Assembly (NCBI GenBank): GCA_022486585.1
Contig: JAKVKI010000007.1
Location: 1 to 64,000, forward strand
Direction of reading: 5' to 3'
Length of the DNA stretch: 64,000 bases
Source: Megasphaera sp.
GTDB lineage: Bacteria; Bacillota; Negativicutes; Veillonellales; Megasphaeraceae
Positions 1 to 64,000 of the stretch are shown in pieces. Within the stretch, counting starts at the first letter, position 1. Every line of letters begins with the position of its first letter. Below the pieces are notes generated by a model that saw only the letters and a list, made by a program, of their open reading frames with translations, ran no database searches and was not told where the DNA came from. The position numbers and the translations under genes were made by a program.

Positions 1-291
1 GTTTTGTATGGTGTGGCTCGTTTTTTCTTTGTATATGCTATGCTTGATGTATTATGGGCTACATTGCTTGTTTTTGATGGCGTATCTGTTTTTGATGCGA
101 TCAGTGTCAGTATTTCTACAATGGGCAGCTGTGGTCCTGCATTTGGTCAGTTTGGCGCGACATGTACCTATGCCAGTTTGCCGGTCATGAGCAAAGTTGT
201 CGTGTGTGTGTCTATGCTCATGGGACGTTTGGAATCTTTTACTGTACTGGCATTATTCATGCCGTCATTTTGGCGCCGGGGTAATTGGTAA
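1..291 (+). CDS. trkH: TrkH/KtrB-type potassium uptake protein, C-terminal part (5' truncated by the window)
   Basis: This is the C-terminal ~96 residues of a TrkH-family K+ (or Na+/K+) transporter; the start lies outside the window. The last pore-loop segment is visible as ISVSISTMGSCGPAF, followed by a transmembrane helix and the ending LMGRLESFTVLALFMPSFW. This C-terminus aligns residue for residue with that of the next gene (SVTTMGCIGPSFG, LLGRLEMFTILVML), so the two are tandem paralogues. It ends 18 bp before the next start, so they probably share a transcript. A TrkA/KtrA RCK subunit would be expected upstream but cannot be seen here. Confidence 0.88.
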   Translation, partial: VLYGVARFFFVYAMLDVLWATLLVFDGVSVFDAISVSISTMGSCGPAFGQFGATCTYASLPVMSKVVVCVSMLMGRLESFTVLALFMPSFWRRGNW

Positions 292-309
292 ACTAATAGG
301 GAGAGAGCT

Positions 310-1761
310 ATGGATTTCCGTGTTATCAGCCATTTTCTTGGAGAGATTTCGTTTGCCCAAGGCGGCGTTTTTTTCTTACCGTTAGTCATGGCCTTGTGGT
401 TTGGCGAGGAATGTATCTGGTGCTTTGTTTTAACCATTGGGATCTGTGCGCTTACAGCATGGATATTACTTTATTATGGAGCTAAGCGAACAGCGAAACT
501 AACTATACGGGAGGGTATTGCCATTACGGCCTTTGGTTGGTTTTTAGCTACGCTTTTGGGGATGCTGCCATATGTTATCGGCGGGTATTTAGGTTTGTTA
601 GATGGCATCTTTGAAAGCATTTCTGGATTTACTGGTACAGGCGCTACCGTTATTACTGATATTGAAGCTCTGCCACAGAGTATTCTTCTTTGGCGCAGTA
701 TGACCCATTGGCTCGGCGGGCTGGGAATCGTCGTTATTTTTATTGCTCTTTTACCGGAAGCGGGACAGTCTTCTGTATACATGTATAATGCTGAATCGAC
801 AGGACCGACGCGGGAACGGGTATTGCCACGTCTTCAGGATATGATCAAGGCTTTATTCAGAATTTATATGGCCTTTACGGGAGTGGCATTCATTGTATTT
901 ATTTTGTGTGGCATGGACTTTATCAGTGCAGTTAATCATGCCATGTCCGTATGTGCTGCCGGTGGTTTTTCAACCTTCAATGCGAGTGCCGCTCATTTTA
1001 ACAGTGTAGCTGTGGAAATGTGGATGACTTTTTTCATGGTACTGGTCGGTGGGAATTTCGGCCTTTATTTCCAGGTATGGCGGAAAGGGATTGGCGTACT
1101 CAAAAAGAATACGGAATTTAAAGCCTATTTGCTCGTTTTGGCGATAGCAACCATACTCAACGGGGCAGATCTCATAGAGTATTATGGTATCAGTGCGGCG
1201 ACAGCGTTCCGCTATGCAGCCTTTCAAGTGGCATCAGTATCTACGACGGGGTTCGTATCAGCGGACTATGATCAGTGGCCATCTTTTTCTAAAATTATTT
1301 TGATGTTTCTCATGATTAGCGGTGGTTGTGCCGGTTCGACAGCAGCTGGTGTTAAAATATCCCGTCTGGTTATTTTGGTCAAGGCCGTGCGGGCCGTGAT
1401 TGATGAAAAGCTGCATCCCCGGATGATACGGGAAGTAACCATGAATGGCGTTGCCGTCGGAGAAAGTACGATTATCCGCGTGAGCCTGTTTTTCTTCATG
1501 TACATCATGTTTATCGTTTTATGGGCTGTATTGCTGACCTGGGATGGCATTGCTATTTTTGATGCTGTCGGTATTAGCGTTACTACGATGGGTTGCATCG
1601 GACCGTCTTTCGGTATTACAGGAGCTACGTGTACGTATGCCGGACTATCTTCTTTTGCTAAGACGATTCTTTGCATATCCATGCTGCTAGGACGGTTGGA
1701 AATGTTCACTATTTTAGTTATGTTGCAGCGGCGTTTCTGGAAGCGGAACAGCATGTGGTGA
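310..1761 (+). CDS. trkH: TrkH family potassium uptake membrane protein
   Basis: This is a 483-residue integral inner-membrane protein, a usual length for TrkH/KtrB. It has four M1-P-M2 repeats. The selectivity-loop glycines are visible at about residues 105 (SGFTGTGATV), 215 (CAAGGFSTF), 309 (VSTTGFVSAD) and 425 (VTTMGCIGPSF). The family imports K+, with gating by a cytosolic TrkA/KtrA partner; no partner gene lies in this window. The ATG at 310 has the ribosome site GGGAGAGAG just upstream. The promoter for the fhs riboswitch transcript begins 3 bp after its stop codon. It is the second of two adjacent trkH paralogues. Confidence 0.93.
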   Translation: MDFRVISHFLGEISFAQGGVFFLPLVMALWFGEECIWCFVLTIGICALTAWILLYYGAKRTAKLTIREGIAITAFGWFLATLLGMLPYVIGGYLGLLDGIFESISGFTGTGATVITDIEALPQSILLWRSMTHWLGGLGIVVIFIALLPEAGQSSVYMYNAESTGPTRERVLPRLQDMIKALFRIYMAFTGVAFIVFILCGMDFISAVNHAMSVCAAGGFSTFNASAAHFNSVAVEMWMTFFMVLVGGNFGLYFQVWRKGIGVLKKNTEFKAYLLVLAIATILNGADLIEYYGISAATAFRYAAFQVASVSTTGFVSADYDQWPSFSKIILMFLMISGGCAGSTAAGVKISRLVILVKAVRAVIDEKLHPRMIREVTMNGVAVGESTIIRVSLFFFMYIMFIVLWAVLLTWDGIAIFDAVGISVTTMGCIGPSFGITGATCTYAGLSSFAKTILCISMLLGRLEMFTILVMLQRRFWKRNSMW

Positions 1762-1763
1762 CA

Positions 1764-1793
1764 TTGACAAGATAGCCGTGTCCCTTGTATAAT
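1764..1793 (+). promoter_or_regulatory. sigma-70 type promoter of fhs
   Basis: TTGACA at 1764-1769 and TATAAT at 1788-1793 are perfect consensus boxes with an 18-bp spacer. The promoter starts just past the trkH stop codon and drives the ZTP riboswitch leader and fhs. Confidence 0.85.
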
Positions 1794-1800
1794 ATGGTCA

Positions 1801-1897
1801 TAAGTCATGCAACTGACGGAAGTGGAGTAACCACATGGAGCATGATGCGAAGATGCCGACCGTCTGGGCGAAACGTCCGGAACTGTCGGCGTTTTTT
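1801..1897 (+). promoter_or_regulatory. ZTP (pfl motif) riboswitch with overlapping intrinsic terminator
   Basis: The leader of fhs carries hallmarks of the pfl/ZTP riboswitch. There is a first domain with GTCATGCAACTGACGGAAG, GTGGAGTAACCAC and GGAGCATGA. A second conserved block, CCGACCGTCTGGGCG, sits about 15 nt later and matches the pfl signature CCGNCUGGGCA. The second block forms one arm of a hairpin (TGCCGAC at 1854-1860 with GTCGGCG at 1885-1891) followed by six T residues, so a transcription-terminator platform is built in. The family senses ZTP/ZMP, which accumulates when 10-formyl-THF is limiting, and turns on one-carbon genes. The position before formate-THF ligase is a classic context. 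Confidence 0.85.
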
Positions 1898-1924
1898 CAT
1901 GAATAGACAGGAGTGGATACAATC

Positions 1925-3604
1925 ATGGCAAATGTACCGAGCGATATTGAAATTGCACAACAGACCAAACTTGAACCTATCGTCAACATTGCTGAAAAAG
2001 TAGGACTTACAGAAGACGATTTGGAATTATATGGAAAATATAAAGCAAAAATTTCTTTTGAAGCCATTAAACGGCTGTCAAAAAAGGAAGATGGCAAACT
2101 GGTGCTGGTTACAGCCATTACGCCGACACCGGCAGGTGAAGGTAAGACACTTACGACTATCGGATTAGCACAGGCATTGAATCATATGGGCCATAAGACC
2201 ATGGTGGCATTGCGTGAACCGTCCTTAGGGCCGGTGTTTGGCATTAAAGGCGGTGCTGCTGGTGGCGGCTATTCTCAAGTACTCCCGATGGAAGATATCA
2301 ATCTTCATTTCACTGGAGACATGCATGCTATTACGGCGGCTAACAACCTCTTGGCAGCGGCTATTGATAACCATGTTCATCAGGGCAATGTACTGCGCAT
2401 CGATGTGCGCCGCATCGTCTGGAAACGAGTCATGGATATGAATGATCGGGCACTGCGCAATATTGTCTGTGGCCTTGGCGGTAAAGTCAACGGATTTCCA
2501 CGAGAAGATCATTTCATGATCACGGTGGCCTCGGAAATCATGGCTGTGTTATGTCTGGCTCATGATCTTATGGATTTGAAAAAACGCATGGGTGACATCA
2601 TCGTCGCCTATGATGTAGATGGTAATCCCGTCCATGCTCGCCAGCTCGGCGTCGAAGGGGCTATGGCGATCCTCATGAAAGATGCTATTAAACCGAATAT
2701 TGTCCAGACGACAGAAAACACAGCAGCCCTGGTACACGGTGGGCCGTTTGCTAATATCGCACATGGCTGCAACTCTGTCGTAGCAACAAAGCTGGCCTTA
2801 AAGATGGGCGATATAACCGTTACGGAAGCTGGTTTCGGTGCTGATTTAGGTGCAGAAAAATTCATGGATATCAAATGTCGCTTTGCTGGCATCAAGCCAG
2901 ATGCTGTCGTCATCGTCGCAACGGTCCGAGCGCTCAAGATGCATGGCGGCGTCGATAAGAAGAATCTTAAACCTGAAAATCTGGAAGCACTGAAAAAAGG
3001 GTTTGCTAATTTGGCAAAACATATTGAAAATATGCGGAAATACGATGTTCCTGTCGTCGTAGGCATCAATAAATTTATTACTGATACCGATGCAGAAATC
3101 GATCTGCTCCGTCAGCTGTGTGAAGAATACGGCGTAGCTGTAGCGGTCAATACGTGCTGGGCTGAAGGGGGCAAGGGCGGTGTAGAACTGGGCACACAGG
3201 TTCTCCAGGCTATTGCTCAGCCTAAAACACCTTATAAACCGCTTTATGATGTCAATGCTTCTATTGCTGAAAAAATGGAAATCATTACCAAAGAAATTTA
3301 TGGCGGCGACGGTGTTGTTTTTGAAAGTAACGCCCGTAAACAAATTAAAGAACTGGAAAGACTGGGTCTTGATCATATGCCAATCTGTGTTGCAAAAACA
3401 CAGTATTCCTTATCCGATGATCCGGCTCTCTTAGGTGCACCGAAGCACTTTACCGTCACGGTGAAAGATGTTCGTGTTTGCACTGGTGCTGGCTTCATCG
3501 TTTGCCAGACCAGTAATATTATGACCATGCCGGGATTGCCGAAAGTACCGGCTGCAAATAAGATGGATATTGACGAAAATGGCGTCATTACCGGACTATT
3601 CTAA
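1925..3604 (+). CDS. fhs: formate--tetrahydrofolate ligase
   Basis: This 559-residue cytosolic enzyme makes 10-formyl-THF from formate, THF and ATP, feeding purine synthesis and formyl-Met. The family P-loop [12 protein letters not shown] is at about residues 64-75, and the [19 protein letters not shown] block follows. The C-terminus [10 protein letters not shown] is typical and length matches the family. I chose the ATG at 1925 (MANVPSDIE) with AGGAG about 11 bp upstream; a GTG at 1913 is an alternative start. Expression should be controlled by the ZTP riboswitch directly upstream. It is followed without a gap by a cyclohydrolase of the same pathway. Confidence 0.97.
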
Positions 3605-3614
3605 AACGAAACAA

Positions 3615-4223
3615 ATGTTTCACACACTGCCACTGGATGCGTTCTTAGAAGCAACGGCGACTAAAGAGCCTGTTCCGGGTGGTGGCGGTATTGCCGCCAT
3701 GACAGCTGCATCGGCAGCAGCTCTCGTGGAAATGGTAGCTAATCTGACAGTCGGTAAAAAAGGGTATGAAGAAGTAGGACCTATTATGCTGGGTATTCGT
3801 GACCGGGCAGGACAGCTGCGTCAGCGATACCTTCGTGGCATTGATGATGATGCCAACGCCTTTGCACAAGTCATTCAGGCTGTGCGGTTACCTAAAGATA
3901 CACCGCATCGCACGGAACTGGTACAGCAGGCTTTTAAAGATGCAGCGACGATACCCTTTGCGTTGGGGAAAGATATATTTACAATTCTTCAGTTAGCAGA
4001 ACAGACTGTACGGTATGGCAATGCCTGGGTTATTACAGACGGGGCTATTGCAGCGATGAATGCCCGTGCGGCTATGCGGTCAGCCTTTTATAGTGTACGT
4101 ATTAATTTAAAATCGATTACAGATAGTGAGTTCACGAAGTCCATGATGGCGTCTATTCTTGAAATAGAGGCTAAAGCGGCGCTCGTAGAGGCGCAGGTTG
4201 AAAACGAATACGCCCATCGATAG
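3615..4223 (+). CDS. fchA: cyclodeaminase/cyclohydrolase family protein (methenyl-THF cyclohydrolase)
   Basis: The protein is about 202 residues of the FTCD_C/FchA family, which interconverts 5,10-methenyl-THF and 10-formyl-THF or deaminates formimino-THF. The signature VPGGGGIAAMTAASAAAL lies near residues 17-34. It directly follows fhs, so the pair covers two consecutive folate steps. The start is uncertain: ATG at 3615 gives the family-like N-terminus MFHTLPLDAFLEA but has no good ribosome site. In-frame starts at 3579 (ATG) or 3570 (TTG) would overlap the fhs end and suggest translational coupling. A formimino-THF role is possible because no histidine-degradation genes are visible to decide. 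Confidence 0.85.
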   Translation: MFHTLPLDAFLEATATKEPVPGGGGIAAMTAASAAALVEMVANLTVGKKGYEEVGPIMLGIRDRAGQLRQRYLRGIDDDANAFAQVIQAVRLPKDTPHRTELVQQAFKDAATIPFALGKDIFTILQLAEQTVRYGNAWVITDGAIAAMNARAAMRSAFYSVRINLKSITDSEFTKSMMASILEIEAKAALVEAQVENEYAHR

Positions 4224-4238
4224 AAGGTGAAGGAGACT

Positions 4239-4796
4239 ATGCCTTTTCAAATTATCCAGCACGATATAACTGAAATGAATACGGATGCTATTGTCAATGC
4301 TGCTAATACGCGGTTACTGGCAGGAGCTGGCGTCTGTGGTGCCATCTTTCGAGCCGCCGGGTATGAAGAACTGCAACGGGAATGCCGTCAAAAAGCACCC
4401 TGCCCTACGGGACAGGCTGTCCTTACTAATGGTTATCATCTCCAGGCAGACTATATCATCCATACTGCAGGTCCTGTCTGGCAGGGCGGAACAGCCGGGG
4501 AAGAACAACTGCTGTACTCCTGTTATGCTAATTCACTGGCGCTGGCCAAACAAAAGGGCTGCAGGTCCATTTCCTTTCCTCTCATTTCAGCAGGTATTTT
4601 TGGATATCCTAAAAAGCAAGCTTTAGAAGTAGCACAGCGTGCTATTCGTGATTTTCTGGATAAACAAGATATGGATGTGTATCTCGTCGTGCTTGACCGC
4701 GATATCGTTACGTTAGCGCAGTCCTTGTCTGATTCTGCAGGACTATCGCAGGAGTCTCGTGCAATACGGTCAGATGATGCTGAGAAACCAGTATAA
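4239..4796 (+). CDS. ymdB: macrodomain protein, O-acetyl-ADP-ribose deacetylase type
   Basis: A 185-residue single macrodomain. The family motifs are visible: DAIVNAANTRLLAGAGVCGA near residues 16-35 (ADP-ribose binding, catalytic Asn/Asp region) and SFPLISAGIFGYP around residue 110. Relatives hydrolyse O-acetyl-ADP-ribose or remove ADP-ribose from proteins. AGGAG lies 4-8 bp before the ATG at 4239, so the shorter start is preferred over the GTG at 4227. It follows fchA by 15 bp and ends at a bidirectional terminator, so it probably closes the fhs transcript. Its functional link to folate metabolism is not evident. Confidence 0.9.
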   Translation: MPFQIIQHDITEMNTDAIVNAANTRLLAGAGVCGAIFRAAGYEELQRECRQKAPCPTGQAVLTNGYHLQADYIIHTAGPVWQGGTAGEEQLLYSCYANSLALAKQKGCRSISFPLISAGIFGYPKKQALEVAQRAIRDFLDKQDMDVYLVVLDRDIVTLAQSLSDSAGLSQESRAIRSDDAEKPV

Positions 4797-4813
4797 AAAA
4801 ATAGACGATGACA

Positions 4814-4852
4814 AAAGAACGAGCTGGGAAAATCCTCCAGCTCGTTCTTTAT
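4814..4852. terminator. bidirectional intrinsic terminator
   Basis: A perfect 14-bp inverted repeat (AAAGAACGAGCTGG at 4814-4827 with its complement ending at 4850) flanked by A and T runs lies between two convergent genes, so it can terminate both strands. Confidence 0.85.
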
Positions 4853-4868
4853 CATTGCTAGTGCTTTT

Positions 4869-5534
4869 TTAAAATTCGTATACTGTACCTGGTGCAACGA
4901 TATGGACCGGGACGTTGTATTTTGTTTCGCTTAATCTTTTGTATTCCTGCGGATCTGCGTTGATAATCGGCCAGGTACCATAGTGGACCGGGATGACGAA
5001 GCTGGCATGGATCCATGAAGCAGCGAGAGCAGCGTCTTCTATACCCATCGTAAAGTTATCGCCAATAGGGAGAATTGCACCGTCGATGGGACCGAAACGG
5101 TCGAGAAGTTTCATATCAGAGAACAATCCTGTATCGCCGGCGTAGTATATTCGTTTTCCCGCCATTTCCACAAGACAGCCACAGGCTAGTCCGCCAGGAA
5201 TACCTGCGCCGTGGAGCGCCGGTGTCAAGTGGATGCGGCCAAAGGGGAAATGCCAGGTGCCACCAATATGGAGTGCATGATTTTTGCAGCCATGAGCTCC
5301 GGCCAGACCGGCTATTTCTGCTGTACTGATGACTAGCGCGTCCTGAGCTTTGGCAATGGCGTCGGTGTCGCCATAATGATCACCATGGCCGTGGGACACG
5401 AAGATGTACTGGCAAGAGATATCGGCAGGACTCATATCGGTCCAGGGATTGTCGGTGATGAACGGATCGAAAAGGATCGTTGTTTTTTCATCAGACAAGG
5501 AAAAAGCAGAATGACCATAATACGTAAATTTCAT
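4869..5534 (-). CDS. metal-dependent hydrolase, UPF0173 / metallo-beta-lactamase fold
   Basis: A 221-residue metallo-beta-lactamase-fold protein of the UPF0173 (YtkL-like) family. The dinuclear metal motif SHGHGDHYGD lies near residues 53-62, with AGDTGLFSDM around residue 140 and PVHYGTWPI near residue 190 supplying further ligands. The substrate of the family is not firmly established. The start is set at ATG 5534 (MKFTYYGHSAF), with GAAGGG upstream on this strand. It lies 14 bp downstream of the Cys-rich gene on the same strand, so the two are probably co-transcribed. Confidence 0.9.
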   Translation of the reverse strand: MKFTYYGHSAFSLSDEKTTILFDPFITDNPWTDMSPADISCQYIFVSHGHGDHYGDTDAIAKAQDALVISTAEIAGLAGAHGCKNHALHIGGTWHFPFGRIHLTPALHGAGIPGGLACGCLVEMAGKRIYYAGDTGLFSDMKLLDRFGPIDGAILPIGDNFTMGIEDAALAASWIHASFVIPVHYGTWPIINADPQEYKRLSETKYNVPVHIVAPGTVYEF

Positions 5535-5548
5535 AGGTGTTTCCCTTC

Positions 5549-5959
5549 TTAAGCCTTCCAGCTGCTCCATTCATCGAACCACGTTTTAATAGCTGTTTGA
5601 GGGATAGAAACACAAGAGGTGGATTCCAGTGTTTTACGGAGCTGTTCTTCTTGAGCACCTAAGGGGAAAACACTTTTATATTCGTCATATACATCCCAAA
5701 AGTCCCGCATATGCAGATTTGCATACGTATCGCCATAAATTTTAAAACAGGTATCACATAAGGTAATGAAGACGGCTTCTTCATCATGTTGTTTGGCATC
5801 ATCAAAGGCACAGCAACGAGTATACAAATTAATATTATTGCCAAATAACTTGCGCAAATAATCGTACACTTCAGAGACCATAGCTGGTTGAAGCTGCATC
5901 AGTTTACAGCCGGGAGCAAAATAAATCGGATATTGAGCAATATTATCTAAAACATCCAT
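5549..5959 (-). CDS. hypothetical Cys-rich protein, 136 residues
   Basis: I do not recognise a family. The protein starts MDVLDNIAQYPIYFAPG, preceded by GAGGTG at a good distance, and is rich in acidic and aromatic residues. Cysteines cluster as RCCAFDD and TLCDTCFKIYG in the centre with another near the C-terminus, which would suit metal binding or redox function. There is no signal peptide or membrane helix. It has its own strong promoter with an 18-bp A/T palindrome downstream of the -10 box, so it may be repressor-controlled, and it leads a two-gene unit with the UPF0173 hydrolase. Confidence 0.75.
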   Translation of the reverse strand: MDVLDNIAQYPIYFAPGCKLMQLQPAMVSEVYDYLRKLFGNNINLYTRCCAFDDAKQHDEEAVFITLCDTCFKIYGDTYANLHMRDFWDVYDEYKSVFPLGAQEEQLRKTLESTSCVSIPQTAIKTWFDEWSSWKA

Positions 5960-5987
5960 TGTAAACACCTCGCTTGAAAGAATTATG

Positions 5988-6034
5988 AAATAATAATTAT
6001 TATTTATTATATCATGTAAGTATAATAAAATCAA
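5988..6034 (-). promoter_or_regulatory. promoter with palindromic operator-like site
   Basis: Read on the minus strand, TTGATT (6034-6029), a 17-bp spacer and TATAAT (6011-6006) make a good promoter for the Cys-rich gene. Immediately downstream, at 6005-5988, is a perfect 18-bp palindrome, AAATAATAATTATTATTT. It would cover the transcription start and resembles the A/T-rich operators of the Fur/PerR family, but the regulator is unknown. Confidence 0.6.
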
Positions 6035-6067
6035 TAAAAAGTCATTCTTGACAAATGGCAATAATAC

Positions 6068-6096
6068 TTGTACTTCCCTATAAAATCCTGTACAAT
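6068..6096 (+). promoter_or_regulatory. promoter of trmL
   Basis: TTGTAC at 6068-6073 and TACAAT at 6091-6096 with a 17-bp spacer, 24 bp before the trmL start. It is divergent from the Cys-rich gene promoter. Confidence 0.6.
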
Positions 6097-6120
6097 AACC
6101 TTTGGAGAGTGAGTGATAAC

Positions 6121-6609
6121 ATGCATATCGTTATGGTAGAACCGGAAATTCCCGGAAATACGGGTAATATTGCCCGATTGTGTGCAGCCAATCATATTAC
6201 GCTGCATTTAGTGAAACCGTTAGGTTTCTTATTGGATGACAAGCACTTAAAAAGGGCCGGTCTGGATTATTGGTCTCTTGTCGATGTGGTCGTTCACGAA
6301 AATTTTGAAGAAGTACAAGAAAAATATAAAGGACATCGCTTTTTTTATTTGACGACAAAAGCAGAACAATGCTATGCAGATATTCAATTTCAGCAAGATG
6401 ATCTGCTGGTTTTTGGCAAAGAAACGAAAGGCTTGCCGGAAAGCCTGTTGAAACAGTACCCAGAGTCTTGTTTCCGCATTCCTATGGCAGACAAAGCCCG
6501 TAGTCTGAATTTATCGAATTCCGTAGCGATTGTATCCTATGAAGCCTTGCGGCAGCTCGGATTCCCCGATATGGCCCGCAGTGGCATCGGTATTAAAAAT
6601 TTAAAATAA
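6121..6609 (+). CDS. trmL: tRNA (cytidine(34)-2'-O)-methyltransferase
   Basis: A 162-residue SPOUT-class methyltransferase. It begins HIVMVEPEIPGNTGNIARLC, the classic TrmL/YibK N-terminus. The SAM-knot residues follow as VFGKETKGLPESLL (near residue 98) and RIPMADKARSLNLSNSVAIV (near residue 122). The enzyme 2'-O-methylates the wobble base of certain tRNA-Leu species. The ATG at 6121 is used rather than upstream in-frame starts, because those would lie inside the promoter. It is followed by ylbF-like and murB genes in the same direction. Confidence 0.93.
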   Translation: MHIVMVEPEIPGNTGNIARLCAANHITLHLVKPLGFLLDDKHLKRAGLDYWSLVDVVVHENFEEVQEKYKGHRFFYLTTKAEQCYADIQFQQDDLLVFGKETKGLPESLLKQYPESCFRIPMADKARSLNLSNSVAIVSYEALRQLGFPDMARSGIGIKNLK

Positions 6610-6627
6610 AATCAACGAGGTGCAATA

Positions 6628-6969
6628 ATGGAAATATACGAAAAAGCAGATGAACTGGCGCAGGCCATCCATCAGTGTAAAGAGTATCAGGAGTTAGTCG
6701 CTGCCGGAAAAGAATTGGCAAAAGATGAAAAGACCAAGAAAATGGTTCACGATTTTCTCTTTTTGCAGGCTGAATTAGCCTATGCACAATCCATGGGCGG
6801 CACGACGAAAAAGAAATTTGAAGAATTAAATCGCATGGCTCCTCTTATTCAGAGCAATCAACAAGCGTCTTTGTATCTTGCGAAATATAAGACTTGGCAG
6901 GATATGGTAGGTAAAATTTATCAAACTATTCAATATTCAATGGCAGAAGGAATGAGCATTCTTGATTAA
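6628..6969 (+). CDS. YlbF/YmcA family protein
   Basis: A 113-residue, mostly alpha-helical cytosolic protein of the YlbF family: an ADELAQAIHQCKEYQEL N-terminus and a central QAELAYAQSMGG segment. In Bacillus, members (RicF, RicA) form a complex that modulates RNase Y and development; whether that applies here is unknown. GAGGTG precedes the ATG at 6628. The stop codon overlaps the TTG start of murB, implying coupled translation. Confidence 0.82.
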   Translation: MEIYEKADELAQAIHQCKEYQELVAAGKELAKDEKTKKMVHDFLFLQAELAYAQSMGGTTKKKFEELNRMAPLIQSNQQASLYLAKYKTWQDMVGKIYQTIQYSMAEGMSILD

Positions 6970-7888
6970 TAAATACGCATTGACGAGTTTTGTCTCTCAG
7001 TTAAGCCAGTCCATTGGACAGGACCGGCTCTATCTTGACGAACCCATGAGCGATCATACGACGTTTGCCGTTGGTGGTCCTGCCGATGTGCTGGTTTTGC
7101 CACAGTCAGTCAAAGAAATGTCCCTGACTATCCGGGCTGCCCGCAATTGTGATTTGCCTCTTATGGTATTGGGCGGCGGATCCAATGTCTTGGTCCGTGA
7201 CGGTGGTATTCGTGGTGTCGTCATACAACTTAATAAGATGCAAAAGGTATTGGCGTGTCATGAACGGAAAATTTTAGCCAGTGCCGGCTATATCATGAAG
7301 GATGTGTGCCAATTTGCGCAGCAGAACGGCCTGACAGGGATCGAATTTGCCTGTGGTATACCGGGGACCTTAGGAGGTGCCGTGTTTATGAATGCCGGCG
7401 CCTATGACGGTGAAATGAGCCGTATTGTGTCCCGAGTCCGGACGGTGAACAATCATGGTGGTGTCAGCACGTACAGTGCTCCTGATCTTGGATTTGGATA
7501 TCGGCAAAGCCGTTTTCAAAAATCTCAGGAATTCGTCGTAGAAGTGGAACTATCACTGCAGCGAGGCGATACAAAGGAAATCCAAGAACGAATGGATGAT
7601 TTGATGAAACGCCGGCGCAGCAAGCAGCCGTTGGAAATGCACAGTGCTGGCAGTACGTTTAAACGGCCGCCAGGTTACTTCGCAGGAACCCTTATTGATC
7701 AGACTGGCCTTAAAGGTCTGGCCTGTGGTGATGCCCAAGTATCGACAAAACATGCCGGCTTCGTTGTCAATACAGGACATGCCAGTGCCAGTGACATTTT
7801 GCAGGTCATACATGAAGTGCAAAAACGGGTAGAGCAGGCTCATGGCGTCCATTTGGAACCAGAAGTACGGATTGTCGGCGAAGATTGA
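6962..7888 (+). CDS. murB: UDP-N-acetylmuramate dehydrogenase (UDP-N-acetylenolpyruvoylglucosamine reductase)
   Basis: A 308-residue FAD enzyme that reduces UDP-GlcNAc-enolpyruvate to UDP-MurNAc in peptidoglycan synthesis. The FAD-binding block LPLMVLGGGSNVLVRDGG sits near residues 60-77, ACGIPGTLGGAVFMNAGAYDG near 125-145, and the catalytic-serine segment HSAGSTFKRPPG near residue 225. The likely start is TTG at 6962, with AGAAGGA upstream and an 8-bp overlap with the ylbF-like gene. It lies about 9 kb from the division and cell-wall cluster rather than inside it. Confidence 0.95.
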   Translation: MINKYALTSFVSQLSQSIGQDRLYLDEPMSDHTTFAVGGPADVLVLPQSVKEMSLTIRAARNCDLPLMVLGGGSNVLVRDGGIRGVVIQLNKMQKVLACHERKILASAGYIMKDVCQFAQQNGLTGIEFACGIPGTLGGAVFMNAGAYDGEMSRIVSRVRTVNNHGGVSTYSAPDLGFGYRQSRFQKSQEFVVEVELSLQRGDTKEIQERMDDLMKRRRSKQPLEMHSAGSTFKRPPGYFAGTLIDQTGLKGLACGDAQVSTKHAGFVVNTGHASASDILQVIHEVQKRVEQAHGVHLEPEVRIVGED

Positions 7889-7920
7889 TCGTATTATCAT
7901 GGAAAAATCTTAAAAAATAA

Positions 7921-7949
7921 TTTACTTATGCATGATTTTATGGTATACT
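7921..7949 (+). promoter_or_regulatory. promoter of typA
   Basis: TTTACT at 7921-7926 and TATACT at 7944-7949 with a 17-bp spacer, in an A/T-rich stretch 60 bp before the typA start. Confidence 0.65.
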
Positions 7950-8008
7950 TATCAAGTTACAATTAAAAAATATTAGATTTTTCTTTTAAATAGGAGAGAG
8001 GACATTTA

Positions 8009-9823
8009 ATGGAACGCAAAGATATTCGTAATATAGCTATTATTGCCCACGTCGACCATGGCAAAACGACATTGGTCGATGCCATGTTGAAGCAGAGTCA
8101 TGTTTTCCGCTCAAATGAAAAAGTTGCCGAACGAGTCATGGACTCTGGTGATATTGAACGGGAACGGGGCATTACAATTCTGTCCAAAAATACATCTGTT
8201 ATGCATGAAGGCGTTAAAATCAACATCGTTGATACGCCGGGGCATGCTGATTTCGGCGGCGAAGTCGAACGTGTTCTGAACATGGTCGACGGGGTACTGT
8301 TGTTAGTTGATGCATTTGAAGGCCCGATGCCGCAGACGAAATATGTTTTGCGTAAAGCCTTGGAACAGAAGCTGAAACCGATCGTTGTCATCAACAAGAT
8401 CGACAAACCAGAAGCTCGTGTATCTGAAGTCGAAGATGAAGTCCTTGAATTGTTCATGGAATTGGATGCTAACGACGAACAGCTCGATTTTCCAGTTATT
8501 TATGCTAATGGCCGTGATGGCATTGCTAAATATTCCATGGATGATGAAAGCACGAATTTGGAACCGTTGTTCAAGACGATCATCAAATACTGCCCATGTC
8601 CGAAAGGCGATATCGATGGCCCTCTCCAGTTCATGGTCACGACTCTTGATTATGATGATTATGTCGGTAAAATTGCCATTGGACGTATCGTCCGCGGCAA
8701 GATGAAACCGAATCAGCAGGTTGTCATTACTGATGGCGAAAGCCAGCGTAAAGCTAAAATCGGCCGTGTGTATACTTATGAAGGATTAAAACGGGTAGAA
8801 CAGCCGGAAGCAACAATGGGTGATATTGGCTGTGTCATCGGTATTTCTGATTTGAAGATTGGTGAAACTGTAGCCGATCCGGAAAATCCGGAAGCATTGC
8901 CGAAAATAGATATTGATGAACCGACCTTATCCATGATTTTCTACGTCAACGATAGTCCTTTTGCCGGACAAGAAGGGGATTTTGTTACGAGCCGCCATCT
9001 CCGCGACCGTTTATTCCGTGAAGTCCAGACAAATGTATCGCTCCGCGTTGAAGAAACAGACAGTGCTGATGCATTTAAAGTATCAGGTCGTGGTGAACTC
9101 CATATTGCTGTCCTCATCGAAGAAATGCGCCGTGAAGGCTATGAAATGCAGGTCGGCAAACCAGCCGTCATTATCAAAGAAATCAATGGCCGTAAATGCG
9201 AACCATTGGAAAATCTTACCATTGACGTACCGCAAGAATTTATGGGCGGTGTCATGGAAAAATTAGGTACGCGTAAAGCTGAAATGGTAAACATGGTAGA
9301 CGTTGCCGGCTATACACGGCTCGAATTCATCATCCCGGCTCGTGGCCTTATTGGGTTCCGTAATGAATTTCTTACGGCGACTAAAGGGAATGGTATCATG
9401 TACCACGTATTCCATGGGTATGCACCCTGGAAGGGCGAAATCCCCGGCCGTACGCGGGGCAGCTTAGTGGCCTTTGAAACAGGTATGACAACAAGTTATG
9501 GTATTTTCAACTTACAGGATCGCGGTGAAATGTTCATCAATCCTGGACAGGATATTTATCTGGGTCAGGTCGTTGGTGAAAGCAATCGTGATGTCGATAT
9601 CGATGTCAATCCGTGCAAGAAAAAACATTTGACCAATACACGTACATCCAATACAGATGAAGCGCTCCGTCTTACACCGCCTCGCGATATGGGCTTGGAA
9701 AAATCATTGGAATGGATCAACGACGACGAACTCGTCGAAATCACACCGAAGAGCATCCGTATTCGCAAAGCTATCCTTGATAAACATGATCGTAAAAAGG
9801 CTATGCGTAAAGCACAGCAATAA
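8009..9823 (+). CDS. typA: ribosome-binding GTPase TypA/BipA
   Basis: A 604-residue translational GTPase of the BipA family, which binds 70S ribosomes and assists large-subunit assembly and stress responses. G-domain motifs are in order: [12 protein letters not shown] (residues 11-22), RERGITI (switch I), [15 protein letters not shown] (G3) and NKIDKP (G4). EF-G-like domains III and V and the BipA-specific C-terminal domain ([18 protein letters not shown]) follow. AGGAGAGAGG precedes the ATG at 8009. It is monocistronic between its own promoter and a strong terminator. Confidence 0.97.
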
Positions 9824-9835
9824 GTATAGCAGTCT

Positions 9836-9866
9836 AAACCTCCCAGATTCGTTTGGGAGGTTTTTT
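9836..9866 (+). terminator. intrinsic terminator of typA
   Basis: AACCTCCCA and TGGGAGGTT form a 9-bp stem directly followed by a T run. Confidence 0.9.
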
Positions 9867-9932
9867 GCTGAGCCAGAGATGTTTTAAGGCGACGTTATGA
9901 TTTACTGTAACGCAGGTATGACCATTATACTA

Positions 9933-9961
9933 TTGACAGGGAGTGGACTCTAAGGTGTAAA
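9933..9961 (+). promoter_or_regulatory. promoter of the DUF362 gene
   Basis: TTGACA at 9933-9938 and TGTAAA at 9956-9961 with a 17-bp spacer, about 40 bp before the gene. Confidence 0.55.
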
Positions 9962-10000
9962 ATATATACGTATAGTTTATTGGCGTATAGGAGGATTATG

Positions 10001-11125
10001 ATGGAAAAAGCACAGGTATATTTTACTGATTTTCGTTGTAAAGTCGGTACGAATAACGTAATGAAATTACAAAAACTCTGTAAACGGGCAGGGATTGAAA
10101 CGATTGATTTTGAAAATAAATTTGTTGCTATTAAAATGCATTTTGGGGAATTGGGCTGTTTGGCTTCACTGCGGCCGCAATATGTTAAAGCCGTGGCGGA
10201 TTTAGTCAAAGGGTTAGGCGGCCGGCCATTCTTGACGGACTGTAATACGCTCTATCCGGGAAGCCGCAAACATGCGTTGGAACACTTGGACTGTGCCAAC
10301 TTGAATGGATATAATACTGTTACAACAGGCTGTCAGATCATTATTGCCGATGGGCTTCGCGGTACTGATGAGGTCGAAGTCCCTGTAAAGAATGGCCAAT
10401 ATGTACAAAAAGCTAAAATTGGCCGTGCTGTTATGGATGCGGATATCTTTATTTCTCTGGCACATTTTAAAGGTCACGAAGCGACCGGCTTTGGCGGTGC
10501 CCTTAAAAATATCGGCATGGGTTGCGGCAGCCGTGCTGGTAAGATGGAACAGCATTCATCTGGTCAGCCTAAAGTCAATGAAGAGCTTTGCAAAGGATGC
10601 CGTCACTGCGCTAAAGAATGCGGGTCTGATGCTATTACGTATGAAGATAATAAAGCCCATATCCATGAAGACCTGTGCAAAGGCTGCGGCCGCTGTATCG
10701 GTGCGTGTGCTTTTGATGCTATTGAAACGGTGCAGTGGGATGCAAATGAACAGTTGGATCGCAAGATGGCTGAATATGCGCAGGCAGTCTGTCAGGATCG
10801 CCCTTGTTTCCATATCAATCTGGTCATGGATATCTCACCGAACTGCGACTGCCATGCTGAAAATGATGCACCGATCCTGCCGGATATCGGCATGTTCGCA
10901 TCCTTCGATCCAGTGGCACTTGATCAGGCGTGTGTCGATGCCTGTATGAAAGCGACACCACTGCCAAACAGTCAGCTGTCTGACAACCTGGCACAGCCGG
11001 ACTGGCACTGCCACCATGATAATCTGTTGGACAGCAATCCCAGTGTAGACTGGAAGACAACATTAGAACATGCCGAAGAAATCGGTTTGGGAACAAGACA
11101 CTATGAATTGATTGCAGTAAAGTAA
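10001..11125 (+). CDS. DUF362 domain protein with two 4Fe-4S clusters
   Basis: About 374 residues. The N-terminal ~180 and the C-terminal part form the DUF362 domain (KMHFGELG, FLTDCNTLYPGSR, LAHFKGHEATGFGGALKNIGMG). Inserted near residues 190-245 are two ferredoxin motifs, CKGCRHCAKECGSDAI and CKGCGRCIGACAFDAI. A further Cys/His-rich segment, SPNCDCHAEND, lies near residue 285. Relatives are soluble Fe-S proteins of uncertain role. AGGAGG precedes two adjacent ATGs (9998 and 10001); spacing favours 10001. It is monocistronic. No redox partner is adjacent, so the function stays open. Confidence 0.85.
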   Translation: MEKAQVYFTDFRCKVGTNNVMKLQKLCKRAGIETIDFENKFVAIKMHFGELGCLASLRPQYVKAVADLVKGLGGRPFLTDCNTLYPGSRKHALEHLDCANLNGYNTVTTGCQIIIADGLRGTDEVEVPVKNGQYVQKAKIGRAVMDADIFISLAHFKGHEATGFGGALKNIGMGCGSRAGKMEQHSSGQPKVNEELCKGCRHCAKECGSDAITYEDNKAHIHEDLCKGCGRCIGACAFDAIETVQWDANEQLDRKMAEYAQAVCQDRPCFHINLVMDISPNCDCHAENDAPILPDIGMFASFDPVALDQACVDACMKATPLPNSQLSDNLAQPDWHCHHDNLLDSNPSVDWKTTLEHAEEIGLGTRHYELIAVK

Positions 11126-11161
11126 TCAACGATAGCTGTTAGTTGAATAAGATTTATTTTC

Positions 11162-11215
11162 ACTCCCCGCAGGGCGATGCATCATAATATATGGATGTAT
11201 TGCCCTGCGGGGAGT
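11162..11215. repeat. long inverted repeat downstream of the DUF362 gene
   Basis: ACTCCCCGCAGGGC at 11162-11175 is exactly complementary to GCCCTGCGGGGAGT at 11202-11215, with a loop of about 26 nt that can itself pair partly. There is no T run on either side, so it is not a standard rho-independent terminator, although it may stop or stabilise the upstream transcript. Confidence 0.7.
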
Positions 11216-11312
11216 CCTGTTGTTGAGATTGATTATATTGTCACCACTAGCCCGCTGGCGGTAAACATGGTATGATTATAACGTGGCTGAATACATATAT
11301 CAGGAGGTTCAC

Positions 11313-11984
11313 ATGTATAAATATGTTTTGTTTGACTTAGATGGGACGTTGACCGATTCCAAAGAAGGAATCATCAAGTCCGTTGCATATGCACTGACCC
11401 AGATGGGAGAAACGACAGAAGGACGATTGGACCAGCATACCGTTGTCGGGCCGCCATTACTGATGACTTTTGAAGGAGTATATGGTTTTTCAAAGGAAAA
11501 GGCGAAAGAAACGTATGCATATTTTCAAGAACGATATAGCACTGTCGGTAAATTTGAAAACAGGGCTTTCGATGGAATCGTGCCAATGTTGCAAGAATTG
11601 CAGCATCAAGGAATTCATTCTTATGTAGCGACATCCAAACCTCAAGTACATGCAGAGGCTATTTGTGAGAAATTTGGTATTGCACCGTATGTTGATGCGA
11701 TTGCCGGTCCGGCTGTAGGCAGCCGCGATACGAAGACAGATGTGATGAAACGGATTTTACATGGTATCGGCGAGGCTGGCAAAGGCCAGGCGGTTATGGT
11801 AGGTGATCGACAATTTGATGTCATTGGATCCCGTGATACAGGCCTGCCGGTCATTCTTGTCGGTTTCGGTTATGGAACGGCTGAGGAACGCCGAGTTGTT
11901 CCGCCGGATATGTTTGTCCGTACGGTCGATGAATTGAAAGCGTGTATTTTAGGTCATGGCGATTATCGCTATGAAGCTGTATAG
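11313..11984 (+). CDS. HAD family hydrolase, phosphoglycolate phosphatase-like
   Basis: A 223-residue HAD phosphatase. Motif I is FDLDGTLTDSKEG (residues 6-18), motif II is in SYVATSKPQ (Thr/Ser near residue 107), and motif III/IV is VMVGDRQFDVIGSRD (near residue 160). The cap is C1 type, as in Gph/PpaX/YrfG-type enzymes; the natural substrate cannot be read from sequence. CAGGAGG directly precedes the ATG at 11313, so this start is preferred over an upstream one at 11283. It ends 18 bp before the M16 protease gene. Confidence 0.88.
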   Translation: MYKYVLFDLDGTLTDSKEGIIKSVAYALTQMGETTEGRLDQHTVVGPPLLMTFEGVYGFSKEKAKETYAYFQERYSTVGKFENRAFDGIVPMLQELQHQGIHSYVATSKPQVHAEAICEKFGIAPYVDAIAGPAVGSRDTKTDVMKRILHGIGEAGKGQAVMVGDRQFDVIGSRDTGLPVILVGFGYGTAEERRVVPPDMFVRTVDELKACILGHGDYRYEAV

Positions 11985-12002
11985 AGAGAAGAGGTATATA
12001 TA

Positions 12003-14924
12003 ATGGATTTGATTATCAATAGAGCTGTTCACGGTTTTAACGTAGACCGGTCAGTTTTTGTAAAGGAATTAAACAGTCAGGCTTATGAACTGCATCATGT
12101 CCAATCAGGAGCGAAAGTTCTGTATATCCAAAACGATGACGACAATAAAGTCTTTTCTATTTCGTTTCGGACTACACCGGATAACAGTACTGGTGTGCCC
12201 CATATTTGCGAACATTCTACCTTGTGTGGTTCCCGGAAATTTCCGTTAAAAGAACCGTTCGTTGAATTGGTCAAAGGCTCGTTGAATACATTTCTGAATG
12301 CCATGACCTTTCCAGATAAGACGATGTATCCCGTAGCCAGCCGTAATGCCGTCGACTTCAAGAATCTTATGGATGTATATCTCGATGCCGTATTTTTCCC
12401 TAATATGCTGAACGATAAAGAAGTTCTCATGCAGGAAGGGTGGCATTACGATATGCCTTCGGCTGATGCACCTTTGCAGTACAGTGGCGTTGTATATAAT
12501 GAAATGAAGGGCGTGTATTCTTCACCGGATGCATATTTGGAACGAAAGACGATGGATGCACTTTTCCCTGACACCACCTATGGCGTTGAATCAGGAGGCT
12601 ATCCTGATGATATTCCCAAGCTGACACAGGAAGATTTTATTGCATTTCATAAGAAATATTATCATCCATCGAACAGTTATATCTTTCTTTATGGTGATAT
12701 GGATATCGACAAGACCCTTCAATTTATCAATGATGAATATTTAAGCAAATTTAATGCAGAAAATATTGATTCAGCCATTGCTCGGCAGACATGCCCGGGA
12801 AGTGAAATTGCCTCCTATCAGTATGGTGTTGCCTCTGGAGATAAGACGGAACACAAAACACTCCATGGCCTGACGTATGTCATCAATGACGCCTTGGATC
12901 CGACACTGGCACTGGCCATAAAAGTGCTGACGTATGTTTTGTTGCAGTCGCCGGCAGCACCGCTGAAAAAAGCGCTTGTCGATGCTGGTGTTGGCAAAGA
13001 TATTTCGGGGGATTTCCAAGATGGCCTTTTGCAGCCGATTTGGTCTATATCCATCAATGGATCTGATGAAGATAAAAAAAATAAGATCCTGCCTGTTGTC
13101 CGCAAGGTACTGACAAACATGGTAGAAACGGGCATTGATAAGACACTCCTGACGGGAGCACTTAATCGCACAGAATTTACGCTTCGTGAAGCTGATTTCT
13201 TTGGCCGTCCTAAAGGTCTTATTTATGGTATCCGTTGTATGGATACGTGGCTGTATGATAAAGATCCCTTAGCGGCACTGGCCTATGAAGGTTCGCTAAA
13301 GACGCTTCGTGACGGTATTGCCACATCTTATTATGAAGATATTATACGTAAGTACATCTTGGACAATCCGTATTATGCGCTCATTACACTGGTTCCTCAG
13401 CCGGGACTGACAGAACAACATGATGCGGCTCTGGCAGACAAATTAGCAGTGTATAAGGCGTCCCTGTCTGCTGCGGAAATACAGGATATCATTTCTTCAA
13501 CGAAGGCGTTGAAGAAACGGCAGGAAACACCAGATACGGCGGAAGCACTGATGACGATTCCTACGTTGAGCCGCTCTGATTTGGATAAGAAAGCCGAAGA
13601 CGTACTGATGGAAGAGACAGATCGTCACGGCATTCGCGTATGCCGTGTTCCAGACTTCACGAACGGCATCACCTATATAAATGCCTATTTTGATCTGCAT
13701 GGCCTGGCGGCTGAAGATATACCTTATGTGTATTTACTCAGCGATATTTTAGGGGATATAGACACAACGGATCATACGTATGGCGAACTGGCAGTTCTCA
13801 TCGATCTGTATACAGGCGGTGTCGATTATGGGGTATCTGCTTACTCCCAACGTACAAATAACAAAGATTATACACCGGTCTTCAAAATTAAGGCCAAAGC
13901 GTTGACTAAAAATATAGGAAAGCTTATGGAATTGTTGAAAGAGATTTCGATGGGAACAGTCTTTACTAATACGACTCGGCTTATTGAACTGGTGGAAGAA
14001 ACGAAGGCCGGTATGGATATGGATGCTTTCCGCCGCGGTCATACGATCGTCATGCACCGCGTCATGTCGTATGTATCTCCTGTAGAAACGTTTTGTGATG
14101 CTGGCGAATTGACCTATTATCAGTTCGTAAGCAAAATAGCAGCGACTGTTCGCGACGATGCAGCAGCGCTGGCGGATACATTGGCCAATGTCATGGCACG
14201 TATTTTTACGAAGGCAGCACTGACAGTGGAAATCACTGCTGGTGATGACGACATGGAAAATATTTTGGCAGTATTACCACAATGGACGGAGGCCTTGCCT
14301 GCTGGTGTTACCTCTACGGAATTATGCCAATTGCCGGTATGCAGAAAAAATGAAGGCATCATGACCTCAGGGACAGTTCAGTATGTTGCCAAGGGCGGTA
14401 ATTTCCGTTCCCATGGATTTGAGTATACAGGTGCACTCATGGTTCTCGATACGATACTGCAGTATGGGTATTTATGGACTAAAATACGCGTTCAGGGCGG
14501 AGCCTATGGTGCTTTTACGAGGTTCTATGACAATGGGGACATGGTTTTTTGTTCGTATCGTGATCCTAATTTAGGAAATACGGTCAAAGCGTATGACCAG
14601 CTGGCAGATTATTTGGAACATTTCGATGTATCTGATCGGGAAATGACGAAATATGTCATCGGGACGTTGAGCCGTATTGATATACCATTGACGCCGTCTT
14701 TACGGGGCGATAAAGCGATGAACCGATATTTCACGGGGACGACGCAGGCTATATCTCAGAGGCGCCGCGATCAGCTCCTGGCGGTGACAGCTGGCGATAT
14801 TCGGGCACTGGCGCCACTCGTCAGAGCCGTTATGGCTGATGATAATCTTTGTGTAATGGGCAGCGAAGGGAAAATTCGTGAAGAAAAAAATCTCTTTGAA
14901 ACGCTCATCAAGTTGCCGGAATAA
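12003..14924 (+). CDS. insulinase-family (M16C) zinc metalloprotease, PreP-like
   Basis: A 973-residue protein with the full two-half architecture of M16C peptidases (PreP/Cym1/CPBP). The inverted zinc motif HICEH is near residue 66 and the third ligand glutamate lies in YNEMKGVYSSPD near residue 165. The C-terminal half carries the substrate-binding Arg/Tyr region (VQGGAYGAFTRFYDNGD near residue 830). The family degrades short unstructured peptides in a closed chamber. No signal peptide is seen, so it should be cytosolic. It lies between a HAD phosphatase and gluQ, all in the same direction with short gaps. Confidence 0.93.
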   Translation: MDLIINRAVHGFNVDRSVFVKELNSQAYELHHVQSGAKVLYIQNDDDNKVFSISFRTTPDNSTGVPHICEHSTLCGSRKFPLKEPFVELVKGSLNTFLNAMTFPDKTMYPVASRNAVDFKNLMDVYLDAVFFPNMLNDKEVLMQEGWHYDMPSADAPLQYSGVVYNEMKGVYSSPDAYLERKTMDALFPDTTYGVESGGYPDDIPKLTQEDFIAFHKKYYHPSNSYIFLYGDMDIDKTLQFINDEYLSKFNAENIDSAIARQTCPGSEIASYQYGVASGDKTEHKTLHGLTYVINDALDPTLALAIKVLTYVLLQSPAAPLKKALVDAGVGKDISGDFQDGLLQPIWSISINGSDEDKKNKILPVVRKVLTNMVETGIDKTLLTGALNRTEFTLREADFFGRPKGLIYGIRCMDTWLYDKDPLAALAYEGSLKTLRDGIATSYYEDIIRKYILDNPYYALITLVPQPGLTEQHDAALADKLAVYKASLSAAEIQDIISSTKALKKRQETPDTAEALMTIPTLSRSDLDKKAEDVLMEETDRHGIRVCRVPDFTNGITYINAYFDLHGLAAEDIPYVYLLSDILGDIDTTDHTYGELAVLIDLYTGGVDYGVSAYSQRTNNKDYTPVFKIKAKALTKNIGKLMELLKEISMGTVFTNTTRLIELVEETKAGMDMDAFRRGHTIVMHRVMSYVSPVETFCDAGELTYYQFVSKIAATVRDDAAALADTLANVMARIFTKAALTVEITAGDDDMENILAVLPQWTEALPAGVTSTELCQLPVCRKNEGIMTSGTVQYVAKGGNFRSHGFEYTGALMVLDTILQYGYLWTKIRVQGGAYGAFTRFYDNGDMVFCSYRDPNLGNTVKAYDQLADYLEHFDVSDREMTKYVIGTLSRIDIPLTPSLRGDKAMNRYFTGTTQAISQRRRDQLLAVTAGDIRALAPLVRAVMADDNLCVMGSEGKIREEKNLFETLIKLPE

Positions 14925-14945
14925 AAGTGAAAGGAGTCTGGACGT

Positions 14946-15905
14946 ATGCGTGGTCGGTTTGCACCTAGCCCGACAGGATATATCCATTTGGGAAATGTAT
15001 GGACAGCGCTGTTATGCTGGCTCCAGGTCCGTCAGGCCGGCGGGACCTTTGTGTTGCGCATTGAAGATATAGATGAGCAACGCGCAAAGAAAGAATTTGA
15101 AGATGCTTTAGTAAATGATTTGCAATGGCTGGGCCTGTCTTGGGATGAAGGACCTGATACAGGCGGTCCTTGCGCACCTTATGTGCAGCAGCGTCGCTAT
15201 ACCTTGTATGATCAGGCCATAGCGACGCTGCGGCGGCAGGGCCTGCTATATCCGTGTTATTGCAGCCGGGCCCGTTTGCAGGTTGTTGGAGCTCCTCATG
15301 CAGGGGAACAGGCAGTGTATGACGGCCATTGCTATACTTTGACAGAGAAGCAACGTCAGGCAGAACAAAAGACGCCATCATGGCGCGTCCATGTGCCTTG
15401 TGAAACTATAACGTTTACCGATGAGGTATATGGCTTGCAACAGGAAGATTTACGGCGTGAATGTGGTGATTTCGTTGTTCGCAGAGCTGATGGTATGTAC
15501 GCGTATCAGTTGGCTGTTTCTGTCGATGATGGCATGATGGACATTACCCATGTCGTCCGGGGACGTGACCTGTTATCATCTACAGCCAGGCAGATATGGC
15601 TGTTGAAGCTTTTAGGATTTACACCACCAACCTATATGCATACGCCGATGCTTGTCGATATCGCCGGCCATCGATTGTCCAAGCGGCAGCGTGGCATCAC
15701 GATCAGGCAGCTTCGCAATCAAGGGGCAAGTGCTGCTGCTATTTTATCTTATTTAGCATGGTGCGGCCACCTTGTGTCTCAAGAACGATTGTATACGCTT
15801 GCTGAACTTTGTCATTCCTGCGTGCTGACACGGCTTTGTACGGAAGATATTATTATCCCTGAAGACGTCGTTGACCGAATTATTCGGTTGTCACGTGAAA
15901 AATAA
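14946..15905 (+). CDS. gluQ: glutamyl-Q tRNA(Asp) synthetase
   Basis: A 319-residue truncated GluRS paralogue lacking the anticodon-binding domain. The class I HIGH-type motif is in APSPTGYIHLGN (residues 6-17), the acidic loop is LRIEDIDEQRAK, and a KMSKS-like LSKRQRG lies near residue 245. Zinc ligands include CYCSR near residue 103. The family charges queuosine-34 of tRNA-Asp with glutamate. AAGGAG precedes the ATG at 14946. The C-terminal ~40 residues after the Rossmann region are longer than in the E. coli protein, but there is still no anticodon domain. Confidence 0.9.
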   Translation: MRGRFAPSPTGYIHLGNVWTALLCWLQVRQAGGTFVLRIEDIDEQRAKKEFEDALVNDLQWLGLSWDEGPDTGGPCAPYVQQRRYTLYDQAIATLRRQGLLYPCYCSRARLQVVGAPHAGEQAVYDGHCYTLTEKQRQAEQKTPSWRVHVPCETITFTDEVYGLQQEDLRRECGDFVVRRADGMYAYQLAVSVDDGMMDITHVVRGRDLLSSTARQIWLLKLLGFTPPTYMHTPMLVDIAGHRLSKRQRGITIRQLRNQGASAAAILSYLAWCGHLVSQERLYTLAELCHSCVLTRLCTEDIIIPEDVVDRIIRLSREK

Positions 15906-15934
15906 AATTGCATGTACGTCATTACAACTAAAAA

Positions 15935-16009
15935 CGGGACTCTATTTGTCCCGGGACGCATAAATAGGGCTGCTGCCATATCGTAGAGATATTTGGCAGC
16001 AGTTTTTTT
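15935..16009 (+). terminator. terminator downstream of gluQ (two hairpins)
   Basis: A small hairpin GGGAC-GTCCC (15935-15953) is followed by a strong one, CTGCTGCCA with TGGCAGCAG, ending in seven T residues (15970-16009). This isolates the dcw cluster from gluQ. Confidence 0.88.
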
Positions 16010-16051
16010 GTACGTTCAAGGTGTATACATGAATTAAATCCGGGATACTTA

Positions 16052-16085
16052 TTGTCATGAAGTGTGGAAATGTGGTAAAATGTGG
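16052..16085 (+). promoter_or_regulatory. dcw promoter overlapped by MraZ-box-like direct repeats
   Basis: TTGTCA at 16052-16057 and TAAAAT at 16076-16081 (18-bp spacer) form the likely promoter of mraZ. Three direct repeats of TGTGG at 16063, 16071 and 16081 overlap it. MraZ is known to repress its own operon by binding closely spaced G-rich direct repeats, so these are good candidates for its operator. Note that the spacing here is 8 and 10 bp rather than strictly 10. Confidence 0.65.
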
Positions 16086-16111
16086 TGAATAGTGAAAGGA
16101 GGTAACGACAA

Positions 16112-16552
16112 ATGTTTATGGGAGAATATTCGCATACAATCGATGCTAAAGGGCGCGTTATTCTGCCTGCCAAGTTCCGGGAAGAACTGGGCGAGTGTTT
16201 TGTCGTTACACGCGGTCTTGAAGGCTGCCTCTCTGTGTATACTATGGAGGCATGGAAAAGTTTGTCTGCTGCTATGAAAAAGTTAAAGGCCTCGAAGGAA
16301 AATGTTCGAGCTTTTAAGCGTTTTGTTTTTGGCAGTGCTTCAGAAGTAGAATTCGATAAGCAAGGGCGTATTCTTATTCCCGGGACACTTCGGACCTATG
16401 CCGGATTAAAAAAGGACGTTACTGTTTTGGGGACAGGGGAGAAAATTGAAATTTGGAACAAGGAAGCGTATGATGAATATGCTGCGAAAATTGTTCCGGA
16501 TATGGAAGAAATCGCTGAAAGTTTGGACGAAACCCTGGACCTTGATTTTTAG
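16112..16552 (+). CDS. mraZ: transcriptional regulator MraZ
   Basis: A 146-residue protein with two SpoVT-AbrB-like swapped-hairpin domains: MGEYSHTIDAKGRVILPAKF at residues 3-22 and SEVEFDKQGRILIPGTLR near residues 75-92. It forms a ring that binds direct repeats before the dcw operon and represses it. GGAGG lies 9-13 bp before the ATG at 16112. It is the first gene of the cluster, with rsmH 8 bp downstream. Confidence 0.96.
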   Translation: MFMGEYSHTIDAKGRVILPAKFREELGECFVVTRGLEGCLSVYTMEAWKSLSAAMKKLKASKENVRAFKRFVFGSASEVEFDKQGRILIPGTLRTYAGLKKDVTVLGTGEKIEIWNKEAYDEYAAKIVPDMEEIAESLDETLDLDF

Positions 16553-16560
16553 GAGAAGAA

Positions 16561-17508
16561 ATGAAATTTAATCATGTAAGTGTCCTTCGTAATGAAACCA
16601 TTTCCCATCTTCTCGGTGACAGAGATGGTATTTATGTCGATTGTACCTTAGGCGGGGGAGGGCATTCCCTGGCGTTAGCAAAGGAATTAACAGCTCAGGG
16701 TACCATTATTGGTTTGGATCAGGATGCCGATGCCATTGCAGCGGCGTCAAAAAAACTTTCTGAGACGGTATGTCATCGTATCCTATTACAGCGTAATTTC
16801 AGCCATTTAGGTACAGTGCTGGATGAATTAGGTATACAGGCTGTTGACGGCGTTATGTTTGATTTGGGAGTTTCCAGTTATCAGCTCGACACGGCTGAAC
16901 GGGGCTTTTCATATATGCAGGACGGACCCTTGGATATGCGTATGGACAGGAGTCATGGCAAGAGTGCCTATGATATCGTCAATACGTATAGTCAGCATGA
17001 TTTGTATCAAATCATCAAGGACTATGGTGAAGAACGATGGGCCAAACGTATTGCACAATTTATTGTCTCAGCTCGTCAGGAGAAACCATTGGAAACCACG
17101 TTTGATTTGGTTTCCGTCATTAAAAAAGCCATACCGGCAGGAGCTCGTAAAGATGGTCCCCATCCGGCAAAACGGACATTCCAGGCCATTCGTATCGAAG
17201 TCAATGACGAATTGGGGATTCTCCGTGAAGCACTAGAACAAGCGGTGAAATATCTCAAGCCAGGCGGCAAGATCTGTGTCATTACGTTTCATTCATTGGA
17301 AGACCGCATTACTAAGCGCACGTTCAAACATATGGCTACAGATTGTATCTGCCCGCCGGATATGCCGGTGTGCACGTGTCATCATCATGCCATATTGAAG
17401 ATAGAAGGCCATCCCATTGAAGCTGCACAAGAAGAATTAGAAATGAATCCCCGGGCGCGCAGTGCCAAACTTCGCGTGGCCATACGCAAAGCTGCCGTCA
17501 GGGAGTAG
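16561..17508 (+). CDS. rsmH: 16S rRNA (cytosine(1402)-N(4))-methyltransferase
   Basis: A 315-residue Rossmann-fold methyltransferase that modifies C1402 in the ribosomal P site. SAM motif DCTLGGGGHSLALA lies near residues 27-40, GVMFDLGVSSYQLD near 96-109, and the C-terminal catalytic block ITFHSLEDRITKR near 240-252. The Cys-rich CICPPDMPVCTCHH near residue 261 is also seen in other Firmicutes members. AGGAGAAG precedes the ATG. Standard second gene of the dcw cluster. Confidence 0.96.
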   Translation: MKFNHVSVLRNETISHLLGDRDGIYVDCTLGGGGHSLALAKELTAQGTIIGLDQDADAIAAASKKLSETVCHRILLQRNFSHLGTVLDELGIQAVDGVMFDLGVSSYQLDTAERGFSYMQDGPLDMRMDRSHGKSAYDIVNTYSQHDLYQIIKDYGEERWAKRIAQFIVSARQEKPLETTFDLVSVIKKAIPAGARKDGPHPAKRTFQAIRIEVNDELGILREALEQAVKYLKPGGKICVITFHSLEDRITKRTFKHMATDCICPPDMPVCTCHHHAILKIEGHPIEAAQEELEMNPRARSAKLRVAIRKAAVRE

Positions 17509-17568
17509 TATTGATTTAATGTATCATATGATAAATTTATTTAATTATTTGAATGGATGTGTTATAAT

Positions 17569-17949
17569 ATGCTGGCTAGAAAAGTAGGGTACGTACATTA
17601 TGAAGGAACCCGCACCTTTCCTGCAGGCCAAATCAAGACAGCAGACCGCCATTTTACCCATCGCCTTGTGCAGACTCTTACCATTGTAGGTTTAATCGGT
17701 TTCTTTCTGTTGATTTTTGTGGCATTATCCGCAGCAAAGACAAATTATACGTACACGTTGATGCAGGAGAAGCATCAGGTTCAAGATCTGCAACGTGATA
17801 ATGATAATTTGCGTATTGATATTTCTAAATTAGAAGCACCGGAACGGGTGTATACGACGGCTACGAAAGATTTGGGAATGGTTGCGCCGACGCGAATTTT
17901 ATACGGCTCGTCTCAGGAACGGTCTGGGACAAGTCCTAATGGTCGATAA
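17569..17949 (+). CDS. ftsL: FtsL-like cell division protein
   Basis: About 126 residues with a cytosolic basic N-terminus, one transmembrane helix (VQTLTIVGLIGFFLLIFVAL, near residues 37-56) and a short extracytoplasmic coiled-coil (LMQEKHQVQDLQRDNDNLRI). It ends with the ATKDLGMV motif typical of FtsL/DivIC. FtsL bridges FtsQ/FtsB and the FtsWI synthase. Identification rests on topology, this C-terminal motif and position after rsmH. The start is uncertain: ATG at 17569 lies directly against a TATAAT box, and a GTG at 17557 is the alternative. A terminator follows, where ftsI would normally be. Confidence 0.8.
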   Translation: MLARKVGYVHYEGTRTFPAGQIKTADRHFTHRLVQTLTIVGLIGFFLLIFVALSAAKTNYTYTLMQEKHQVQDLQRDNDNLRIDISKLEAPERVYTTATKDLGMVAPTRILYGSSQERSGTSPNGR

Positions 17950-17961
17950 CTACTACACATA

Positions 17962-17998
17962 AGCAGCCTTTGTTAAAGGCTGCTATTGTTGTTTAGTC
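17962..17998 (+). terminator. terminator between ftsL and murE
   Basis: AGCAGCCTT-TGTT-AAAGGCTGCT forms a stable hairpin, followed by a T-rich stretch. It divides the dcw cluster into at least two transcripts, at the point where ftsI usually sits. Confidence 0.75.
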
Positions 17999-18037
17999 TA
18001 ACCGCTGATTTTGATAGAAGTATTAGGAGGAATAGAC

Positions 18038-19537
18038 ATGAAAACAGTTGAACAACTTTGTAAACAAATTAAGGGAATTTATAATATTGACGGTAATGCT
18101 AAGACCGAAATAACGGGCATCTCATCAGATTCCCGCAACATAGAACAGGGCTATCTTTTTATATGTCTTGCTGGTGTCCATGTCGATGGCGCTGCTTTTG
18201 CAGAGCAAGCTGTTGAAAAAGGTGCTGTAGCAGTTTTAACGACGAAACATTTGGATTTGCCAAGCAGTGCAGTCCAGATCATGGTTCCGGAAATCCATCA
18301 TGCACTGGAAGATATGGTTCCTTATTTTTATGATTATCCAGGCAAGAAGATGCGTATGATCGGCGTGACCGGAACGAACGGCAAGACGACGACGACGCAT
18401 ATCATTGCACATATCTTGCGGGCAGCAGGGTATCATGTCGGTGTATTGGGTACGATTCACTGCCTGATGGATGATGAAGAATTACCCATTCATAATACGA
18501 CGCCGGATGTCGTTGAATTACAGCACTTTTTGTCTCTCATGTATGAAAAAGGGATGACCCATGTCGTCATGGAAGTATCCAGCCATGCCTTAGCCTTGAA
18601 TCGTGTTGCCGGTATTGAATATGACACGGCTGTTTTTACTAATTTGACACAGGACCATCTTGATTTTCATAAAACCATGGAAAACTATGTTGCTGCCAAA
18701 GCTAAGTTATTCCAGAGCCTGACGACAGGTGAAAATGTCAAAGAAAATAAAACGGCTATCGTCAATATTGATGATCCGTGGTCCAAGGATATCCTTAAGG
18801 CTTGCCAATGCAAGGTCTTGACATATGGTGTTGAAAAGGAAGCGGATCTAAAAGGTTCGAATTTAAAAGTCGAATTAAAACAATCATCTTTCGATGTTGT
18901 CGGTCCCTTTGTCAATGTCCACTTGCACATGAATATTACAGGTCTGTTCAATGTATATAACACGCTGGCAGCCATTGGTGCAGCGCATGCTGAAGGCATT
19001 GACGAACAAACGATTGATAAAGCGATTCAGAGCTTCCATGCTGTACCGGGCCGTTTTGAACTCGTTGAAGCCGGACAGGATTTTGCTATTGTAGTCGATT
19101 ATTCTCATACACCAGATAGTTTGGAAAAAGCGCTGACGACGGCACGGGCCATGAATCCTAAGCGGATTTTGGCAGTGTTCGGTTGCGGCGGTGACCGCGA
19201 TAAGACGAAACGCCCAATTATGGGGCATATTGCTGCGCAGTATGCGGATATCCCTATCGTCACGTCAGATAATCCCCGTTCAGAAGATCCAGATACGATT
19301 GTAGCCGAAGTGGAAGCAGGCGTGAAAAAAGGACTTAAGCAGGGACAGCATCATGAAGTCATTACAGATCGTCGTACGGCTATCCGCAGGGCTGTTGAAC
19401 TGGCACAGACTGGTGATATTATCGTTATTGCCGGCAAAGGCCATGAAACATATCAGATACTGAAAGACGGAACGATTCATTTCGATGACCGTGAAGAAGC
19501 TCGCAAAGCTGTAGACGCATTGAAGAAGAACGCATAA
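18038..19537 (+). CDS. murE: UDP-N-acetylmuramoyl-L-alanyl-D-glutamate--2,6-diaminopimelate ligase
   Basis: A 499-residue Mur ligase that adds the third stem-peptide residue. The ATP loop VTGTNGKTTTTH is near residues 110-121, and the substrate-recognition motif SDNPRSEDP near residue 409 contains DNPR, which is diagnostic of meso-diaminopimelate use. AGGAGG lies 7-12 bp before the ATG at 18038, which is preferred over an earlier start at 18011. murF follows 10 bp downstream. The peptidoglycan should therefore be DAP-type. Confidence 0.96.
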   Translation: MKTVEQLCKQIKGIYNIDGNAKTEITGISSDSRNIEQGYLFICLAGVHVDGAAFAEQAVEKGAVAVLTTKHLDLPSSAVQIMVPEIHHALEDMVPYFYDYPGKKMRMIGVTGTNGKTTTTHIIAHILRAAGYHVGVLGTIHCLMDDEELPIHNTTPDVVELQHFLSLMYEKGMTHVVMEVSSHALALNRVAGIEYDTAVFTNLTQDHLDFHKTMENYVAAKAKLFQSLTTGENVKENKTAIVNIDDPWSKDILKACQCKVLTYGVEKEADLKGSNLKVELKQSSFDVVGPFVNVHLHMNITGLFNVYNTLAAIGAAHAEGIDEQTIDKAIQSFHAVPGRFELVEAGQDFAIVVDYSHTPDSLEKALTTARAMNPKRILAVFGCGGDRDKTKRPIMGHIAAQYADIPIVTSDNPRSEDPDTIVAEVEAGVKKGLKQGQHHEVITDRRTAIRRAVELAQTGDIIVIAGKGHETYQILKDGTIHFDDREEARKAVDALKKNA

Positions 19538-19547
19538 GGAGATAATT

Positions 19548-20921
19548 ATGGCAGCATTTACGATCCAGGAAGTGGAAAAAGCGACAGGCGGACAGCTCGT
19601 TCAGTCAGTCACTGCCGGCACAGTGTTCCACCACGTCGATACGGATACGCGTGCTATTCAGCCGGAATCCTTGTTCGTGGCTTTTAAAGGTGAAACATTT
19701 GACGGCCATAACTACGTCATGAAGGCTCATGAAAAGGGAGCTGTCGGCGCAGTCGTATCGGAAATACGCGATGAATACAGACAGGCAGATTTCCCGATTT
19801 TTGTTGTAAAAGATACGTTAAAGGCATATCAGGATTTAGCACGGTTTCATCGACGCCGTTTTGATATCCCTATCATTGCTGTCACTGGTTCTGTCGGAAA
19901 AACGTCGACACGGAATATGATAGCTACTGTTTTATCGCAGAAATTCAATGTATTACAAACTGAAAAAAATTTTAATAATGAAATCGGTCTGCCTCGGACC
20001 CTGTTGCAGCTTACACCAGAACATGATGTTTGCGTTGTCGAAATGGGTATGCGCGGCCTCGGGCAGATTGCTGAACTAGCTCACATAGCCGAACCGACTA
20101 TTGGTGTTGTCACTAATGTTGGTAAAAGCCATATTGAACTTCTCGGTTCCCAAGATAACATTGCCAAGGCCAAGAGCGAATTAGTACAGGCATTGGATGG
20201 ACAGGGCGTAGCCATACTTAATCAGGATGATTGCCGCGTCGCTGCGATGGCCGATCTTTGCAAAGGAAAAGTTGTCGGTTACGGCATAGAAAATAACGCT
20301 GCCATTCGCGGTGATCGTATTACTTGTAATGAAAAGGGCATACGTTTCACCTGTCGCTGTTTCGATCAAATGTTTGATGTACATATGTCTGTCATTGGCC
20401 GCCATAACGTGTATAATGCGTTGGCAGCCGTTGCCGTAGGGCGTGTTGTCGGCGTCAGTGAAAACCAGATGAAAAAGGGGCTTGCTGACTATCACGGCAT
20501 TCCTATGCGTCAGGAATTGCTCCGCATTGGGTCCTATACGGTTGTCAATGATGCGTATAATGCTAATCCGGCATCTATGGCCGAAGCAGTGCGAAGCCTG
20601 GATGTATTGACGAAAGGCCGTAAAATCGCTGTGTTAGGCGGTATGTTAGAATTAGGCGATTGGGCCCAAAAAGAACATGAAGCTATTGGCCGTCAGATAG
20701 CTGAAAGCCATATCAGCATCCTTATTACCTTAGGTGATTTAGCAGCCTCTATAGCTGCTGGTGCTAAAGCAAAAGGCATGCAGAACGTTTATACCGCAGC
20801 TGATCATGCCGAAGCAGCCCGTATCCTCGAGGAAGTCCTCAAAGCCGGCGATACGATCCTCCTGAAGGGATCCCGCGGTTTTGCTATGGAAAAAATCCTT
20901 CCCTATTTTGAAAGGAAGTAA
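19548..20921 (+). CDS. murF: UDP-N-acetylmuramoyl-tripeptide--D-alanyl-D-alanine ligase
   Basis: A 457-residue Mur ligase that adds D-Ala-D-Ala to the UDP-MurNAc-tripeptide. The P-loop is VTGSVGKTSTRNM near residues 112-124, and EKNFNNEIGLPRTLL near residue 141 is MurF-specific. NDAYNANPASM near residue 333 matches the family. AAGGAG precedes the ATG. It uses the dipeptide made by Ddl, encoded six genes downstream. Confidence 0.96.
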   Translation: MAAFTIQEVEKATGGQLVQSVTAGTVFHHVDTDTRAIQPESLFVAFKGETFDGHNYVMKAHEKGAVGAVVSEIRDEYRQADFPIFVVKDTLKAYQDLARFHRRRFDIPIIAVTGSVGKTSTRNMIATVLSQKFNVLQTEKNFNNEIGLPRTLLQLTPEHDVCVVEMGMRGLGQIAELAHIAEPTIGVVTNVGKSHIELLGSQDNIAKAKSELVQALDGQGVAILNQDDCRVAAMADLCKGKVVGYGIENNAAIRGDRITCNEKGIRFTCRCFDQMFDVHMSVIGRHNVYNALAAVAVGRVVGVSENQMKKGLADYHGIPMRQELLRIGSYTVVNDAYNANPASMAEAVRSLDVLTKGRKIAVLGGMLELGDWAQKEHEAIGRQIAESHISILITLGDLAASIAAGAKAKGMQNVYTAADHAEAARILEEVLKAGDTILLKGSRGFAMEKILPYFERK

Positions 20922-20926
20922 TGTGA

Positions 20927-21892
20927 ATGTTGAAAATGCTGATTTTAGGCTTTGCCGTCAGCTTAGTCATTGCGTTGATTTTAGGACCCTTTATTATTAA
21001 GGAATTGAAGAAATTCCATGCCCGCCAGTCTGAACGGGAAGAAGGGCCACAAAGCCATAAATATAAAGCCGGAACACCGACAATGGGCGGGATTCTTATT
21101 ATTTTGGCTGTTACCGTATCCTGTCTCGTCTTTGACCCGCTGGATTTACGGAAAGGCCTGGCCTTGTTCCTTATGTTAGGACATGGCGTTATCGGGTTCC
21201 TGGATGATAGTATCAAAGCGGTCAAACGCCGTAATTTAGGACTTACAGCAAAACAGAAATTGGCAGCGCAATTTGTTGTAGCTGCTGTATTTTGCTTCAT
21301 ATTAGACACGTATCTTCATTTTCCGACGACACTTTGGATTCCCTGTACTTCCTGGAATATTGATTTGGGCTGGCTTTATTATGTCTTCGTCTTTATCATG
21401 ATCGTTGGTACGAGCAATGCCGTCAACCTTACGGATGGACTGGATGGACTGGCAGCAGGTTCTTGTGCGATTACATCTGTAGCGTATGTCGTTATTGCTG
21501 TGGCCTTGGGGTATATTCATTTTGCTATATTCCCGGCAGCTGTTACAGGCGCCTGCCTTGGATTTTTATTTTACAATCAGCACCCAGCTAAGATGTTCAT
21601 GGGTGATACAGGTTCCCTGGCCTTGGGCGGGGCCCTTGCGGCGATGGCAATTCTGACAAAAACTGAATTGTTGCTGATCATAGCTGGCGGTTTGTATGTT
21701 ATTGAAGCCTTGTCAGTTATTATCCAAGTCGTATCCTTCAAGACCCGTGGCGTCCGCGTATTCAAAATGAGTCCGATTCACCATCACTTTGAATTGTCCG
21801 GATGGAGTGAAGTCAAAGTTGTTACAGTGTTCTGGAGCTTTTCGGCACTGATGGCAATCCTGGCTATAATTATTGTCCTGTCCAGTAAGTAA
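20927..21892 (+). CDS. mraY: phospho-N-acetylmuramoyl-pentapeptide-transferase
   Basis: A 321-residue polytopic inner-membrane enzyme (about ten helices) that makes lipid I from undecaprenyl phosphate and UDP-MurNAc-pentapeptide. Signatures: GTPTMGG near residue 46, the aspartate pair in GFLDDSIK near 89, NAVNLTDGLDGLAAG near 165-179, FMGDTGSLALGG near 224 and the HHHFELSGWSE loop near 286. It starts 5 bp after the murF stop. Confidence 0.97.
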   Translation: MLKMLILGFAVSLVIALILGPFIIKELKKFHARQSEREEGPQSHKYKAGTPTMGGILIILAVTVSCLVFDPLDLRKGLALFLMLGHGVIGFLDDSIKAVKRRNLGLTAKQKLAAQFVVAAVFCFILDTYLHFPTTLWIPCTSWNIDLGWLYYVFVFIMIVGTSNAVNLTDGLDGLAAGSCAITSVAYVVIAVALGYIHFAIFPAAVTGACLGFLFYNQHPAKMFMGDTGSLALGGALAAMAILTKTELLLIIAGGLYVIEALSVIIQVVSFKTRGVRVFKMSPIHHHFELSGWSEVKVVTVFWSFSALMAILAIIIVLSSK

Positions 21893-21948
21893 TGAACAGT
21901 GTTTTTTCAACTATCGTACCTCAATACATGTAAAGTAGGTGTTATAAA

Positions 21949-23310
21949 ATGATAATGGATTTTTCCGGAAAAACAATATTAGTCATTGGTGCAGGTATTA
22001 GCGGCCGGTCTGCTTCACTGGCGCTGGTCAAGCATGGTGGCAGGGTGATTCTCAATGATATGAAAGCAATCGATATAACAGAGGCACCATGGCCGGAATT
22101 GGCACAGGCAGGGGTGCAGCTTTCCTTTGGAAGTCAGGATATATCGCTTCTTGATGGTATTGATATCGTTGTGCCATCACCTGTTATTTCTCCTGAAATC
22201 CCCATTATGAAAGAAGCACGTTCTCGTGATATTCCTGTTTGGAGTGAAGTAGAAGTAGCCAGCCGGGTTACAGAGGCTCAAATTTTAGGTGTGACAGGAA
22301 CAAATGGTAAAACAACGACGACAACACTACTCGGTGAAATCATGAAGGCAACAGGCCGGCAGACTATCGTCGGCGGCAATATTGGCTACGGGCTGGCAGT
22401 GCAGGCACAGGATTTGCCGGAAACGGCCGTTATCGTGGCGGAATTATCCAGCTTCCAATTAGAATTTACGCAGACCATGAAAGCCAAAGCTGCTACGATA
22501 TTGAATATCACACCGGATCATTTAGACAGACATGGTACGATGGAACGGTATACTGCAGCGAAACAACGCATATTCCGGAATCAGGATCAATCAGATACGG
22601 CGGTTCTCAATTATGACGACGAACGGATTCGTCCCATGGCAGCAGCTATGACAGGGGCCGTGACCTGGTTCTCGACACAAGGCGAAGTGCCTAATGGTGC
22701 ATTTTATCATGATGGCAGCCTGGTATTGCGCAAAGACGGCAGGGATACGCTGATTTGCCATGAAAATGACCTTCATCTTTTCGGCAAACATAATATCCAA
22801 AACTGTCTGGCAGCGACGTTGCTGGCATTGGCAGCCGGAGCTCCGCTTACCATTGTTCGTAAGGTACTGCAGTCTTTCAAGGGCGTAGAACATCGGCTGG
22901 AAAAAGTGCGGACGATACATGGCGTGACGTATTATAACGATTCCAAAGGTACGAATGTCGATGCTTCGATAAAGGCGTTAGAAGCCTTTACAGGCCATCT
23001 CATTCTTATTGCCGGTGGCTACGACAAGAAGACACGACTTGATGAATTCATGGATATAGTTGCAGAAAAAGTCGATACGCTTATCCTTATTGGTGATGCA
23101 GCACAACGGTTTGAAGAGGCGGCTAAGAAAGCCGGCATCAAAGACATACGTTGTACAGGATATAATATGGAACGAGCGATTATGCTGGCTCGTAAAATTG
23201 CGGTGCCGCCGCAGGCCGTTTTGTTATCACCGGCTTGTTCGAGTTTCGATATGTATGATAATTTCGAACAACGGGGACGTGTGTTCAAGGGAATTGTAAA
23301 CGCAATATAA
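21949..23310 (+). CDS. murD: UDP-N-acetylmuramoyl-L-alanine--D-glutamate ligase
   Basis: A 453-residue Mur ligase that adds D-Glu to UDP-MurNAc-L-Ala. An N-terminal Rossmann fold (ILVIGAGISGRSASLAL, residues 9-25) precedes the P-loop VTGTNGKTTTTTLL near residues 115-128. The late segment YYNDSKGTNVDAS near residue 327 is typical. AGGTG is spaced 8 bp before the ATG at 21949; an ATG at 21955 is an alternative. In many Firmicutes ftsW follows murD, but here murG follows directly. Confidence 0.96.
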   Translation: MIMDFSGKTILVIGAGISGRSASLALVKHGGRVILNDMKAIDITEAPWPELAQAGVQLSFGSQDISLLDGIDIVVPSPVISPEIPIMKEARSRDIPVWSEVEVASRVTEAQILGVTGTNGKTTTTTLLGEIMKATGRQTIVGGNIGYGLAVQAQDLPETAVIVAELSSFQLEFTQTMKAKAATILNITPDHLDRHGTMERYTAAKQRIFRNQDQSDTAVLNYDDERIRPMAAAMTGAVTWFSTQGEVPNGAFYHDGSLVLRKDGRDTLICHENDLHLFGKHNIQNCLAATLLALAAGAPLTIVRKVLQSFKGVEHRLEKVRTIHGVTYYNDSKGTNVDASIKALEAFTGHLILIAGGYDKKTRLDEFMDIVAEKVDTLILIGDAAQRFEEAAKKAGIKDIRCTGYNMERAIMLARKIAVPPQAVLLSPACSSFDMYDNFEQRGRVFKGIVNAI

Positions 23311-23346
23311 ATGATAGAAGATTTTATTTAATAGGGAGGAAGGAAC

Positions 23347-24495
23347 ATGCGTCGAGTCATTATTTCCGGTGGCGGCACCGGTGGACATATTTATCCGGCA
23401 ATTACCATTGCCAGAGCCATTGCTGATATCGAACCGACAGAATTTCTCTATGTCGGCTCGAAAATAGGACTGGAAAACACATTGATACCTAAAGAAGGAT
23501 TGCCCTTTGTGACCCTTGATGTACGCGGATTAGAACGTAAATTATCTGTTCGCAATTTGGTTACGCTGGGAAAGACCACAGCCAGTGTGTTTAATGCAGA
23601 ACGCATTATTCGGCAATTCAAGCCCGATGTTGTCATTGGTACAGGCGGCTTTGTATGCGGCCCGGTGCTGCTGGCAGCCAGCTTGAGCGGTATTCCGACA
23701 ATGGTGCAGGAACAGAATGTCATTCCAGGCATTACCAATACCATTTTGAGTAAATTTGTCAATCGTGTAGCTCTTGGCTATCAGGAAGCAGCTGCGCGAT
23801 TTAAGAAGAAAAGAAAATTAGTGTATACAGGGAATCCTGTTCGTAAAGATATCCTTACGGTAACCCGGCAGGAAGGGCGCCAGCTTTTAGGCCTTGAACC
23901 GGATAAATTCACGCTTCTCGTTGCTGGTGGCAGCCGTGGGGCCCGCAGTATCAATAATGCGATGATCGAAGTACATCAACATTTTAAAAATAGCGACGAT
24001 ATCCAGATCCTCCACGTTACAGGGGATCATGAATATGACCGTGTGATGAAACAGCTCCCTGGTGTAGATCGTAATGGGCGGTTTGGTAAAGGTAGCCGCA
24101 TTATTCCTTATTTACATCACATGCCGGCAGCATTGGCAGCAGCTGATTTGGCAGTATACCGGGCAGGGGCAGTTGGCTTGGCGGAACTGACCGTTCGCGG
24201 CTTGCCGTCTATTCTGATTCCCTATCCGTATGCAGCAGAAGATCATCAGCGCTATAATGCGCAGGCCTTGGTCATGTGCGGTGCGGCGAAGATGATTCTT
24301 GACAAGATGCTGACTGGACGAGAACTTTTGGAAGAAATCAGTCATTTAAAGGACGACCCGCAAGCACTGATGGATATGGCCCAAGCCAGTAAATCCCTGG
24401 GTAAACCGCAGGCAGCCCATGATATTGCAACATTGGCATTGTCCATTGCACGCAATGGTAAAGACAGTAAGAACGCAAAGAAGGGTGTGAATTGA
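23347..24495 (+). CDS. murG: UDP-N-acetylglucosamine--N-acetylmuramyl-(pentapeptide) pyrophosphoryl-undecaprenol N-acetylglucosamine transferase
   Basis: A 382-residue GT28 glycosyltransferase that turns lipid I into lipid II on the inner membrane face. The N-terminal G-loop is GGGTGGHIYPAITIAR (residues 7-22), VIGTGGFVCGPVLLAA is near residue 96 and the donor site AVYRAGAVGLAELTVRG lies near residue 270. GGGAGGAAGG precedes the ATG. It ends one base before murC. Confidence 0.96.
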   Translation: MRRVIISGGGTGGHIYPAITIARAIADIEPTEFLYVGSKIGLENTLIPKEGLPFVTLDVRGLERKLSVRNLVTLGKTTASVFNAERIIRQFKPDVVIGTGGFVCGPVLLAASLSGIPTMVQEQNVIPGITNTILSKFVNRVALGYQEAAARFKKKRKLVYTGNPVRKDILTVTRQEGRQLLGLEPDKFTLLVAGGSRGARSINNAMIEVHQHFKNSDDIQILHVTGDHEYDRVMKQLPGVDRNGRFGKGSRIIPYLHHMPAALAAADLAVYRAGAVGLAELTVRGLPSILIPYPYAAEDHQRYNAQALVMCGAAKMILDKMLTGRELLEEISHLKDDPQALMDMAQASKSLGKPQAAHDIATLALSIARNGKDSKNAKKGVN

Positions 24496-24496
24496 T

Positions 24497-25885
24497 ATGG
24501 TTGATCTCAACAATGTGAAATATGTACATTTTATTGGTATTGCTGGTGCAGGTATGCGGGCGATTGCTAATATTTTCATAGAAAAAGGTTATTGCGTTTC
24601 AGGGTCTGATTTGAAGCAGTCCCCTATTACGGATCGCTTTGTTGAGCAGGGAGCACGTATTTGTATCGGTCAGCGCCCGGAAAACCTGGGTAATGCAGAA
24701 GTCGTTGTCATTTCATCGGCTATCCGTCACGAAAATCCGGAATGGGTCGAAGCACGGCGCCGCGGCATCCCTGTTATTCATCGTTCTGATGCGTTGGTTC
24801 ATATCATGTCTTGGGGTAAGGGGATTTCCGTTGCCGGGGCTCATGGCAAGACGACAACATCGTCCATGCTGGGCCAGGTCTTTGAAGAAGGCGGTATGAA
24901 GCCGACATTGGTCATTGGCGGTGAAGTAGATTACCTCCATTGCAACTCTATTTTGGGTACTGGCGAGTATGTCATTGCTGAAGCGGATGAAAGTGATGGT
25001 ACCTTTTTAAAGCAGAATCCGTACATTGCTGTCGTTACCAATATTGATGCCGATCATATGGACCATTATGGTTCCATTGAAAATGTTGTAGCAGCATTCA
25101 AACAATTTATTCAGAAACTGGATCCTGACGAAGGCACAGCTGTCCTCTGTTTTGAAAATGAACGAATTCGCAAGTTAGCGCCGCAATTGGATCGCCATTA
25201 TATCAGTTATGGCATTGAACAACAAGCGGACTATATGGCGAAAAATCTTCATTATCAAAGTGGGAAATTGATTTTTGATATAGAACATGATCAGCACGTT
25301 ATCGGTACAATGCTGCTGCAGAAGCCGGGACGGCATAACGTCCTTAATGCTTTGGCAACGACGATTGTCGCACTTTCCTGTGGCATTCCTTTTGCTAAGA
25401 TTGCTGATGCCTTATCCCATTTCCATGGAGCGAAACGGCGCTTCCAGACGAAAGGCTTTGTTGGCGATGTATGGGTTGTCGATGATTATGCGCATCATCC
25501 TACGGAAATCAATGCTACGCTGACCGCAGCTCGCGATATGGGAACGCATCGAGTTGTCTGTCTGTTCCAACCGCATCGTTATACGCGTACGAAACTGCTC
25601 CTCAATCAGTATGGCAGTGCCTTTGCTAAAGCGGATAAGCTTGTCATTACGGATGTGTATAGTGCTGGTGAAGACCCCATTCCAGGTGTATCAGGAAAAA
25701 TTATTGCCGATAAAGTTGCTGAAACGACAGGACAAGATGTAACGTACGTTGAAAATAAAGATGACTTAGTCGATTACTTAAAAATCAATGCCAAACCGCA
25801 GGACTTGATTATTACGATGGGTGCTGGCGATATTTATAAAATAGGTGAACGGTACATAGCAGAATCACAGGAAAAGAAGGGCTGA
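24497..25885 (+). CDS. murC: UDP-N-acetylmuramate--L-alanine ligase
   Basis: A 462-residue Mur ligase that adds L-Ala to UDP-MurNAc. The N-terminal IGIAGAGMRAIANIFIEKG lies at residues 12-30, the P-loop VAGAHGKTTTSSML near residues 112-125 and WVVDDYAHHPTEINATL near residue 328. It starts one base after the murG stop, implying coupled translation. Confidence 0.97.
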   Translation: MVDLNNVKYVHFIGIAGAGMRAIANIFIEKGYCVSGSDLKQSPITDRFVEQGARICIGQRPENLGNAEVVVISSAIRHENPEWVEARRRGIPVIHRSDALVHIMSWGKGISVAGAHGKTTTSSMLGQVFEEGGMKPTLVIGGEVDYLHCNSILGTGEYVIAEADESDGTFLKQNPYIAVVTNIDADHMDHYGSIENVVAAFKQFIQKLDPDEGTAVLCFENERIRKLAPQLDRHYISYGIEQQADYMAKNLHYQSGKLIFDIEHDQHVIGTMLLQKPGRHNVLNALATTIVALSCGIPFAKIADALSHFHGAKRRFQTKGFVGDVWVVDDYAHHPTEINATLTAARDMGTHRVVCLFQPHRYTRTKLLLNQYGSAFAKADKLVITDVYSAGEDPIPGVSGKIIADKVAETTGQDVTYVENKDDLVDYLKINAKPQDLIITMGAGDIYKIGERYIAESQEKKG

Positions 25886-25888
25886 TAT

Positions 25889-26827
25889 ATGAAGGACATG
25901 AAGAATAAAAAAATCGCTGTCATTGTCGGAGGCCCGTCAACAGAAGCAGAAGTTTCGCGCAATACGGGGGCAGCTATTGCCAGCGCGTTAAAAGAGAAAG
26001 GGTATACGACAGAAACAATCGAACTCGTGCCGAAAAAGCTGGCGGCACAGCTTGTGGAAAAGAAAGTAGAAGTCGTTTTCAATGCACTTCATGGCCGATA
26101 TGGTGAAGATGGTGTGTTGCAAGGCTTATGTGAAATGATGGAAATCCCCTATACGGGACCGGGTGTCATGGCTAGTGCTGTAGGCATGAATAAAGTTATC
26201 AGTAAATGTGCTTTTATGGGCGCTGGAATTCCAACCGCACCATTTAAGTATTATTTTGATTCGATGGATATGGCAAGCATAGAAGCTGACATTCTGCAAC
26301 AGTTTACTCTTCCTGTGGTCATTAAATCGGCAGCACAGGGCTCCAGTATTGGTACGGCTATCGTCGAATCGCAGGATGGAATTATGCCAGCCTTGCAGGA
26401 AGCGTTCAAATATGGTAAATCCATTGTAGCAGAAGCATTCCTTGATGGCGGTGAATATACAGTAGCAGTAATGGATGATATGGCGTTCCCGATTATTCAG
26501 ATTGTTCCTTCTACAGGAAAATATGACTATTATTCTAAATATACGCCTGGAGTGACACAACATCTTTGTCCGGCACCGATTTCCGATGCCCTGACTAAAA
26601 AAATGCAGCAAATGGCACTGGATGTATTCCATCTTTGTCATTGCAATGGTGTTGCTCGCGTCGATTTCATGACAGATAAGGATAATCATCCCTATGCGTT
26701 GGAAATTAATACGGTTCCTGGCATGACAGGAACGAGCTTGGTACCAGATGCAGCGCGGGCTATGGGTGTTTCTTTTGAGGATTTGTGTGAAAAGATTTTG
26801 TTAGAAGCATCAGTTGGTAAGTTTTAG
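25889..26827 (+). CDS. ddl: D-alanine--D-alanine ligase
   Basis: A 312-residue ATP-grasp enzyme that joins two D-alanines. VIVGGPSTEAEVSRNTG (N-terminal binding loop) starts near residue 10, FNALHGRYGEDGVLQG near residue 59, the ATP-grasp KSAAQGSSIGTAIV near residue 147, and the metal-binding end EINTVPGMTGTSLVP near 272. A tyrosine in the omega-loop suggests D-Ala-D-Ala rather than D-Ala-D-Lac. Three bases separate it from murC. Confidence 0.96.
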   Translation: MKDMKNKKIAVIVGGPSTEAEVSRNTGAAIASALKEKGYTTETIELVPKKLAAQLVEKKVEVVFNALHGRYGEDGVLQGLCEMMEIPYTGPGVMASAVGMNKVISKCAFMGAGIPTAPFKYYFDSMDMASIEADILQQFTLPVVIKSAAQGSSIGTAIVESQDGIMPALQEAFKYGKSIVAEAFLDGGEYTVAVMDDMAFPIIQIVPSTGKYDYYSKYTPGVTQHLCPAPISDALTKKMQQMALDVFHLCHCNGVARVDFMTDKDNHPYALEINTVPGMTGTSLVPDAARAMGVSFEDLCEKILLEASVGKF

Positions 26828-26846
26828 CAGATGATAAGGATAGATC

Positions 26847-27779
26847 ATGAGTAATCAAACACGTGATAATCACTCACATACAACTTCACAACGACCGGTA
26901 CATCGTGTAATGCCGCATCCTACAGATGACGTCTTCGTACCGCCGAACCTTCATGATGACCCCTTGTATGTGCCTGCGGCAGAAGAAAAACAGGCCATGG
27001 AAGAGGAAAAGAAGCGTAGACATTTGCGCAAAATGCGCCATATTAAACAACAGCGCCTGCGTAAAAAAAGATTGCAGTCGCGGCAACGCCGCCTTATGGT
27101 CATCGGTGCTGTCCTATTGGTATTTCTTCTATGGCTGTTTTTACGGTTAGCACCAGTGCCTTTTGGTGCTCTTATCGTTGATGGTAATGATACGATGACC
27201 AATGAGGACGTGTATCAAGCTTGTGGCGTTTCAGGATATGTCAATGTGATACAACTGTCGCCAGGTGATATTCAGGAGCGGTTGTGCAAAGATTTGCGCA
27301 TCGATGATGCTGTAGTAGAACGGCGTTTCCCGGCGACGATACAGGTGACCATGAAAGAACGGAAAGCAGCAGCTGTTATTACGACCATGTATGGGTTTGC
27401 TTATATCGATGAAAAAGGAAAAGTCATGGAATTAGGTCCGCAGATCAAAGGTGTATCTGTCCCAATCATGACTGGTAAAAAAATGGATACGATCCTTCTT
27501 GGCGATGATATTACTGACGAATCTATTCGTGCATCTCTCGTGTATTTACAGAGTTTGTCACCAGATGTACTTAAGACTATTACAGAAATAAATGTGGGGA
27601 ATCCTGATGGTATCGTTGCCTATACAACGGATTCTCTGCCTATTCATTTGGGAAGCGGCAATGATGCTGTGGAACGGGCTGCCATTACAGAAGAACTGTT
27701 GCAGGAAGTCAAACATACCGATGTAGCAGTACAGTATATCGATACGGATATACGGGCCCCTTTGGTCATGAGTAAATAG
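26847..27779 (+). CDS. ftsQ: cell division protein FtsQ/DivIB
   Basis: A 310-residue bitopic protein. There is an unusually long cytosolic N-terminus of about 85 residues. It ends in a highly basic stretch of Lys/Arg/Gln/His, followed by one transmembrane helix (RLMVIGAVLLVFLLWLFL, near residues 82-99). The extracytoplasmic POTRA domain (FGALIVDGNDTMTNEDVYQA) and the beta domain follow. It belongs to the FtsQ-FtsL-FtsB divisome hub. It is separated from ftsZ by 119 bp with its own promoter; ftsA, the usual gene here, is absent. Confidence 0.9.
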   Translation: MSNQTRDNHSHTTSQRPVHRVMPHPTDDVFVPPNLHDDPLYVPAAEEKQAMEEEKKRRHLRKMRHIKQQRLRKKRLQSRQRRLMVIGAVLLVFLLWLFLRLAPVPFGALIVDGNDTMTNEDVYQACGVSGYVNVIQLSPGDIQERLCKDLRIDDAVVERRFPATIQVTMKERKAAAVITTMYGFAYIDEKGKVMELGPQIKGVSVPIMTGKKMDTILLGDDITDESIRASLVYLQSLSPDVLKTITEINVGNPDGIVAYTTDSLPIHLGSGNDAVERAAITEELLQEVKHTDVAVQYIDTDIRAPLVMSK

Positions 27780-27817
27780 GAGAATACAGTCCGGACATAA
27801 AGAATTTCAAAAAGATA

Positions 27818-27861
27818 TAGATTAATTATGGAAAATAGTGTAAAATAGGATAGAATCCTAT
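27818..27861 (+). promoter_or_regulatory. ftsZ promoter with a 17-bp palindrome at the start site
   Basis: TAGATT (27818-27823) and TAAAAT (27841-27846) are 17 bp apart and form a plausible promoter. Overlapping the end of the -10 box is ATAGGAT-AGA-ATCCTAT (27845-27861), 7-bp perfect arms around 3 nt, placed where a repressor would block initiation. Confidence 0.5.
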
Positions 27862-27898
27862 CTACACAAAAGAGCTATATGATTTTGAAGGAGGAAAA

Positions 27899-28933
27899 AT
27901 GGATATGGCAGAGTTTGCAAATATAAAGGTAATTGGTGTCGGCGGCGGTGGTAACAATGCTGTCAACCGTATGATAGAAAGTGGCTTGCAAGGTGTACAG
28001 TTCATTTCCGTCAACACGGAAGATCAGGTACTGGAAGTATCAAAGGCGGATGTGAAAATTCAGATCGGCGAAAAATTGACTCGCGGTCTTGGCGCAGGTG
28101 CCAATCCGCAGATTGGTGAACAAGCGGCCTTGGAAAGCAAGGAAGAAATCATCAAGGCTCTGCAAGGTGCCGATATGGTTTTTGTCACAGCAGGCATGGG
28201 CGGCGGTACCGGTACTGGTGCAGCTCCTATCGTAGCGGAATGTGCCAAAGAAATGGGCGCCCTCACCGTTGCTGTTGTAACGAAGCCGTTCTCCTTTGAA
28301 GGAAAGCGCCGCAAAGAACAAGCTGAAAAAGGCGCAGCATATTTGAAAGAAAAAGTAGATACCATCATTACGATTCCTAATGATAAATTGCTTCAGATCA
28401 TCGATAAGAAAACTCCCTTAAAGGATGCGTTCCTCGTTGCTGATGATGTGCTTCGCCAAGGAGTACAAGGTATCTCTGATTTGATTACGACCACTGGCTT
28501 GATCAATCTTGATTTCGCCGATGTGAAGACAATCATGATGGATCAGGGCGAAGCGATTATGGGCATTGGCGTAGGATCTGGAGAAAATCGTGCTGTTGAA
28601 GCTGTTGACGGCGCTATTCATAGTGCTCTTCTGGAAACCAGCATCGATGGTGCGCAAAGTATTTTGCTCAACGTTACAGGTGGCCCGGATATCAGTTTAT
28701 ACGAAATCAACGAAGCTGCTGAAAAAGTTGCTGAAGCAGTCGATCCGGATGCCAATATTATTTTTGGTTCCGTCATTGATCCGGATATGGAAGATTCCAT
28801 CCGTATTACTGTTGTCGCAACAGGTTTTGGTAAAGAACCGTCTACAATCCCCGATTTTGGACAGGGAAACACCACAAAAACCAGCAGTGCCAAAGATACA
28901 AGCGGCGTAGAAATTCCTACGTGGATGAGATAA
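27899..28933 (+). CDS. ftsZ: cell division protein FtsZ
   Basis: A 344-residue tubulin-like GTPase that forms the Z ring. The nucleotide-binding [13 protein letters not shown] starts near residue 13, the tubulin signature [10 protein letters not shown] is near residue 101, and the T7 loop [11 protein letters not shown] is near residue 202. The C-terminal conserved peptide is present as VEIPTWMR after a very short linker of about 25 residues. GGAGG precedes the ATG at 27899. Membrane anchoring normally uses FtsA or SepF; neither is encoded next to it. Confidence 0.98.
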
Positions 28934-28945
28934 AAAAGCGACTCT

Positions 28946-28977
28946 AAAAGCGGATCCTGGCGGACCCGCTTTTTTTA
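28946..28977 (+). terminator. intrinsic terminator of ftsZ
   Basis: AAAAGCGG and CCGCTTTT pair around an inner GGATCC-like stem, followed by a T run. It ends the dcw cluster. Confidence 0.88.
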
Positions 28978-29008
28978 GAACGCATCTGAAATAAGAGGAG
29001 GTATAGTC

Positions 29009-29479
29009 ATGAGATGCCCTTTTTGTCAGAGTGATGATACGAAAGTAACAGATTCCCGGGCAACCGACGATGGCAAGGCCATACGCCGCCGCCGTGAATG
29101 TCAGCATTGCGGCCGGCGTTTTACGACCTATGAAATGGTAGAAGAACTGCCCCTTGTTGTAGTGAAACGCAGCGGCAGGAGAGAATTGTTCGACCGGAAT
29201 AAGATCCTCAACGGATTGTTACGGGCTTGTAATAAGCGGAAAGTTACGAGACAACAGCTGGATGATATTGTAGCCAAAGTAGAACGGAAGATACGCAATG
29301 CACTGGCTCAGGAAGTAACAAGCGAACGAATTGGCGAACTTGTTTTAACAGAGTTGAAAAGCGTCGATGAAGTCGCGTACATCCGTTTTGCGTCTGTGTA
29401 CCGTCAATTCGCTGATTTGGATAGTTTCATGGCTGAACTCAAACATTTGATGGGGAATAAAGAACAAAGCGAAAAATAG
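29009..29479 (+). CDS. nrdR: transcriptional repressor NrdR
   Basis: A 156-residue regulator of ribonucleotide reductase genes. The N-terminal zinc ribbon has paired Cys (CPFCQSDD at residues 3-10 and CQHCGRRF near 31-38). The ATP-cone follows (VVVKRSGRRELFDRNKILNG near residue 50). It binds NrdR boxes and senses ATP/dATP. GAGGAGG precedes the ATG at 29009. No nrd genes are nearby; it leads into the heptose operon with a 19-bp gap. Confidence 0.96.
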   Translation: MRCPFCQSDDTKVTDSRATDDGKAIRRRRECQHCGRRFTTYEMVEELPLVVVKRSGRRELFDRNKILNGLLRACNKRKVTRQQLDDIVAKVERKIRNALAQEVTSERIGELVLTELKSVDEVAYIRFASVYRQFADLDSFMAELKHLMGNKEQSEK

Positions 29480-29498
29480 GTTGAATCGAGGAAGGGTT

Positions 29499-30980
29499 AT
29501 GACAGATAATTATATCGATACCTTTTTGAATGCGACATTGCCAGGCTTGCGTATAGCTGTTATCGGTGATATTATGCTGGATCGCTATATCTTTGGCAGT
29601 GTGAATCGTATTTCACCAGAGGCGCCGGTACCGGTGAATAAAGTAGATCATATTACATCCGTATTAGGCGGAGCTGCGAATGTAGCCAATAATTTAGCCC
29701 ATTTGGACTGCCAGGTCTATTTGGCTGGTCTTGTTGGCGATGACGATAATATGCACTTATTGCAGTCCCTGTTAGAAGAGGCACATATTAATGGCGCTGG
29801 TCTCGTCGTTCGGCAGGGACATGATACGACGACTAAAATGCGTGTTCTTGGGGCACGGCAGCAAATGGTGCGCCTGGACTTTGAAGAAGTAACGGATCTG
29901 CAGTCTTCAGAAGAACAACAACTTTGCCATTGGCTTCGTTCTTGTATCGACGATGGATTAGACGGTATTATCTTATCGGATTATAAAAAAGGCGTCCTGA
30001 CCGATACTCTTGCGAAACAGATCATTTCTATGGCATCGGAGGCATCCGTTCCCGTCTTAGTCGATCCTAAAGGCAGCGACTGGACGAAATATAATGGTGC
30101 TGACTTTGTTACGCCGAATATGAAGGAATTAAGTGATTGTGTCGGGTATGCTGTAGCCAATGAAGGCAAGGCCGTGGCTGAAGCAGGAATGAAACTACAT
30201 GAGCAATATACTTTTGCCCATCTCATGGTAACCCGGTCAGAAAAAGGAATCACAGTTATTGGTAACGATGGCAAGGTGTGGAATAATCCGGCGACAGCAC
30301 AGGACGTATTTGATGTTTCCGGCGCTGGTGATACTGTAGCTGCCGCATTTTTAGCAGCTATTGCAGGGAAATTATCTATCCGTACAAGCTTGCAAATTGC
30401 TAATGCAGCAGCTGGTATTGTCGTGGCTAAAGTCGGTACCTATCCCATCCATCGCTATGAATTGCAGAAACTGTGGAATGAATGGCAGCCGGCACGATGG
30501 GAACCGTATCACCCCCTAAGCTGGGAGGACACAGCTCAAAAAATTCGCAAATGGCAAGCCCAGGGCGATACAGTCGTGTTTACGAACGGCTGTTTTGATA
30601 TCGTTCATCGCGGCCATATTCTCTATTTACAACAAGCGGCCATGCTAGGGCAGCATCTCGTCATAGGTCTTAATTCTGATGCGTCCGTGCGGCGCTTAAA
30701 AGGTGAGACACGGCCGTTCGTCTGCCAGGAAGACCGGGCTGTGTTGTTAAGCGCCTTGGGCTGCGTTGATGAAGTAGTTATTTTTGATCAAGATACGCCA
30801 CAGGAATTATTAGCAGTACTGCATCCAGATATTCTTGTTAAAGGCGGTGACTATAAGGCTGATGAAGTTATTGGCCGCGAATCAGTAAAACAGGTGGAAA
30901 TCATCTCGTTTGAAGAAGGCTATTCGACGACTGTTCTTATACAGAAAATAGCAGATTTAGTAAAGAAGGGGAAATTATGA
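29499..30980 (+). CDS. hldE: bifunctional D-beta-D-heptose 7-phosphate kinase / D-beta-D-heptose 1-phosphate adenylyltransferase
   Basis: A 493-residue fusion, as in E. coli HldE. Residues ~1-325 are a PfkB-type kinase (VIGDIMLDRYIFGSVNRISP, and the catalytic DVSGAGDTVAAAFLAA near residue 272). Residues ~345-493 are a nucleotidyltransferase (VVFTNGCFDIVHRGHI near residue 359). Both steps lead to ADP-D-glycero-beta-D-manno-heptose for LPS inner core. ATG 29499 follows GAGGAAGGG. The gene overlaps hldD by 4 bp. Confidence 0.95.
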   Translation: MTDNYIDTFLNATLPGLRIAVIGDIMLDRYIFGSVNRISPEAPVPVNKVDHITSVLGGAANVANNLAHLDCQVYLAGLVGDDDNMHLLQSLLEEAHINGAGLVVRQGHDTTTKMRVLGARQQMVRLDFEEVTDLQSSEEQQLCHWLRSCIDDGLDGIILSDYKKGVLTDTLAKQIISMASEASVPVLVDPKGSDWTKYNGADFVTPNMKELSDCVGYAVANEGKAVAEAGMKLHEQYTFAHLMVTRSEKGITVIGNDGKVWNNPATAQDVFDVSGAGDTVAAAFLAAIAGKLSIRTSLQIANAAAGIVVAKVGTYPIHRYELQKLWNEWQPARWEPYHPLSWEDTAQKIRKWQAQGDTVVFTNGCFDIVHRGHILYLQQAAMLGQHLVIGLNSDASVRRLKGETRPFVCQEDRAVLLSALGCVDEVVIFDQDTPQELLAVLHPDILVKGGDYKADEVIGRESVKQVEIISFEEGYSTTVLIQKIADLVKKGKL

Positions 30981-31942
30981 AAATAGTAACAGGCGGAGCC
31001 GGTTTTATCGGCAGTAATATTGTAAAACAATTGAATAATCGTGGTATCGATGACATCCTTATAGTAGATGATTTGACTGATGGCCGGAAATGCCGTAATT
31101 TGCAGGGACTGGCCTTTTATGACTATATGGATTATGAAGATTTTGCTACGCAAATGGCAGAAGATACCTTTGATTGTGGCTATATTGACGTAGTCTTTCA
31201 CGAAGGAGCTTGCTCCGATACGATGAATTATGACGGTCGGTATATGATGAAAAATAATTATGAAGGAAGTAAAAATCTTCTTCGGTATTGTACACAACGT
31301 AAAATACCGTTCCTTTATGCTTCTTCGGCATCTACCTATGGCAGTGGCAAGAATGGTTTCCGTGAAGATCCGGCTTGTGAACAGGCACTCAATCCATATG
31401 CGTATTCCAAGCTTCAATTCGACCGGTTCGTACGCCGCTTATTGCCTCAGGCAAACAGCCAGATCGTAGGTTTCCGCTATTTTAATGTTTTTGGACCGCA
31501 GGAAAATCACAAAGATCGGATGGCATCCCTTATTTTGCAAAAATATAATGAATTGCAAAAGACGGGTAAGATCACGTTGTTTGAAGGTACTGCAGGATAT
31601 GGCAAAGGTGAACAAATCCGCGATTTTATTTACGTTACAGACGTCGTCAATGTTATCTTCTATTTTTGGGAACATCCGGAATTGTCAGGTATCTATAATT
31701 GTGGTACAGGCATGGGTCATACATTCAACGAATTCGTTCAAGGAGTCATTGAGTATTGTGGCAAAGGGCATATTGAATATGTGCCATTCCCGGAAATCCT
31801 TAAGGGAAAATACCAGAGTTATACGCAGGCTGATACGACGAAACTGTTGCAAGCCGGCTATGACAGAGGTTTTACACTGCTCGATGAAGCCGTGAAGGAA
31901 TATTGCAGTATTCTGGAAAAGAGCGGCGGGTATTTTGAATGA
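30977..31942 (+). CDS. hldD: ADP-L-glycero-D-manno-heptose 6-epimerase
   Basis: A 321-residue SDR epimerase, typical HldD length. The NADP-binding VTGGAGFIGSNIVKQLN begins at residue 4, the catalytic tyrosine is in NPYAYSKLQFDRF near residue 141, and RYFNVFGPQENHK near residue 171 matches HldD. It converts the D,D to the L,D form of ADP-heptose. Overlapping ATGA junctions on both sides show a tight operon. Confidence 0.95.
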   Translation: MKIVTGGAGFIGSNIVKQLNNRGIDDILIVDDLTDGRKCRNLQGLAFYDYMDYEDFATQMAEDTFDCGYIDVVFHEGACSDTMNYDGRYMMKNNYEGSKNLLRYCTQRKIPFLYASSASTYGSGKNGFREDPACEQALNPYAYSKLQFDRFVRRLLPQANSQIVGFRYFNVFGPQENHKDRMASLILQKYNELQKTGKITLFEGTAGYGKGEQIRDFIYVTDVVNVIFYFWEHPELSGIYNCGTGMGHTFNEFVQGVIEYCGKGHIEYVPFPEILKGKYQSYTQADTTKLLQAGYDRGFTLLDEAVKEYCSILEKSGGYFE

Positions 31943-32460
31943 GAAAGGCCGTCTTTTTTGACCGTGATGGCGTGCTCAATGTGGACAAGGGGTATTTAGG
32001 TCATTGGAATGAATTCACCTGGATCCCTGGTGCAAAAGAAGCATTAGCGTATTTGACAGCAAAAGGCTATACGATCATTGTCGTTACGAATCAGAGTGGT
32101 GTTGCTCGCGGTTATTATACAGAAGACGATGTACAGGATTTGCATCGTCACATGTGTGCTGAAGCTAAAGCGGCCGGCGGATCTATTACGGCTGTGTATT
32201 ATTGTCCATATCTGGAAGGAGCTCCCCTTCAGCAGTACAACAAGAAGAGTGATTGGCGTAAACCGGCACCGGGCATGGTGCTGCAAGCTGTAAAAGAGTA
32301 TGATATCGATAGAGCACAGTCTTTCATGATCGGTGATATGCCCCGTGATGTAGAATGCGGGCACAATGCCGGTATGGATGGATACCGTTTTAAAGGCGGA
32401 CGGCTTGATGATTTTGTGAAACAGATTTTACTGGAAAGGAATAGCCGTGAAAGAGTATAA
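31939..32460 (+). CDS. gmhB: D-glycero-beta-D-manno-heptose 1,7-bisphosphate 7-phosphatase, lacking the usual zinc ligands
   Basis: A 173-residue HAD phosphatase between hldD and the heptosyltransferases. Motif I is FDRDGVLNVDKG (residues 6-17), motif II VVTNQSGVARGYY near residue 49, and the motif III/IV region is MIGDMPRDVECG near residue 131. The position and RKPAPGM match GmhB. The Cys/His zinc loop normally found before RKP (CxH...CxC) is absent: here it reads CPYLEGAPLQQ...SDWRKP, with one Cys only. It may thus be a zinc-free variant or have altered anomer preference. It overlaps both neighbours by a few bases. Confidence 0.88.
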   Translation: MRKAVFFDRDGVLNVDKGYLGHWNEFTWIPGAKEALAYLTAKGYTIIVVTNQSGVARGYYTEDDVQDLHRHMCAEAKAAGGSITAVYYCPYLEGAPLQQYNKKSDWRKPAPGMVLQAVKEYDIDRAQSFMIGDMPRDVECGHNAGMDGYRFKGGRLDDFVKQILLERNSRERV

Positions 32461-33478
32461 AACTATTCTCATTATAAAAATGAGCTCTTTGGGTGATGTA
32501 CTTCACGCGCTGCCTACTTTATACGCGCTGCGGGAAAATTGTCCCAAGGCGCGTATTGTTTGGGCTGTGCACCAAAATTTTTCGGCCGTTTTACCGGGAA
32601 AACCTTGGATTGATGAAGTCATCTATATTGATAAGAAACGCTTGAAATCTTTATCGTATTGGAAAGAATTGCGTAAAACACTGCATGCGTATCATTTTGA
32701 TATCTGTTTAGATCTGCAGGGCCTGGCTAAGAGTGCCATCGTGGCATTTAATAGTGGTGCTAAAGAAAAATATGGCTATTGGGAGATGCGTGAAGGCAGT
32801 TTCTTAGTCAGTAAAGGACTAACAGGGGCCTATAAAAATGGTCATGTCATCGAACGTTATTTAGATACGGTTCGCGTTCTTGGCGGTACTGTCCGCTCAG
32901 TAGAGTTCCCGCTGCCAGACGTATCTCTTGAAAAAAAAATCATGAAAAACCGTTTTTTGGCTGATGGTTTGGACGGGCCTTTTGTTGCTGTCGTACCTGG
33001 GGCGCGGTGGTCTGTCAAGGAATGGCCTGTATCGTATTGGCAGGAGTTTTTGCGTCGTCTGGCAGCATCAGGTATGCACGCTGTCTTACTGGGCAGTGGT
33101 GATGATATACCGAAAGGGGAAGCCATAGCGACAGCTGTTGATTCTCCTTATGTTTTAAATTATACAGGGTTAACGAGCCTGCGAGAACTGATGGCAGCGA
33201 TTGCTATGTCATGGCTTTACATTAGTGCCGATACAGGGCCGTTGCACCTGGCAAATGCCTTGAAAAAGGAACTTATCGCGCTGTTTGGGCCGACGTGTCC
33301 TGCCCGGACGGGACCTTACGGAGGGCAAGACGCATCGTATATCCATATGATGATTTCGCCGACATCACAGGCAACACCAGAGCACCCTCTCGTTGATGAT
33401 GCAGCGTGCATGGGCATGATCACAGTAGATGCACTGTGGGCGATGTATGAATCTGTTTTAAAGAAGGTGAAGAAATGA
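32447..33478 (+). CDS. ADP-heptose:LPS heptosyltransferase, WaaC/RfaC-like
   Basis: A 343-residue GT9 glycosyltransferase. It starts ILIIKMSSLGDVLHALPTLYAL, the WaaC-type N-terminus in which an Asp activates the Kdo acceptor. The donor-binding ADTGPLHLANAL lies near residue 262 and VVPGARWSVKEWP near residue 182. It should add the first L,D-heptose to Kdo2-lipid A on the inner membrane face. The GTG start at 32447 overlaps gmhB by 14 bp and follows AAAGGAA. Assignment to heptosyltransferase I rather than II is by N-terminal motif only. Confidence 0.88.
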   Translation: MKEYKTILIIKMSSLGDVLHALPTLYALRENCPKARIVWAVHQNFSAVLPGKPWIDEVIYIDKKRLKSLSYWKELRKTLHAYHFDICLDLQGLAKSAIVAFNSGAKEKYGYWEMREGSFLVSKGLTGAYKNGHVIERYLDTVRVLGGTVRSVEFPLPDVSLEKKIMKNRFLADGLDGPFVAVVPGARWSVKEWPVSYWQEFLRRLAASGMHAVLLGSGDDIPKGEAIATAVDSPYVLNYTGLTSLRELMAAIAMSWLYISADTGPLHLANALKKELIALFGPTCPARTGPYGGQDASYIHMMISPTSQATPEHPLVDDAACMGMITVDALWAMYESVLKKVKK

Positions 33479-34515
33479 TTAATTTGCGACAGAAACGGAT
33501 CATTGTGACCTTTCTCATGCATTTAGGAGATCTTATTTTGATTACGCCGTTTCTGCAAGTCCTGCGGCGCCATGCCAAGGACTCGGATATAACCTTGGTC
33601 GTTGATGCGAAAGTAGCAGATGTCGTTCGTTATAATCCCAATATTGACCATTTAGTGACTATTGATAAGAAGGGCAAGGACAATTCTGTCGCAGCATTGT
33701 GGCATATTGGCCGTCGTCTTCATGCAAATAAGTATGATATTCTTATTAATCTGCATCCTAATGAACGGACCAGCTTTTTGGCAGCAGTGATTCATGCTGG
33801 CCAATTCGTCGGTATGAGTCATTTTTTAGCGCGTCCTCTTATGAATCGTTATACTCGTCTTGACCGGCTTCATCTCCATGCAGCGGATATGTATATCAAT
33901 GTATTGGACCAATTGGGCATAAATGATTATCGTAACGATGGGCTGCAGATTTTTACGGGACCTGCCTGGGATAAGAAAGCGGCTGATTTTTATGCAGCCC
34001 AAGGTGTTACGGAACAGAGCACACTCATTGGTTTTAATATTGGCAGTGCGGTCCCGCAGAAACGATGGCCGGCAAAGCGGTTTGCTGCTGTAGCCGATTA
34101 TTTTGCTGAACAGGGCTATACGTGTGTCTTTTTTGGTGGTTCCATGGATGAGCAGATGGTGCAGGAAGCAACAGGACAGATGAAGTACAACGCCATTATT
34201 GCTACAGGGAAATTCTCCATTGGCGAGCTGGCAGCGGCTATTAGACGGTGTTCGTTGTTTATTACTAACGACAGTGGTCCTATGCATGTCGCTGTAAGTC
34301 AGCATGTGCCTTTAGTAGCATTATATGGGCCAAGTAATCCTAAATTTTATGGACCATATACAAATAATGCAATCATATTGGAATCGACAGATCACTATGA
34401 AGAAGGCAAGAGTATGAAGAAAATCATCAAAGAAGGGCATTATAAGGGCATTTCTGTTATTTCCATGAAAGATGTCATTATTGCAGGAGAAGAATTGCTG
34501 CAGCGGAAAGGATAA
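33475..34515 (+). CDS. glycosyltransferase family 9 (heptosyltransferase II/III-like)
   Basis: A 346-residue GT9 enzyme overlapping the previous gene by 4 bp. N-terminus VTFLMHLGDLILITPFLQVL and the donor-site NDSGPMHVAVSQHVPLVALYG near residue 263 are GT9 hallmarks; GFNIGSAVPQKRWPAKRF near residue 184 matches the phosphate-binding region. It likely adds a second or later heptose in the LPS core; the exact position cannot be told. It is the last gene of the heptose operon. Confidence 0.85.
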   Translation: MINLRQKRIIVTFLMHLGDLILITPFLQVLRRHAKDSDITLVVDAKVADVVRYNPNIDHLVTIDKKGKDNSVAALWHIGRRLHANKYDILINLHPNERTSFLAAVIHAGQFVGMSHFLARPLMNRYTRLDRLHLHAADMYINVLDQLGINDYRNDGLQIFTGPAWDKKAADFYAAQGVTEQSTLIGFNIGSAVPQKRWPAKRFAAVADYFAEQGYTCVFFGGSMDEQMVQEATGQMKYNAIIATGKFSIGELAAAIRRCSLFITNDSGPMHVAVSQHVPLVALYGPSNPKFYGPYTNNAIILESTDHYEEGKSMKKIIKEGHYKGISVISMKDVIIAGEELLQRKG

Positions 34516-34544
34516 TTGTTTTTCCCTACGGTGTAGTGTATAAT
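34516..34544 (+). promoter_or_regulatory. promoter of the outer-membrane protein gene
   Basis: TTGTTT at 34516-34521 and a perfect TATAAT at 34539-34544 with a 17-bp spacer, starting just after the heptosyltransferase stop. Confidence 0.75.
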
Positions 34545-34583
34545 ATATGTATTATGATAAAGATGACACTGGAGGTGTTTCCC

Positions 34584-35165
34584 ATGAAAAAGATACTATT
34601 GGCCGGTGTATTGGCTGCACTCATGTCAGTGAGTGCTGTCTCTATGGCTGCGCCTATTAAAAATCCTCAACAAGGGGATCTGAAAGCAAACGTCAACTAT
34701 GGCTTTGATCAAAAAGAAGGAGGACGTGATGCTGGCAGCCGTTTTAGCGGTGGCGATGTGACCTATGTCATTAATGATAACCTGGATTTGCAGTATGTAA
34801 ATAATTACACAAAAGGCGATAACAACAATAAAATCAACGAAAATTATGTTATTGGCAACTATCGGCTTACGAAATATGTCTCTGCTTTTGCCGGTGGTTC
34901 GTATGTGAAAACAGATACGTATAATAATCAACATTCCTGGGGCTATCAGGTGGGCTTAAAAGGCCAGTTGCCTATTGCCGAAAAATGGCAGGGTTTTGCT
35001 TCTGTCGGCGTAGGTGATGATGTCAATTCCTATGAAGTCGGTGTTGGCTACGATATTACGCCGAACTGGGATGCACATGTCAAATATCGCCGTGCTGATG
35101 TCAGCGTAGATAACTATGATGATACGGTCAAAGGCTGGCAGGTAGGCATGGGGTATAAGTTCTAA
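34584..35165 (+). CDS. outer-membrane beta-barrel protein, small porin-like
   Basis: A 193-residue secreted protein. Residues 1-23 are a classical signal peptide (MKKILLAGVLAALMSVSAVSMA) with an AxA-type cleavage site. The mature part is a chain of alternating hydrophobic/polar strands rich in Gly, Tyr, Asn and Asp, such as YVNNYTKGDNNNK and WGYQVGLKGQLP. It ends with aromatic GWQVGMGYKF, as expected for a C-terminal outer-membrane beta signal. An 8-stranded barrel is likely. GGAGG precedes the ATG at 34584. It is monocistronic with its own promoter and terminator. Specific function unknown. Confidence 0.85.
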   Translation: MKKILLAGVLAALMSVSAVSMAAPIKNPQQGDLKANVNYGFDQKEGGRDAGSRFSGGDVTYVINDNLDLQYVNNYTKGDNNNKINENYVIGNYRLTKYVSAFAGGSYVKTDTYNNQHSWGYQVGLKGQLPIAEKWQGFASVGVGDDVNSYEVGVGYDITPNWDAHVKYRRADVSVDNYDDTVKGWQVGMGYKF

Positions 35166-35197
35166 ACCTGGTTTTATTTTTAGGACTGGATACGATA

Positions 35198-35239
35198 ACA
35201 GCCGTTGCCGTTCTTGAATCGGTATCGGCTGTTTTTTTT
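35198..35239 (+). terminator. intrinsic terminator of the outer-membrane protein gene
   Basis: AACAGCCG pairs with CGGCTGTT around an inner stem and is followed by eight T residues. Confidence 0.9.
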
Positions 35240-35290
35240 GTATGGCTGTCTGATATATGCGATATTGAATGGATATGGCAGTGAAATATA

Positions 35291-35320
35291 TTGACAGGTA
35301 TGGAAAAAATCTCGTATAAT
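35291..35320 (+). promoter_or_regulatory. strong promoter of the ncRNA
   Basis: Perfect consensus TTGACA (35291-35296) and TATAAT (35315-35320) with an 18-bp spacer; predicted start near 35327. No gene starts downstream before the terminator. Confidence 0.85.
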
Positions 35321-35326
35321 GTGTTG

Positions 35327-35553
35327 AGCATGTGCTGTGGTTGCAAGTCGATGCCAGTCGCAGGCAAAGCGATCCACGTAAGGAGACCAAAGCGTCTCTG
35401 ATCATAGTGCGGCCTAGAAGTAAGACCTGCCGCAAAAAGCGAGAGGGCTAGTAGTGGGAGCGGGAACGCCATGAGCGAAGGTCCCAGCAGGCGAGTGTGG
35501 GGGTAAAAACCAGGTCAGACATGCATCAAGCTGTGCTATGCACAGCTTTTTTT
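35327..35553 (+). ncRNA. structured non-coding RNA of about 225 nt, family not identified
   Basis: A consensus promoter, a highly structured body with no plausible reading frame, and a strong terminator (AAGCTGTGC-TAT-GCACAGCTT plus T run at 35528-35553) define a free-standing RNA. The ends pair: GCATGT (35329-35334) with ACATGC (35519-35524), then CTG with CAG and TGGTT with AACCA. Inner hairpins include GAGAC-GTCTC (35382-35399), TGCGGC-GCCGCA (35408-35433) and TGGGA-TCCCA (35455-35486) with a GCG-GGAA-CGC loop. It lacks the sequence signatures of tmRNA, RNase P and SRP RNA. A Firmicutes raiA-type RNA or a divergent 6S RNA are the candidates I would test first. Confidence 0.72.
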
Positions 35554-35566
35554 ATAAAATTAATGT

Positions 35567-35595
35567 TTGATTTTTTCTCATTAGTAGTGTAAAAT
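35567..35595 (+). promoter_or_regulatory. promoter of the thioesterase-acyl-CoA dehydrogenase operon
   Basis: TTGATT (35567-35572) and TAAAAT (35590-35595) with a 17-bp spacer, starting just after the ncRNA terminator. Confidence 0.6.
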
Positions 35596-35633
35596 GTAAG
35601 GGTATTTATTTCAGGCTGACAAAGGAGACGATA

Positions 35634-36074
35634 GTGGTGCAATATGATGTAGAAACCGTTGAACGGGCGATTCGCCACAATCCCTTTGATGCGTACATGG
35701 ATTTTCATGTGAGTAAAGCTGATGAGAAAAGTACCATCCTTGTCTTTCACAACAACGGCATTACGTGGAATAATCCGAACGGTACCTTATATGGCGGCGT
35801 GCTATATTCTATGGCTGATTCAGCGATGGAAACAGCGTGTGCTGTATGTGGCAACGCTGTGCTGACACTGGATTTGTCGATGAATTATCTCCGGCCGGCG
35901 TTTGCCAATACGGTTATCCGGGCCGAAGTAAAAGTCATCCATAATGGTCGTACGACGATGGTTGCTTTGTGTGATTTTTATGACAATGATGACCGCTATC
36001 TGGCACATGGCAAAGGGACATTCTTTGTAACAGGCCCTTATACATTCGGACAAGGAGATGGAAAGAATGGATAA
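35634..36074 (+). CDS. hotdog-fold thioesterase, PaaI family
   Basis: A 146-residue single hotdog domain. The catalytic-region motif NPNGTLYGGVLYSMADSAME near residue 47 (an asparagine and glycine before the long helix) is typical of the PaaI/YbgC acyl-CoA thioesterases; LSMNYLRPA near residue 83 is the paired strand. The substrate is probably an acyl- or aryl-CoA. The start is GTG at 35634 (or 35637), with AAAGGAG upstream. It overlaps the next gene by 8 bp. It and the next gene are diverged tandem paralogues. Confidence 0.88.
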   Translation: MVQYDVETVERAIRHNPFDAYMDFHVSKADEKSTILVFHNNGITWNNPNGTLYGGVLYSMADSAMETACAVCGNAVLTLDLSMNYLRPAFANTVIRAEVKVIHNGRTTMVALCDFYDNDDRYLAHGKGTFFVTGPYTFGQGDGKNG

Positions 36075-36516
36075 GAAGGTCTTAGAAGGACTCAGTGCAG
36101 AACAGAGGCGGATGTATCAGATATTTGAACGAATTTATAAGAACACACCCTACTTTAGAAACATGCCATGTACTATTGAAGATTTGAATGAAGGGCATGT
36201 GTGTCTGAGTTTCGATGTGAAGCCAGAATTATGTAACTATCGGGGCATTGCCTCTGGTGGTGTTTTGGCCGCTTTTTGCGATACCTTAATGGGCTGGGCC
36301 AGTCGCACCTTGGGATACCAGGTGACGACATTGGAAATCAATATGAACTACATCCGCCAGGTCGCAAAGGGACAACATATTATTGGTTTGGGAGAAGTTA
36401 TCCATCATGGTGGCAGAACGGTTGTCGTTTCTTGTGAGCTATATGATGAAGAAGGCAATATCGTAGTCAAAGGGCGATCATCGTTTTACATTTTGAAGAA
36501 ATTAGAATTAGATTGA
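36067..36516 (+). CDS. hotdog-fold thioesterase, PaaI family (second copy)
   Basis: A 149-residue hotdog domain, paralogous to the preceding gene. Shared features: YRGIASGGVLAAFCDTLMGW near residue 58 and LEINMNYIRQV near residue 93. AAGGAG is spaced 9 bp from ATG 36067 but abuts ATG 36058, so 36067 is preferred. Together with the acyl-CoA dehydrogenase that follows, the pair suggests a shared role in CoA-thioester metabolism. Confidence 0.88.
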   Translation: MDKKVLEGLSAEQRRMYQIFERIYKNTPYFRNMPCTIEDLNEGHVCLSFDVKPELCNYRGIASGGVLAAFCDTLMGWASRTLGYQVTTLEINMNYIRQVAKGQHIIGLGEVIHHGGRTVVVSCELYDEEGNIVVKGRSSFYILKKLELD

Positions 36517-36538
36517 ATGGAAGGTTGGGTATTAGAAT

Positions 36539-37678
36539 ATGGATTTTGCTTATAACGACGAACAGAAAGAAATCATCCGGGTCGTACGTGAGTTAGTAGA
36601 AAAAGAAATTGTACCCTATACCAGGGAAATGGATGAAACGGGAAAACTTCATGAAGGTTTGCTCAGTAAATTAGCGGCGCAAGGTCTCCTTGGCGTAGCG
36701 ATTCCAGAAGAATTTGGCGGCATTGGTTTAGATGCAGTTACTATTGGTGCTATTTACGAAGAATTAGCAAAAGGCTGTGCTGGTGTGGCAACGACTGTTG
36801 CTGCTAATGCACTGGCATCCTATCCTGTCATCATTTCAGGCAATGACGATCAGAAGAAACGCTATTTTGATATTATCAACAAAGATAGCTTAGCAGCTTT
36901 TGCGCTGACAGAACCGGGTACAGGTTCCGATGCAGGTTCCGTATCGACACGGGCCGTCAAAACTGCAGATGGTAAAGGATACATGCTCAACGGTACGAAA
37001 TGTTTCATCACGAACGGGGCACTTGCTGAAGTATTCGTCGTATTTGCCAATACACGTAAGACCGGTGGCATCCGGGGCCTTACTGCGTTCATCGTTCGCA
37101 AAGGGACACCGGGGTTCACTGTAGGCAAAGCAGAAAATAAAATGGGTATTCGTGCATCGAATACGACAGAACTTATTTTCCAGGATTGCTATGTTCCCAA
37201 AGAAAATAGATTGGGCCGTGAAGGCCATGGGTTCCGTATCGCCATGGATACTCTCGATGCAGCTCGTCCCTTTGTAGGCGCTGTATCAGTCGGCATTGCT
37301 GAAGCAGCATTCCAGGCTTGCTGCGAATATGCGAAAGTGCGCGTTCAATTCGGTAAGCCTATTGCGTCCTTTGAAATGGTCCAGAGTATGATCGCTGATA
37401 TGGCTATGCAAGTTGCAGGTGCACGCCTTTTGGTGCAGCATGCTTGCTGGATGAAAGACCAGGGTATGGAATTCAGTAAAGAAGCAGCAATAGCTAAATG
37501 TAACGCTTCTGATGTTGCCATGAATGTGACGACGAATGCTGTACAGGTCATGGGCGGCTATGGCTATATCAAAGAGTATCCCGTTGAAAAATATATGCGC
37601 GATGCTAAAATCATGCAGATTTATGAAGGCACGAACCAAATCCAACGGCTGGTCATTGCTAATAAGACGTTGTATTAA
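36539..37678 (+). CDS. acyl-CoA dehydrogenase (short-chain type)
   Basis: A 379-residue FAD flavoprotein with the standard length for butyryl/short-chain acyl-CoA dehydrogenases. AFALTEPGTGSDAGSV (FAD/CoA site) is near residue 120, ITNGALAEVFVVFA near residue 155, and the catalytic glutamate is in QIYEGTNQIQRL near residue 361. It oxidises acyl-CoA at C2-C3 or, with an electron-transferring flavoprotein, reduces enoyl-CoA. No etfAB lies beside it. Its N-terminus differs from the well-known Megasphaera butyryl-CoA dehydrogenase, so it is probably a paralogue of other chain length or branching. Confidence 0.93.
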   Translation: MDFAYNDEQKEIIRVVRELVEKEIVPYTREMDETGKLHEGLLSKLAAQGLLGVAIPEEFGGIGLDAVTIGAIYEELAKGCAGVATTVAANALASYPVIISGNDDQKKRYFDIINKDSLAAFALTEPGTGSDAGSVSTRAVKTADGKGYMLNGTKCFITNGALAEVFVVFANTRKTGGIRGLTAFIVRKGTPGFTVGKAENKMGIRASNTTELIFQDCYVPKENRLGREGHGFRIAMDTLDAARPFVGAVSVGIAEAAFQACCEYAKVRVQFGKPIASFEMVQSMIADMAMQVAGARLLVQHACWMKDQGMEFSKEAAIAKCNASDVAMNVTTNAVQVMGGYGYIKEYPVEKYMRDAKIMQIYEGTNQIQRLVIANKTLY

Positions 37679-37734
37679 TAGGCTGTACGGAAGAGTAGTT
37701 GGACTGGATGCGCCGCATAGGCATGGGAATCGAC

Positions 37735-37764
37735 TTGCTTTTTTGTGCACAGTTGGTATATAAT
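37735..37764 (+). promoter_or_regulatory. promoter of the pheST T-box leader
   Basis: TTGCTT at 37735-37740 and TATAAT at 37759-37764 with an 18-bp spacer. The interval 37679-37734 after the acyl-CoA dehydrogenase holds nothing I recognise. Confidence 0.7.
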
Positions 37765-37769
37765 GAATA

Positions 37770-38009
37770 AAGTGTATGACAATACTACAGCGATGATGAA
37801 GAGAGCATAGGGCATGATGCCATGTACAGAAAACGCTGGCCACTGGCTGAGAGCCGCGTGATGACTGCTATATGCGTTCACTTTGGAGCTTTTTGCTGAA
37901 CCGAGTAGGCAAAACGGGAATTCCCGTTACAGAATGATAGAGATATAATTAGGGTGGTACCGCGAAATCAGACTTTCGCCCCTTTGGGGCGGGAGTCTAT
38001 TTTTTTGCA
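37770..38009 (+). promoter_or_regulatory. T-box leader, phenylalanine-specific
   Basis: A tRNA-sensing T-box before pheST. The Stem I elements GAAGAGAGCA (near 37798) and GGCTGAGAGCCGCG (near 37845) are followed by a specifier region, ATGCGTTCACTTTGGAGC, with TTC (Phe). The T-box itself, AGGGTGGTACCGCG, is at 37951-37964. The terminator GACTTTCGCCCC-TTT-GGGGCGGGAGTC with a T run ends near 38008. Uncharged tRNA-Phe should stabilise the antiterminator and raise synthetase expression. It explains most of the 369-bp gap before pheS. Confidence 0.93.
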
Positions 38010-38047
38010 GGTGAATCAGCTGCAAATATCTAGAGGAGGAAATAAGC

Positions 38048-39073
38048 ATGATCAGTGATAAGATTGAGGCAATGAAAGCGGCAGTAGATGAACAAATCGG
38101 CAAAAGTGAAGCACTCCAGGATGTTCAAGATATCCGCGTCAAATATTTAGGTAAAAAAGGCGAACTGACTTCTATTATGAAAGAACTCAAAAACCTTTCT
38201 AAAGAAGATCGACCGAAAGTAGGGCAGCTCGTCAACACGGCCCGTACGGTCATGGAAGAACATTTGAAGAGAAAAATGGAAGAATTGAAACAGCAGGCTT
38301 TGCATGCAAAAATCCAGTCGGAAAAGATTGACATCACTCTGCCTGGCCGTAAACCTATTATTGGACATGAACATCCCTTGCATCAGACCCGGCGGCTTAT
38401 GGAACAATCTTTCTTGAATATGGGATTTTCTATCGTCGATGGTCCTGATATCGAATCGGATTATTATAATTTCCAATGCTTAAACTTACCAGAAGATCAT
38501 CCGGCTCGGGATATGCAGGATTCTATGTATATTACAGAAAATATTTTGCTTCGTACCCATACGTCGCCGTTGGAAGCCAGAACTCTTCAGGCGCATAAAC
38601 CGAATGAACCGTTCAAAATCATTGCTCCTGGTAAAGTATACCGTTGTGACTATGATGCAACACATTCGCCGGTTTTCCATCAGATGGAAGGCATGATCGT
38701 CGATAAAAATATTCGTTTCTCTGATTTGAAGGGGATGCTCGAAGATTTCTTGCGCGATATTTTCGGACCGCAGACAAAGGTTCGTTTCCGTGCCAGTTAT
38801 TTCCCCTTTACAGAACCAAGTGCCGAAGTTGATATTTCATGTGTTATGTGTGGCGGTAAAGGCTGCCGTGTCTGCTCTCATACAGGCTGGCTGGAAATCC
38901 TCGGTTGCGGCATGACGAATCCGAATGTATTCCGCATGAGCGGCTATGATCCGGACCAAGTTACCGGGTTTGCTTTCGGTATGGGCGTCGAACGTATCGC
39001 CATGTTGAAATACGGCATCGATGATTTACGGTTATTCTATGAAGATGATATGCGGTTCTTGAATCAGTTCTAG
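38048..39073 (+). CDS. pheS: phenylalanine--tRNA ligase alpha subunit
   Basis: A 341-residue class II synthetase catalytic subunit. The N-terminal coiled-coil (residues 1-85) binds tRNA. Class II motif 2 ([20 protein letters not shown] near residue 190) and motif 3 ([18 protein letters not shown] near residue 310) are both present. Cys pairs in [14 protein letters not shown] near residue 265 may bind zinc. It forms an alpha2-beta2 tetramer with PheT, encoded 14 bp downstream. T-box controlled. Confidence 0.97.
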
Positions 39074-39087
39074 GAGGTACGATCACT

Positions 39088-41514
39088 ATGAAAAGTTCGT
39101 TAAAATGGATGCAGGATTATGTACATGTAGACATGACACAGGATCCGCAAAAATTTGCAGATACATTGACTATTGCCGGTATTCCTGTGGAACAAGTGGA
39201 ATATTGGGGTGACGAAATCAAAAAAGTCATTACCGGTAAAATCCTGAAAATCGATAAACATCCTGATGCAGATAAACTTGTTATTTGCCAAATCGATACA
39301 GGAGATGAACAGCTTCAAATCGTTACGGGAGCGTCTAATGTCCGCGAAGGCCAAATCGTTCCAGTAGCTGTCCACGGCGCTCATCTTCCTGGAGGCGTCA
39401 AAATCAAAAAATCGAAATTGCGTGGCGTGCCGTCTAATGGTATGCTTTGTTCGGCTCATGAACTAGGTTTTGATGACAGTGTGCTTTTGCCGGAAGAACG
39501 GGAAGGCATATGGATCCTGCCAGCAGATACGCCTGTCGGTGTCGATGCAGCAGATTATTTGGATGCTCGCGATGTCGTGTATGAATATGAATTGACACCG
39601 AACCGTGGTGATTGCTTCAGCATGGTTGGCTTGAGCCGTGAATTTGCAGCTCTCAGTGGCCAGCAGGCTGCCTATCCGGATATTACTGTCGATGAATGCG
39701 GTGAATCTATTAGTGGCAAGGTGAAAGTATCTATTGAAGATGAAGAATTATGCAGTCGCTATACAGCACGCCTGCTGGTCAACGTCACTATCGGCAAATC
39801 ACCGTTGTGGATGCAGCAGCGTCTGCGCAAGTCCGGCATTCGTCCGATCAATAATGTTGTTGACGTTACCAACTATGTCATGATCGAATTGGGCATCCCT
39901 CTTCATGCCTATGATTATGATAAGGTAGAAGGGCATCACCTCATAGCTCGTCGTGCTAAAGAAGGGGAAGGTATTACGACGCTGGATGATGTAAAACGGA
40001 CGTTGACGAAGGATATGCTGGTTATTGCAGATGCCAAGACGCCCTGTTGCATTGCCGGTATTATGGGTGGTATGAATTCAGAAGTTACTGTCAACACACA
40101 TACGGTTATTTTGGAATGTGCCTCCTTCAAGGGTTCTAATATACGGCACACTGGTCGTTCGCTAGGGCTGCGTTCTGAAGCATCAGGCCGCTTTGAACGG
40201 GGATTGGATGCAGAAAGCTGCATTCATTCTTTAGACCGTTGCGCACAATTACTGCAACAAATGGACGCTTGTGAAGTTGCCCAGGGGATCGTCGATGTGT
40301 ATCCTCATCCGCAGGAAACAACGACGATTTCATTTACGGCAGCACAGATCAATGCCTTTTTAGGAACAGAAATAGCAGAAGCTGATATGGTATCGTTGCT
40401 CCAGACGTTACAATTCCAGATAAAAAAAGACGGCGATGTTTTGACGGCAGTCGTCCCGTCCTATCGCGGTGACTGCACAGAAATGCCGGATATTGCTGAA
40501 GAAGTAGCCCGTATATATGGCTATGAAAACATTCCATCGACTCGTCCGTGGAGTAATATTTCTAAAGGCGAAGCAGGATATCGCCATGAAATCGGCGAAC
40601 GGATTTCAGCTATCCTCAGCAGCGGCGGTCTTAATGAAACCGTTACGTTCAGTTTCATGAATACAGACTCTTTGAAAAAGCTGTTGTTCCCGGAAACGGA
40701 TCCACTGTACAAAGCAGTACCAATCCTGAATCCTATTACAGAAGAATTTCCGCTTATGCGGACGACGCTTATTCCGTCCCTCATGGATGCGCTAGTACGT
40801 AATCAGGCTGTAAAGAACCCTTCTGTAGGCATGTATGAAATCGCACCAGTTTATTTCCCTAAAGCTCTTCCAATAACAGAATTACCTGATCAAGAATATC
40901 ATGTTGCCGGTTTGCTTTATGGCCGGCGTACAGCAGGTCAGTGGCCGGCTAGCAGTGAAAATTATGATTTCTATGATGTCAAAGGGCTGGTAGAAGCGGT
41001 ATTAGACGGCCTGGGTATCCAAGCGGATCTGGAAGCTTCTACGTATGCACCGCTCCATCCGGGCAAAGCAGCACAGTACGTTAAAAACGGTGAAGTCCTT
41101 TGCCAATTTGGCGAGATCCACCCGGAAGTGATCGATAATTATGATATAGCAGGTCCGGTGTATGTCTTCGAAATGAATTTGAAGCATATATTGCCGTTAG
41201 TCAATCTCATACCAGATTATCACAAGGTTGCTAAATTCCCGGCTATTAGTCGTGACTTGGCATTCCTGGCACCGGTTCAGACTCAAAATGCGGATATTGT
41301 TGCTGTCCTTCGTGAAGATGGCGGCAAATATCTGGAAGCAGTACATCTGTTTGATATGTACCAAGGTAAGCAGGTACCGCGCGGCTTTAAGAGCCTGGCA
41401 TATTCTCTCTTGTTCCGGTCTGATGAAGGAACCCTGACCGATGGAGATATTGAGGAATCGATCAATATGATTATCAAGGATCTCAAAGATAAACTGGATT
41501 GCGAATTGCGATAG
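39088..41514 (+). CDS. pheT: phenylalanine--tRNA ligase beta subunit
   Basis: An 808-residue subunit with the full domain set: N-terminal EMAP/OB tRNA-binding domain (GKILKIDKHPDADKLVICQ near residue 50), B3/B4 editing domain, B5, the catalytic-like core, and C-terminal FDX-ACB anticodon-binding domain (KFPAISRDLAFLAP near residue 716). It contributes tRNA binding and hydrolysis of Tyr-tRNA-Phe. AGGAGG precedes the ATG at 39088. Confidence 0.97.
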   Translation: MKSSLKWMQDYVHVDMTQDPQKFADTLTIAGIPVEQVEYWGDEIKKVITGKILKIDKHPDADKLVICQIDTGDEQLQIVTGASNVREGQIVPVAVHGAHLPGGVKIKKSKLRGVPSNGMLCSAHELGFDDSVLLPEEREGIWILPADTPVGVDAADYLDARDVVYEYELTPNRGDCFSMVGLSREFAALSGQQAAYPDITVDECGESISGKVKVSIEDEELCSRYTARLLVNVTIGKSPLWMQQRLRKSGIRPINNVVDVTNYVMIELGIPLHAYDYDKVEGHHLIARRAKEGEGITTLDDVKRTLTKDMLVIADAKTPCCIAGIMGGMNSEVTVNTHTVILECASFKGSNIRHTGRSLGLRSEASGRFERGLDAESCIHSLDRCAQLLQQMDACEVAQGIVDVYPHPQETTTISFTAAQINAFLGTEIAEADMVSLLQTLQFQIKKDGDVLTAVVPSYRGDCTEMPDIAEEVARIYGYENIPSTRPWSNISKGEAGYRHEIGERISAILSSGGLNETVTFSFMNTDSLKKLLFPETDPLYKAVPILNPITEEFPLMRTTLIPSLMDALVRNQAVKNPSVGMYEIAPVYFPKALPITELPDQEYHVAGLLYGRRTAGQWPASSENYDFYDVKGLVEAVLDGLGIQADLEASTYAPLHPGKAAQYVKNGEVLCQFGEIHPEVIDNYDIAGPVYVFEMNLKHILPLVNLIPDYHKVAKFPAISRDLAFLAPVQTQNADIVAVLREDGGKYLEAVHLFDMYQGKQVPRGFKSLAYSLLFRSDEGTLTDGDIEESINMIIKDLKDKLDCELR

Positions 41515-41579
41515 AAATATAGTTTTGTGTAAGAAAATGGGCAGGGGGCGGCCGTAAGGCTACCCCTTGCTAATTCCGT

Positions 41580-41618
41580 ACAAGGGGAAAATCCCATATT
41601 CCCCTAGGATTTTATTGT
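41580..41618 (+). terminator. probable terminator of pheST
   Basis: AGGGGAA and TTCCCCT form a 7-bp stem, followed by a moderately T-rich stretch. A second hairpin just upstream (GCAGGGGGCGGCC paired with GGCTACCCCTTGC, near 41540-41570) may assist. The T run is weak, so this is only likely. Confidence 0.5.
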
Positions 41619-41643
41619 AAATATTGTGAATTTATGTTATGAT
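41615..41643 (+). promoter_or_regulatory. promoter of tig
   Basis: TTGTAA at 41615-41620 and TATGAT at 41638-41643 with a 17-bp spacer, in an A/T-rich region 68 bp before tig. Confidence 0.65.
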
Positions 41644-41710
41644 TTAGAACGTAATATGGTATTTTAGAGATAATATAGGGCCAAGAGCCCATAAGGAGGA
41701 CATAGTTAGA

Positions 41711-43069
41711 ATGAACGTAACAGTAAACGAAGTAGACCAGTATAAAGTAACCCTGCACATTGAAGTACCTGCGAAGGATGCTTCCAAACAGGCCGTTGCC
41801 GCTTGCAAGAACCTGGCAAACCGCGTCAATATCCCGGGCTTCCGTAAGGGCAAAGCGCCCCGCATGGTATTGGAAAGCTTCTTAGGCAAAGATGCAGTTA
41901 AACAGGAAGTTTTTGATGCCATTGCTAATAAAGCATATAGCGATGCATTAAAAGAAAAGGAAATCATTCCTGTTACAGATCCGGAACTTAAAGTCATTTC
42001 TGATGAAAAAGGTAAAGATGTCGTATTTGAAGCTACCGTTACTAAAAAACCGATCGTTGTATTAGGGGAATATAAAGGTATCAAAGTAGCTAAAGATACA
42101 GTTACTGTCAGTGATGAAGATGTCTCCAAGGAATTGGCTAATCTCCAGAAACAACATTCTAAACTCACCGTAGCTCCTGAAGGTGCTGAAATCGGAAACG
42201 ATGATTTTGCAGTCATCGATTTCAAGGGCAGCATTGACGGTGTTCCTTTTGAAGGCGGCGAAGGTAAATCCTACCCTCTCCAAATTGGTTCGGGCAGTTT
42301 CATTCCTGGCTTTGAAGAACAGCTTATAGGCAGCAAAGCAGGCGATGAAAAAGAAGTTACTGTCACGTTCCCTGAAGATTATTTTGAAAAGAAACTGGCT
42401 GGCAAAGAAGCTGTTTTTGCTGTCAAAGTAAACGACGTAAAACGCAGCGAATTACCGGCTATTAACGATGAATTTGCAAAAGAAGCAGGCAAATTCGACA
42501 GTGTAGATGAACTTAAAGCAGATATCCGTAAACGTCTCGAATCACGGGCTTCTTTACAGGCACTGGAAAAATATAACGGCGAAGTATTGAAGACCGTTGT
42601 AGATAACGCTGAAACAGATATCCCGCAGGTCATGATCGATGATAAAGTTGATCAGATGATTGAAGAATTGTCCATGAAATTGGAAACACAGCGTATGACT
42701 ATGGATGATTATCTGAAATATATGAATCAGGACATGGATAAATTGAAGGAACACTATGCTGCTCCGGCTAAAGAAAATGTCAAGATGGATTTGGTCCTTG
42801 AAGCCGTTGCTAAGGCAGAAGATATCGAAGTAAAAGATATCGATCTCCAGGCTGAAATCATTACAATGGCACAGAACTTCGGTGCTGATCCCAAAGAAGT
42901 ATATAAGATTATTTTGAAAGAACATCGCGTTCCGATGCTCGTTCAGTCTGTCGGCCGCAAGAAAGCAGCCAGCTTTGTGCTGAGCAATGCTGTCGATACG
43001 AACGAAGCAGCTAAAGCTGATGAACCCAAGGCAGAACAGGTGAAAGCTGAAGAAAAGCCGGAAGCGTAA
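41711..43069 (+). CDS. tig: trigger factor, ribosome-bound peptidyl-prolyl isomerase chaperone
   Basis: A 452-residue chaperone. The ribosome-binding signature GFRKGKAPRMVLE is near residues 44-56, the FKBP domain (DDFAVIDFKGSIDGVPFEGG) near residue 165, and a long helical C-terminal cradle completes it. The tail is Lys/Glu/Ala-rich (KADEPKAEQVKAEEKPEA), longer than needed for the fold and probably disordered. It starts the tig-clpP-clpX set with AGGAGG 8-13 bp before the ATG at 41711. Confidence 0.97.
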   Translation: MNVTVNEVDQYKVTLHIEVPAKDASKQAVAACKNLANRVNIPGFRKGKAPRMVLESFLGKDAVKQEVFDAIANKAYSDALKEKEIIPVTDPELKVISDEKGKDVVFEATVTKKPIVVLGEYKGIKVAKDTVTVSDEDVSKELANLQKQHSKLTVAPEGAEIGNDDFAVIDFKGSIDGVPFEGGEGKSYPLQIGSGSFIPGFEEQLIGSKAGDEKEVTVTFPEDYFEKKLAGKEAVFAVKVNDVKRSELPAINDEFAKEAGKFDSVDELKADIRKRLESRASLQALEKYNGEVLKTVVDNAETDIPQVMIDDKVDQMIEELSMKLETQRMTMDDYLKYMNQDMDKLKEHYAAPAKENVKMDLVLEAVAKAEDIEVKDIDLQAEIITMAQNFGADPKEVYKIILKEHRVPMLVQSVGRKKAASFVLSNAVDTNEAAKADEPKAEQVKAEEKPEA

Positions 43070-43090
43070 GTCCTGTCCGGAGGTGTTTAT

Positions 43091-43693
43091 ATGAGTATGT
43101 ATGTTCCTATGGTTGTCGAACAGACGACGCAAGGTGAACGGAGCTATGACATTTATTCCCGTCTGTTGAAAGACCGCATTGTTTTCCTCGGCGGCCCTAT
43201 TGAAGATACGACGGCGAACATCATTACAGCTCAGCTTTTATTCCTTGAAGCGGAAAATCCTGATAAGGATATCCATTTATACATTAATAGCCCCGGCGGT
43301 GTCGTTACTGCCGGTATGGCTATTTACGACACAATGCAGTACATCAAACCTGATGTATCGACGATTTGTGTCGGATCAGCAGCCAGTATGGCGTCATTAT
43401 TGCTGACTGCCGGTGCGAAAGGCAAACGATTTGCGCTGCCTCATTCCCAGGTCATGATTCATCAGCCTTTAGGCGGTGTTCAGGGCCAGGCGACAGAAAT
43501 AGAAATTCATGCCAGGGAAATCTTGCGTATGCGCAAAGAATTAAATGGTTTATTATCGAAGCACACCGGCCAGCCTATGGATGTTATTCAGAAGGATACA
43601 GAACGGGATAATTTTATGACAGCCGATGAAGCAAAAGCATATGGCCTCATTGATGAAATCCTCACCCGCCCTCATGATGTAACGGCGAAATAG
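43091..43693 (+). CDS. clpP: ATP-dependent Clp protease proteolytic subunit
   Basis: A 200-residue serine protease forming two heptameric rings. The nucleophile lies in [15 protein letters not shown] near residue 100 and the catalytic His in [14 protein letters not shown] near residue 125. The catalytic Asp follows near residue 174. There is no propeptide-like extension. It partners with ClpX, encoded 21 bp downstream. Confidence 0.98.
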
Positions 43694-43714
43694 GCAGGAC
43701 AGGAGGAAGATAGA

Positions 43715-44947
43715 GTGAACGATAAGAAAGATGAACCAAAATGCAGTTTCTGTGGTCGTCCGCAAAGTGAAGTAGGCAAACTGATTGCTGGCCCTGGCGT
43801 GTATATCTGTGATGAATGCATTTCCGTTGCCCAGCATATCATGACAGAGGAAGCCGTTGATGACTCTTCTGACTTTGAACTGAAAGAACTTCCGACACCA
43901 CATGAAATTAAAAAGACGTTAGATGAATATGTCATCGGCCAGGAAGGTGCTAAAAAAACCTTGTCCGTTGCCGTGTATAATCATTACAAACGATTGCAGA
44001 CGAACAGCATCGTTGAAGACGTAGAATTACAAAAATCAAATATTATCATGGTAGGTCCTACAGGCAGCGGCAAAACGTTGTTAGCGCAGACATTGGCCCG
44101 TCTTCTTGATGTGCCGTTTGCCATTGCCGATGCTACGAGTCTGACGGAAGCCGGCTATGTTGGAGAAGACGTAGAAAATTGTCTGCTCAAATTGATCCAG
44201 GCTGCCGACTATGATATTTCAAAAGCCGAACGAGGCATTATTTATATTGATGAAATCGATAAAATTGCCCGTAAGTCGGAAAATCCGTCTATTACGCGTG
44301 ATGTATCCGGTGAAGGTGTACAGCAGGCCTTGCTGAAAATCCTTGAAGGAACCGTTGCCGGCGTACCGCCTCAGGGCGGACGCAAGCATCCTCATCAAGA
44401 AATGCTGCAAATCGATACGACGAATATCCTGTTTATTTGCGGCGGTGCCTTCGATGGCATTGACAAGACAATTTTAAATCGTACGACAGATAAGAACATG
44501 GGCTTTGGCGCAGATATACACTCGAAAACGGAACAGTCGATGGAAACCCTTTTCAAAGAAATCATTCCAGCTGACTTACAGAAATTCGGTCTTATTCCAG
44601 AACTTGTAGGCCGTCTTCCTGTATTAGTAACGTTGAATCCGTTAGATGAAGAAGCAATGGTTCATATTTTGACAGAGCCGAAAAATGCCCTCGTCAAACA
44701 GTACCAAAAAATGCTTGAAATGGATGATGTAGAGTTATCCTTCCAGCCCGACGCGTTGCAGGCTATTGCCAAAGAAGCGTTGCGTCGCAATACGGGCGCT
44801 CGCGGGTTGCGCTCGATTATTGAACGAATTATGCTCGATGTCATGTTCGATGTACCGAGCCGCAAAGATGTGGCTAAATGCATTGTTACGGAAGACTGCG
44901 TTACAAAAGGCGCTGAACCGGAACTTGTATTGCAACAGGCAAAATGA
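43715..44947 (+). CDS. clpX: ATP-dependent Clp protease ATP-binding subunit ClpX
   Basis: A 410-residue AAA+ unfoldase that feeds ClpP. The N-terminal zinc domain has CSFCGRPQ (near residue 10) and CDECI (near residue 35). Walker A is [12 protein letters not shown] near residue 113, Walker B IIYIDEID near residue 174, and the pore loop GYVGEDV lies near residue 148. The ClpP-contact loop [11 protein letters not shown] is near residue 292. GTG start at 43715 after AGGAGG. A terminator follows, before lon. Confidence 0.97.
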
Positions 44948-44963
44948 TATAATGAAATATGAT

Positions 44964-45002
44964 AAAACTCATTTCTTGTTGTTAGAAATGAGTTTTATTT
45001 TT
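44964..45002 (+). terminator. intrinsic terminator between clpX and lon
   Basis: AAAACTCATTTCT pairs with AGAAATGAGTTTT (13 bp), followed by a T-rich tail. It lies only 20 bp before the lon start, so lon may be expressed by read-through; no clear promoter is seen in the gap. Confidence 0.82.
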
Positions 45003-45021
45003 AGCAAAGAAGGTGAATTCT

Positions 45022-47355
45022 ATGGATGAAAATGTAACGATAACTGAATCTTCGATCATTGCCATGCCGTTTGTACCGTTGCGTGGCATTGTCGTGTACC
45101 CTAAACTTTTAAGCCATATCGATATTGGCCGGGAAGCATCATTGGCTGCCGTTGATTATGCAATGGAACATGACCGTCAGCTTATTGTAGCGACGCAGCT
45201 CGATGAAAACGAAGACAATCCTGAATTTGATGATGTATATCAGACAGGGACCCTGGTCAAAGTACAGCAGCTGTTGCGTATGCCTGGCGGATTGGTCCGT
45301 ATTTTAGTAAATGGCATTTCCCGTGTACAGTTGCAGGGATTTTCTCAAAAAGATAAGTACATGGAAGCGGCAGCTGTCGAAGTCGAAGAGATTACAACGG
45401 ATGAAACAGAAGGAGAAGCCTTACGACGCCTTATTCTGGAACGGTTTGCAGAATGGCTGGATAATATGCGCAATAGTGAAGAAGTCATTGAAAAAGCGCG
45501 TTCTATTACAGACCCCGGCGTATTAGCCGATTTTATAGCTTCGCAAATGCCGTTGAAACTCATTGTACGTCAGCAGATGCTGGAAATGGCGAATAGCAAT
45601 GACCGCTTGCGCCGTGTTGCCTCTCTTCTTGATACAGAAGTAGATATTGCTAATTTGGAATCTAAGCTGAATACAGAAGTACGTGGCAAAATGGATCAGC
45701 AGCAGAAAGAGTATTATCTGCGTGAAAAGATCAAAGCTATTCATGAAGAATTAGGCGATAAAGTCGATAAAGATACAGAAGTAGAAGAACTGCGGAATAA
45801 GATCTACAAGATGAAGCTCGACAAAAAAGTAGAAGAAGCGCTGTTGAAGGAAGTAGACCGCCTTGACTCTATGCCGCCCATGATGGCTGAATCAGCTATT
45901 ATCCGGACGTATCTTGATTGGGCGCTGGCACTGCCGTGGAAAAAAGAAACCCGGGACCGGCTGGATCTGAAAGAAGCGCAGACAGTGTTAGATGAAGATC
46001 ATTATGGGCTGGATAAAGTAAAGGAACGGATTATTGAGTACTTGGCAGTAAAACAACTCACTAACAGCCTGAAAGGGCCTATTCTCTGTTTTGTAGGTCC
46101 TCCAGGTACAGGTAAGACGAGTATTGCCAAGTCCATTGCCAGAGCCATGAATCGGAAGTATGTCCGTATTTCCTTAGGTGGCGTTCGGGATGAAGCTGAA
46201 ATCCGCGGTCATCGTCGTACGTATATCGGAGCATTGCCAGGCCGTATTATTTCTGGCATGAAACAAGCCGGTGTAAAAAATCCGGTGTTCCTTCTCGATG
46301 AAATCGACAAGATGACTTCTGATTTGCGTGGTGATCCGTCATCAGCATTGTTAGAAGTGTTAGACCCGGAACAGAATAATACGTTTAGTGATCACTTTAT
46401 TGAAATCCCCTTTGATTTATCGAAGGTGTTTTGGATTACGACGGCTAATGTTATCGGCGATATTCCCAGACCTTTGTTGGATCGTATGGAAATCATTGAG
46501 TTTTCTAGTTATACAGAAGAAGAAAAGGTACAAATCGGCAAACGATACTTAGTGCCGAAACAGATAAAGGAAAATGGGCTGAAGGCAAGTCAGGCTAAGT
46601 TTTCTGATGCGGTATTGCATCATATTGTCCAAGATTACACTCGTGAATCAGGTGTGCGGTCCTTGGAAAAAACAATTGGTACGATCTGCCGCAAAGTAGG
46701 AAAATCTATTTTGATGGGCGATGAAAAGCCAAGCACCGTATCAGTGAAAAACCTGGAATCCTTGCTAGGTCCTATTAAATTCCTGCCGACTCAGATTAGT
46801 CAGTCTGACGATGTCGGTATCGTTACGGGACTTGCATGGACGCAAGTCGGTGGCGAGGTATTGGAAACAGAAGCGGTCGCCGTCAAAGGAAAGGGTACGC
46901 TCTTGCTTACAGGCCAGCTTGGCGATGTCATGAAAGAATCAGCAGAAGCCGGTATGACCTATATCCGTCGCCGGGCTGATGACCTGGGATTGGCTGATGA
47001 TTTCTATGCTAAAACAGATCTGCATATTCATCTTCCTGAAGGGGCTATTCCTAAAGATGGTCCGTCTGCAGGTATTACCATGGCCACAGCTATTGCGTCA
47101 GCACTGACAGGTAAAGCCGTTCATCATGACCTGGCTATGACTGGTGAAATCACGTTGCGTGGTACCGTATTACCTGTAGGGGGAATCAAGGAAAAAGTCA
47201 TTGCAGCACATCGCGCTGGTATCCGCAAAATCCTCCTGCCGGAAGAAAACAAGCGTGACATGGTCGACGTTCCGCAGTCAGTCAAGGATGACGTCAACTT
47301 CGTATTTGTTCGCAATATGGACGAAGTGCTAGAACAGGCATTGGTGAAATCATGA
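45022..47355 (+). CDS. lon: ATP-dependent protease Lon
   Basis: A 777-residue LonA protease in one chain. The N-terminal substrate domain begins [13 protein letters not shown]. The AAA+ domain has Walker [14 protein letters not shown] near residue 358 and Walker B in [11 protein letters not shown] near 420. The C-terminal peptidase domain holds the catalytic Ser in [12 protein letters not shown] near residue 681 and Lys in [12 protein letters not shown] near residue 723. ATG 45022 follows AGAAGG at good spacing. It overlaps engB by 4 bp. Confidence 0.97.
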
Positions 47356-47987
47356 GTGACGATCGTATGATTCAGCTGATTCGTCCTGAATATACGGCTT
47401 CAGCTGTTCACATGGCACAATATCCGGAAGGGGATATGCCAGAAATAGCTTTTTTGGGCCGTTCGAATGTAGGGAAATCCAGCCTCATCAATTCACTATG
47501 CAACTATCGCGGTCTGGCCCGTGTCAGCGGTGCTCCCGGTAAGACCAGGACGATTAATTTTTTTAGTGCTGCGTTGCAGGTGAAAGAAGAGGACAGGGAA
47601 GAACGCTTTCCTATATTTCTTGTCGATTTGCCGGGATATGGGTTCGCTAAAACTGGTGGTAAAAACCGCCAGTCCTGGAGCGATTTTATTGGTGAATACG
47701 TGACAAAATCTCCACGGCTGGCCTTGCTTTGCCTGCTTGTGGATCTGCGTCACCCCGGTCTTCCTATCGATTGTCAGGCCTATGAATGGCTGGCCGCGCA
47801 TGGCGTGCCCTTACAGATCATAGGTACGAAAGCGGATAAGCTTAAGAATAATGAACGACAAAAAAATCTGGCTCAACTCAATACGTTGTTTCCATCTGTC
47901 TATCCGGCAGTAGCCTATTCCTCCCTTAAACGGAGTGGCTGGCCGCAGCTCCTGGACCATATGGTCCAATGTATTACGGATCAGTAA
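47352..47987 (+). CDS. engB: ribosome biogenesis GTP-binding protein EngB/YsxC
   Basis: A 211-residue small GTPase needed for 50S assembly. G1 is [13 protein letters not shown] near residue 36, G3 lies in [12 protein letters not shown] near residue 92 and G4 is IGTKADKLK near residue 156. The lon-engB overlap (ATGA) is common in Firmicutes. A terminator follows. Confidence 0.95.
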
Positions 47988-47991
47988 ACAG

Positions 47992-48020
47992 AACGCCTGG
48001 CCTGTGCCAGGCGTTTTGTT
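47992..48020 (+). terminator. intrinsic terminator of lon-engB
   Basis: AACGCCTGG pairs with CCAGGCGTT, followed by a T-rich tail. Confidence 0.85.
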
Positions 48021-48141
48021 GTATCTGTGTGAGAAAATATGACCTCGCAGGAGTAAAAAATAGTTGCAATACTGGAAAGAAACGCCCATATTTGGTATAA
48101 TTAAAGCGATATATATAAGACGAATGGGAGGTAAGCACAGT

Positions 48142-48477
48142 ATGTCAGAAGTATCAGTAGAGAACGAGACCGATTTTACCTTGCAAGTGCTTCGGCATCC
48201 AGGCATTACTGTAGCATACTTTTGGGCGACCTGGTGCGAACCGTGCAAGATGGTAAGGGCTGAAATTAAACAGGCGTCCCTGACCTTTAAAGACCAGGTA
48301 AAAATCGTTCGCGTCAATGTCGATACGGCTAAAGACGTAGCAACACAGTATGAAATCATGGCTGTACCGACGCTGCTCTTTTTTAAACATGGCAAACCAT
48401 TGAAGCGCATTATAGGCTATGCTTCACGAATTGAAATAGAAAAAATGATTAATGAATTAGCTACAGGTGATTGTTGA
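48142..48477 (+). CDS. thioredoxin-like protein with CEPC active site
   Basis: A 111-residue thioredoxin fold. The active-site segment is AYFWATWCEPCKMVRAEI near residues 25-42, so the redox motif is Cys-Glu-Pro-Cys instead of Cys-Gly-Pro-Cys. The cis-proline loop AVPTLLFFKHGKP near residue 74 is normal. No signal peptide. GGGAGG precedes ATG 48142, preferred over an earlier in-frame start at 48064. An extended -10 box (TGGTATAAT, 48093-48101) lies upstream. Function as general thioredoxin or a dedicated partner cannot be decided. Confidence 0.88.
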   Translation: MSEVSVENETDFTLQVLRHPGITVAYFWATWCEPCKMVRAEIKQASLTFKDQVKIVRVNVDTAKDVATQYEIMAVPTLLFFKHGKPLKRIIGYASRIEIEKMINELATGDC

Positions 48478-48486
48478 TAATATTTT

Positions 48487-48516
48487 TTGACAGTAAAAAC
48501 GTTGGGATGGTATAAT
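48487..48516 (+). promoter_or_regulatory. promoter of the GT2 gene, possibly giving leaderless mRNA
   Basis: TTGACA (48487-48492) and TATAAT (48511-48516) with an 18-bp spacer are perfect consensus. The -10 box ends only 5 bp before the GTG start codon, so the transcript start would fall at or just after it. Confidence 0.7.
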
Positions 48517-48521
48517 AAAAA

Positions 48522-49487
48522 GTGGATGTATTTAATTTTGTAAATCGTAAACTGTTGTCCATCGTTGTGCCTGTCTTCAATGAACAGCTCAATATTGAAA
48601 AATTCTATGAAGAAGCAACGAAGGCAGTTCAGAATCTTGACATGGACTATGAAATCATCTTTGTCGATGATGGTTCTAAAGATACGACACCATTGTTGCT
48701 CAGCAGGCTGACGCAACAGGATGATCATGTCAGGGCGGTGATCATGGCCAGAAATTTTGGTCACCAACTGGCGATTACCTGTGGCATGGATCATGCCCGT
48801 GGTGATGCTATCATTACGATGGACGGTGACCTGCAGCATCCGCCGGCGATGATTCCCGAACTGGTCCAGAAATGGCGTGAAGGATATGATGTAGTCCAAA
48901 CTGTTCGTAAAGCTACGGATGATGCCGGCTTTCTCAAACGCTTGACATCTAAATGGTACTATATTATATTGAATGCTGTATCACCCGTTTATATTACGCC
49001 AGGAGGTTCTGATTTCCGGCTGATTGATAAACGAGTACTGGAAACATTCCGTCTTTTCAGGGAGCATGACCGGTTTATTCGGGGCATGATCGGTGATATA
49101 GGGTATAAACAAACTTCAATCGATTTCGTAGCACCGAAACGATTCGCTGGTAAATCTAAATTTTCTGCTCGTAAGATGATACATTTTGCTTTAGACGGGA
49201 TCACTGCATATTCTAAAATCCCATTGCGCATATCTTTTTATGCAGGCATGTTAAGCGGCCTGTTCAGTATTCTTATGATCTTGCATGTATTATATTGTAA
49301 TTTCATAGGCGAAGCAGTATTGGGATGGACGACGACCATGCTGGCGGTCTGCCTCCTTGGTGGATTGCAGCTTATTTTTATCGGCGTTATTGGCGAATAT
49401 ATTGGCAGAATCTTTGAAGAGGTCAAACATCGTCCACTCTATTGGGTACGGGCAGAGTTAGGCCGTACAATAGAAAAAGAAAAATAA
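48522..49487 (+). CDS. glycosyltransferase family 2, GtrB/DPM1-like with C-terminal membrane helices
   Basis: A 321-residue protein. GT2 catalytic domain: LSIVVPVFNEQLNIEKFYEE (near residue 11), the metal-binding DGDLQHPP near residue 102 and FRLIDKRVLETFR near residue 165. Two C-terminal transmembrane segments follow (FYAGMLSGLFSILMILHVLY and TMLAVCLLGGLQLIFIGVIG), as in GtrB, ArnC and polyprenyl-phosphate sugar synthases. It probably loads a sugar onto undecaprenyl phosphate for envelope glycan modification. The start is uncertain because no ribosome site precedes GTG 48522 and the promoter abuts it. A leaderless mRNA is possible. Confidence 0.85.
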   Translation: MDVFNFVNRKLLSIVVPVFNEQLNIEKFYEEATKAVQNLDMDYEIIFVDDGSKDTTPLLLSRLTQQDDHVRAVIMARNFGHQLAITCGMDHARGDAIITMDGDLQHPPAMIPELVQKWREGYDVVQTVRKATDDAGFLKRLTSKWYYIILNAVSPVYITPGGSDFRLIDKRVLETFRLFREHDRFIRGMIGDIGYKQTSIDFVAPKRFAGKSKFSARKMIHFALDGITAYSKIPLRISFYAGMLSGLFSILMILHVLYCNFIGEAVLGWTTTMLAVCLLGGLQLIFIGVIGEYIGRIFEEVKHRPLYWVRAELGRTIEKEK

Positions 49488-49499
49488 TTTCATCATAAC

Positions 49500-49622
49500 A
49501 CAACAGAGCGTCGAATCCTCGCGAGAGGTACGGGGGACTCAATCTTTTGGGGTGAATCCAGCATAGCTGGAGGGCTGCCTTGGCCTAACCCGTCAGTTAA
49601 CTTCGGAGACAGAGAGGAGCTT
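49500..49622 (+). promoter_or_regulatory. cyclic di-AMP riboswitch (ydaO/yuaA)
   Basis: Conserved ydaO blocks appear in order: TACGGGGGACTCAA (49529-49542), TTGGGGTGAATCC (49547-49559), GGAGGGCTGCC and CTAACCCGTCAGTTAAC (49585-49601), ending in an AGAGAGGAGC purine tract that doubles as ribosome site. The class binds c-di-AMP and generally shuts off expression; cell-wall hydrolases are among its best-known targets, matching the gene 3 bp downstream. No separate terminator is obvious, so the platform may act on translation by hiding GAGAGGAG. Confidence 0.92.
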
Positions 49623-49624
49623 TT

Positions 49625-50377
49625 ATGTGGAAAAAAACAAGTAAGGTAGTGTTATTGGCAGCGTTGATGGCAGTGACTGCGGCCGTACCGGCTGGGGCTT
49701 CGTCGTATACAGTCGGCAATAAAGGTGATGATGTCCTTCTCATCCAAAAACAATTGAATAAATTGGGATACAGAGTAAAGACAGATGGTGTATATTCAAA
49801 AGATACGGCCAGTGCCGTTACGAAATTCCAAAAGAGCAAAAAAATTGAAGCCAGCGGAAAAGTTGGCGGTTGGACCTACTATTTGCTGACAGGCAAGCGG
49901 ACATTATTAGAAAAAGATGCTCCAAAAACGGCAAAAAGTGGTATAAAATATGGAAATGAAACGTCTTATAGTCACTATTCTAAAATGAAAAAATTCGATG
50001 AACATGATGTCATTGGTGATAAATTGGTATCTTCGGCATATAAATATTTAGGCGTGCCCTATGTGTTTGGCGGCAATACACCAGATGGATTCGATTGCTC
50101 CGGATTTACGAAATATGTCTTTTCACACAATGGCATTTGCTTGCCGCGCATGGCTGATGAACAATATTTATTAGGTGCTAAAGTATCGCGCAGAGAATTA
50201 GTGCCAGGGGATTTGGTGTTCTTTACGACCTATGAACCAGGAGTATCCCATACGGGTATTTATGTCGGCGATGATAATTTTATCAGTGCGACTAGCAGTG
50301 GCGGTATTCGAGTAGACAGCTTGAATAGCGGGTATTGGTCTTCCCGGTATGTCGGTGCCAAGCGAGTTCGGAATTAA
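49625..50377 (+). CDS. secreted NlpC/P60 peptidoglycan endopeptidase with PG-binding domain
   Basis: A 250-residue exported hydrolase. Residues 1-25 are a signal peptide (KVVLLAALMAVTAAVPAGAS). A peptidoglycan-binding-1 domain (GDDVLLIQKQLNKLGYRVKT, GVYSKDTASAVTKFQ) spans about 30-90. The NlpC/P60 domain (from ~140) carries the catalytic Cys in PDGFDCSGFTKYVF near residue 157 and His in GVSHTGIYVGDDNF near residue 208. The family cleaves D-Glu-DAP stem-peptide bonds. The c-di-AMP riboswitch upstream ties it to osmotic and wall homeostasis. Confidence 0.95.
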   Translation: MWKKTSKVVLLAALMAVTAAVPAGASSYTVGNKGDDVLLIQKQLNKLGYRVKTDGVYSKDTASAVTKFQKSKKIEASGKVGGWTYYLLTGKRTLLEKDAPKTAKSGIKYGNETSYSHYSKMKKFDEHDVIGDKLVSSAYKYLGVPYVFGGNTPDGFDCSGFTKYVFSHNGICLPRMADEQYLLGAKVSRRELVPGDLVFFTTYEPGVSHTGIYVGDDNFISATSSGGIRVDSLNSGYWSSRYVGAKRVRN

Positions 50378-50385
50378 TGATAAGT

Positions 50386-50427
50386 GGCTAGTAAATCGAG
50401 CAGAAGAGCTGCTTTTTTACTAGCCTT
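50386..50427 (+). terminator. intrinsic terminator of the NlpC/P60 gene
   Basis: GGCTAGTAAA pairs with TTTACTAGCC around an inner AGCAG-CTGCT stem, followed by a short T-rich tail. Confidence 0.85.
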
Positions 50428-50479
50428 TCCTTATGTAGAATTTTATGGGCCGTAAATTAAGTAAGTTCATAGCAAAAGG

Positions 50480-50509
50480 TTGCTTAATGGGGGTAAATGA
50501 GCGTATAAT
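50480..50509 (+). promoter_or_regulatory. promoter of alaS
   Basis: TTGCTT (50480-50485) and TATAAT (50504-50509) with an 18-bp spacer. There is no T-box in the short leader. Confidence 0.75.
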
Positions 50510-50544
50510 TTTCCCATAAGCGTATAAAGGGAGTGTTGTGATTT

Positions 50545-53154
50545 ATGAAATATATGACGGGTAATGAAATACGCAAAGCATATTTGCAGTTTTTCAAAAG
50601 CAAAGAACATCTGGTTTTACATAGTTTCCCCTTGGTACCAAAAGACGATCCCAGTCTTTTGCTTATCGGTGCTGGCATGGCTCCGCTAAAACCATATTTT
50701 ACGGGCAAACTGGTACCGCCGTCTTATCGTGTTACGACGAGCCAAAAGTGCATTCGTACAGATGATATCGATAATGTTGGTCGCACGGCACGACATCAGA
50801 CTTTTTTTGAAATGCTGGGGAACTTTTCTTTTGGCAATTATTTCAAAAAAGATGCCATATCTTGGGCTTGGGAATTCTTGACGAAAGTCTTGGAACTCGA
50901 TGTAGATAAATTATACGTTACTATTTATCCTGATGATACAGAAGCTTATGATCTTTGGCATAATATGATCGGTTTGGCTGATGAACGGATTTTTAAATTC
51001 GAGGATAATTTCTGGGAAATCGGCGAAGGCCCTTGTGGTCCTGACAGCGAAATCTTTTATGATCTGGGTCCGGAACGGGGCTGTGGCAAACCAACGTGTA
51101 CTGTTGGCTGTGAATGCGATCGCTATCTGGAAATCTGGAATCTCGTATTTACGCAGTTTAACCGTACCAAAGATGGCAAGTATGAACCACTGGCTAAGAA
51201 AAATATCGATACAGGTGCCGGACTGGAACGATTGGCTTCTGTTATACAGCAAAAGGATTCTAACTTTGAAACAGATTTGATTTTCCCGATTATAGAAAAA
51301 GTCATTACTCTTTGTCAGGGCGACTATACAGATCCGGGACAAAAAATGGCGATGAAAGTAATAGCAGACCATGTCCGTGCTATTACGGTCATGATCGGTG
51401 ACGGTATTTTACCGTCCAATGAAGGCCGTGGCTATGTATTACGGCGTATATTGCGTCGTGCTGTTCGTTTCGGCCGTCTCTTGGGAATCAAAGAACTGTT
51501 CTTGAGCAGCCTCGTTGATATAGTTGTTCAGATTCTCGGAGAAGAATATCCGGAACTGAAGGAACATATCGATATTATCAAGCGTGTCATCGATACTGAA
51601 GAAAAACAATTCAGCGCGACATTGGTGCAAGGGCTGGAACTTCTCAATCAAATGATGGAAGAAGAAGCATCGAGCAAGAAACTTTCTGGTAAAGAAGTAT
51701 TTAAATTGTACGATACCTTCGGCTTCCCGAAAGAACTGACAGAAGAAATTGCGCAGGATAAAGGCTATGCTGTCGATCAAGAAGGGTTTGACACAGCCAT
51801 GAAGGAACAACAGGAACGGGCTCGTGCTGCGCATGAAAGAGTATCGGCTAAAGTTGTTACGCCAGATACGACGAAGCTGGATCACAACATGCTAATAAAT
51901 GATGAATCTGCAACAAGTGCTCATATTGCCATGTTAGGCAAGGGCGGTGTAGAAGTACAAGAAGCCCATGACGGGGAAGAAGTGACGGTCATTGTCGATA
52001 CGAATCCGTTCCATGCGGATGGTGGCGGCCAGATCGGTGATACAGGCATCTTAAAAGGCATAGAAGGAACGGCAGCAGTAAGTGATGCTAAAAAGCTTCC
52101 AAATGGCCTTATATACCTCATTGCTACAGTAAAAGAAGGAGTGCTCCATAAAGGAGACAGTCTTGCCATTACAGTTGATAAAGCACGGAACCTGGCTATT
52201 GCTCGTAACCATACATCGACGCATTTATTGCAGGCCGCGTTGCGTAACGTACTGGGAAATCATGTCAATCAGGCAGGTTCACTGGTAACGCCGGATCGCC
52301 TCCGCTTTGATTTCACTCATTTTTCTCCTGTATCGCAGGATGAACTGCAACAAGTAGAAAATATGGTCAACGAACAGATTCTGAAAGATATTCCTGTAAC
52401 CAAGGAAGAAATGCCCATTGCTGATGCTAAAGCTAAAGGTGCCATGGCCTTGTTTGGCGAAAAATATGGTAATATTGTTCGTGTTGTTACAGCCGGGGAT
52501 TTCAGTTGTGAACTTTGTGGCGGTTCCCATGTAGACCGGACGTCTGTTATCGGATCTTTCCGTATTATATCGGAAACGGGTACAGGTACAGGCGTACGCC
52601 GTATTGAAGCAGTAACAGGCGCAGCAGCACTTAAAAAAGCACAACATGATGCAGCTGAATTAGGAAGGTTGGCAGGCTTGTTGAAAGCCAAAGTCGATGA
52701 TGTACCGGCTAAATTGGAACATGTTCTGACAGAACTTAAAGATACAGAAAAAGAATTACAGCAATTTAAAAAGAACGCAGCGTTGTCTGATTTGGATTCT
52801 ATTCTGGCAGCTAAACAGATGGTCGGTGAGGTGCCTGTCATTGCCGCGGCGGCACAGGCTGATGCGATGGACAGCTTGCGGGACTTGGCTGATACAGTCA
52901 TGGACAAAGCTGGCAGTGGCGTCGTCCTGCTCGGTGCAGTTCATGATGATAAAGTGAGCTTCGTATGCAAAGTAGCCAAAGCAGATACGAAGAAGGGCCT
53001 TCATGCCGGTAAAATCATCAAGGCAGCGGCACAGGCAGCTGGCGGTAATGGCGGTGGTCGCCCTGATATGGCGCAGGCCGGTGGTAAAGAACCAGATAAA
53101 TTAGCAGCAGCTCTCCAGGCTGGTATGGAAGCCGTTAAAAATTTACTGGGCTAA
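50545..53154 (+). CDS. alaS: alanine--tRNA ligase
   Basis: An 869-residue class II synthetase with all domains. The N-terminal catalytic core starts NEIRKAYLQFFKSKEHLVL. The editing domain carries the zinc ligands in NHTSTHLLQAALRNVLGNH near residue 555 and CELCGGSHVDRT near residue 657. The C-terminal C-Ala domain has a Gly-rich stretch, AAGGNGGGRPDMAQAGG, near residue 829. It heads a Firmicutes-type unit with ireB, ruvX and yrzB. Confidence 0.97.
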   Translation: MKYMTGNEIRKAYLQFFKSKEHLVLHSFPLVPKDDPSLLLIGAGMAPLKPYFTGKLVPPSYRVTTSQKCIRTDDIDNVGRTARHQTFFEMLGNFSFGNYFKKDAISWAWEFLTKVLELDVDKLYVTIYPDDTEAYDLWHNMIGLADERIFKFEDNFWEIGEGPCGPDSEIFYDLGPERGCGKPTCTVGCECDRYLEIWNLVFTQFNRTKDGKYEPLAKKNIDTGAGLERLASVIQQKDSNFETDLIFPIIEKVITLCQGDYTDPGQKMAMKVIADHVRAITVMIGDGILPSNEGRGYVLRRILRRAVRFGRLLGIKELFLSSLVDIVVQILGEEYPELKEHIDIIKRVIDTEEKQFSATLVQGLELLNQMMEEEASSKKLSGKEVFKLYDTFGFPKELTEEIAQDKGYAVDQEGFDTAMKEQQERARAAHERVSAKVVTPDTTKLDHNMLINDESATSAHIAMLGKGGVEVQEAHDGEEVTVIVDTNPFHADGGGQIGDTGILKGIEGTAAVSDAKKLPNGLIYLIATVKEGVLHKGDSLAITVDKARNLAIARNHTSTHLLQAALRNVLGNHVNQAGSLVTPDRLRFDFTHFSPVSQDELQQVENMVNEQILKDIPVTKEEMPIADAKAKGAMALFGEKYGNIVRVVTAGDFSCELCGGSHVDRTSVIGSFRIISETGTGTGVRRIEAVTGAAALKKAQHDAAELGRLAGLLKAKVDDVPAKLEHVLTELKDTEKELQQFKKNAALSDLDSILAAKQMVGEVPVIAAAAQADAMDSLRDLADTVMDKAGSGVVLLGAVHDDKVSFVCKVAKADTKKGLHAGKIIKAAAQAAGGNGGGRPDMAQAGGKEPDKLAAALQAGMEAVKNLLG

Positions 53155-53211
53155 AACAGAATTTCCTGACATACTAGGAACACATAATGGTACTTAGAAG
53201 GATGTGATTAT

Positions 53212-53472
53212 ATGGCAGTCAGCGATGAAACGATGATCGTGCAGAACAAAAATGAAGAACAAAGCGTAGCTTCCATGATTTTGAAAGATGTATATCACGC
53301 GTTGGAAGAAAAAGGCTACAATCCAATCAATCAGATCGTAGGCTATCTGCTTTCTGGTGATCCGACGTATATTACAAGTCATAATAATGCGCGGAGCAAT
53401 ATTCGACGTATTGAACGGGATGAACTTATTGAAGAATTGGTTCGTTCTTACGTAAAACAGCATGAATTGTAA
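53212..53472 (+). CDS. IreB family regulatory phosphoprotein
   Basis: An 86-residue soluble protein of the IreB/YrzL (UPF0297) family, typical length and gene position. In Enterococcus, IreB is a substrate of the Ser/Thr kinase IreK and modulates cephalosporin resistance; whether that holds here is unknown. Sequence landmarks: [20 protein letters not shown] near residue 20 and [19 protein letters not shown] near residue 40. The stop overlaps the start of ruvX by 11 bp. Confidence 0.93.
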
Positions 53473-53893
53473 TTATAAGCGGATCTTGGGGCTGGATGTA
53501 GGCTCTAAAACCATCGGCGTAGCTTGCAGCGATGCGCTGCATATTACGGCACAAGGGATAGAAACCATTCAGCGTCAGTCAAAGAAAAAAGATTTTGCCC
53601 GTTTGCAAGAATTGATTCGGGACAAGGAGGTCCAGCGCATCGTTGTAGGAAGGCCACGTCATATGAATGGCGACTACAGCGAGAATATGGATAAAATCGA
53701 GCATTTTGTCGATGAATTGAAAAAAGTAATGCCGGATATGGAAATTGTCTATTGGGATGAACGCCTGACAACGGTCATGGCGGAAAAAGTCCTTATGGAG
53801 GGAAATGTCCGCCGTGAAAAACGGAAACAGTATATCGACAAAATGGCTGCAATTCTTATTTTGCAAAATTATTTAGATGCACAGGGAGAATAA
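53462..53893 (+). CDS. ruvX: Holliday junction resolvase-like RuvX/YqgF
   Basis: A 143-residue RNase H-fold protein. Catalytic acidic residues lie in [19 protein letters not shown] (residues 6-24), [16 protein letters not shown] near residue 99 and [15 protein letters not shown] near residue 124. The family acts in 16S rRNA 5'-end processing and/or Holliday junction resolution. It overlaps ireB and is followed 3 bp later by yrzB-like, the conserved arrangement. Confidence 0.93.
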
Positions 53894-53896
53894 CCA

Positions 53897-54190
53897 ATGG
53901 CAGAAGAATTAGAAGAAGTCCAAGTAGTTACGATTACCGGAGATGACGGCTCAGAAGAATATTATGCAGAAGCCGCTATGCTCGACATTGATGGCAAAAC
54001 ATTTGCTATCCTCGTTCCTTTTCATGATGAAGAGGATGAACCGGCTGAAGACGAAGAAGCGATTATCGCTCGTCTTGACAAAGAAGAAAATGGCGAAGTC
54101 GTATATGTGGCACCGACAGATGAAGAATTTGAAGCAGTTGCCCACGCATATGAACACATGAGTGAAGCCGACACGCCGACTGATAACTAG
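53897..54190 (+). CDS. DUF1292 protein, YrzB-like
   Basis: A 97-residue, strongly acidic protein of family DUF1292: VVTITGDDGSEEYYAEAAML N-terminal core, FAILVPFHDEEDEPAEDEEA and a long acidic C-terminal tail. Its function is unknown. It is the last gene of the alaS-ireB-ruvX-yrzB unit and is followed by a terminator. Confidence 0.88.
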   Translation: MAEELEEVQVVTITGDDGSEEYYAEAAMLDIDGKTFAILVPFHDEEDEPAEDEEAIIARLDKEENGEVVYVAPTDEEFEAVAHAYEHMSEADTPTDN

Positions 54191-54204
54191 AATAGGTGTA
54201 CTGA

Positions 54205-54236
54205 AAGGCCCGGTTGCGTGCAACCGGGCTTTTTTG
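54205..54236 (+). terminator. intrinsic terminator of the alaS unit
   Basis: GCCCGGTTG and CAACCGGGC form a G/C-rich stem followed by six T residues. Confidence 0.92.
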
Positions 54237-54267
54237 CTTTTTGTGGGACATAAAGCGTGCGGACATC

Positions 54268-54296
54268 TTGCGTATTTTATAGAGATAGATTATACT
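54268..54296 (+). promoter_or_regulatory. promoter of the hydrogenase gene
   Basis: TTGCGT (54268-54273) and TATACT (54291-54296) with a 17-bp spacer, 58 bp before the ATG. Confidence 0.6.
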
Positions 54297-54354
54297 AACA
54301 ATAGCGTGTTAAAAATTTTAAGTTTCTTATAAATTTCCAAAGAGGTGACTAAAT

Positions 54355-55875
54355 ATGAGAGGCGTTCACAGTGTGGTAGACGATATTCGCCGTAACGTAT
54401 TTACGGAAGTAGCGAAAATTGCTTATGAAGGTGGGGACTACTCCCGTGTGGATTTGATTCCTTACAAACTCGTTTCAGGGAAAACACCAACGCATCGTAA
54501 AGATATATTTTTGGAAAGGGCTGTTGTACAAGAACGGGTCCGTTTAGCTTGTGGTCTTCCTGTAGAACCGATTGAAGTCAGAGCTCCGGCCAGTGCTGGT
54601 ATAGAAGAAGCTGTTGAAGCAGATAATAACTTCTTTGACGAACCATTGGTCAATGTCATTACGTTTGCTTGTAATGCCTGCCCGCCGAATCAGGTCCGTA
54701 TCACTGATAACTGCCAGGGGTGTATTTCACATCCTTGTATGAGTGTATGTCCTAAAGATGCTATTTTTGTCGATGCCAACCATCATAGTGTCATTGATCA
54801 GGAAAAATGTATCAAATGCGGTCGTTGTGTTAAACAGTGCCCGTATCATGCTATTTCTAAGATAGAACGTCCTTGTGCGGCCGCTTGTGGTATGGATGCT
54901 ATCGAATCCGATGAATATGGCAATGCAAAAATTAATTATGATAAATGTGTATCCTGCGGCATGTGCCTCGTCAATTGCCCCTTTGCGGCCATTGCTGACA
55001 AGAGCCAGATTCTCCAAGTCATTACGGCCATGAAGAAGCAGCATAAAGTCATCGCCTGTGTGGCACCGGCCTTTGTTGGCCAGTTTGGCAAAGAAGCGAC
55101 GCCAGAAAAGCTAAAGACAGCTATGCGTATGCTTGGCTTCGATGATGTCGTGGAAGTAGCTATTGGTGCTGACTTATGCACGATTCAGGAAGCCAATGAT
55201 TTTATAAAAGAAGTACCTGCTGAGATTCCCTGGATGGGCACGTCTTGCTGCCCAGCTTGGTCCGTCATGGTCAAGAAAGAATTCCCGCAGTTTAAAGAAA
55301 ATATTTCCATGGCCTTGACGCCAATGGTCATTACGGCACGAGTCGTGAAAAAAAGAAATCCTGATGCCCGTATTTGCTTCATTGGTCCTTGCGCTGCAAA
55401 GAAATTGGAAGCAAACCGTAAATCAGTACGGTCGGAAGTCGATTACGTATTGACCTTTGAAGAACTGCAAGGTATGTTCGATGCAAAGGGAATCGATTTT
55501 GCTACACTGGAAGCAGATCCGGCAGATAACTTGAATGAAGGTTCAGCAATGGGTCGTGGTTTTGCTGTCAGTGGCGGCGTTGCCGGTGCTGTCGTAGAAG
55601 CATTGAAGCATATTGCGCCAGATCGAGAAGTGAAAATCGAACAAGCAGCAGGCTTGAAGGAATGCAAGAAAATGATTTTCATGGCTAAAGTAGGTAAGCG
55701 TGACGGCTATCTTCTGGAAGGCATGGCATGTCCTGGCGGCTGTGTTGCTGGTGCCGGTACGATCGAGTCTATACCGCAAGAAACTGCTCATGTTAACCAG
55801 TTTGTCAAATCAGCACCGGTTGTCTCGTCAGTAGATAGCCCGTATGCCGATGAACTAAAAGATGTTGAAGACTAA
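54355..55875 (+). CDS. monomeric [FeFe] hydrogenase, group B-like
   Basis: A 506-residue iron hydrogenase. The N-terminal ~100 residues are family-specific, followed by Cys-rich ferredoxin motifs between about 105 and 220 (CNACPP, CQGCISHPCMSVCPKDAI, CIKCGRCVKQCPYHAI, CVSCGMCLVNCPFAAI). The H-cluster motifs are TSCCPAW near residue 296, FIGPCAAKKLE near 343 and EGMACPGGCVAGAG near 455. TSCCP instead of TSCSP is characteristic of group B enzymes rather than prototypical bidirectional group A. It should couple ferredoxin to H2. Monocistronic, with no maturase genes in the window. Confidence 0.92.
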   Translation: MRGVHSVVDDIRRNVFTEVAKIAYEGGDYSRVDLIPYKLVSGKTPTHRKDIFLERAVVQERVRLACGLPVEPIEVRAPASAGIEEAVEADNNFFDEPLVNVITFACNACPPNQVRITDNCQGCISHPCMSVCPKDAIFVDANHHSVIDQEKCIKCGRCVKQCPYHAISKIERPCAAACGMDAIESDEYGNAKINYDKCVSCGMCLVNCPFAAIADKSQILQVITAMKKQHKVIACVAPAFVGQFGKEATPEKLKTAMRMLGFDDVVEVAIGADLCTIQEANDFIKEVPAEIPWMGTSCCPAWSVMVKKEFPQFKENISMALTPMVITARVVKKRNPDARICFIGPCAAKKLEANRKSVRSEVDYVLTFEELQGMFDAKGIDFATLEADPADNLNEGSAMGRGFAVSGGVAGAVVEALKHIAPDREVKIEQAAGLKECKKMIFMAKVGKRDGYLLEGMACPGGCVAGAGTIESIPQETAHVNQFVKSAPVVSSVDSPYADELKDVED

Positions 55876-55884
55876 GCATATTGT

Positions 55885-55925
55885 AAAACGGATTTTGCTA
55901 ATTTATAGCAAAATCCGTTTTTTTA
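55885..55925 (+). terminator. intrinsic terminator of the hydrogenase gene
   Basis: AAAACGGATTTTGCT pairs with AGCAAAATCCGTTTT over 15 bp and ends in a T run. Confidence 0.93.
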
Positions 55926-55951
55926 ATTGCCTTGGAGTTCGCTCCATGGCG

Positions 55952-55957
55952 TATAAT
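55952..55957 (+). promoter_or_regulatory. -10 box upstream of the aldo/keto reductase gene
   Basis: A perfect TATAAT lies 45 bp before the start. The -35 box is not clear: TTGCCT at 55927 would need a 19-bp spacer. Confidence 0.4.
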
Positions 55958-56002
55958 AGAAGCATAGTGTGATCTATACGTAGCTGAACAGGGAGACTGC
56001 AT

Positions 56003-57373
56003 ATGAGTAAAAAGATAAATCGCCGGCAGGCATTACAGATCATGGGAGCTGGTGCAGCAGGTTTGGCAGGAGCGGGCTTGTGGAATCGCAAACAAATCAT
56101 TGATTTTTTTGATAGGGATGCGACGGTACAGGGCAGTGAGGCAGATGGGAAGGTAGTGACCAGGCTATATCCATCGAATGGGGCACAAGTGTCCCTGTTA
56201 GGATTTGGCGGTATGCGATTTCCTACACGGCTGACAGCCAGCGGTAAGGTGATTGATGAAGAAATATCTGAAAAAATGATTGCGTATGCCTATCGTCATG
56301 GTGTCAATTATTATGATACGGCGTACTTCTATCATGATGGAAAATCAGAAGCCTTTATGGGCAACGTACTGAAACAATATCCCCGTAATAGTTTTTATCT
56401 TTGCGATAAAATGCCAACACCCGTGTTGAAAAGTTTGGATCAAGCTAAGGAAATCTTTCAGAGACAGCTCGAAACATGTCAGGTCCAATATTTCGATAAC
56501 TATTTGCTTCACTCCTTGTCGAGTCGGGACATCTTTGATGAATTGTATGTAAAAGGGGGCATTCTTGAGTATTTGCATAGTGAAAAAGAAGCCGGCAGGA
56601 TTCGCTGTCTGGGCTTTTCTTTTCATGGCGATGTGCCTTTTTTTAATTATCTTATGGATAACTTTGCCTGGGACTGCGTTATGATCCAGCTCAATTATGC
56701 TGATTGGAACGATGAAGGCGAACAGCCTGATGGAAGTAAACAAGGCGGGTCATTGTATCGCAAAGCAGTGGAAAAGAATGTACCTGTTTTTGTTATGGAA
56801 CCCGTTAAAGGCGGTAATTTAGCACAATTGTCCGTACCTGCGTCAGCAATTTTAAAAGAAGAAAATCATGATGCCAGCGCAGCATCATGGGCGCTGCGAT
56901 ATGTCGGGTCTCTGCCAGCTGTGGTGACCATGCTGTCAGGAATGAGTTCGATTGAACAAGTTATTGACAACATCCATACGATGGCTAATTTCCATCCTCT
57001 TAGTGAAAAAGAAAGACGGATTTTAGCCCGTTCGATGGGAAAAAGAACAGCAGAAACGCAAATCAACTGCACCTATTGCCGGTATTGTGATCCTTGTCCG
57101 TATGGTGTCGATATTGCCGGTATCTTCCATGTATATAATACGCAGGCAGATCGATTGGGCATAGATGATGGTACGGCGTCAGCAGAAGCTAAGAAAGAAT
57201 TTCTTATACGCTATCAGAATGAAGTAAACCGCAGCAGTCGAGCGGGGCATTGCTCAGGTTGTAATGAATGCTTGCCGCGGTGTCCCCAGCATATTGCCAT
57301 ACCGCAACAGGTGCAGCAAGTAGATGCACTTGTTCGGAAGCTGGCTGACGAGACAGGGAAGGTCGTTATCTAA
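56003..57373 (+). CDS. aldo/keto reductase with C-terminal 4Fe-4S motifs and Tat-like leader
   Basis: A 456-residue protein in three parts. Residues 1-27 resemble a Tat signal (NRRQALQIMGAGAAGLAGAG). Residues ~55-345 are an aldo/keto reductase barrel (LLGFGGMRFPTR, HGVNYYDTAYFYHDGKSE with the catalytic Asp/Tyr, and FVMEPVKGG). The C-terminus has ferredoxin-like Cys clusters CTYCRYCDPCPYGVDI near 355 and CSGCNECLPRCPQHIAIP near 418. The family is common in anaerobes; substrates are unknown. It ends inside the start codon of the next gene, implying coupling to a membrane ferredoxin protein that could supply electrons. Confidence 0.88.
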   Translation: MSKKINRRQALQIMGAGAAGLAGAGLWNRKQIIDFFDRDATVQGSEADGKVVTRLYPSNGAQVSLLGFGGMRFPTRLTASGKVIDEEISEKMIAYAYRHGVNYYDTAYFYHDGKSEAFMGNVLKQYPRNSFYLCDKMPTPVLKSLDQAKEIFQRQLETCQVQYFDNYLLHSLSSRDIFDELYVKGGILEYLHSEKEAGRIRCLGFSFHGDVPFFNYLMDNFAWDCVMIQLNYADWNDEGEQPDGSKQGGSLYRKAVEKNVPVFVMEPVKGGNLAQLSVPASAILKEENHDASAASWALRYVGSLPAVVTMLSGMSSIEQVIDNIHTMANFHPLSEKERRILARSMGKRTAETQINCTYCRYCDPCPYGVDIAGIFHVYNTQADRLGIDDGTASAEAKKEFLIRYQNEVNRSSRAGHCSGCNECLPRCPQHIAIPQQVQQVDALVRKLADETGKVVI

Positions 57374-58875
57374 TGAATAGAAAAAGAGCACAACGAACTC
57401 GTGTGGTTCTATCATGGATCGTTTTTATAGCGGCAGTTGGAACATTTTTAGCGCTTTTTCACGCAACTGTACCGCAGATGCAGTTTTTCCCGGCGCTACT
57501 GGCAGCTCATGGTGTCGTCCTTATCCTGATCCTGGCGCTGACCTGTATGACAGGGCGTTTTTATTGTGCTGTCCTTTGCCCTTTGGGCATATGGCAGGAT
57601 ATCGTCTTGTGGGTATCAAGACGGCGTAAGGACCATCGATTCATCGGTACGTATCGTCAGGAAAAACCAGTGTTACGTTATGGTATTTTGACTGTTGTAG
57701 CACTGTTGCTGGTCGTTGGTGTGACAAGTATACCGGCGCTGCTCGAACCGTACAGCATATTTGGCCGTATACTGACGCAGGTCATAACACCGTTGTATCA
57801 GTATGGCTTTGATTGTATTGGAACCATCGGGATGCAACAGGGGTGGTTCCTTTTAGAGCAGAAAGAAATTATTTTTCAAGGAACTGCCGTATTGGCAGTA
57901 TCTACGATTTTTTTTATAGGCATTACCCTTACGGCGTGAAAGTATGGCCGTCTTTATTGTCATACGATCTGTCCGACCGGTACCTTGCTGGGGACGGTGA
58001 GCCGTTATAGCCTTTATGGCCCGGTATTCGATGCGGCGAAATGTGTTTCGTGTGGTCTCTGTGAAAAGACCTGTCGTTCGTCTTGCATCAATGTCAAAAA
58101 ACATGCTGTTGATTATAGCCGGTGCATCGATTGTTTTGATTGCGTTGCCATTTGTCCGAATGCTGCTATAGGATATACCAGAACGATGAGGCGACCGGTA
58201 GAGAATAGCCATACAAGAAATGCAGCTGTTGCTACCGTAGGTGTAACGCGTCGCGATGCGCTTGTTCGAGGAGCTATTGCTGTCGGTGCCACTGCAACAG
58301 CATTGACTAAAGGAAACGTATCTCTATTACCGGTGGGGCAGGGCAAAAACAGCATTTTACCAGCAGGGGCAGTGTCTTATGCTAACTTTAGCCAGCACTG
58401 TACAGCCTGCCATCTGTGCATTGATACATGTCCTAGTGGTGTACTTACGCCGTCAGTGCTGGAAAATGGTATTACCGGGCTGTTTCAGCCGCACCTTGAT
58501 TATACGAAGGCCTATTGTGCCTATAACTGTAATTTTTGCAGTCAAGTGTGTCCTGCTGGGGCTATCCATCCCATATCCGTTCAGGAAAAACAGCAATGGG
58601 CTATTGGCAAGGCTATTTATTATGAATTTCACTGTTTGATCAACGAAAAAGGGATCGAATGTGGTAATTGTGCCCGCCATTGTCCCAAAGAAGCGATCAC
58701 AATGATAGAAAAAGGCAATACACTTATTCCCAAGGTCAATCATAAGCAATGTATCGGTTGTGGCGCTTGTGAATACTATTGCCCGGCTTCACCGAAAGCA
58801 ATCACCGTCCGTCCTATGAATGAACAGAAACGATTGGGAGAAGCAGGTATGTTCCGACGGGGCAATTTGTCTTAG
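57373..58875 (+). pseudogene. NapH-like polyferredoxin membrane protein interrupted by one in-frame TGA
   Basis: One continuous frame of 501 codons is split by a single TGA at 57937-57939 (codon 189). Before it: transmembrane helices and the first loop motif MTGRFYCAVLCPLG near residue 64. Directly after it: KYGRLYCHTICPTG, which is the second copy of the same GRxYCxxxCP motif. Then come ferredoxin motifs (CVSCGLCEKTCRSSCI, CIDCFDCVAICPNAAI), an inner RRDALVRGAIAVGATATAL hydrophobic segment, and three more Cys clusters. The downstream piece has no ribosome site, and any restart (TTG at 57985) would lose the motif. A recent nonsense change, read-through or sequence error are possible; the rest of the frame is intact. 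Confidence 0.85.
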
Positions 58876-59741
58876 CTTTTAATTTCACTGATGAATGTAG
58901 AACCTAATACGAGAATGGCACCAATAATACTGACGATTCCTAATGATTCCTGTAAGAACAGTGCTGACAGCAAAATTGCAAAAATCGGATCAGTATAGCT
59001 GAAAATAGCGACGGTCTGTGCTTTTAAATAATTGATGGAGCCAAAATACAGGACATAGGCAATACCCGTATGGACAATACCAACGATAGCCAGCAATAAT
59101 AAAACCATAGGAGTTACGGTTAGAGCGGCGAGGTTTTCTGTATAGCAAGTATAGGGAAAGAGCAGAAGGGCGGCAATCCCTAATTGAATAATAGTCCGGT
59201 CATAGGCAGTGAGATTTGTTAATTTTTTATTAAGAAGGATAATGCCAGCATAGAAACAAGCTGCACCTAATCCGCACAGGACCCCCGTCATGCTGCCGGT
59301 ACCGTCATTCTGGCCAAGACCAGAAACGAGGATAATCCCGATCAGCGCAGTGACGATACAGATTGCTTTGCGGATAGTGAGCTTTTCCTGTAATACAAAG
59401 GGAGACACGACCATGACAAGAATAGGAGCCATATAGTAGCATACGGTAGCTACGGCTACGGTCGTATACCGATATGCTTCAAATAGTAAAATCCAGTTGA
59501 ATCCCAACATACATCCGGATGCAAGAAGGCAGCCCGTATTCTGCCGGATAGCAGACCAACAGACCGGCTGGTGGCGTACAGCTAATAAAATAAGAAGAAA
59601 TATGGTAGCAATTGAGCTGCGAGCCAGGGCGATGACACTGGAGGGCATAGGGATGTAGCGGACAAAAATGCCAATAGTGCCAAAAATGAGCATTGCAGAT
59701 AATAACGCGAGCTTGGCTTTCGTTTCTTGGGATTGAGTCAT
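58872..59741 (-). CDS. DMT superfamily (EamA) transporter
   Basis: A 289-residue protein with about ten transmembrane helices in two EamA repeats (LALLSAMLIFGTIGIFVRYI and GSMTGVLCGLGAACFYAGII). Relatives export amino acids, nucleotides or other small metabolites; the substrate cannot be inferred. GGAGG precedes the ATG on this strand. It is convergent with the polyferredoxin gene and their stop codons overlap by 4 bp. Confidence 0.9.
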   Translation of the reverse strand: MTQSQETKAKLALLSAMLIFGTIGIFVRYIPMPSSVIALARSSIATIFLLILLAVRHQPVCWSAIRQNTGCLLASGCMLGFNWILLFEAYRYTTVAVATVCYYMAPILVMVVSPFVLQEKLTIRKAICIVTALIGIILVSGLGQNDGTGSMTGVLCGLGAACFYAGIILLNKKLTNLTAYDRTIIQLGIAALLLFPYTCYTENLAALTVTPMVLLLLAIVGIVHTGIAYVLYFGSINYLKAQTVAIFSYTDPIFAILLSALFLQESLGIVSIIGAILVLGSTFISEIKS

Positions 59742-59772
59742 AAAAAGGCCTCCTTTTTAGTTGCTTCTTATC

Positions 59773-59801
59773 TTTATATCATAATTTGGATTATAGTACA
59801 A
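59773..59801 (-). promoter_or_regulatory. promoter of the DMT transporter gene
   Basis: On the minus strand, TTGTAC (59801-59796) and TATAAA (59778-59773) are 17 bp apart, about 30 bp before the start codon. Confidence 0.65.
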
Positions 59802-59910
59802 GAGAAATACATCACAGTTATCTACAGAACATGTACGCTACTATTCTGGGCAAGACTAGTGAATTGTTTTCACGACATTTATAGACGACGAACAGCTACC
59901 CATACGAAAC

Positions 59911-60070
59911 TCCGCGACGGCCAGGGGAACCGTAACGACTGCGTGGCGAAAGACGGGCCGGTGAGATGCTGTTATCCAGTGGGTTTCGGCCCATATACAT
60001 GATGCGCCAATGAAAGAAGGGCCCTTACGGACGCCACTTCGCTGTTACGGTACGCCCTGTCCGCCGCGAA
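59911..60070 (+). ncRNA. repeat module A, copy 1 (candidate structured RNA)
   Basis: Nested complementarity closes the module: CAGGG with CCCTG, ACCGTAAC (59929-59936) with GTTACGGT (60044-60051), then GTGGCG with CGCCAC. Inner GGGCC/GGCCC stems enclose a multi-branched centre. Strand and transcription are not proven. Confidence 0.5.
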
Positions 60071-60329
60071 ACGTATACGCCATTTGGATTTCTGAATCGT
60101 GGAAAGACAAAGTCCGTAGATGTGTGCATGTTTTGGCTCCCCACACATGGGGATAAGCAGGGCACTGCATTTGAAGGAGCTTGCGACGCGCAAATGCATG
60201 TGCATCGCTTATGCGTGTTTTCTAAAAGCTGCTGCCGACGAAGGAGGCTGAGGGGTTAGGATAAATATCTCTTTGACAACCAATCATCTGATTCCATATA
60301 CGTGTGATAAATAGCCACACAGACCGGAT

Positions 60330-60489
60330 TCCGCGTCAGCCAGGGGAACCGTAACGACTACGTGGCGAAAGACAGGCCGGTGAGATGCTGTTATCCAGTG
60401 GGTGTCGGCCCATATACATGATGCGCCAATGGAAGAAGGGCCCTTACGGACGCCACTTCGCTGTTACGGTACGCCCTGTCCGCCGCGGA
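60330..60489 (+). ncRNA. repeat module A, copy 2 (candidate structured RNA)
   Basis: Same structure as copy 1, with an additional perfect outer stem TTCCGCG/CGCGGAA. It is preceded by a promoter-like TTGACA (60273) and TATACG (60297) in the spacer. Confidence 0.5.
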
Positions 60490-60748
60490 ACGTGTACATC
60501 ATTTGGCTCCCTGAATCGTGGGAAGACACAGTCTGTCGATGTGTGCATGTTTTGGCTCCCCAAACATGGGGATAAGCAGGGCACTGCATTTGAAGGAGCT
60601 TGCGACGCGCAAATGCATGTGCATCGCTTATGCGTGTTTTCTAAAAGCTGCTGCCGACGAAGGAGGCTGAGGGGTTAGGTCAAATATGTTTTTGACCACT
60701 AATTGTCTGATTCCATATATGCATGGTAAATAGCCACACAGACGGAAT

Positions 60749-60908
60749 TCCGCATCGGCCAGGGGAACCGTAACGACTACGTGGCGAAAGACGGGCCGGT
60801 GAGATGCTGTTATCCAGTGGGTTTCGGTCCATATACATGCTTCGCCAATGGAAGAAGGGCCCTTACGGAAGCCACTTTGCTGTTACGGTACATCCCGCCC
60901 GCCGCGAA
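60749..60908 (+). ncRNA. repeat module A, copy 3 (candidate structured RNA, unit truncated after it)
   Basis: The ACCGTAAC/GTTACGGT and GTGGC/GCCAC stems are kept, but the outer CAGGG/CCCTG stem is weakened. Module B is missing; homology to the other units fades near 60932. Promoter-like TTGACC (60692) and TATATG (60716) precede it. Confidence 0.45.
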
Positions 60909-60932
60909 ACGTGTATGTTATTTAATTTCTTT

Positions 60933-61066
60933 CGATATTTTTAGTAAAAAGCTCAACAGTGAATGGTCAGGATAAATGCTGATGGGGCTATGGTACAATA
61001 AAAAAATAAGGAATTTTCACATGTTGTTGGCATGATATTCAAGATATAGTATCGAGAGGAGATAGC
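60933..61066. other. gene-free stretch between the repeat array and the small orphan gene
   Basis: A/T-rich DNA unlike the repeats. TACAAT near 60995 could be a -10 box for the small gene at 61067, but no good -35 box is seen. No CRISPR repeats were found here. Confidence 0.5.
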
Positions 61067-61279
61067 ATGAATGCTAAATTGATAAAGCAGTATAAAGATG
61101 TTGAAAACGCATATTTACAAAAATTTGGTGCTAATTCACTTGATAGAGTTATACTGGGTGATCCTCTGCAGGGTTGTAAGAATACCTTTGCCGTCATAAA
61201 ACAACTTGAAACAGCCATACAGACTAACGTGCCTCTTGTACAAGTACCCTTAGAGATATGGAAAGATGTAATTTTTTAA
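61067..61279 (+). CDS. small hypothetical protein, 70 residues
   Basis: I do not recognise it. The sequence MNAKLIKQYKDVENAYLQKF continues with a helical, mixed-charge soluble protein without signal peptide or membrane segment, ending in PLEIWKDVIF. GAGAGGAG is ideally spaced before the ATG at 61067, which supports a real gene. It lies between the 419-bp repeats and the cas operon in the same direction as cas1. A regulatory or accessory role is only a guess from position. Confidence 0.6.
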   Translation: MNAKLIKQYKDVENAYLQKFGANSLDRVILGDPLQGCKNTFAVIKQLETAIQTNVPLVQVPLEIWKDVIF

Positions 61280-61329
61280 ATATGACACTGCTGATATGTT
61301 AAAAAGAGAAAATGCAACATAGAAGACTA

Positions 61330-61338
61330 TGGTATAAT
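61330..61338 (+). promoter_or_regulatory. extended -10 promoter of the cas operon
   Basis: TGGTATAAT at 61330-61338 is a consensus extended -10 element; the -35 region is poor. It precedes the short leader frame and cas1. Confidence 0.5.
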
Positions 61339-61367
61339 ATAAGTATCAAAATCAAAAGGAGCTCATT

Positions 61368-61424
61368 ATGGTGGAGCAAGCTGATAAAACATTTAGACAG
61401 GATGTCGTTCCATATCATACATGA
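61368..61424 (+). CDS. short leader frame before cas1 (18 codons)
   Basis: ATG 61368 is preceded by AAAAGGAG at good spacing and encodes MVEQADKTFRQDVVPYHT before TGA at 61422-61424. The stop overlaps the GAGGTG ribosome site of cas1. It could be a translated leader peptide or the remnant of a lost gene; its small size makes this tentative. Confidence 0.35.
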   Translation: MVEQADKTFRQDVVPYHT

Positions 61425-61437
61425 GGTGATATATAAT

Positions 61438-62406
61438 ATGAAAAAGAGTTTTTCACCATCTGATTTAAAAGCTATATTGCACTCTAAGCGGGCCAATATT
61501 TACTATTTAGAAAAATGCCGGGTCATGCAAAAAGACGGCCGTGTGCTATATTTGACAGAAGGAAAACGGGAGAATCAGTTTTGGAATATTCCGATTGCTA
61601 ATACGACGGTCATATTATTAGGGACAGGAACATCTATTACCCAAGCTGCTATGCGCCTTTTAGCTAGTGCCGGTGTCTTAGTTGGCTTTTGCGGTGGTGG
61701 TGCAACACCTCTGTTTTCAGGTACAGAAATTGAATGGCTGGAACCACAAAGTGAATATCGTCCGACTGAATATGTGCAAGGCTGGCTGAAATTTTGGTTT
61801 GATGACGAAAAAAGATTGGCAGCTGCAAAAAATCTCCAAAGAAGCCGATGCAGTTATTTGCAGTCTGTGTGGGAAAAGGATAATGATTTGCAAACAAATG
61901 GCTTTTTTGTCGATGACTATGAAATAGAAAGAGCTATACAGGCATTTCAAAAACGAATCGACCAGTCTCGGAACGTAACGGAGCTGCTTACTGGCGAAGC
62001 CGCTTTTGCAAAGAAATTATATAAATATGCAGCACAGAAAACAGAGGTGCCCGATTTTGTGCGTGATCATTCGGCTGGTGACGCAGCGAATGATTTTCTG
62101 AACCATGGAAATTACTTAGCCTATGGCTTAGCGTCAACGACATTGTGGGTGCTGGGCATTCCACACGGTTTTGCCCTCATGCATGGTAAAACAAGGCGGG
62201 GTGCTCTCGTTTTTGATGTGGCTGACCTAGTAAAGGATACGTTAGTTCTTCCTTTTGCGTTTATTTGTGCTAGAGATAATCTGAACAAGCAGGAATTCCG
62301 TCAAATGTGTCTGGAAAAATTCACAGAGCATAAAGCATTGGAGTTTATGTTTGATAACGTGAAGGAACAAAGCCGCTGTGGACAAAAAGCAGGTGATTCC
62401 CAATGA
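61438..62406 (+). CDS. cas1: CRISPR-associated endonuclease Cas1, type I-F
   Basis: A 322-residue integrase that, with Cas2, inserts new spacers. Type I-F hallmarks: SPSDLKAILHSKRANIYYLE at the N-terminus, WNIPIANTTVILLGTGTSIT near residue 50, and GVLVGFCGGGATPLFSG. The metal-binding region is in GFALMHGKTRRGALVFDVAD near residue 246, including the conserved His and Asp. GAGGTG precedes ATG 61438, preferred over an in-frame start at 61312. Its stop overlaps the cas2-3 start (ATGA). Confidence 0.96.
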   Translation: MKKSFSPSDLKAILHSKRANIYYLEKCRVMQKDGRVLYLTEGKRENQFWNIPIANTTVILLGTGTSITQAAMRLLASAGVLVGFCGGGATPLFSGTEIEWLEPQSEYRPTEYVQGWLKFWFDDEKRLAAAKNLQRSRCSYLQSVWEKDNDLQTNGFFVDDYEIERAIQAFQKRIDQSRNVTELLTGEAAFAKKLYKYAAQKTEVPDFVRDHSAGDAANDFLNHGNYLAYGLASTTLWVLGIPHGFALMHGKTRRGALVFDVADLVKDTLVLPFAFICARDNLNKQEFRQMCLEKFTEHKALEFMFDNVKEQSRCGQKAGDSQ

Positions 62407-64000
62407 TGGTCTTATTCACCAGTCGTAGTGAGAAAAAAGCGCGGACGACAGTACGACGTATTTTGGATGCGTTTGCTGATCGTATCGGTAATGATACCTG
62501 GCAAACGGTGATAACTGCGCAAGGATTGCAAATGGTGAAACTATTGTTGCGTAAATATGCAACTAAAAACACAGCTGTTGCTTGTCATTGGATTCGTTCG
62601 CGCAGTCGCAGTGACGTAGTTTGGATTGTAGGGGATAGAGATAAGTTTAACAGTGCAGGTCTCGTTCCCGTGAATGCGACACGAAAAAATTTACAGCATC
62701 TTGAATGGGAGAATGACTGGCTGTATTTGCCACATATTAAAGTGCTGTCAGCTATGACAGCACTGTTGCATGATTGGGGAAAGGCGAATGATTTTTTTCA
62801 AAACAAATTGGAAAAGCAAGAAAAAATTGCTGATCCCTTTCGTCATGAATGGCTTTCTTGTGAACTCATTGCGGCTTTAGTGGCAGTCGCTGGATCAGAA
62901 AAAAAGGACACGGGATGGTTGTCAATGCTTGCTTCCTGGGATTTTTCTGAAGAAGCGGTCATAGCAGCTGTGCAGCGACGACCGCTTAAAAACCTGGCTG
63001 AGTTGCCACCCTTGGCAGGCTTGCTCTGTTGGCTTATTCTCTCTCATCATCATTTGCCACAACTTTGTAAGGAAAAACGACAGGGCTTTGCTGGTGAGGA
63101 AATGCCTTCTTTTCAAGCTATGCTGCACGTTATTACGGCGCACTGGGGCTATGAAAATGATGCAATGAAAGAAAAAGTCAGTTTTTCCCAGGGGATACTG
63201 AAAGATGCTGCAGTATGGGCAAAACAAATAAAAAAATGGACAGCGCGAATGCTGGCGTTGCAAGATGATTTACAGAAACTGTTAGCATCAGAAGCGTTGC
63301 GGCCAGTCATAAGCTATGTCAGAGAATGTATCGTGCTAAGTGACCACTATGTGTCATCCAATGAAACAGCTAAAGGGAATTGGCAAACCCGTTTATATGC
63401 TAATACAGCTAAGGGAGAACTCAATCAAAAATTGGATGAACATCTTGTCAGAGTAGCAGATCAAGCGCTGAAAATTGCGCAACGCCTGCCTTCGTTTGCA
63501 CAGAAAATGGAAAGAGCCTACGATATACGGGAATTAAAGAAGAGAAGTCCCCATCAATTTGCTTGGCAGGATAAGGCTGTAGAAGGAATTAAGGAGTGTC
63601 ATGAGCAACAACGAGCGGGAAAAGAAGCAGATTGCAATTGGTTTGTTGTTAATATGGCCAGCACTGGTTGTGGCAAGACATTTGCAAATGCTAAGATAAT
63701 GCAAGCGCTATCAGAAGATGGCAAATCATTACGATATATGCTGGCGTTGGGCCTGCGTTCCCTTACGTTGCAGACTGGTGATGAATATCGCAGCCGTATA
63801 CATTTGACTCGTGATGAAATGGCTGTGCTGATTGGTTCGACAGCTGTAAGAACTTTACATGAAAAAGATCAAGAAGAAGCGAATAAACAGTTCGCAGGAG
63901 CCAATCCGGATTTAGCAGATGCGGACATCCAGGAGACGCTACTTGAAGGAGAACTGGATTATAGCGATACGTATATAGATAATTTTTTAGATATTTTTTT
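62403..64000 (+). CDS. cas3: CRISPR-associated Cas2-Cas3 fusion helicase-nuclease, type I-F (3' end outside the window)
   Basis: An open frame of at least 532 codons runs off the window. Residues ~1-100 correspond to the Cas2-like domain typical of type I-F (MMVLFTSRSEKKARTTVRRI). The HD nuclease domain follows, with TALLHDWGKANDFFQ near residue 119 and DPFRHEWLSCELIAA near 141. The helicase begins with Walker A NMASTGCGKTFANAKIM near residue 416 and ALGLRSLTLQTGDEYRSR near 447. Fusion of Cas2 to Cas3 is diagnostic of type I-F, where it acts in both adaptation and target degradation. The Csy effector genes and array should lie beyond 64000. Confidence 0.95.
   Translation, partial: MMVLFTSRSEKKARTTVRRILDAFADRIGNDTWQTVITAQGLQMVKLLLRKYATKNTAVACHWIRSRSRSDVVWIVGDRDKFNSAGLVPVNATRKNLQHLEWENDWLYLPHIKVLSAMTALLHDWGKANDFFQNKLEKQEKIADPFRHEWLSCELIAALVAVAGSEKKDTGWLSMLASWDFSEEAVIAAVQRRPLKNLAELPPLAGLLCWLILSHHHLPQLCKEKRQGFAGEEMPSFQAMLHVITAHWGYENDAMKEKVSFSQGILKDAAVWAKQIKKWTARMLALQDDLQKLLASEALRPVISYVRECIVLSDHYVSSNETAKGNWQTRLYANTAKGELNQKLDEHLVRVADQALKIAQRLPSFAQKMERAYDIRELKKRSPHQFAWQDKAVEGIKECHEQQRAGKEADCNWFVVNMASTGCGKTFANAKIMQALSEDGKSLRYMLALGLRSLTLQTGDEYRSRIHLTRDEMAVLIGSTAVRTLHEKDQEEANKQFAGANPDLADADIQETLLEGELDYSDTYIDNFLDIF

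Follow-up and report, generated by a model that had tools for sequence, protein, structure and literature searches.

Does the exactly repeated noncoding array upstream of a type I-F cas1 gene in this 64-kb stretch of DNA (the window hereafter) represent a tandem family of structured RNAs, a non-autonomous mobile element or a component of the adjacent defence locus? These three possibilities had been raised in a preliminary description of the sequence. We conclude that the array most probably arose when one composite noncoding unit, itself made of nested REP/MITE-like palindromic repeats, was duplicated in tandem. The object is genuine but fairly ordinary, and its interest lies chiefly in one of its parts, a 74-bp hairpin designated E2.

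Layout and period of the array

The region at 59911-60915 was the single tandem array found by TRF in the whole window, with a period of 419 bp, 2.4 copies, 92% matches, 0% indels and a score of 1716. The same 419-bp spacing was returned by a repeat finder. When the region was slid on itself, identity reached 92% at an offset of 419 and was no higher than 32% at the other offsets from 20 to 599. Three copies of module A (59910-60071, 60329-60490 and 60748-60909, all + strand) and two of module B (about 60135-60300 and 60554-60719) recur at 59910-60915 far above chance, and the array stops just past the third copy of module A. TRF and the self-comparison thus confirm the exact 419-bp recurrence of these modules within the window. 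The period had also been called invariant, which holds here but not on contig C44 of the same genome, where one unit lacks both module A and E2 and a copy of module A carries a 1-base deletion.

The "many substitutions" of the preliminary description are unevenly distributed: of 419 sites, copies 1 and 2 differ at 33. The linkers differ at 24 of 132 sites, namely 10 of 62 in linker L1 (60072-60133 in copy 1) and 14 of 70 in stretch L2 (60259-60328 in copy 1), which takes in the variable tail of E1. For the modules the figure is 9 of 287 sites (Fisher p = 5e-7, with segments set post hoc). Plain duplication followed by drift would not give such a pattern. This uneven divergence is the strongest argument against a simply neutral array. 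Constraint on the modules, gene conversion, or recent entry of the modules into an older, already diverged E1 array would each fit.

As had been stated earlier, no reading frame is conserved in the array; the longest open frames of copies 1 and 2 are not shared. Rfam gave nothing in the array at the gathering threshold and just two chance-level matches up to an E-value of 5, and blastn of the whole unit against phages and plasmids gave no match. No description of these elements was found in the open-access literature on Megasphaera-like REPs, Negativicutes spacers or nested palindromes. Elsewhere in the window, Rfam RNAs include a raiA RNA (35325-35527), a c-di-AMP riboswitch (49499-49626) and a ZMP/ZTP riboswitch (1799-1876).

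Composition and origin of the 419-bp unit

Module B is composite rather than a single RNA: E2 sits inside the hairpin of a dispersed palindromic repeat, E1 (GGCTCCCC..GGGGAGCTGCCG..GGCTGAGGGGTT). The layout of E1 is GGCTCCCC-loop-GGGGAGCTGCCG..GGCTGAGGGGTTAGG, and its tail ends near CTGATTCC. Each E1 hairpin in the window is split by a block of some 74 bp, namely E2. Copy 1 thus consists of the E1 5' hairpin arm (GGCTCCCC..TGGGG, 60135-60152), the nested E2 hairpin (60148-60221) and the E1 3' part (AGCTG..GGCTGAGGGGTTAGG..CTGATTCCATATA, 60227-60300); in copy 2 the corresponding parts are at 60554-60571, 60567-60640 and 60646-60719. All are on the + strand, and both E2 copies were delimited with the covariance model R1. 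Intact E1 without E2 is present on contigs C44, C32, C1 and C27 of the same genome. The left arm of the C32 copy, GGCTCCCCAAACATGGGG, is identical to that of the window copy and the block of about 74 bp is absent, and the alignment places E2 as an additional block directly after GGCTCCCCAAACATGGGG. An E1-like element was also found in another family of the same order (genome G042).

The genome is a 47-contig draft, 83% complete, from which the rRNA operons are missing. The 419-bp unit had 17 matches in it, four of which include module A: the three in the window array and one at the extreme end of C44, where a second composite lies just downstream of secF. Five other contigs gave partial matches, confined to the E1 and E2 stretches of module B. 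Because C44 breaks inside the repeat, further copies may have been collapsed or lost. The C44 unit without module A and E2 adjoins a unit with module A, and in the alignment both of its flanks closely match those of the filled unit. Such a site reflects either insertion of module A elsewhere or hairpin-driven deletion here.

The non-autonomous mobile element comes closest among the three earlier suggestions. It is favored by the dispersal of E1 and E2 and by the presence/absence sites, both for E2 in E1 and for module A in the unit. Against it, no transposase or other mobilizing enzyme is linked to any of these elements and there is no clean target-site duplication at the module A or E2 sites. 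We infer a direction of events in which an E1 repeat would have taken up E2 inside its own hairpin, and module A would have entered the stretch between E1 copies, unless units without it arose through hairpin-mediated loss. Unequal recombination between repeats, or replication slippage, is the simplest mechanism by which the resulting 419-bp composite could then have been duplicated head to tail.

A variant of this history, to which we assign a distinctly lower probability, reverses the order. The E1 array would have come first, module A and E2 would have spread through it by site-specific insertion or gene conversion, and the exact period would be secondary. The greater similarity of the modules than of the linkers is consistent with this order, as are the C44 unit lacking both elements beside one that bears module A and the tandem E1 stretches without module A on C32. 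However, both insertions at the same base in each unit demand a very specific mechanism, and duplication of a finished composite is simpler.

Module A and the cas neighborhood

Module A is a long imperfect palindrome of 162 bp, known from four copies, all in this genome. Its ends in copy 2 read TTCCGCG and CGCGGAA and are decayed in the remaining copies; no other sequence with these ends occurs in the draft genome. The nested stems named in the preliminary description are present and fold. Could module A then work as a structured RNA, or as a hairpin site in the DNA, with selection keeping its tandem copies? Copies 1 and 2 differ at 8 of 162 sites in the module compared with 24 of 132 in the linkers, most predicted pairs are invariant, and module A folded alone does better than most shuffled sequences (z = -2.07, with 9 of 200 shuffles folding equally well). 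On the other hand, none of the 50 predicted pairs shows a compensatory change among the four copies, and several are broken, mostly in copy 3, which is 91% identical to copy 2. Variable sites are not clearly biased against the stems either (9 of 100 paired and 11 of 63 unpaired positions, p = 0.14). There is no promoter-like site on the + strand between 59700 and 61450. Searches for relatives also argue against a functional module A. None was found by blastn among 61 genomes of the order, and a covariance model matched only its own genome among 380 genomes of the class and 398 of the phylum, under fast filters that may lose weak matches. We therefore regard selection on a functional module A as improbable.

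The 19- and 21-mers of module A gave four isolated 19-mer matches against viral contigs and 85k genomes, approximately the number expected by chance and without meaningful extension. Module A was absent from every rRNA operon examined, those of its own genome being missing from the draft. As no relative of module A could be detected beyond this genome, the idea that it is mobile rests on one presence/absence site. It may be a young, species-specific element that exploits the same repeat-rich sites as E2. An integron attC site was considered and rejected, as the stems do not seem to fit the core motif.

The array is followed by a 70-aa ORF (61067-61279), the sole ORF before cas1, in agreement with the small gene and type I-F cas1 reported earlier; the neighborhood also includes cas2-3, a CRISPR array and additional ORFs positioned like members of the cas operon. 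The 70-aa ORF had no Pfam or PADLOC match. The CRISPR array consists of about 23 copies of the repeat GTTTTCCACCGCATAGGTGGCTTAGAAA (5966-7320 of locus L056, contig C7 about 69865-71219). A place in the type I-F CRISPR-Cas locus, as leader, regulator, anti-CRISPR-like element or guide RNA, would account for the position upstream of cas1 with the cas operon and CRISPR array downstream, but it is very improbable: neither the unit nor the 70-aa ORF was found within 1.5 kb of the similar full-length type I-F cas1 of nine relatives, E2 was also absent at these loci, the second composite adjoins secF, and GTTTTCCACCGCATAGGTGGCTTAGAAA lies far downstream of the array and is foreign to the unit. The absence from the relatives' loci and the copy beside secF leave the proposed tie to the defence locus unsupported and make the position near cas look accidental.

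The E2 hairpin, its place in rRNA operons and known repeat classes

In contrast to module A, E2 is a member of a hairpin family with strong covariation. Within the array, only the E2 segment of module B bears out the suggestion of a tandem noncoding RNA family, which fails for module A. The copies that supply the covariation lie elsewhere, mostly in rRNA operons. The first alignment, of 42 copies from relatives, had 18 predicted pairs, 16 of them with changes on both sides. With 60 matches to model R1, which was used for the family searches, 95.2% of cells were paired and 16 of 17 pairs showed double changes. The covariation score was 0.591, compared with 0.167 for shuffled alignments and at most 0.142 when the pairing partner was slid. 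Because the 60-match alignment is fitted to the model, the independent 42-copy alignment is the more reliable evidence. Changes on both sides of a pair (186 cells) far outnumbered one-sided changes (13 cells) among the 60 matches; either strong selection or DNA-level copy-correction of the palindromes could explain this excess.

Within the order, E2 was present in 45 of 61 genomes and in 9 of 13 genera, with up to 51 matches in one genome. The model matched 7 of 398 phylum-wide genomes, all seven within the class, indicating that in the samples searched E2 is confined to this bacterial class. The only Rfam matches at E2 loci were to rRNA and tRNA. In seven of seven operons measured in two genomes (G006 and G035; L108-L111 and L117-L119), the start of E2 lies 8-9 nt upstream of the 23S rRNA 3' end as defined by Rfam, on the same strand. 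In three further members of the class (L102-L104) it lies, by eye, at seemingly the same conserved 23S end. In G001 (L112-L114) copies on the rRNA strand precede 16S by about 90 nt, and further copies are located after 5S. E2 was on the rRNA strand in 10 of 10 rRNA loci examined; two copies near tRNA genes were on the opposite strand (L024 and L029).

E2 therefore has a fixed home in rRNA operons and also disperses. Position, strand and covariation together suggest that its most likely role is that of an RNA hairpin within pre-rRNA, probably one that takes part in processing of the 23S end, while the copies in the array are probably passive passengers. More tentatively, E2 might be an undescribed, class-wide pre-rRNA hairpin turned spreading repeat, a processing signal that became a selfish element.

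Two observations in relatives may be added. In G025, with up to 51 E2 matches, copies form part of larger composites of several hairpins (L120-L125). Neither rRNA nor tRNA is present in the surrounding sequence examined, and the near identity of the copies suggests recent spread. In one G035 operon (L118), the 23S match covers model positions 2382-2925 only, over 1038 bases, which suggests that this gene carries an insertion, possibly an intervening sequence.

These results remove one candidate defence RNA and explain an exact period by repeat biology. They bring forward a covarying hairpin, outside Rfam, whose position at the 3' end of 23S is fixed in several genera belonging to a single class. 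It is directly testable as a 23S processing signal, and its copies away from rRNA would exemplify how a functional RNA hairpin can give rise to dispersed repeats.

Among known repeats, REP, BIME and REPIN elements are palindromes of 20-40 bp tagged with GTAG or CGTC (PMC3733652, PMC3116915). E1 and E2 resemble them as short, noncoding, intergenic and dispersed palindromes, often in composites or clusters. E2 is longer, however, at 74 bp, and the ends of the window copies carry neither tag, GACG occurring in the loop only. The Y1 (RAYT) transposase, PF01797, was absent from the 83% complete draft. Since it is also absent from some E2-rich relatives (G025 and G038), we rejected it as the mover. 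For the terminal inverted repeats of MITEs, the only candidates are the ends of module A copy 2, decayed in the other copies, and an autonomous partner sharing these ends did not turn up in the draft genome. The array resembles a REP or MITE composite in its anatomy, yet E2 lacks the tag, and neither the transposase nor the target duplication of these classes was found.

ERIC, NEMIS, Ype and Efa are intergenic stem-loop repeats (PMC1590033). They share with E2 the larger hairpin, a moderate copy number and likely co-transcription with neighboring genes, but occur in other hosts, and the fixed home at the 23S 3' end is particular to E2. Their sequences are not known to be related to that of E2. 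The intervening sequences and spacer processing hairpins of rRNA (for example PMC4990558) are likewise hairpins within rRNA operons. Unlike intervening sequences, E2 lies in spacers and at the 3' end of 23S rather than within the mature molecule. All of these hairpins, E2 included, would plausibly be substrates for double-strand RNases.
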